Position numbers and translations under genes: made by a program. A model generated the notes under the pieces. It was not told the origin of the DNA, searched no databases, and was given only the letters and a program-made list of their open reading frames with translations. DNA of 24,914 nucleotides from a virus: the IMG/VR virus record IMGVR_UViG_3300008110_000462, positions 1 through 24,914 of that record; one strand, given 5' to 3'. This document shows positions 1-24,914 of this stretch, piece after piece. The number at the start of each line of letters is the position of its first letter. Within the stretch, counting starts at the first letter, position 1.

Positions 1-13
1 TTTCAGCGCCTGG

Positions 14-51
14 TGTCAACCAGAACTGTAAACCTGTAACCTTGGTTTACA
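14..51. promoter_or_regulatory. Repeated TGTAAACC elements upstream of small terminase
   Basis: Four related elements lie in 38 bases: TGTCAACC at 14-21, TGTAAACC at 27-34, TGTAACC at 35-41, and the exact inverted copy GGTTTACA at 44-51. The 27-34 and 44-51 copies form a perfect 8-bp dyad with a 9-base spacer. The cluster sits immediately before a gene whose product starts with a DNA-binding winged helix. In lambda, terminase-binding sites lie next to the Nu1 gene, so this could be a terminase recognition site or an operator. It could also be a weak hairpin. The layout is seen; the function is inferred. Confidence 0.45.
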
Positions 52-64
52 CAGCCGGCAAACC

Positions 65-640
65 TTGCCGCTCATCACGAAGTCAGAAGCAGCCGACGCC
101 CTCGGGGTGTCCAGGACGGCCGTCTACAAGGCGATCAAGCAGGGCCGCTTGCCCGTCGTTCGCACGGCGGACGGCCGCGAGCTGATCAAATCTGAGACCC
201 TGCGCGAGGACTGGTTCGCCAACACCATGCAGAAGATCGGCAGGGGCCCCAAGCCACCTGCTGGTGAGAAAGCATTCCCGCCGCCGCGGCCAAAGCCTCA
301 GCCGGAGGAGCAGGAGCTCCCAGTTGAAGAGCCAAAGCGCGAGCAATCACTCGCAGCACCAGAGCCTGGCGACATCGTCCCCGAGTACAACGAGAGCCGA
401 GCCCGCACCGAGTACCTGAAAGCCGAGCTGCTTGAGCTCGAGCGGAAGGAGAAGGAAGGGCTGCTGGTGCGGTCCGCTGATGTTCAGGCGAAGTGGGTGG
501 AGGTGATTACCATCAGCCGCACCAAGGTGCTCGGGGTGGTGTCAAAGGCCAAGCAGCGGATCCCGGATCTCACCCAGGATCAGATCGCGATCCTCGAGGA
601 CATCATTCGCGAGGCGCTGGAGGAGCTGGCCGATGGCTGA
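65..640 (+). CDS. Terminase small subunit, Nu1-like
   Basis: Predicted DNA-recognition subunit of the packaging motor, which would bind the phage packaging site and recruit the large subunit. Residues about 4-50 form a MerR/excisionase-type winged helix (KSEAADALGVSRTAVYKAI, then a wing around RTADGRELI). A proline- and glutamate-rich linker spans about 60-105. An alpha-helical C-terminal part (about 110-190) with SRARTEYLKAELLELERKE resembles the Nu1 dimerisation/terminase-binding half. The start is TTG at 65. An in-frame TAA at 29-31 and the lack of an upstream ATG or GTG leave little choice, but there is no good Shine-Dalgarno sequence. The 3' end overlaps the large terminase start by 8 bases, as expected for a coupled pair. 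At 191 residues it is near the size of lambda Nu1 (181). Confidence 0.8.
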   Translation: MPLITKSEAADALGVSRTAVYKAIKQGRLPVVRTADGRELIKSETLREDWFANTMQKIGRGPKPPAGEKAFPPPRPKPQPEEQELPVEEPKREQSLAAPEPGDIVPEYNESRARTEYLKAELLELERKEKEGLLVRSADVQAKWVEVITISRTKVLGVVSKAKQRIPDLTQDQIAILEDIIREALEELADG

Positions 641-2486
641 GGTTTCGGACCTGGCCAGGGAGGCGCTGCGAGCGTGGAAGCCACCGGATAAGCTGACGCT
701 GAGCGAGTGGGCTGATCGGCACTTTTACCTGTCGGCCGAGAGCAGCGCCGAGGCTGGACGGTGGCACACGCTGCCGTACCAGAAGGGGATCATGGATGCG
801 ATAACAGATCCAAGTATTGAACAAATAAGTGTGATGAAATCTGCACGTGTTGGATATACCAAGTGCTTAAATGCGTGCATTGCATTTCATATTCATCAAG
901 ATCCTTGTCCAATGATGTTGGTGCAGCCAACCATTGAAGACGCACAAGGATATTCCAAAGAAGAAATTGCCCCGATGCTGCGCGATACCCCCGTGCTGCG
1001 TGGGCTTGTCAGCGAGAGCAAGGCGAAGGACGGAGCCAACACGATCCTGCAGAAGCAGTATCCGGGCGGAACGCTGGGCCTGGTGGGGGCGAACAGTCCG
1101 CGAGGTTTCCGTCGTGTGAGCCGGCGGATCGTGATGTTTGACGAGACGGACGGCTACCCACCGAGCGCCGGGCCTGAAGGCGACCAGATCAAGCTGGGCA
1201 TCAGGCGGACGGAGTATTACTGGAACCGCAAGATCATTGCTGGGTCGACGCCGACGCTGAAGGACGCGAGCCGGATTGAGCGGTTGTTCGCCCAGGGTGA
1301 TCAGCGGCGGTATTTCGTGCCCTGCCCCGACTGCGACCACATGCAATACCTGAAGTGGTCGCACATGCGATGGGACGACCAGTATTCACCGGTGCATTAC
1401 GTGTGCGAGCAGTGCGGCGTGCTGATCCCGCACTCGAAGAAGCGTTGGATGGTGGAGCGCGGCAAGTGGCGTGCGACGGCACCAGGCAACGGGAAGCATG
1501 CCTCGTTCCATGTCTGGGCGGCGTACAGCTACAGCCCGAATGCGAGCTGGGACAACCTGCGCGATGAGTTTCTGGAGGCGAAGAGCGACCCGGAGGCGCT
1601 GAAGACGTTCGTCAACACCGTGCTCGGCGAGAGCTGGGAAGACGATTATGCGGCGAAGGTCGGCGCCGACAGCCTGCTCGAGCGTGCTGAGTTCTACGAG
1701 CACCGAATGATTCCGGCCGAGGCATCAGCGCTGACGATCGGCTGCGACGTTCAGGACAACAGGTTGAGTTTGAGCGTGTGGGCATGGGGCCGCGAGGAAG
1801 AAGGCTGGCTGATCGATCGCCAGGTGATCCACGGAGATCCCAGCCGGCCAGAGCCGTGGAAGCAGCTGGACGAGATTTTGCTGCGACCGTTCAAGCATGC
1901 GCTCGGCGGTGAGCTGCGGCCAGACGTGGTGTGCATCGACTCGGGCGGTCACCACACGATGGAGGTGTACCAGTACGCGAGGGAGCGCCAGAACATGGGC
2001 GTGATTGCGATCAAGGGTCAGAGCCAGAAGGGCAAACCACCGATCGGCAAAGCCACCAAGGTGGATTTGAACATCAAGGGCAAGGCGTTGAAGAAAGGCG
2101 CCGAGGTGTACCCGGTTGGTAGCGACACGGTGAAGAGCCTGCTGTTTGGCCGGCTGAAGCACAACGAGCCGGGCCCTGGGTTCCTGCACTTCTACGCGGA
2201 GGCGGGGAAGGAGTATTTCGAGGAGCTGACGGCAGAGAAGCAGATTACGCGGTTTGTGCGCGGGTATCCCGAGAGAGTTTGGGTAAAGAAATCAAGCCAA
2301 CGGAACGAAGCGTTGGATGAACTGGTTTATGCGTATTCAGCGTTAAATCGGATGTATCAAAAGTATGATCGCAGAACGATCTGGGATCAGCTGGAGAAAC
2401 GGCTTGAAAAGCCCATGGAAAGGGAGCGCAAGACGCCGCTAAGATCGAATAAGCCCGCAAAACGGAGCTTTGTCCGCCAGTGGTGA
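633..2486 (+). CDS. Terminase large subunit, GpA family
   Basis: ATP-driven DNA translocase and nuclease that cuts concatemers and fills the prohead through the portal. The ATPase half carries KSARVGYTK at residues 69-77, the GpA-family Walker A form, and a Walker B-like IVMFDE at 166-171. Two CxxC pairs (C231/C234 and C258/C261) look like a zinc ribbon. The RNase H-like nuclease half shows acidic candidates D372 (GCDVQ), D436 (CIDSGG) and D561 (ALDELVYAY). At 617 residues it is close to lambda gpA (641). ATG at 633 follows a GAGGAG ribosome site and lies inside the end of the small subunit gene. Codons for residues about 55-113 and for about 550-590 are distinctly AT-richer than the rest, which suggests mosaic origin. 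Confidence 0.95.
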   Translation: MAEVSDLAREALRAWKPPDKLTLSEWADRHFYLSAESSAEAGRWHTLPYQKGIMDAITDPSIEQISVMKSARVGYTKCLNACIAFHIHQDPCPMMLVQPTIEDAQGYSKEEIAPMLRDTPVLRGLVSESKAKDGANTILQKQYPGGTLGLVGANSPRGFRRVSRRIVMFDETDGYPPSAGPEGDQIKLGIRRTEYYWNRKIIAGSTPTLKDASRIERLFAQGDQRRYFVPCPDCDHMQYLKWSHMRWDDQYSPVHYVCEQCGVLIPHSKKRWMVERGKWRATAPGNGKHASFHVWAAYSYSPNASWDNLRDEFLEAKSDPEALKTFVNTVLGESWEDDYAAKVGADSLLERAEFYEHRMIPAEASALTIGCDVQDNRLSLSVWAWGREEEGWLIDRQVIHGDPSRPEPWKQLDEILLRPFKHALGGELRPDVVCIDSGGHHTMEVYQYARERQNMGVIAIKGQSQKGKPPIGKATKVDLNIKGKALKKGAEVYPVGSDTVKSLLFGRLKHNEPGPGFLHFYAEAGKEYFEELTAEKQITRFVRGYPERVWVKKSSQRNEALDELVYAYSALNRMYQKYDRRTIWDQLEKRLEKPMERERKTPLRSNKPAKRSFVRQW

Positions 2487-2490
2487 GGCC

Positions 2491-3072
2491 GTGAGAATCC
2501 CAACGACAATTCGCGCTGGCGACACCATTACCTGGGTGGACTTGCCAACGATCGACGCGTTTGGCGCTGCGATCGACAGCTCCAACCACGGCCTCACCTA
2601 CTACCTGCGCACCAACACCGCGAGTGAAGGCGCGACGGTGGTCGGCACAGCAGAGGGTACAGGGTGGCGATTCACGATCGCTTCGGGCACGTCGTCCGCG
2701 TTCGATGCCGGCACCTGGTATTTCCAGGCGGTGGCCACGGCCACGGTGGGTGGCGCCAAGACGACGCTGGGCTCTGGTCAGCTGACGGTTGATCCGTCGC
2801 TGAGCTATGCCGGCTCACCGGGTGCGTTCGATGGGCGCTCGCAGTCGCAGAAGGATCTTGAAGCTGTTCAGGCTGCAATCCGCTCGCTGATGAGTGGCGG
2901 CGCGGTGCAGGAGTACCGGATCGGCACTAGGAGCCTGAAGCGCTACGACCTTGCTGATCTGCTGGCGCTTGAGACCAAGCTCAAGGCTGAAGTGGCTCGT
3001 GAAAACAAGGCTGCCATGATCGCGAACGGTCTCGGCAACCCCCATAACCTGTTCGTGAGGTTCGGCCGCTGA
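2491..3072 (+). CDS. Ig-like domain fused to gpW-like head-tail connector
   Basis: Probably a head-completion protein. It lies between terminase and portal, where lambda has gpW. The first ~110 residues are beta-rich and Ig-like (AGDTITWVDLPTIDAFGAAI through SGQLTVDPSL). The last ~70 residues are helical and gpW-like: a helix with AVQAAIRSLMSGGAVQEYRI, then SLKRYDLADLLALETKL, ending LFVRF. I chose GTG at 2491: it has GGTGAGG just upstream and begins 4 bases after the terminase stop. An in-frame TTG at 2470 would add 7 residues but has a poorly spaced ribosome site. The stop overlaps the portal start (TGATG), implying coupling. The gpW assignment rests on pattern and position. The Ig-like part may decorate the connector or be an accessory. 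Confidence 0.6.
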   Translation: MRIPTTIRAGDTITWVDLPTIDAFGAAIDSSNHGLTYYLRTNTASEGATVVGTAEGTGWRFTIASGTSSAFDAGTWYFQAVATATVGGAKTTLGSGQLTVDPSLSYAGSPGAFDGRSQSQKDLEAVQAAIRSLMSGGAVQEYRIGTRSLKRYDLADLLALETKLKAEVARENKAAMIANGLGNPHNLFVRFGR

Positions 3073-4685
3073 TGGGACTCCGCACTCGTGTCATGACGGC
3101 CCTTGGATTTGGGTCGAAGCCTGAAGCTCAGCCGGCTCGTCGTCGCCGGCGCACCTATGCGGGTGCGGTGATCAATCGCCTGACGAGCGACTGGATCGCG
3201 AACGGCACCAGCGCCGACGCCGAGATCAAGACCAGTCTGCGGAAGCTGCGGGACCGCAGCCGGCAGATGGTGCGGGACAACCCGTATGCGCGGCAGGCGA
3301 AGCGCACCACGCAGATCAACGTGGTGGGCGGCGGGATCAAGCTGCAGTCGCAGGTGATGAGCCTGCGCGGGAACAAGCGCGACGATCGGATCAACGGCGC
3401 GATCGAAAGCCAGTGGACCCGATGGTGCAGGAAGGAATTCTGCGACGTGGCGGGCAAGAGCAGCTTCAATATGTTCGAGTGGCTGGCCGCCGGTGCGCTG
3501 CCCGAGTCTGGTGAGGTGATCTTCAGGATTCACCGACGGGCGTTCGGTGGCAGCAAGGTGCCGATGGCGCTGGAGATCATCGAGAGCGATCTGCTCGACG
3601 ACGAGTATCAGGGTGCAGTGAGCGCCAAGAACAACGAGTGGCGGATGGGCGTCGAGATCGACCCCTACGGCCGCCCGGTGCAGTATGCGTTCCTGACGCG
3701 GCACCCCGGCGATTATTGGTTCCAGGGGACGCCCGATCGCACCAGTGTGAAACACGTCTTCCTGCCAGCCAGGGATGTTGTTCACCTGTTTATCCCGGAG
3801 CGCCCCAATCAGCACCGAGGCGTGCCGTGGTTTGCGCCGGTGATTGGCGATGCTCATCAGCTGGCCGGCTACGAAGAAGCCGCGGTGGTGCGGGCCCGGT
3901 CGACGGCATCACTGATGGGCTTCATCACATCACCCGAGGGTGAGCTCGAAGCCGATGACGTGGAAGAGGGTCAGCGGATCACCGAGTTCGAGCCTGGGGT
4001 GTTCAAGTATCTGGACGCCGGACAAAACGTGGTGGTGCCCGACCTGAAGTCGCCGGATGCGCAGTATGAGGGCTTCGTGCGGGCGAAGACGCGGCGGTTC
4101 GCCAGTGGTTTCGGCTGTTCCTATGAGACCCTGTCGCGGGACTTCTCTGAGACCAACTACAGCAGCAGCCGGTTGAGCCTGCTCGAGGATCGCGACCACT
4201 GGAAGGTGATCCAGAGCTACCTGATCGAAAATTTCCACACGCGGGTGTTCCGCGAGTGGCTGGATGTAGCGGTGCTCAGCGGTGAGCTGGCGCTGCCGGA
4301 CTACGAGCTGCGGCCAGAGCGCTATGACACACCGCGCTGGATGGCGCGTGGCTGGAGCTGGGTTGATCCGCTGAAGGAGGTGAAGGCCTACCGCGAAATG
4401 GAAGCTGCTGGGTACAAGACCAAAGCGCAAATTGTGGCCGAGCTGGGCGGCGACCTGGATGAGAACCTGCAGCAGATTGCGCGGGAGAAGAAGCTGGCCG
4501 ACGAGCTGGGTGTTCAGCTGGACGCCGACATCGCCGCGGTACAACCGGCCGAGCAGCAGCCGGCTAGCGACGGGGAGCCTGCTTTACCTCCCGAGGCTCC
4601 CCGTCGCACACGCAATTCGCGTCGCAAGAAGGTGAGTAATGTGGATGGAGCTGAATCTGCGCGTCCTGATGGTCCGCTTAACTGA
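3072..4685 (+). CDS. Portal protein, lambda family
   Basis: Forms the ring at one capsid vertex through which DNA enters and leaves, and on which the tail is built. Family signs: an early block with VRDNPYARQAKRTTQINVVG (residues ~73-92), WCRKEFCD and FEWLAAGALPESGEVIFRIH in the clip/stem region, HVFLPARDVVHLFIPERPNQ, and the long helix region after FASGFGCSYETLSRDFSETN. At 537 residues it matches lambda gpB (533). The C-terminus is a charged, low-complexity tail (PAEQQPASDGEPALPPEAPR), probably flexible. It starts on the last base of the preceding stop and ends overlapping the next ATG by one base, so terminase, connector, portal and capsid genes appear translationally linked. Confidence 0.95.
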   Translation: MGLRTRVMTALGFGSKPEAQPARRRRRTYAGAVINRLTSDWIANGTSADAEIKTSLRKLRDRSRQMVRDNPYARQAKRTTQINVVGGGIKLQSQVMSLRGNKRDDRINGAIESQWTRWCRKEFCDVAGKSSFNMFEWLAAGALPESGEVIFRIHRRAFGGSKVPMALEIIESDLLDDEYQGAVSAKNNEWRMGVEIDPYGRPVQYAFLTRHPGDYWFQGTPDRTSVKHVFLPARDVVHLFIPERPNQHRGVPWFAPVIGDAHQLAGYEEAAVVRARSTASLMGFITSPEGELEADDVEEGQRITEFEPGVFKYLDAGQNVVVPDLKSPDAQYEGFVRAKTRRFASGFGCSYETLSRDFSETNYSSSRLSLLEDRDHWKVIQSYLIENFHTRVFREWLDVAVLSGELALPDYELRPERYDTPRWMARGWSWVDPLKEVKAYREMEAAGYKTKAQIVAELGGDLDENLQQIAREKKLADELGVQLDADIAAVQPAEQQPASDGEPALPPEAPRRTRNSRRKKVSNVDGAESARPDGPLN

Positions 4686-6622
4686 TGGATGACACCCGAG
4701 CGATGCACGATCTGACCGAAGAGCAGGTCGCCGCGATTGGCGAAACCGTGAGCGAGGTTGTGGCCGAGCACATGGCTGAAGTTGTCGAAGATGTCGTCGA
4801 AACGCTGTCTGGCGAAGATCCTGAGGCTGAAACGCCTGAAGAGGAGGCCATGGAAGAGCGCAGCCTCGAAGGCAACTACACCCGAACCGAAGTCACCTCG
4901 TTCTCGGAGGTGGAGGATCGGAGCTTCGAGTTCCCCTTCAGCTCCGAGTATCCTGTGGCGCGGTACTTCGGTAACGAGGTGCTGAGCCACGAGGATCGCT
5001 CCGCCGATCTGGCACGTCTTAATGACGGTGCTCCGCTGCTCTTTAACCACAACCCCGACAAGGTTGTTGGCGTAGTGGAGCGCGCATGGATCGACGGCGC
5101 CAAAAAGCGTGGCTACGTAAAGGTCCGCTTCTCTCGCAATAGCTTTGCCAAGGAAGTGATGGCTGATGTCAAAGATGGCGTTCTTCGTGGCGTCAGCTTT
5201 GGTTACGCCATCAACAAGATGGAAGAGCGAGGCGATAACTTCGTAGCCACTGAGTGGAGTCCTTACGAAGTTTCAGTTGTTAGCATCCCGGCAGACCCCA
5301 CTGTGGGTGTAGGCCGGTCGCTCGCGACTGACTCTGCGGCCCCCGCCGCATCACCAACCCCCCAAGAACCTGAGGTTCACATGGAAAACACCCCTGACGT
5401 GGAGGTGATCCGGTCCAAGGCCGCCGAGGCCGAGCGGAGCCGTATCGCCACCATCACCGCACTCGGTGACAAGCATGGTCTCCAAGATCTGGCTCGTGAG
5501 CTGATCGACGGTGGCCGTTCCGTGGACGAGGCTCGCGCCGCTGTCCTCGACAAACTCGACACCCGCAGCTCCAAAGTGGAACACCGCATTGCTGACGAAA
5601 AGGCCAACGATCTTGGTCTCACCGAGAAGGAGACTCGTGAGTTCTCCTTCATCCGCGCCCTGAACTACCTGGCCAACCCTGGCGACCGCAAGGCTCGCGA
5701 GCAAGCTGGCTTCGAGATCGAAGTCGGCGAGGCTGCTGCCAAGAAGTACGAGCGCTCTTCCAACGGGATCGTGATCCCCAACGAAGTGCTGCGTCGTGAC
5801 CTCGTGGTCGGCACCAGCACCGCTGGCGGCAACCTGGTTTCCGCTGAACTGCTGAGCGGCAGCTTCATCGACCTCCTGCGCAATCGCATGGCGATGATGC
5901 AGGCCGGCGTGACGATGCTGTCTGGCCTGCAGGGCAACATCAGCCTCCCGAGACAAGGCTCGGCTGCGACCGCGTACTGGGTAGGCGAGGGCGGCAGCCC
6001 CACCGAGAGCCAGCAGGCAATCGACCAGGTCAACATGACCCCCAAGACTGTGGGTGCATTCGTTGACTACAGCCGCCGCCTGCTGCTGCAGTCCTCGATT
6101 GATGTTGAGGGCATGATCCGCGCCGACCTGGCTCGCGTGATCGCTCTTGAGCTCGATCGCGCTGCGATCTACGGCACCGGCAGCTCCAACCAGCCTCTGG
6201 GTCTGACCAACACCACCGGTATTGGCGCTCAGACCATCACCAGCTTCGGCACCTTCGCCGAGTACATCGGCATGGAAACCGATGTGGCAACCGCCAACGC
6301 TGATGCTGGCTCCCTGCGCTACATCGTCAACGCAGCTGCCCGCGGCGCCCTGAAGAGCACCGAGAAGTCGGCGACCTCGACCGCTCAGTTCGTGTACGAG
6401 AACGACCAGATCAACGGCTATCCGGTGATCGTGTCGAACCAGCTCGGCAACAACGACTGCCTGTTCGGTGACTTCAGCCAGTTTGTGGTTGGCATGTGGT
6501 CTGGCCTGGATCTGACCGTGGATCCCTACGCCGGCTCCACCGCTGGCACTGTGCGGATCATCGCCCTGCAGGACGTTGACTTCGCAGTCAAGCAGCCTGG
6601 CGCCTTCTGCTTCGGCACCTGA
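4685..6622 (+). CDS. Prohead protease-major capsid fusion protein
   Basis: A single 645-residue polyprotein. Residues ~60-212 are an HK97-type (S78) prohead protease with candidate catalytic H122 (LLFNHNPDK), S171 (VLRGVSFGY) and acidic E195 (SPYEVSVVS). An acidic N-terminal extension precedes it. A Pro/Ala linker (about 216-231) leads to a helical delta/scaffold-like segment (about 235-355). The HK97-fold capsid region begins near GIVIPNEVLRRDLVVGT (361-377) and includes NISLPRQGSAATAYWVGEGG and AIYGTGSSNQPLGL. Fusions of this type are known in phages; self-cleavage would release both parts. Met233 at 5381 has its own ribosome site and may yield capsid precursor directly. The first start at 4685 overlaps the portal stop. 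Confidence 0.92.
   Translation: MDDTRAMHDLTEEQVAAIGETVSEVVAEHMAEVVEDVVETLSGEDPEAETPEEEAMEERSLEGNYTRTEVTSFSEVEDRSFEFPFSSEYPVARYFGNEVLSHEDRSADLARLNDGAPLLFNHNPDKVVGVVERAWIDGAKKRGYVKVRFSRNSFAKEVMADVKDGVLRGVSFGYAINKMEERGDNFVATEWSPYEVSVVSIPADPTVGVGRSLATDSAAPAASPTPQEPEVHMENTPDVEVIRSKAAEAERSRIATITALGDKHGLQDLARELIDGGRSVDEARAAVLDKLDTRSSKVEHRIADEKANDLGLTEKETREFSFIRALNYLANPGDRKAREQAGFEIEVGEAAAKKYERSSNGIVIPNEVLRRDLVVGTSTAGGNLVSAELLSGSFIDLLRNRMAMMQAGVTMLSGLQGNISLPRQGSAATAYWVGEGGSPTESQQAIDQVNMTPKTVGAFVDYSRRLLLQSSIDVEGMIRADLARVIALELDRAAIYGTGSSNQPLGLTNTTGIGAQTITSFGTFAEYIGMETDVATANADAGSLRYIVNAAARGALKSTEKSATSTAQFVYENDQINGYPVIVSNQLGNNDCLFGDFSQFVVGMWSGLDLTVDPYAGSTAGTVRIIALQDVDFAVKQPGAFCFGT
5371..5383 (+). promoter_or_regulatory. 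Internal ribosome site and ATG for capsid part
   Basis: TGAGG at 5371-5375 lies 5 bases before an in-frame ATG at 5381, inside the protease-capsid fusion and immediately after the proline-rich linker. Initiation here would make a 413-residue product containing only the delta-like segment and the HK97-fold capsid domain, a normal length for a free major capsid precursor. Lambda uses the same trick to make scaffold from within its protease gene. Use of this start is inferred. Confidence 0.5.
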
Positions 6623-6627
6623 TCGCC

Positions 6628-6831
6628 ATGAGGATCGAGATCCTTCGCTCGGTCATGATTTCGGGGGAGTCAGTTCAGGCTGGCTCCTTCATTGAAATCA
6701 GCTTGGCCGACGCCAATCTGCTGATTGGCATGAACAAGGCTCGCCTGGCGCCTGCGCCTGAGCCTGAACCTGAGCCCGAGGCTCCGAAGCGGGGCCGCAA
6801 GTCCACCACCACAACCTCTGAGGAGGCTTGA
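6628..6831 (+). CDS. Small capsid-proximal protein, function unknown
   Basis: A 67-residue protein starting 5 bases after the capsid gene. The first ~40 residues have a compact beta pattern (MRIEILRSVMISGESVQAGS, then FIEISLADANLLIGMNKARL) seen in small proteins that commonly follow major capsid genes. The tail is a Pro-Glu repeat (APAPEPEPEPEAPKRGRK) followed by threonines and an acidic end, and is presumably disordered. The role is not known; position favours a minor head component or assembly helper. Its final codons carry the GAGGAGG ribosome site for the next gene, so the two are likely made together. I do not recognise a named family. Confidence 0.7.
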   Translation: MRIEILRSVMISGESVQAGSFIEISLADANLLIGMNKARLAPAPEPEPEPEAPKRGRKSTTTTSEEA

Positions 6832-6834
6832 ACC

Positions 6835-7218
6835 ATGGCCATTCTTCGCCAAGCTCTCGACAAGCTCGAACTTGTCAACTTCCACGCAACCGCCGCTCGT
6901 ACTGCCACTGGTAGTGCTACTGGCGTTGACGCGCAGTCCTACGACGGCGATCTCGTGCTCCTGCTTGACAGTGCCGCCGGCACTGGCACCACGCCGACAC
7001 TGGCTGTGACCGTTGAGCATTCCGATTCGCTGGGTTCCGGCTACACCGCGATCAGCGGTGCAGCCTTCACCACCGTGACCACCACTGCTTCGCAGCAGAA
7101 ACTGGTGGTCAGCAAGGACGAGGCCAAGCGCTACGTGCGCGTGACCTACACACTTGGTGGCACGACCCCCTCGTTCACCTTCTCCGTCAACGCTGTTGGC
7201 GTGAAGAAGTACGGCTGA
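6835..7218 (+). CDS. Conserved beta-rich virion protein after capsid
   Basis: A 127-residue all-beta protein. It resembles a widespread phage family found just after capsid genes, recognisable by DAQSYDGDLVLLLDSAAGTG, VTVEHSDSLGSGYTAISGAA, and the ending KRYVRVTYTLGG...FSVNAVGVKKYG. Cysteines are absent. A very strong GAGGAGG ribosome site ends 9 bases before the ATG, which suggests abundant translation, as for a decoration or other multicopy capsid protein. That is inference: the family is usually left as hypothetical or as a putative structural protein. It is followed by the stable hairpin at 7227-7250, which separates the head genes from the joining genes. Confidence 0.75.
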   Translation: MAILRQALDKLELVNFHATAARTATGSATGVDAQSYDGDLVLLLDSAAGTGTTPTLAVTVEHSDSLGSGYTAISGAAFTTVTTTASQQKLVVSKDEAKRYVRVTYTLGGTTPSFTFSVNAVGVKKYG

Positions 7219-7226
7219 TGAAGCCA

Positions 7227-7250
7227 GGGCCCTAGCTACGGCTGGGGCCC
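7227..7250 (+). promoter_or_regulatory. Stable 10-bp hairpin with UACG tetraloop
   Basis: GGGCCCTAGC (7227-7236) pairs with GCTGGGGCCC (7241-7250) through ten pairs including one G-U, closing the four-base loop UACG. C(UACG)G is an unusually stable UNCG tetraloop in RNA. It fills the only sizeable gap in the head region, 8 bases after a stop codon and 19 before the next ATG. No clear U-run follows (the next bases are AACACTTTGAGG), so it is not a standard intrinsic terminator. It may block 3' exonucleases or lower readthrough between abundant capsid messages and the joining genes. Confidence 0.6.
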
Positions 7251-7269
7251 AACACTTTGAGGCACGGGC

Positions 7270-7701
7270 ATGATCACCGAAGACCTGTCACTGTTCCTCG
7301 CGGATTTCGGCGTCACTGTCACCAGTGGCGCCGTTTCTGGCATGGGGATTTTGGACATGCCTAGCCAGATCGTGGCGGACGGCATGGTGCTGACGACTGA
7401 CTATCGGTTGACGGTGCGCACGTCTGAGTTCGGCGGCCTGATCTACGGCGCAGCGGTGACTGTGGACGGCGTCAGCTACCAGGTGCGGGAGGCGATGAAA
7501 ATCGATGACGGCAACTTCACTGAGCTGATGCTCACCCGTCTGGCGCCTGAGTCTGTGGCTGCTGGCCAGGATCCGCGCACCTTCGGCCTGGCTGATCTGA
7601 CGGATGTGAACATCACCAACGCCCAGCAAGGCGACCTGCTGGTGCATGACGGGACAGAATGGGTTGATACACCGGATGTAGACGGCGGGGGCGCGAGCTG
7701 A
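7270..7701 (+). CDS. Head-tail joining protein, FII-like, with added C-terminal motif
   Basis: Likely neck protein joining packaged head to tail. Residues ~1-95 fit the lambda FII/attachment pattern: a short N-terminal helix (MITEDLSLFLADFGVTVT), then beta strands around DYRLTVRTSEFGGLIYGAAV and VSYQVREAMKIDDGNFTELM, ending LTRLAP. Residues ~100-143 add a segment not expected in FII proteins, FGLADLTDVNITNAQQGDLL followed by VHDGTEWVDTP, which resembles a short repeat common in phage fibre and surface proteins. A related motif recurs in the next gene. The start lies after the hairpin, with TTGAGGCACGGGC giving a modest GAGG ribosome site. The stop overlaps the next start (TGATG). Confidence 0.65.
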   Translation: MITEDLSLFLADFGVTVTSGAVSGMGILDMPSQIVADGMVLTTDYRLTVRTSEFGGLIYGAAVTVDGVSYQVREAMKIDDGNFTELMLTRLAPESVAAGQDPRTFGLADLTDVNITNAQQGDLLVHDGTEWVDTPDVDGGGAS

Positions 7702-8807
7702 TGGCGACGACTCGGCAGCGGATCAGGGTACGCCGGGATACCGCCGCCAACTGGACGGCCGCCAATCCGGTGCTTTTGGATGGCGAGATCGGCTACGAGA
7801 CAGACACGAAGCAGGCCAAAGTCGGCAACGGCAGCTCGGCGTGGTCGGCGCTCGAGTATGCGCCGTGGAACCGAAATCCGATTCTGCAGTCGATCCAACT
7901 GCTGACGACTGGCGGCAATGCCGACACCGCCGGCGAGCTGGCATGGAACGCCGACGACCAGACGCTGGACGTTGCCAAGGGTGGCGGCACGGTGCTGCAG
8001 GTCGGGCAGGAGATGAGTTTCCTGGTTCACAACGGCACTGCCAGCACAATCCCTGACGGATCGGCGGTGATGTATGCCGGCACCAACGGCAACAGCGGCC
8101 GGCTATCGGTGGCGCCGATGATCGCCAACGGTACGCTGCCGGGCTATGTGTTTTTGGGTGTGCTGACTGAAAGCATCGCGGCGGACGCTGATGGCTTTGT
8201 CACCACCTTCGGCAAGGTGCGCGGCATCAACACCAGCGCCTATCCCGAAGATTCGATCCTGTGGGCGGACCCTGCAACACCGGGCGGCTTCACACTGGTC
8301 GAGCCTGATGGGCCGAACCTGAAGCTGCCGATCGCGGCGGTGATCAGCTCCGCCAACAACGGCACGATTTTCGTGCGGGCTAACACGGGCCAGAACCTGG
8401 CGGACTGCCATGACGTTGAAACTAGCGGCGCCAGCGACGGCGACGTGCTGACCTGGGATGACGCGCAGAACCGCTGGGAGCACCGCCCCAGTCCGCCGCG
8501 CAGCATCACGATCGCCGGCCCGCAGCCTGGGGACGCGTTCACGCTGTTTCGCACCACTTCTGATGCCACTCTCTCGAGCGTGGTTGGCTTGGTGTCCGGC
8601 GGCTCGGTCACCTACGAGCTGCGCTATGCGACTGATCGCACGACCGTCGGCACGCTGGCGACGGTCAGCGACACCGTGACCAACACCACCACAGGCGATG
8701 CTGCCACGATCCAGAACCAGCCGATGCCGCCCAGTAGCTACGTCTGGGTGAGCATCACGGCTGTGACCGGCACCGTCAACGAGTTCAATCTCTCAGTTGC
8801 GTTCTGA
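7701..8807 (+). CDS. Virion surface/fibre protein with Mtd_N-like N-terminus
   Basis: A 368-residue structural protein. The first ~45 residues (RIRVRRDTAANWTAANPVLL, then DGEIGYETDTKQAKVGNGSS) match the short N-terminal domain of the major tropism determinant and many phage fibre proteins, which docks fibres to the virion. The middle is beta-rich. Residues ~233-262 hold LADCHDVETSGASDGDVLTW, related to the extra C-terminal motif of the preceding gene. The last ~100 residues look like a beta-sandwich (SITIAGPQPGDAFTLFRTTS through EFNLSVAF). It overlaps the preceding stop. Being encoded between head-tail joining and tail terminator genes, it may be a head or neck fibre rather than a tail-tip fibre. 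Receptor binding is a guess. Confidence 0.65.
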   Translation: MATTRQRIRVRRDTAANWTAANPVLLDGEIGYETDTKQAKVGNGSSAWSALEYAPWNRNPILQSIQLLTTGGNADTAGELAWNADDQTLDVAKGGGTVLQVGQEMSFLVHNGTASTIPDGSAVMYAGTNGNSGRLSVAPMIANGTLPGYVFLGVLTESIAADADGFVTTFGKVRGINTSAYPEDSILWADPATPGGFTLVEPDGPNLKLPIAAVISSANNGTIFVRANTGQNLADCHDVETSGASDGDVLTWDDAQNRWEHRPSPPRSITIAGPQPGDAFTLFRTTSDATLSSVVGLVSGGSVTYELRYATDRTTVGTLATVSDTVTNTTTGDAATIQNQPMPPSSYVWVSITAVTGTVNEFNLSVAF

Positions 8808-8844
8808 CCCTAAACTGAAGCCATAGACAGGAGCCCTTCGATTC

Positions 8845-9264
8845 ATGGCCACCTTCAATAAATTTCACTCATTCGTGGAGGCGCTGGCCGAGAAGGTTCA
8901 CAACCTCGGCAGCGACACGCTGACGGTGGCACTGAGCAACACGGTGCCAATCAACACGAACACGCAGCTGAGCAACATCACTCAGATTGCCTACACCAAC
9001 ATCCAGAACGGCACGACCACCGGCCGCAACCTGGCTGGTGTGACCTCGGCGCAGACGACCGGCACCTACAAGCTGGATGCCAACGATCTGGTGCTGACCG
9101 CCACCGGCACGGTGCCCACGTTCCGCTACGTGGTGCTGTACAACGACACCGCCACCAACGATGAGCTGATCGGCTGGTATGACTACGGCGCTGCTGTTGA
9201 CCTGCTGAACGGCGAGACCTTCACGATCACCTGGGACGCTGCTGGCATCCTGACCCTGGCCTGA
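8845..9264 (+). CDS. Conserved phage structural protein, unknown role
   Basis: A 139-residue beta-rich protein beginning MATFNKFHSFVEALAEKVHN, followed by LGSDTLTVALSNTVPINTNT. This opening belongs to a phage family I recognise from cyanobacterial and other siphovirus structural clusters, without an assigned function. The centre repeats short Thr/Asn-rich strands; the C-terminus ends FTITWDAAGILTLA. CAGGAG lies 11 bases before the ATG, within a 37-base gap that shows no other element. Its neighbours (a Mtd_N-like protein before, a repeat protein after) suggest a multicopy surface or neck component. No signal peptide or membrane segment is visible. Confidence 0.6.
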   Translation: MATFNKFHSFVEALAEKVHNLGSDTLTVALSNTVPINTNTQLSNITQIAYTNIQNGTTTGRNLAGVTSAQTTGTYKLDANDLVLTATGTVPTFRYVVLYNDTATNDELIGWYDYGAAVDLLNGETFTITWDAAGILTLA

Positions 9265-9286
9265 TAACTGAAGCGGAGGCAGGACC

Positions 9287-11323
9287 GTGGCTGTTGCCCA
9301 TAGTGCTGCCTCAGAGTCGCACACAGGTGCGACTGGTTCAGCAAGCCAGGCAGCGTTCAGCTGGACGCATACGCAGACGGGCACGCCGCGGGGCGTGGTC
9401 GTTTTTGTGTCCACCTACGCCAGCGTCACCAGCCTCGTCACCAGCGTCACCTATGGAGGCGTAGCGCTCACGCGCCTTACCGGCGGCTTGGCGCAGGATG
9501 CTGCTGGTGAGCTTGGCCGCCTCGACACCTTCTTCCTCGGCAGTGGCCTCGGCACCGGTAACCAGACCATCACGGTCAACCGGACCAACAACGCCACCGT
9601 CATGTATGCGGCGGCAGCCACCGTCACCGCTGGCGCCAACACCGCAGTCCCCGAAGCAACCATCGTGCTGCTCCAGGGCGACGGCACCTTGGCAGCGCAG
9701 ACCGTTAATGACACCTCACCGGGGCAGAACAGCGTCCGCTATGCGGGCTGCTACTCCGGCCTAAACGCGCCACCAACGGCTGGTACGGGCAGCACGCTGC
9801 TCAACAGCATTGACATCGGCAACTACGGCTCGGCGCTGGTGCGCGAGACCACCGCCGGCCAAGGCGCCCGCAGCATCGGCTTCACTGGTGCCACGGACGA
9901 CCGCGCTGCAGTCCACCTCGCCATCCGCGAGCTGGTGCCGCGGAGTCTTCCGCAGACGGTCGCCAGCTTCACGCTGACGGGCAACGACGCCACCTTCACC
10001 AAGGCCAGCCCGAAGGAGATCGCCGCTGAGACAGGCGCGTTCACCCTGACCGGCAACCCGGCTGATCTGCTCCACGGCCCAGATCTACTGGCAGAGGTTG
10101 GTGCGTTTGCCCTGAACGGCAACCCAGCCGATACCCGCCACAACGTCCGCCTCGAGGGCGGCACTGGGGCGTTCACGCTGGCGGGGCAGCCGGCAACGCT
10201 GAGCAAGACTGCTGCGGCGAAGGTTCTCACAGCCGAGACAGGCGCCTTCGCCCTGAACGGAGGGCTGCCGACTTTCAAGGTTGCTTATCGCATTGATGCA
10301 ACGGCTGGGCAGTTCAGCTTCACTGGTAATCCCGCTGGACTGGCTGATACCGACAAGTTAGTAGCTGAAACTGGCGCCTTCAGCCTCGCAAGCAATGGCG
10401 CCACTCTGCGCCAGAACTACGCCATCACCGCCGAGGTCGGCACTTTTGCCGTTACCGGCCAACCAGCAACGCTGCGCCATAACCCGCGCATCCCGATCAC
10501 CGTCAGCTCATTTGCACTGAACGGCGGCAACCCTGCGCTGCTGCGCGGCCGTTACCTCAGCGGCGGCACTGGCACCTTCACCGAGACCGGCCAGCCTGCC
10601 ACCTTCCGCCGCACCTGGGCCATCCAAGGCGGCACCGGCAGCTTTACCTTCACTGGCACCCCCGCTGGCCTGACCGAGCTGGGCGCCTACGAGATCGACC
10701 CGATCGCCGGCAGCTTCACGCTTTCGGGTCAGCCGGCCAGCCTGGCACAAAGCCAGAGCCTGCCGATCACGGTCGGCACCTTCGCCTTCACTGGCCAACC
10801 CGCCACGCTGCGCCACAACCCGGCGCTCGCTGCCGATCGCGGTCAATTCACCTTTACCGGGCAGCCCGCTGCACTTAAGCAGGGCTATCGGATCGACGGT
10901 GGCACCGGAGCATTCGCCTTTACCGGCAACCCTGCAACGCTTGCCAAGTCGGCAGCCAAGCAGCTCACGGCAGTTGCGGGTGTCTTCACGCTTGCTGGCC
11001 AGCCGGCAACACTCCGAGCCAATGCAGCGCTGACTGGCGAGCGCGGTCAATTCACCCTGACCGGTCAACCGGCAACCCTCGCCCGCACTCGTCAGATCGT
11101 CGGTGCTCGCGGCCAGTTCCTGCTAAGCGGCAACCCGGCATCGCTTACGGTCGCCTACTCCATGCTCGGCGGCCGTGGCGCATTCACGTTCACGGGCAAC
11201 CCCGCTGGCCTGACTGACACTGATGAGCTCGCCGCCGCCACTGGAGCATTCACCTTCACCGGCCTCTCCGCAACGCTCGCTAAGGCCAGCACGGCCCGCC
11301 GCCGCAACGTGCTGATCTTCTAG
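9287..11323 (+). CDS. Large repeat protein: beta domain plus ~20 tandem repeats
   Basis: A 678-residue protein of unknown function, likely on the virion surface. Residues ~1-220 form a beta-rich domain (PRGVVVFVSTYASVTSLVTS, VTYGGVALTRL, NQTITVNRT), ending AVHLAIRELVPRS. From residue ~223 to ~668 there are about 20 copies of a ~22-residue repeat with consensus G-x-F-(T/A)-(L/F)-(T/N)-G-(Q/N)-P-A-x-L, then a variable half. The end is basic (ARRRNVLIF). GTG at 9287 is chosen because GGAGG lies ~9 bases upstream. No catalytic motif is seen. I recall similar GxFxLTGxxAxL repeats in other phage genomes, unnamed. A beta-solenoid or fibre stalk is the likeliest shape, by inference. Confidence 0.65.
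   Translation: MAVAHSAASESHTGATGSASQAAFSWTHTQTGTPRGVVVFVSTYASVTSLVTSVTYGGVALTRLTGGLAQDAAGELGRLDTFFLGSGLGTGNQTITVNRTNNATVMYAAAATVTAGANTAVPEATIVLLQGDGTLAAQTVNDTSPGQNSVRYAGCYSGLNAPPTAGTGSTLLNSIDIGNYGSALVRETTAGQGARSIGFTGATDDRAAVHLAIRELVPRSLPQTVASFTLTGNDATFTKASPKEIAAETGAFTLTGNPADLLHGPDLLAEVGAFALNGNPADTRHNVRLEGGTGAFTLAGQPATLSKTAAAKVLTAETGAFALNGGLPTFKVAYRIDATAGQFSFTGNPAGLADTDKLVAETGAFSLASNGATLRQNYAITAEVGTFAVTGQPATLRHNPRIPITVSSFALNGGNPALLRGRYLSGGTGTFTETGQPATFRRTWAIQGGTGSFTFTGTPAGLTELGAYEIDPIAGSFTLSGQPASLAQSQSLPITVGTFAFTGQPATLRHNPALAADRGQFTFTGQPAALKQGYRIDGGTGAFAFTGNPATLAKSAAKQLTAVAGVFTLAGQPATLRANAALTGERGQFTLTGQPATLARTRQIVGARGQFLLSGNPASLTVAYSMLGGRGAFTFTGNPAGLTDTDELAAATGAFTFTGLSATLAKASTARRRNVLIF
9953..11290 (+). 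repeat. ~66-bp coding tandem repeat array, about 20 units
   Basis: Units of about 66 bases (some 69-75 from small insertions) encode the GxFxLTGxPAxL repeats of the preceding gene entry. Copies are diverged at the DNA level but keep the phrases for TGQPATLR and TGNPAGLT. Units 8 and 13 share TGQPATLRHNP, while 8 and 12 share PITV at their ends, hinting at duplication of multi-unit blocks. Reading frame is kept throughout. Confidence 0.85.
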
Positions 11324-11378
11324 GAATGTCCCGGAATTGCCCGCGCCTTGATCTGCGCAATGCCGCTATTCTGAGCCC

Positions 11379-11801
11379 ATGACCAAGCGCGAACAGATTC
11401 TTGCTGCGATCCGCACCACGCTGACCAACACGGTCGGTGTCGGCACTCGGATTTATCGCAGCCGCGTCGAGCCACTAGCCCGGCAAGAGAGCCCTGCAAT
11501 CATCGTTGAACCAATCGAAGATATTTGCGCTCAGAACACAAGCCTTCCCACGCTGGACTGGAGCCTGACAGTTCGCGTTGCTGTCGTCGTTCGCGCCAAC
11601 ATTCCAGATCAGTCCGCTGATCCGACTGTCGAGTCGCTCCATTCCAAGCTGATGGCCGACCTGACGCTCGGCGGCCTCGCGATTGATGTTCAGCCTTTGC
11701 GGGTAGAGTTTCAAACAGTGGAGGCCGATGTGCCGGCCGGTGTCGTCATGTGCGATTACCGTGTTCAGTACAGAACCTCTGTGACCAATCTCGGAGCCTG
11801 A
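11379..11801 (+). CDS. Tail terminator-like protein
   Basis: A 140-residue protein beginning MTKREQILAAIRTTLTNTVG, then VGTRIYRSRVEPLARQESPA, LPTLDWSLTVRVAVVVRA, DPTVESLHSKLMADLTLGGL and DYRVQYRTS near the end. This is the pattern of small alpha/beta phage proteins encoded just before the tube protein and annotated as tail terminator or minor tail (lambda U/Z position). A terminator hexamer would cap the tube once it reaches tape length and join it to the neck. The gene follows a 55-base gap in which I see no terminator or convincing promoter. Its stop overlaps the next start (TGATG). The family match is from memory; the position supports it well. Confidence 0.7.
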   Translation: MTKREQILAAIRTTLTNTVGVGTRIYRSRVEPLARQESPAIIVEPIEDICAQNTSLPTLDWSLTVRVAVVVRANIPDQSADPTVESLHSKLMADLTLGGLAIDVQPLRVEFQTVEADVPAGVVMCDYRVQYRTSVTNLGA

Positions 11802-11995
11802 TGATGGCTATCACGATTGACGAATACCATGGGCAGGGAGGCACTTACCTCCAGGACCCTAAAACCGGCAAGAGAAAGCTCGTCGAGCGGACAGAGCCGG
11901 CCCAACCCTCCGAACCACAGCCTGAGGTAACGAGCAATGGCTCTGACACGCAAGCGACTGATCCTGGTCAAGAAGGAGTCGACGTACGGGACTGA
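11801..11995 (+). CDS. Small overlapping gene before tail tube
   Basis: A 64-residue protein beginning MMAITIDEYHGQGGTYLQDP, then KTGKRKLVERTEPAQPSEPQ. The first half has a recognisable small-phage-protein pattern found between terminator and tube genes in other siphoviruses; the second half is polar and probably disordered. I place the start at the ATG at 11801, which overlaps the preceding TGA, although the frame is open further upstream. The last 59 bases overlap the tube gene in another frame. Function is unknown; by location it may help tail assembly. The overlap means its C-terminus is constrained by the first codons of the tube protein. Confidence 0.6.
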   Translation: MMAITIDEYHGQGGTYLQDPKTGKRKLVERTEPAQPSEPQPEVTSNGSDTQATDPGQEGVDVRD

Positions 11996-12866
11996 CAGCA
12001 CCCCCGCCGGTACTGACGCCCTTCTCGTCCGCAACCTTGAGATCACGCCGATCGAGGCTGATGTTGTCAGCCGTGACCTGATCCGCCCATACCTTGGAAA
12101 CAGCCCTCAGCTGCTTGCCAACAGCCGTGTCAGCGTCACCTTCCAGGTTGAACTCGCTGGTTCTGGCGTTGCCGGCACCGCTCCTCGCTATGGGGCGATC
12201 CTGCAGGCATGCGGCATGAGCGAGACGATCGTCGCGTCCACCAGCGTCACCTACGCACCGGTGAGCGCCGCGTTCTCAAGCGCCACGATTTACTTCAACA
12301 ACGACGGCATCCTGCATAAGGCCACCGGCTGCCGCGGCACCTTCACGATGAACTGCGAAGTGGGCCAGATCCCCACGCTCGACTTCACGATGGTGGGTGT
12401 CTACAACGCACCGACCGATACGGCCGCCCCTGCTGTCACCTACTCCACTCAAGCCAGCCCGCTGGTCTTCAAGCAGGGCAACACCTCAGCGTTCCAGTTC
12501 TTCAGCTACGCCGGCTGCCTTCAATCGGTCAGCTTGGACATTGCGAACGAAACGGTGTACCGCGAGCTCGTCGGCTGCACAAAGGAAGTCTTGATCACCA
12601 ACCGTGCCCCCAGCGGCACCGTGATGATCGAGGCAGTGGCTCTGGCAACGAAGGACTTTTTCGCCCTCGCCCAGACTGAGACCACTGGAAACCTGACCTT
12701 CCTGCACGGCACCACCGCTGGCAACCGGGTCACGCTGACAGCATCGCAGTGCGACGTGAGCAATCCGTCGTATGGTGATCAGGACGGCATCCAAATGCTG
12801 AACATTCCGTTCGTTGCTGTGCCTACCACGGCCGGTAACGACGAAATCAGCCTAGCCTTCACCTGA
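11937..12866 (+). CDS. Major tail tube protein
   Basis: The 309-residue subunit that would stack in rings around the tape measure to form the tail tube. Family signs: the start MALTRKRLILVKKESTYGTD, then LEITPIEADVVSRDLIRPYL, a beta-rich core with RVSVTFQVELAG, the phrase RYGAILQACGMSET, and GTFTMNCEVGQIPTLDFTMV. This is the tube type found in many siphoviruses with long single-chain subunits. It lies exactly where expected, between the terminator and the frameshifted chaperone pair. ATG at 11937 has TGAGG ~8 bases upstream, inside the overlapping small gene. Several cysteines are present, but no pattern suggests metal binding. Confidence 0.85.
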   Translation: MALTRKRLILVKKESTYGTDSTPAGTDALLVRNLEITPIEADVVSRDLIRPYLGNSPQLLANSRVSVTFQVELAGSGVAGTAPRYGAILQACGMSETIVASTSVTYAPVSAAFSSATIYFNNDGILHKATGCRGTFTMNCEVGQIPTLDFTMVGVYNAPTDTAAPAVTYSTQASPLVFKQGNTSAFQFFSYAGCLQSVSLDIANETVYRELVGCTKEVLITNRAPSGTVMIEAVALATKDFFALAQTETTGNLTFLHGTTAGNRVTLTASQCDVSNPSYGDQDGIQMLNIPFVAVPTTAGNDEISLAFT

Positions 12867-12882
12867 TTCAAGGATCTACCGC

Positions 12883-13209
12883 ATGGCTTTCGTCCGAAAG
12901 AAGTCTTCATCCTTCAAGTGGCCCGTCACCGTCGAATTCCCCGTCGACGGTGGCCGTTTTGAGAGCGAGTCATTTGACGCGATCTTCAAGCGCATCGGTC
13001 GCAAGGAGTTCCAGAGGCTGATCGACAAGGGCGATCTCGATCTGATTGAGACCGTCCTCGAGGGCTGGGAGGGCGTGAAAGACGAGTCCGGTAAGGACAT
13101 CCCGTTCACGTCTGCTGCACTGAAGGACATGCTCGATGACCCTTGCTTCACCAAGGGCGTCATCACGGCATACCTCGCCAGCCTGGAGGGGGCGAAGGCA
13201 AAAAACTAA
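12883..13209 (+). CDS. Tail assembly chaperone, G-like
   Basis: A 108-residue acidic, helical protein (GRFESESFDAIFKRIGRKEF, then QRLIDKGDLDLIETVLEGWE) located between tube and tape measure, where lambda has gpG. Such chaperones coat the tape measure protein during tail assembly and are absent from the virion. The gene ends GCA AAA AAC TAA, so the last sense codons form an A-AAA-AAC slippery heptamer at 13200-13206. A -1 shift there fuses it to the following frame to make a ~217-residue GT-type protein, while normal termination gives G alone. The ATG follows an AAGGA ribosome site. The assignment rests on order, size and this signal. Confidence 0.85.
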   Translation: MAFVRKKSSSFKWPVTVEFPVDGGRFESESFDAIFKRIGRKEFQRLIDKGDLDLIETVLEGWEGVKDESGKDIPFTSAALKDMLDDPCFTKGVITAYLASLEGAKAKN

Positions 13210-13234
13210 AGGACGCGGCCCGCTACTGGGCCGC
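13200..13234 (+). promoter_or_regulatory. -1 programmed ribosomal frameshift signal
   Basis: Slippery heptamer A-AAA-AAC at 13200-13206 is in the correct phase for the G frame. An 8-base spacer follows (13207-13214), beginning with the G stop codon TAA. Next comes a perfect 7-bp GC-rich hairpin: GCGGCCC at 13215-13221 pairs with GGGCCGC at 13228-13234 around a 6-base loop. All three standard parts of a -1 frameshift site are present with standard spacing, and the -1 frame encodes a T-like protein. Confidence 0.9.
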
Positions 13235-13535
13235 AGCCGGCGGTGAGAAGGACGAGACCGAGGACGATGCCCGATTGATGGGTATCGTCCTTCCTCCGTC
13301 TGCAGAGGAGTCAGACGAGTTTGAGGTATGGGATGACAACTGGGACATCGTCATGATGTTCCTGCGCATGCAGACCCAGTGGAACGTCGTGATGGGCGGC
13401 TTCACCGGGTTGAAGTATGAGGTGCTGCGCTGGTTGTGCGACCTATACTCGGTGGAGGACCCCAAAGCCATGCTGGAGGGCATCCAGATCATGGAAGCTG
13501 CCGCCCTCGAGGAGCTGAACAAGAACGATGGCTGA
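13206..13535 (+). CDS. Chaperone T part, reached by -1 frameshift (DUF1799-like)
   Basis: The frame entered after slippage reads LKDAARYWAAAGGEKDETED and continues through WDDNWDIVMMFLRMQTQWNV, then VMGGFTGLKYEVLRWLCDLY, to a stop at 13535. The W..NW...F....TQW....GG..GL.Y pattern is that of DUF1799 proteins, the T-like partners in tail chaperone pairs. Within these codons there is no start with a ribosome site suited to independent translation, so it should be made only as the C-terminal half of GT, about 217 residues in total. T binds tube protein and brings it to the G-coated tape measure in lambda. The end overlaps the tape measure start by 8 bases. Confidence 0.85.
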   Translation, partial: LKDAARYWAAAGGEKDETEDDARLMGIVLPPSAEESDEFEVWDDNWDIVMMFLRMQTQWNVVMGGFTGLKYEVLRWLCDLYSVEDPKAMLEGIQIMEAAALEELNKNDG

Positions 13536-16500
13536 GTCGGTCGCACGGGTAAAAATCCTCGCCCAAATTGAAGGGCTGGAGGGTTTCGACAAGCTCAAAG
13601 GCGCGTTCAAGGGCCTGCAGCAGGCGATTGGGCCGGCTGACGCTGACCTGAGCAAGGCGCGGAAAGAGATTCTTGAGTTTGGGAAGGCCGGAGCCAAGAC
13701 CGAGCAGGTCATCCGCGGGCAGGTTGATGCGCTGAAAGCGCTGCAGGGACAGGCTTCGATTAGTGGGAGTGTTTATCGGAAGCTGAGCCAGGACATAAAG
13801 GCGCTTGATAATACCTACAAGGAAGCAACGAAATCTGCGGCAGAGTTTCGGGCGGAGCAGGCCAAGGTTCGCAACCAGATCCCAGCTGCTAAAGAGAGGA
13901 CACTTGCCAACCAGCTGGCACCATTCAAAGCCGAGCTGCAAGAAGCAAGTGTCTATGCTCGACGGTACGGTGAGCTGCTGGCAGAGATTGAGCGCCAGCA
14001 AAAACCATTTGATCGCGCTGTAGCTCGTCAGCGCGTCATCGGAAGCGCCGAGGCCCTTCGGATGGGGCCGCTGCAAGCGCAGCAGGCATTGCCCGCCCTG
14101 CCCGACACGACCGCCGGCCTGAACCAGCGCCTGAGCGAGCTCAACGCCGATTTTGTCAATCTCGCCCGCGGTGGCGACCGCTGGATCCAGGTCTCTCGCG
14201 AGATCGCTAACGTCCAGCGCCAGCTCAACCAAGAATTCGCCAACCCTGCTGTCGAAGCTGCTCGTCGCCGCCTCGAGGCCAGTCGCAACACCAGCAGCGG
14301 CTTTCTGGCGTTCTCGTCGGGGCTCGAGGATCGACTGGCAGTCCAGAAATCGATCGAGCGTAACCGCCGCAATCAGCCCGCAGCTTTTTATTCGGCGCCG
14401 CTTGATCGCCCTCGTCCACCTAGCGAGCTATTCCGCAACATTGCCGGAATCAGTAATGCGACAGCATCTAATCAGCTGCAGTTTATGGAGCGAAGCTACG
14501 CGGAGGTGGCCGCGAGTATCCGCGAAGCAACCAAGGCTTCAGATGGCAGCATTAACAGCCTGCGAGCGCAGCGCAGCGCTTGGGAGGCACTGCGAAATAC
14601 GCTCGGCCAGGACAAGGCGGCTTTGCGTGAGGTGAGCAAGGAGCTCGCCATCATTGACAGGCAGCTCGAAAAGCGCGGCGTTGGCAGTGGCGGTGGCCGA
14701 ATCGGGAAAGGCGTCCAGGCATTTGGCGCCATCGCATCTGGCGCCATCTTTGGCGGCCCTGAAGGAGCTCTTGGCGGCCTCGCCGGGGCTGCGATCGGCG
14801 GGGTGCCTGGAGCATTCGCTGGTGCGGCTATCGGTGGCACGGTGAGCACTGCTCGCCAACAGATTGGCCAACTTGCCACCTACGCCGCCGACATCAGCAA
14901 GCTCGAGATCGCGCTGAAGGGTGTCACGAAGACGCAGGAGGAGTACCAGCGAGCACTGGCGGCATCGGCATCGGTCACCAAAGACTTCAATGTTCCTCAG
15001 CTTGAAGCCACCAGAGGCATGACGCAGCTCAGCGCTGCGGTGATCGGCGCTGGCGGCAAGGTAGCGGATGCCGAAGTGGTGTTCCGCAACGTGACCGCTG
15101 CCATCAAGGCAAGCGGCGGCACTTCGGAGGATGTGCAGGGCGCCCTGACTGCTCTTGGCCAGATTTTCTCGAAGGGCAAGGTCTCCGCCGAAGAACTGCA
15201 GGGCCAGCTTGGTGAGCGCCTGCCAGGCGCGGTGACGATGTTTGCCAAGGCCACCGGGCGCACCCTGCCGCAGCTGCAGAAGGATCTCGAGCAGGGTGCG
15301 GTCGGTCTCGCGGACCTGATGAAGTTCGTGGTGTCTGATCAAGGCCTCGGGCAATTCGAGCAGCGAGCGAAAAGTGTTGCGGATTCGTCGGCCGAAGCCG
15401 GCGCCCGTCTGACCACCACCTGGAACGACACCAAGCGTGCGATCGGCGAGGCGCTCATGCCCCTAGGGGCGGAGATTCAGGATTCGCTGGCGAAGGCGCT
15501 GCGTGATGCGACGCCGGCGCTGGTTGGCTTTGCGAAGGGATTTGCATCTCTCGTTCAGCTTTTTGCTGACAACGCAGGACTCATTTCTGGCGTTCTCAAA
15601 ACACTGCTGGGCTTTGGGGCGATAGCCGGTGCTGCGATTGGCGTAACACAGCTAGCTGGCGCAATGAGAGGCCTCGCGCTTGGAATTCAAGGTCTCGGGG
15701 GTGCAATGGTAACCGCCAGACTTGCGGCACAGTCTCTGAGCATTTCAATAGCGGCGATTCCTGGTATCGGCTGGGTTGCGGCTGGCATTACGGCGCTGGG
15801 ATTGCTGACCGTTGAACTTTATAACAATAATGACGCATTTAGGACATGGGTCAACAATCTTGGCACCGTTATCTCGAGCGACTTTAAGAATGTGTGGGAC
15901 GGCGCTGTTTCTATCGTCTCCAGGGCAACAGACGCCATAGTCGACGTATGGAATGGCGCTAGCAATCTTATTTCCTCGATTGGGCAGGGAATTGCAAATC
16001 AGTTTGATAATCTTTTTGGCGGCCTGTTTAGCAAGATTCAAAGCTTCTGGAATGGACTGCCTGAGCCTGTTCGTCGGGCGATGTCTCAAAGTGCAAGTAA
16101 CGCAGTCGGTGGACTGCTTGCTCCTGGTAATCCTGCGCTTGCCTATGGAATTGGCGCGGGAGTTCGAGCGGCTCAGATGGGGCCCAACGCACAAGACAGT
16201 GCGATGTTTGGTCGGTATGGCACCGCTGATGGGCAGACCAGTCCAGCAGCCTCTGCCCTGACCGATTGGCAAATCCAGCAAGACCAGAAAGACGCAAAGG
16301 CAAAGCAGGCCGCAGACAAGGCTCGCGCTGAAGCTGAGCGGTTAGCTGCCGAACAGCAGCGTTTAGATAAAGCCGTTGCCAAAGCCGAGATTCAGCTCGC
16401 CCAGACGGTCTTCAACAACCAGATGGAGCTGGTCAAGAAGCGTTACGACTACGAGCAAGAGCGCATTCAGATGCAGCGCGACATCTGGGCGGGCACATTT

Positions 16501-18327
16501 GAAGGCGTCAAAAACGAGTCTGCTCGCGCATTTGTCGAGCTTCAGAACCGTCTTGGTGAATTGCGCAAGCGGTTATTTGAATCTGATCTTGATATCAAGC
16601 GGGCCCAGCAAGAGCTGACTTCGGCTACTCGAATGGAGGCTGTCACATCGCAGGGCATTGCCGGCAGCGGCGGTGGCGTCGCGACCACCGGCATCATCGC
16701 GCGCACCGGCAACACCGGTCAGAGCACTGGCGCTCATCTTGACCTGCGATGGGGCGACGGGCGGCCGATTACTCGAGCCGACGCAGACAAATACTTCCTG
16801 ATCAACGGCAAGGCACCCAGCTCGTTCGGCGTCACCAGCGGTTACGGCCCTCGCAGCCTGTTTGGCCGCAGCTTCCACGCCGGAATTGATTTCGGCACTC
16901 CGGCTGGATCGGGCATCAGCCTGAAGGGTGGAGCCAAGTTTGGCCGCGACCTTGGCAACACCGGCGCCGGCGGCTACGCGATCGAGGTGATGACGCCGGA
17001 GGGCACCATGCGCGCCCTGCACCTCATGGCGGGCAGTGTCATGCGCGCGACGCCAGGCGCCCCCGCCGGCGCCGGTGCCCAGGTGCGACGTGACGTGCGC
17101 GCCGAAGGCGGTGTGGGTATCGCTTCTGCAGGGCTCGGTCAGGCACGAGCAATTGCTGGGCTTGACAAGGCGCAAGTGCAAGGGCTGGAGATGCTGATCC
17201 CGCAGCAGTACGCCCAGCAGCAGACGCAGGGGCTGCGCGATCAGGCGAAAGCGCTGGAAGACACGAATGCGCTGTTTGCCAAGCGGATCCAGCTTGAGGC
17301 GCAGGGTATGCGGCCTGAGCTCTTAGACGCGCAGATGCGAATCAATGAAGTCGATCAGGAGCGCTCCGACAAGCTGGCCCAGCTCAACGAAAACCTGCGC
17401 ATTGCCAAGGATCTGCAAAATCCAACCCTGATCGCCTCGGTGCGGGATGAAATCGAACTCACAAACGCCGCCTACGAGCGTCAGATCACCGCAATCAACG
17501 CACTGGCTCAAGCGCAGACCGCTGCCGGAGTGGCGCTTTCAGGTCGCATCGGCCAGCTGCGGCAAGAGCTTGAGCAGCTCACCAATTTCGAAAACGTAAT
17601 CATCAGCGTCTCGCAGTTGATGGAGACCGAGATCAGTGGCGCCATCGGCTCGGCAGTTACAGGACTCGTCACCGGCAGTCAGACGATTAAGCAGACCCTG
17701 TCGCAGATGTTCTCCAACATCGGCCAGGCATTTGTGCAGATGGCAGCCGAAATCATTTCCAAGCAGCTGGTGATGATCACGCTGCAGACGATCCTCAAGG
17801 CGCTCGGCGCGGTTGCTGGCGGCGGTGGGGGCCTAGAGCCAAATACCGCGGCTGGCAACGCTGGCTTCATGGATCGAGTATTCAGTACAGACCTTGCGGG
17901 ATCCGCTTACCCCTTCGCTAAAGGCGGCGTGATGACCTCCCGCGGCCCTGTTCCCCTGAAGAAGTACGCCCGTGGCGGCATCGCCAACCGTCCCCAGTTG
18001 GCGCTCTACGGCGAGGGAAGCAAGCCCGAGGCCTACGTGCCCCTGCCAGACGGCCGGCGCATTCCGGTGGCTCTGCAGGGGCAGGACAAGATGCGTGAGG
18101 CGATGGGTGCAGGCCCGACGCAGGGCGGTGGCAGCCCGGTGCTGAACATGAGCTTCCAGAGCACCAGCATCGGCGGCGTCGAATACGTGAGCCGCGACCA
18201 GCTCGAGGCTGCGATGGCGCAGACCCGGCGGCAGGCCTCCCGTGATGGTGCCAAGCGCGGGATGTCGATGACACTCGATAAACTGCAGCAGAGCCCATCG
18301 ATTCGTTCCCGTGTGGGGCTGCGCTGA
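13528..18327 (+). CDS. Tape measure protein with permuted M23-like peptidase domain
   Basis: A 1599-residue ruler that sets tail length and is likely ejected ahead of DNA. Order: helical coiled N-terminus (1-385); glycine-zipper hydrophobic segment (386-437); tape-measure N-terminal domain (~450-600, with FRNVTAAIKASGGTSEDVQG and ELQGQLGERLPGAVTMFA); hydrophobic stretches (~685-766); Lys/Gln/Ala coiled coil (~910-1040); an M23/LytM-like region (~1050-1180) with H1070 in TGAHLDLRW, H1117/D1121 in FHAGIDFG and H1165 in ALHLMAG; helical C-terminus; and a terminal Gly/Pro segment (KKYARGGIANRPQLALYGEG). The M23 motifs are in rotated order. At ~1.5 angstrom per residue the tail would be up to ~240 nm. 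Codons about 15540-16170 are AT-richer than their flanks. Confidence 0.93.
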   Translation: MAESVARVKILAQIEGLEGFDKLKGAFKGLQQAIGPADADLSKARKEILEFGKAGAKTEQVIRGQVDALKALQGQASISGSVYRKLSQDIKALDNTYKEATKSAAEFRAEQAKVRNQIPAAKERTLANQLAPFKAELQEASVYARRYGELLAEIERQQKPFDRAVARQRVIGSAEALRMGPLQAQQALPALPDTTAGLNQRLSELNADFVNLARGGDRWIQVSREIANVQRQLNQEFANPAVEAARRRLEASRNTSSGFLAFSSGLEDRLAVQKSIERNRRNQPAAFYSAPLDRPRPPSELFRNIAGISNATASNQLQFMERSYAEVAASIREATKASDGSINSLRAQRSAWEALRNTLGQDKAALREVSKELAIIDRQLEKRGVGSGGGRIGKGVQAFGAIASGAIFGGPEGALGGLAGAAIGGVPGAFAGAAIGGTVSTARQQIGQLATYAADISKLEIALKGVTKTQEEYQRALAASASVTKDFNVPQLEATRGMTQLSAAVIGAGGKVADAEVVFRNVTAAIKASGGTSEDVQGALTALGQIFSKGKVSAEELQGQLGERLPGAVTMFAKATGRTLPQLQKDLEQGAVGLADLMKFVVSDQGLGQFEQRAKSVADSSAEAGARLTTTWNDTKRAIGEALMPLGAEIQDSLAKALRDATPALVGFAKGFASLVQLFADNAGLISGVLKTLLGFGAIAGAAIGVTQLAGAMRGLALGIQGLGGAMVTARLAAQSLSISIAAIPGIGWVAAGITALGLLTVELYNNNDAFRTWVNNLGTVISSDFKNVWDGAVSIVSRATDAIVDVWNGASNLISSIGQGIANQFDNLFGGLFSKIQSFWNGLPEPVRRAMSQSASNAVGGLLAPGNPALAYGIGAGVRAAQMGPNAQDSAMFGRYGTADGQTSPAASALTDWQIQQDQKDAKAKQAADKARAEAERLAAEQQRLDKAVAKAEIQLAQTVFNNQMELVKKRYDYEQERIQMQRDIWAGTFEGVKNESARAFVELQNRLGELRKRLFESDLDIKRAQQELTSATRMEAVTSQGIAGSGGGVATTGIIARTGNTGQSTGAHLDLRWGDGRPITRADADKYFLINGKAPSSFGVTSGYGPRSLFGRSFHAGIDFGTPAGSGISLKGGAKFGRDLGNTGAGGYAIEVMTPEGTMRALHLMAGSVMRATPGAPAGAGAQVRRDVRAEGGVGIASAGLGQARAIAGLDKAQVQGLEMLIPQQYAQQQTQGLRDQAKALEDTNALFAKRIQLEAQGMRPELLDAQMRINEVDQERSDKLAQLNENLRIAKDLQNPTLIASVRDEIELTNAAYERQITAINALAQAQTAAGVALSGRIGQLRQELEQLTNFENVIISVSQLMETEISGAIGSAVTGLVTGSQTIKQTLSQMFSNIGQAFVQMAAEIISKQLVMITLQTILKALGAVAGGGGGLEPNTAAGNAGFMDRVFSTDLAGSAYPFAKGGVMTSRGPVPLKKYARGGIANRPQLALYGEGSKPEAYVPLPDGRRIPVALQGQDKMREAMGAGPTQGGGSPVLNMSFQSTSIGGVEYVSRDQLEAAMAQTRRQASRDGAKRGMSMTLDKLQQSPSIRSRVGLR

Positions 18328-18716
18328 TGGCTGAACAGTTCCCCCGCATCAAACCGACCAGCCGGGCCTTCAAGCTTGGCAGCTTCCCGGTGAAGTCCTA
18401 CCGGGCGCTGTCGGGTGCAACGGTCAAGCGTGCGTTCGGCAACCGGGCCAGCGGCTACGAGCTGCAGCTCGGCTTCGACAACATCTCGGACGCAACCACC
18501 GAGCTGCTGCTGGCGCATTACAACAACAGCTCAGGCGGGTTCGATCGGTTCACCCTGCCGGCTGACCTGTTTGCGGGCATGACCACCACGCTGCGCGGCT
18601 ACATCCAGGCGCCGACCAGCATCAGCTGGGAGTATGCGGGGCCGCCTGAGGTGGAGTCGATCTACACCGGCCGCAGCCGCGTCTCGATCACCCTGATCGG
18701 AGAGCTCGACTTCTGA
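18327..18716 (+). CDS. Minor tail protein, lambda M position
   Basis: A 129-residue protein, mostly beta, beginning MAEQFPRIKPTSRAFKLGSF, then PVKSYRALSGATVKRAFGNR. The middle (LGFDNISDATTELLLAHYNN) and the end (RSRVSITLIGELDF) fit a small tail-tip family found right after the tape measure. In lambda this slot holds gpM, which caps the tape measure at the tip, and distal tail proteins occupy it in other phages. The match is by position and general shape, not by a motif. Its start overlaps the tape measure stop (TGATG) and its stop overlaps the next start in the same way, so the tip genes are tightly coupled. Confidence 0.65.
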   Translation: MAEQFPRIKPTSRAFKLGSFPVKSYRALSGATVKRAFGNRASGYELQLGFDNISDATTELLLAHYNNSSGGFDRFTLPADLFAGMTTTLRGYIQAPTSISWEYAGPPEVESIYTGRSRVSITLIGELDF

Positions 18717-19180
18717 TGACTGAGCTGCGGATCTGCCAGTTCTTTAAGCTCCAGACGACCGATGGCGCGACCCACCGCTATCAGAACTACTTTGTGGGGC
18801 AGAACGCCTCGCTGCAGAGTGAGAGCTACAGCTTTGCGCCATTCAGGGCCGAGGGTGCGCTGGCCACGCTGAACGGCGAGAACGCGCAGCTGCAGGTGCT
18901 GTTTCCCCACGTGGACTTCGCGCTGGTGCTGGTCGAGGCCGGCAACGGCAACCGGCTGAGCGAGCTGGCGATGACCACCGCTTGGCTGAACGCGGCCGGC
19001 ACCATCACCAACACCGTCACCGACTTCTACATCGGCCTCGGCGCCAGCTTCAGCGACACCACCATCGAGCTGCGGTTTCGGTCTGCGATCGACAGCGTGG
19101 GCTCATCCTTCCCCGGCCGCAGCTTCACCCGCGACATGGTGGGACCGCTGCCCCTGAACAGCGAGCTCTACCTGCGATGA
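18716..19180 (+). CDS. Minor tail protein, lambda L position
   Basis: A 154-residue beta-rich protein. Notable stretches are MTELRICQFFKLQTTDGATH, SYSFAPFRAEGALATLNGEN, and the end FPGRSFTRDMVGPLPLNSEL. It follows the M-like gene and precedes a K-like peptidase gene, the lambda M-L-K order, so it is probably an L-like tail-tip hub protein. Lambda gpL binds an iron-sulphur cluster through a C-terminal cysteine domain, but this protein has only one cysteine and lacks that domain. The start shares one base with the preceding stop, and the stop TGA overlaps the next ATG by two bases. Confidence 0.6.
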   Translation: MTELRICQFFKLQTTDGATHRYQNYFVGQNASLQSESYSFAPFRAEGALATLNGENAQLQVLFPHVDFALVLVEAGNGNRLSELAMTTAWLNAAGTITNTVTDFYIGLGASFSDTTIELRFRSAIDSVGSSFPGRSFTRDMVGPLPLNSELYLR

Positions 19181-19554
19181 ACGACCTGGTGGGACTGGCC
19201 TACGGCTGGGGCCACCGGCCCGGCGACGGCAGCGGCAAGACGGACTGCTTCCAGCTGGTCTGCGAGGTGCGCGACCGGCTGGGGCTCAGCAGCTACCGCG
19301 ACCGGTTCGCGTGGGTCTACAGCGACTGGACCGAGGAGGCCTTCCCGCGGTCGATGATCGCCCGCTGGCTCTGCGAGCATGGCAGACGCCTGAAGCGTGC
19401 CCAGCGCGGCGCTGTGGCCCTGCTGCCGGCCGCTACGGGTTCAGCGCTCGGCACCTATCTCGGCGGGCCGGTGATGTTCATCGGGCCGGGGCAGAATGTG
19501 ATCCAGGCCCCGCTGCCGGATGGAGTGGCGCACTACTTCTGGATGGAGCGATGA
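19177..19554 (+). CDS. NlpC/P60-like tail protein, lambda K position
   Basis: A 125-residue protein starting at the ATG at 19177 in an ATGA overlap; the frame is open upstream but that part is a shadow of the preceding gene. AYGWGHRPGDGSGKTDCFQL matches the Tyr...Asp-Cys start of NlpC/P60 cysteine peptidases, with candidate nucleophile C24. These fold into papain-like hydrolases that cut peptidoglycan stem peptides, and lambda gpK carries one at the tail tip. The usual second-motif His before a hydrophobic strand seems replaced: here the strand reads GGPVMFIGPGQNV. The only nearby His is in VAHYFWMER at the end. It may be inactive, use another residue, or serve structurally. Confidence 0.7.
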   Translation: MNDLVGLAYGWGHRPGDGSGKTDCFQLVCEVRDRLGLSSYRDRFAWVYSDWTEEAFPRSMIARWLCEHGRRLKRAQRGAVALLPAATGSALGTYLGGPVMFIGPGQNVIQAPLPDGVAHYFWMER

Positions 19555-22500
19555 CTCGCAAGCTGCTGCCCTACGAGCACGAGCTGCTGCAGATCCTGAA
19601 GGTGAGCGAGGAGGAATACCTCGAGTTCCTCGCGGTGCAGCATGACTTCTCGCGCTCGCGTGAGGAGAAGCTGCAGGAGCTGCGCGGCGATCCGGTGTCG
19701 ATCGTGCTGGTGGTGATCGGCATCGTGCTGCAGGCCGCCAGCTACCTGCTGGCACCCAAGCCCGAGCTGGAGCAGAAAAACCAGCGGCAGCGCCGCGATC
19801 AGGTGTTCGCCCCGCGGTTCGGCTTCAACTCGCAGCAGGAGCTGGCGAAGTACGGCGACACGGTGAACCTGGTCTACTGCAACGTGGAGGACAACCCGAC
19901 CGGCGGCGTTCGGGTGGCCACCTCGCTGCTGTGGAGCTCGGTTCACAGCGAGGGCTCGAGCCAGTTCATGCAGATGCTGCTGGCGATCGGCGCCTCGCGA
20001 ATTGAGCAGATCGCAGCGGGCCGGATCGCGTTCGGCCAGACCCCGATCCGTCAGTTCGCGGCCACAAAGAACTGGACCTACTTCGGGCACAACCGGCCGC
20101 TGCAGTACGGCGACATTTTCCGCCCCACCGGCAGCACCACCGACCCGACCCGCGATGGCCAAGGCCCTGGTGACTTCGCCTACCGGGCCAACCTGATCGG
20201 CGGCACCTATGTGGAGGGTTTCAGCCAGGCGTTCTCGCCCAGCACGATGACCCGGTGCGGCGTCTACGCGCCTATCCCGATCAACGTCAACTTCTACGAC
20301 CGCGATGAGGACGGCCGGCGGCAGGATGCCGAGCTGGGTGTTGTGCTCGAGGACTTCAGCAGCTACTGGCCACTCAACGTGCTGGATGACACCCGCAGGG
20401 TGGTGCCCGTTGGCACGGTGTTCACGCTGGTGTTCAAGCGCATTCCTCACGGCAGCGACAACGACGTGAAGGAAGCGGCCGCCGAACTGCGCCGTTCGCT
20501 ATCGAGCTACATCGACGCGGCCAGCACCTACAAGCTGGGCAGCGCGCTGTTCAAGGTGGCGCAGCCGATCAGGAACGTCGAGCTGGATGACGGCGCCATG
20601 CGCGTGAAACTCGAGTGCGTCGAGAGCGGCATCTGCCCCACCGAGGACTACGGCACCACCAACTTCAAGCAGAACGAAGACGAAGCAAACGATGAGATCG
20701 TGCTGCTTGAGCAGCAAGTCACGACACTCAACGACCAGCTGCTTCGCAACGAGCCGATCCTGAAGCCAGCGCTGAGCGGTGTGTACCCGAAGCTGGAGGA
20801 GATCAGGTACCTCAAGGATCTGGTCGAGGATCTCGCTGATCGAAAGTGGACATCCGGCGAGCTTGATTATCTGCTGAGCAACGCGGAGCAATTCGACCCC
20901 GTGGTGGTCGATTATGCGAATCGGGTGGACGGGCTACGTGATCGCCGCAAGCAGCTGCGCAACCTGATCGAGGATGAGCTCGACAAGCCCAGCGACAAGC
21001 GCAACCGCGATCGCATCCGCCAGTGGCGCAGTGAGCTCGCTGATATCAATCGACAGCTAAAAAGCGCGCAGGCCAAGCTCGACAAGGCATTCCAGCAGTT
21101 CGGCCTCGCCGATGGCGTCATCCCCGGCCGCGGCAAGACACTGAAGCAGGAGAAGAAGTGGCTAAACAGCCGCGAACGCGATCTGAACCTCGAGATCGCG
21201 CAGCTCACCTCCAACGCCAACAACCTCGACCAGGAAGCGATGGCAGCGCGTGACAACGGCCTCCGATCGCAGATCAGCTCGCTGCAAAGCCGCATTCGCA
21301 CCTTGCAGAACTATCTGAAGAATCCTGAGAAGTGGAACGACTGGTTTAACGTGAAGTGCCTTGTCAAGTCTGAAGAGGCCAAATACGAGACGATCACCGA
21401 GTGCCGCGTGGTGGACTTTGCGCTGAAGGCCCGCGTGTTCAAGCGTGTTCAAGGTCGTGCAAAAAAGTACGGCAAGGTGAGCATGGAGAACTACAAGATC
21501 AGCGACAACGGCATCAAGCTGCGCTCCATGTTCTTCTGGGTCTGGTATCGCCGCACCGGCGCCGATGACGGAAGCTGGCAGCGTGTGCCCTACATCTTCG
21601 TCATCCGCCGCGGCGCTGATGTCGATAACTTCGTGTCGCTGAAGTTCATCGCCGACGACAACATCGGCAAGTGGCAGTTTCGTTTCGAGCCGATCGCCGA
21701 CACCGGCGCCGAGATGGGCTACCACGGCGTGGCTGACTTCGCCTACATCGAGAACAGCGGCGACGTGCAGGTGGTGCCCGGCCCGCGCGGCGGGCAGTTC
21801 ACCTTCTTCGGCACCATCCGCAGCCGCAGGGGCAATCTGCCCCCAGTGAACGTGAACCCCTCAGAGATCGATGAGTGGGGCCTGTTCTCGATGTTCTCCG
21901 ACACGCAGCTCACCTTCAGTTTCGATCAGGGGCCGGAGCTTGCCATCACGGCCGTCACCGAGCAGCGCACCGAGACGTTCAACAACTACCCCAACCTCTA
22001 CGACGGCCTCAGCCTGCTGGGCTTCAACGCCTACAGCGGCCAGGGCATTCAGGATCTGCGCTCGATCTCGGTGTTCGTGCAGAAGGGCAAGATGGTGCGC
22101 CGGCTGCGCGGCGATGGCACCTATCCCGACGCACCGGACGGCTCGAGCAGCTACGCGCCCGACATCTTCCTCGACACCATCCTCGACGGGCAGAACGGCA
22201 TCGGCCGGTTCGCCAAGGTCGGCGGCGTCGATCTGCAGGGGCTGGTGCTGGCGAAGCGCTTCTGCCGGCAGAACGGCCTCTTCATGGATGGCGTGATTGC
22301 CGAGCAGACGCCGTGGCGGCAGTTCTGGGCTGAGGTGGCCCCGTTCAGCCTGCTCGAGCTCGGCCGGGTCGGTGGCCGCGAGACGCTGGTGCCCGCTATC
22401 CCCTGCAACTCCGATGGGACCATCACCCGCGAGGTGACGATCACCGCGCTGTTCAACCAGGGCAACATCCTCGAGGACTCGTACAAGGAGGAGTTCATCG

Positions 22501-22607
22501 ACTTACCAACCGCAGCCAGGCGATCCTGTTCGGCAAGCTGCTGTGCAACCAGCGGCGCCACATCCGCCGCGCCATTGAGTTCTCGACCTTCCCGACCGAC
22601 AGCGTGA
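19551..22607 (+). CDS. Tail tip/host specificity protein, I-J-like (5' part, frameshifted)
   Basis: Large tail-tip protein starting at the ATG at 19551 (ATGA overlap). A hydrophobic segment at ~47-70 (VSIVLVVIGIVLQAASYLLA) followed by PKPE resembles the lambda gpI end and start of J. A J-like region follows (ELAKYGDTVNLVYCN; SPSTMTRCGVYAPIPINVNF). A ~220-residue coiled coil spans ~373-593. Beta-rich hub domains (ECRVVDFALKARVFKRVQGR; FWVWYRR) come next. The real coding frame is lost at 22502: after residue 984 (KEEFID) this frame gives a low-complexity Ser/Ala/Cys tail and stops at 22607, while homologous-looking sequence continues in another frame. The full product would be about 1153 residues. 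It would contact the receptor and close the tail tube. Confidence 0.82.
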   Translation: MTRKLLPYEHELLQILKVSEEEYLEFLAVQHDFSRSREEKLQELRGDPVSIVLVVIGIVLQAASYLLAPKPELEQKNQRQRRDQVFAPRFGFNSQQELAKYGDTVNLVYCNVEDNPTGGVRVATSLLWSSVHSEGSSQFMQMLLAIGASRIEQIAAGRIAFGQTPIRQFAATKNWTYFGHNRPLQYGDIFRPTGSTTDPTRDGQGPGDFAYRANLIGGTYVEGFSQAFSPSTMTRCGVYAPIPINVNFYDRDEDGRRQDAELGVVLEDFSSYWPLNVLDDTRRVVPVGTVFTLVFKRIPHGSDNDVKEAAAELRRSLSSYIDAASTYKLGSALFKVAQPIRNVELDDGAMRVKLECVESGICPTEDYGTTNFKQNEDEANDEIVLLEQQVTTLNDQLLRNEPILKPALSGVYPKLEEIRYLKDLVEDLADRKWTSGELDYLLSNAEQFDPVVVDYANRVDGLRDRRKQLRNLIEDELDKPSDKRNRDRIRQWRSELADINRQLKSAQAKLDKAFQQFGLADGVIPGRGKTLKQEKKWLNSRERDLNLEIAQLTSNANNLDQEAMAARDNGLRSQISSLQSRIRTLQNYLKNPEKWNDWFNVKCLVKSEEAKYETITECRVVDFALKARVFKRVQGRAKKYGKVSMENYKISDNGIKLRSMFFWVWYRRTGADDGSWQRVPYIFVIRRGADVDNFVSLKFIADDNIGKWQFRFEPIADTGAEMGYHGVADFAYIENSGDVQVVPGPRGGQFTFFGTIRSRRGNLPPVNVNPSEIDEWGLFSMFSDTQLTFSFDQGPELAITAVTEQRTETFNNYPNLYDGLSLLGFNAYSGQGIQDLRSISVFVQKGKMVRRLRGDGTYPDAPDGSSSYAPDIFLDTILDGQNGIGRFAKVGGVDLQGLVLAKRFCRQNGLFMDGVIAEQTPWRQFWAEVAPFSLLELGRVGGRETLVPAIPCNSDGTITREVTITALFNQGNILEDSYKEEFIDLPTAARRSCSASCCATSGATSAAPLSSRPSRPTA

Positions 22608-23011
22608 TCGAGCCGGGCAGCTACATCTACGTGGCGATCGGGCAGAACCAGTGGGACCAGGTGACCACTGGCATGGTGGAGGCGGGCGGCGTGCTTAACA
22701 CCCCGATCGGGCAGGTGCCGAACGGCAGCGGCCTGAAAGCGCTGGTCTACCAGTCGGGCAGCGACGTGATCCAGGTGGACAGCGTGACGGTCACCGATGG
22801 CACCGCCTCGGCCCTGGCGCCCTATGTCGGCCGGCTGTTCGTGCTCGGCGCCACCATCACCCGCAAGCGTGTGTTCCGGGTAACGGAGGTGCAGATGGAT
22901 GAAGAGGGTGAGGTGAGCGTGAGAGCGATCGAACATCCGTGTGTTCAATCGGACGGCCGCACCTTGAGCCTGATCGCCCAGTTCGCTGATAGTGGGTTCA
23001 CTGTTCGCTAG
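22502..23011 (+). CDS. Tail tip protein, 3' part after frameshift
   Basis: Continuation of the J-like gene in the -1 frame: from 22502 it reads LTNRSQAILFGKLLCNQRRH, then IRRAIEFSTFPTDSVIEPGS and YIYVAIGQNQWDQVTTG, to a stop at 23011. The join D-LTNRSQ is smooth. No ribosome site or ATG fits independent translation; a GTG at 22604 lies inside a conserved-looking stretch. Restoring one C at 22502 (GAC CTT ACC) would repair the gene. No slippery heptamer is seen, so a deletion or sequencing error is more likely than programmed shifting. The C-terminal ~100 residues include beta strands with TRKRVFRVTEVQMDEEGEVS, as in J-type hub domains. Confidence 0.75.
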   Translation, partial: LTNRSQAILFGKLLCNQRRHIRRAIEFSTFPTDSVIEPGSYIYVAIGQNQWDQVTTGMVEAGGVLNTPIGQVPNGSGLKALVYQSGSDVIQVDSVTVTDGTASALAPYVGRLFVLGATITRKRVFRVTEVQMDEEGEVSVRAIEHPCVQSDGRTLSLIAQFADSGFTVR

Positions 23012-23037
23012 CCTGACTTCAGACTGGGCCGCTGTTC

Positions 23038-23487
23038 ATGGGCTTTTACACAAGCCGTACTGGCAAGCTGGAGTTCTGGGACGGCACGGTCTACAAACCA
23101 GTGGCGAAGATCCGCGACTGGTCGCTCGAGTCCAGTGTGGAGCTGCTCAGCACCACCGCGATCGACAGCACGGTGACCACGTTCACCCCTGGCATGAAGT
23201 CGGCCAGCGGCAGCGCCACCCTGCTCTACTACCGGCTCGAGGCCGGCGAGTCGGCCACGCTGACGCAGTTCACCGCGCTGCTGGGCAAGATCCAGAAGGT
23301 GGGCGCCGTCACCGAGGCCGATCGCGTCAAGCTGAAGCTGCGCGTGGGCGATGGCGCAGCCGATGACATTGAGTTCTTCGCCTACATCACCTCGACGCAG
23401 GTGGGCGTGAGCACCGGCGAGCTGGTGGTGGTGCCGATCCAGTTCACGGTGGATGGCGACTTCGTGGCCGGCGGCGTGATCGTATGA
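23038..23487 (+). CDS. Tail tube-like protein downstream of tail tip
   Basis: A 149-residue protein with the opening MGFYTSRTGKLEFWDGTVYK, then PVAKIRDWSLESSVELLSTT, TPGMKSASGSATLLYYRLEA, and the end TVDGDFVAGGVIV. The strand-turn pattern (VAKI..WSLE.....L..T.ID.......PG..S.SGSATL) is that of phage tail tube folds such as lambda V N-domain relatives, yet the main tube gene is at 11937. I recall this protein as common in cyanobacterial phage tail clusters after J. It may form a tip ring, an adaptor for fibres, or a specialised tube layer. The 26-base gap before the ATG has no obvious ribosome site. The stop TGA overlaps the next ATG by four bases (ATGA). Confidence 0.65.
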   Translation: MGFYTSRTGKLEFWDGTVYKPVAKIRDWSLESSVELLSTTAIDSTVTTFTPGMKSASGSATLLYYRLEAGESATLTQFTALLGKIQKVGAVTEADRVKLKLRVGDGAADDIEFFAYITSTQVGVSTGELVVVPIQFTVDGDFVAGGVIV

Positions 23488-24359
23488 CCTTCTTTCTCGG
23501 CACTAAGGGGAATATCCGTCTGCGGCGGGGCAGCTCGGTGCAGATGGGCGAGCTGGTGGACAGCATCGGCCCTGACGATGTGAATACCAACCTTCAGCGC
23601 CTCAGCTTTGACAGCGCAGGCGACAACCTGCTGACCGGCGACCGGGTGGATATTGCCACCGCTGACGCGCGCGGGCTGGTCTGCTTCGCTACCGGTGCAT
23701 GGCCTGACGGTGAGCGCCGCTCAAACATCGCGGCCTACGTGAACGTGAACGCAGCGGGCGGCCTGCGGTTCTTCAGGGAGTTCACCGATGCGGTGAACAA
23801 CGTGCGCGCCAACGAGCTGCCCCTTGAGGTTTTTGCTGGTGCTGCCCTGCCGATCACTGTTGCGGTCAAGGACTCGACCTACAACGTGCTCGGGAACGTG
23901 GTTGACTACACCCTGGCTACGGATCGCGAGGCGATCGACTCCACCACGCTGAACGACCGCTTCCGCCAGCTCTACTCCGCCGGCCTGCTCTCGGGCAGCG
24001 GCTCGATCACCTGCGCCTTTGACTACACCACCTCAGGCGTGACCGAGACCCCGCTGCTGATGCTGCAGCTGATCAACCGCCTCGACATCGGCAGCGAGTT
24101 TGACTGCGCGCTCTACCTCACCGACAAGAGCAACGATGAGACGGTGCAGAACGTCTACTACGAGTTCACCGCAATGGTGACGAAGGCCGGCGTGGAAGTG
24201 CGCGCGGGCGACATCATCAACAGCACCATCGATTTCGTGGCGACCGGTGAGATCAGGCTGCTGATCGGTCAGGCTTCCGGCTACGTGCTCAAGGAAGACG
24301 ACGACAAGATCAAGCTGGAGCAGAACCTCGACTTCTTGCTCACAGAACCGGACGACTAA
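23484..24359 (+). CDS. Conserved tail-associated protein, paired with tube-like gene
   Basis: A 291-residue protein beginning MTFFLGTKGNIRLRRGSSVQ. The core holds LLTGDRVDIATADARGLVCF, AAYVNVNAAGGLRFFREFTD, SAGLLSGSGSITCAFDYTT, and ETPLLMLQLINRLDIGSEFD. The end is acidic (KEDDDKIKLEQNLDFLLTEP). I recognise it as a conserved neighbour of the preceding gene in cyanobacterial phage-like clusters, without a known function. The ATGA overlap with its partner implies coupled synthesis and probably contact between the two. The ISGSG-like strand resembling tube folds suggests it may be a tip or tail-decorating ring. I see no enzyme motif and no membrane segment. Confidence 0.6.
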   Translation: MTFFLGTKGNIRLRRGSSVQMGELVDSIGPDDVNTNLQRLSFDSAGDNLLTGDRVDIATADARGLVCFATGAWPDGERRSNIAAYVNVNAAGGLRFFREFTDAVNNVRANELPLEVFAGAALPITVAVKDSTYNVLGNVVDYTLATDREAIDSTTLNDRFRQLYSAGLLSGSGSITCAFDYTTSGVTETPLLMLQLINRLDIGSEFDCALYLTDKSNDETVQNVYYEFTAMVTKAGVEVRAGDIINSTIDFVATGEIRLLIGQASGYVLKEDDDKIKLEQNLDFLLTEPDD

Positions 24360-24396
24360 CATGGGTGCTAGCAGTGGTGCCCTTGGAGGCTGAGCC

Positions 24397-24914
24397 TTGG
24401 CAGACCAACGCATTACCCAGCTGACGGCGCTGCCCAAGGCATCGGTGGCTGCCACCGACGTGCTGCCCATTGCCGACATCTCGGCATCGCAGACGAAGAA
24501 GGTCACCGCCAAGGATCTGGTGGATGCCGGCCTCGATCTGGTAGATGCCGGATCGCTTGACCTGGCGAAGCTCGACCAGAACAGCGGCACCAAGCTGGGC
24601 ACCGCGGCGCTGGCTGATGACGCGATCACGGCGGCCAAGCTCGGCGAGGACTCCACGGTCTTCGTCGGCAGTGCTGCGCCTAGCACCGACAACTACGAAG
24701 GCCGCGGCTGGCTGAACAGCACCAACGACAGCCTGGCGATCTACAAGGCGGGCGCCTACACGCCAATTCAGGTGCGGGCCGAAAACATCCCGGCCGGGCA
24801 GATCAACACCAGCGAGTTGGCTGATGGTGCGGTGACCACTGCCAAGGTCTCGAGCCTCGGCACGGCTGCTCTGGCCGATGATTCCGTCACCTACGCCAAG
24901 CTGCAGAACACCAG
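24397..24914 (+). CDS. Tail fibre-like protein, partial, TTG start
   Basis: Open to the window edge with no stop: 172 codons visible. I chose TTG at 24397 because GGAGG at 24385-24389 lies 7 bases upstream and the product then opens MADQRITQLTALPKASVAAT, the start I associate with this phage family. Next come DVLPIADISASQTKKVTAKD and repeats of a fibre-type motif: GTAALADDAITAAKLG, ELADGAVTTAKV and GTAALADDSVTYAKL. Such LADxAVTxAKL units are typical of phage fibre and collar shafts, with receptor-binding domains usually at the C-terminus, here outside the window. A short in-frame stretch upstream (24361-24393) is closed by TGA. Confidence 0.75.
   Translation, partial: MADQRITQLTALPKASVAATDVLPIADISASQTKKVTAKDLVDAGLDLVDAGSLDLAKLDQNSGTKLGTAALADDAITAAKLGEDSTVFVGSAAPSTDNYEGRGWLNSTNDSLAIYKAGAYTPIQVRAENIPAGQINTSELADGAVTTAKVSSLGTAALADDSVTYAKLQNT

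Follow-up and report, generated by a model that had tools for sequence, protein, structure and literature searches.

A phage tape measure protein carries an M23/LytM-like domain with motifs in circularly permuted order and an aspartate at a metal-ligand position

Peptidases of the M23 family (MEROPS M23B), including LytM, lysostaphin, ShyA, EnpA and Csd3, are among the best studied peptidoglycan hydrolases, and the definition of the family rests on motif order (HxxxD, third His, HxH) and on the HxH motif itself. Among virion proteins, motif 3 of the tape measure protein (TMP) of TM4 is a peptidoglycan hydrolase that promotes the injection of DNA into cells in stationary phase (PMC1796659), and the M23-like hub peptidase of A-1(L) lyses Anabaena (PMC10966104). 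Circularly permuted NlpC/P60 enzymes (LRAT-like, YaeF) resemble the domain reported here in having a peptidoglycan-hydrolase fold with a swapped order of catalytic residues (cited in PMC6403190), albeit in an unrelated cysteine-enzyme fold. No description of a permuted M23/LytM domain was found in the literature searched, which gave partial coverage with few subscription papers, and the words "circular" and "permut" are absent from an M23 review (PMC9662197). The rearranged domain reported here seems to be undescribed so far.

The window, i.e. the whole stretch of DNA analysed, is a 24,914-base virus record from IMG/VR. Clustered on it are head and tail genes, among them those for a GpA-type terminase, a lambda-family portal, head proteins, a tail tube, a tape measure, a minor tail protein and a fibre-type protein. 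The gene carrying the domain and its TMP_3 region are located as follows.

13528-18327, plus strand: tail tape measure protein of 1599 aa, host of the domain (TMP_3, tape_meas_nterm, PHROG)
14869-15441, plus strand: TMP_3 region, TMP residues 448-638 (Pfam, 6e-21)

In addition to TMP_3, NCBIfam tape_meas_nterm matches TMP residues 525-594 (3.4e-15) and PHROG tape-measure families match the ORF at 13528-18327, which is flanked by a chaperone-type frameshift pair just upstream and a minor tail gene downstream. The two tail-assembly-chaperone-type ORFs, 12883-13209 and 13143-13535 (PHROG 569/313 and 680), overlap, and a slip site, A AAA AAC at 13200-13206, lies in frame just 5' of the first chaperone-type stop; by its layout, this pair upstream of the tape measure gene is the classical -1 frameshift arrangement. 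Elsewhere in the cluster, a 645-aa ORF (4685-6622) has matches to head maturation protease families as well as to major head protein families, which suggests a fused protease and capsid protein, and a 678-aa ORF (9287-11323) between the head and tail genes has no PHROG match. A Synechococcaceae MAG contains two contigs with close relatives, which points to a picocyanobacterium as the likely host of this phage.

The domain of about 130 residues (TMP residues 1049-1179, GGVATTGIIARTGNTGQSTGAHLDLRW ... SSFGVTSGYGPRSLFGRSFHAGIDFG ... GGYAIEVMTPEGTMRALHLMAGS) presents H1070 and D1072 first, then H1117 and D1121, and finally H1165. Its parts, with the evidence for each, are listed below.

16672-17064, plus strand: putative circularly permuted M23-like domain, TMP residues 1049-1179 (profile matches, permuted HMM, model)
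16693-16752, plus strand: first segment, IIARTGNTGQSTGAHLDLRW, residues 1056-1075 (phmmer, HMM, profile, model strands)
16735-16749, plus strand: HLDLR signature with H1070, D1072 and R1074 (census, alignment, codons)
16753-16830, plus strand: linker between the former C- and N-termini, residues 1076-1101, with a short helix (model)
16831-17037, plus strand: second segment, VTSGYGPR...FHAGIDFG...ALHLMAGS, residues 1102-1170 (HMM, alignment, model, profile)
16876-16890, plus strand: HAGID, with H1117 and D1121 as the HxxxD metal-ligand pair (invariant in 48 aligned relatives)
17020-17022, plus strand: H1165, third catalytic His, at the position of His260 of LytM and His78 of EnpA (invariant in 48 relatives)

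The first segment corresponds to the C-terminal piece of canonical M23 domains (a strand plus the HxH strand) and contains H1070, D1072 and R1074, and the second corresponds to the N-terminal and middle piece and contains S1104, R1109, H1117, D1121 and H1165. The linker, whose helix spans model residues 35-41, differs in length among subfamilies. Codons for H1070, D1072, H1117, D1121 and H1165 start at 16735, 16741, 16876, 16888 and 17020, respectively, and were verified in the ORF 13528-18327, in agreement with the first-pass annotation of this DNA, which had named these five residues. Sequence comparison shows that the old C-terminal HxH-type piece has come to stand first and been joined through the linker to the old N-terminus, and that the new chain ends fall in the loop which follows the motif of the third His.

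Conventional searches catch little of this domain. Pfam gave no M23 match at E 0.001 in the whole window, and its M23 profile covers 27 residues around the first motif (profile 60-86 of 96) with 17.2 bits, below the curated cut-off of 28.7. When the domain alone was searched with phmmer against solved structures, the M23 chains 5kqb and 9gy1 were each matched by two stretches in swapped order. A profile of 48 relatives compared with solved structures (PDB) matched ShyA with E=1e-10, 3slu with 2e-10, lysostaphin with 4e-6 and LytM with 2e-3, and other M23s with values up to 1e-8. In ShyA, profile positions 41-117 align with chain residues 240-316 and positions 2-33 with residues 332-363, and among the matches listed the later part of the profile lies ahead of the earlier part in solved M23 chains.

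The order was also addressed with an HMM of 21 canonical M23 sequences, mostly cyanobacterial, which was rotated through its cut points. The HMM in natural order gave two separate matches to the window domain, of 16.5 and 16.3 bits, with the model's later part preceding its earlier part. With the HMM cut after the third-His motif and ahead of the V..G..V..G segment, a single continuous match of 35.7 bits resulted, whereas the top score among 2000 shuffles of the window domain was 6.1 bits and a canonical control sequence fell from 137 to 70 bits once the HMM was permuted. Eight relatives behaved like the window domain, and 142 ORFs, among all ORFs of the relatives' loci collected by then, preferred the permuted HMM. 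As judged from these comparisons, the reversed motif order is not due to chance.

It could still be argued that nothing is permuted: an M23 domain of canonical order, lying upstream, might end in the first motif, or the similarity to M23 might be due to chance. The modest pairwise scores and the 27-residue Pfam match would suit this reading, but no M23-type HxxxD occurs upstream in the TMP, relatives begin at the first motif, and the same order recurs in 129 distinct domains. Stand-alone relatives start at the permutation point, so that a lost upstream half is ruled out; together with the rotation test and its shuffles, these stand-alone members refute the reading, to which we give practically no credence. 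The first-pass annotation had suggested a permuted M23-like peptidase with reversed motifs and had itself raised pairing with an upstream HxxxD as the objection; its suggestion has held up on both the M23-like identity and the permutation. We put the probability at roughly 0.8 that the domain is a circularly permuted M23/LytM derivative that retains the metal site, likely serves as an entry endopeptidase, and has one detectable origin.

Structure prediction also bears on the permuted order. AlphaFold gave a pLDDT of 78 and a pTM of 0.75 with a shallow alignment, and one compact domain with a pLDDT of 86.8 and a pTM of 0.83 with a deeper alignment. When mapped from the sequence, model strands 10-12 and 22-27 correspond to the strand preceding the canonical HxH and to the HxH strand itself; strands 54-56, 72-75 and 81-84 to LTS, GIDF and PIRAA; and strands 89-96, 102-108 and 111-118 to GVVIYSGW, the GYG..VIVDH strand and TTLYAH. 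The predicted strands thus fit the canonical M23 elements one-for-one, in permuted order. Against an M23 fold, Foldseek searches of PDB with two models matched no M23 structure; Foldseek follows chain order, yet it did not pick up the second segment by itself either. In BFVD, only four matches were significant (S-TIM5, P60, an uncultured TMP and one unnamed protein), and the matches listed included no ordinary phage M23. Two candidates for a solved permuted case were rejected: the A-1(L) hub has canonical order by the HMM, and 9m7n Gp16 has its two segments in canonical order.

TMPs are oligomeric in tails, and the first segment of one copy might therefore complete the active site of its neighbour, with no permutation within the chain. 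Such swapping would likewise yield canonical segments in reversed order; however, stand-alone proteins of about 200 aa show the same order, and AlphaFold predicts a compact monomer with confidence, which makes a segment swap very improbable compared with an intramolecular permutation.

Like M23 enzymes, the permuted domain has two segments homologous to theirs and a similar predicted strand set, the HxxxD pair, the third His and the first His of HxH. Of the features that mark Peptidase M23 (PF01551), sequence homology, the HxxxD metal motif and the additional catalytic His were found, the last of these standing before HxH in canonical M23 and last in the permuted chain as H1165; HxH, the chain order HxxxD-third His-HxH and a score at the Pfam cut-off were not. 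No ordinary M23 enzyme among those compared has its reversed order (HxD, HxxxD, His), and the domain further differs in having Asp for the second His of HxH, Arg or Lys for Glu or Gln two residues later, no recognisable V..G..V..G segment and a Pfam score below the cut-off. Since motif order and HxH define M23 and the domain has neither, we file it as a permuted derivative rather than as an ordinary M23 domain.

By homology, H1117, D1121 and D1072 would form the metal site, H1070, at the position of the catalytic base, and H1165 would be the water-activating histidines, and R1109 is a candidate oxyanion-stabilising residue. S1104, R1109, H1117 and D1121 have the same spacing as Ser16, Arg21, His29 and Asp33 of EnpA, in which the ligand His111 is held by Glu113 (PMC8269130). 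D1072 occupies the ligand position, His in canonical M23, and R1074 the second-shell position, Glu or Gln in canonical M23, so that the usual ligand His and second-shell Glu would be replaced by D1072 and R1074. In the alignment of 48 sequences, with identity down to 23%, the columns of H1070, L, S1104, G, R1109, H1117, D1121, G, L and H1165 are invariant, and D1072 and R1074 are kept at 90% or more.

The first-pass annotation had read Asp in place of the second His (HLD) and asked whether the family shares it. It does: Asp occupies the ligand position in 127 distinct domains out of 129, and His in the other two, in a set that includes many close relatives within subfamilies, so that the counts are not independent events. 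Beyond that annotation, the Asp is coupled to Arg (126) or Lys (1) at the +2 position (127/127), and the two His-form domains have Gly and Glu there. Ligand and second-shell partner thus seem, from their covariation, to have been exchanged pairwise, from His-Glu to Asp-Arg. Canonical-order M23s showed no HxD in the sample inspected, which comprised a few phage sequences and about 20 from bacteria, cyanobacteria among them. In the comparison of L050/L052 with L042, one hub-borne copy reads HLHAG and close relatives HLDAR, the ligand and the second-shell residue having changed together.

Degenerate M23 domains such as EnvC are known, and the permuted fold might be real while its Asp-ligand form is dead or non-cutting, merely binding peptidoglycan or spacing the tail. 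In favour of this reading, 127 of the 129 domains no longer have the canonical HxH, and the P60 copy lacks its first ligand His. Against it, all metal and catalytic positions are fixed across >70% sequence divergence, whereas degeneration usually shows as simultaneous drift of several sites, and Asp is itself a good metal ligand, shares its position only with His and covaries with a second-shell partner. We consider a dead form unlikely. Most likely, the domain is a permuted endopeptidase, derived from M23 and still active, that would open peptidoglycan during DNA entry, with metal, substrate and timing predicted from its relatives and setting.

Also beyond the first-pass annotation, the module occurs outside tape measures and recurs in many unrelated phages. 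When viral contigs were scanned for three subfamilies, relatives were encoded at 161, 141 and 48 places, and at least 129 distinct relatives share the permuted order. Annotated phages with related domains are Cyanophage S-TIM54, Acinetobacter vieuviruses, Moraxella Mcat phages, and Synechococcus phages S-EIVl and P60. The window and two other loci (L059, L060) carry the domain in TMPs, and L042 carries it at the C-terminus of a gpD-like hub (PF05954, 3e-14). The host protein of S-TIM54 is a structural protein and that of P60, gp33, is a virion protein of 1000 aa whose PHROG family stops where the permuted domain starts; both also carry Phage_lysozyme2. Short host proteins of about 200-245 aa occur in the S-EIVl group and at two cyanobacterial genome loci; their start coincides with the HLD motif or lies a little ahead of it, the ATG of the two cyanobacterial ones (L186, L187) being at the strand just before HLD. 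The first-pass proposal of a distinct phage domain is supported for a domain of tails and virions. Viral contigs scanned for relatives of the short cyanobacterial protein gave none, those scanned for the S-TIM54 domain gave just one match, partial and in canonical order, and the P60 domain had no match in PDB. In P60 gp33 (domain residues about 876-1000), HLDVK and the last His are kept and the first ligand His is lost (SFGVD); some family members may thus be inactive.

All annotated multi-domain hosts are virion proteins of the kind that cross or contact the wall at entry, and with the TM4 and A-1(L) precedents, this leads us to take the domain as an entry endopeptidase. At infection, the TMP would leave the tail tube and expose the domain in the periplasm of the picocyanobacterial host, where it would bind a metal, probably zinc, and cut peptide cross-links, probably between D-Ala and diaminopimelate, letting the DNA channel pass the wall. 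Like other lytic TMPs (TM4 motif 3, PMC1796659; M23-bearing TMPs), the window TMP has an embedded muralytic-type domain expected to act at DNA entry; unlike it, ordinary TMPs of this kind rely on motif 3, a lytic transglycosylase or an M23 domain of canonical order. The match of the Listeria phage B054 TMP to the domain is limited to the HxxxD part. The peptidase domain of the A-1(L) hub gp15 (PMC10966104) is likewise virion-borne and M23-like and, as predicted for the window domain, acts on a cyanobacterial wall, its lytic activity being demonstrated; it differs in having canonical order by the HMM test and in retaining HxH.

A widespread clade that Pfam and NCBIfam miss or half-see implies that phage wall-opening domains are under-annotated. 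The signature HLDxR ... HxGxD ... LH would make this type of entry enzyme recognisable in cyanophages and other tailed phages, and the clade offers a natural test of how much circular permutation and ligand replacement a metallopeptidase fold tolerates.

In a tree built after the rotation had been undone by script, permuted and canonical domains split on one branch with 96/84 support, to which linker columns may add, and several long branches leave finer placements unsure. The split is compatible with a permutation that arose once, and the module, with a single detectable origin, would have spread among phages as an entry-stage module. More tentatively, and at somewhat less than even odds, we propose a phage-specific permuted M23 clade of single origin, mobile among siphoviruses, myoviruses and podoviruses, whose charge-swapped metal site alters metal preference or substrate range. 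In S-TIM54, the permuted domain is directly preceded by a weak M23-like stretch (L142, OP053362.1 112767-113000; E 0.003), which is degenerate, has canonical order and might be left over from the tandem duplication that is expected to come before a circular permutation.
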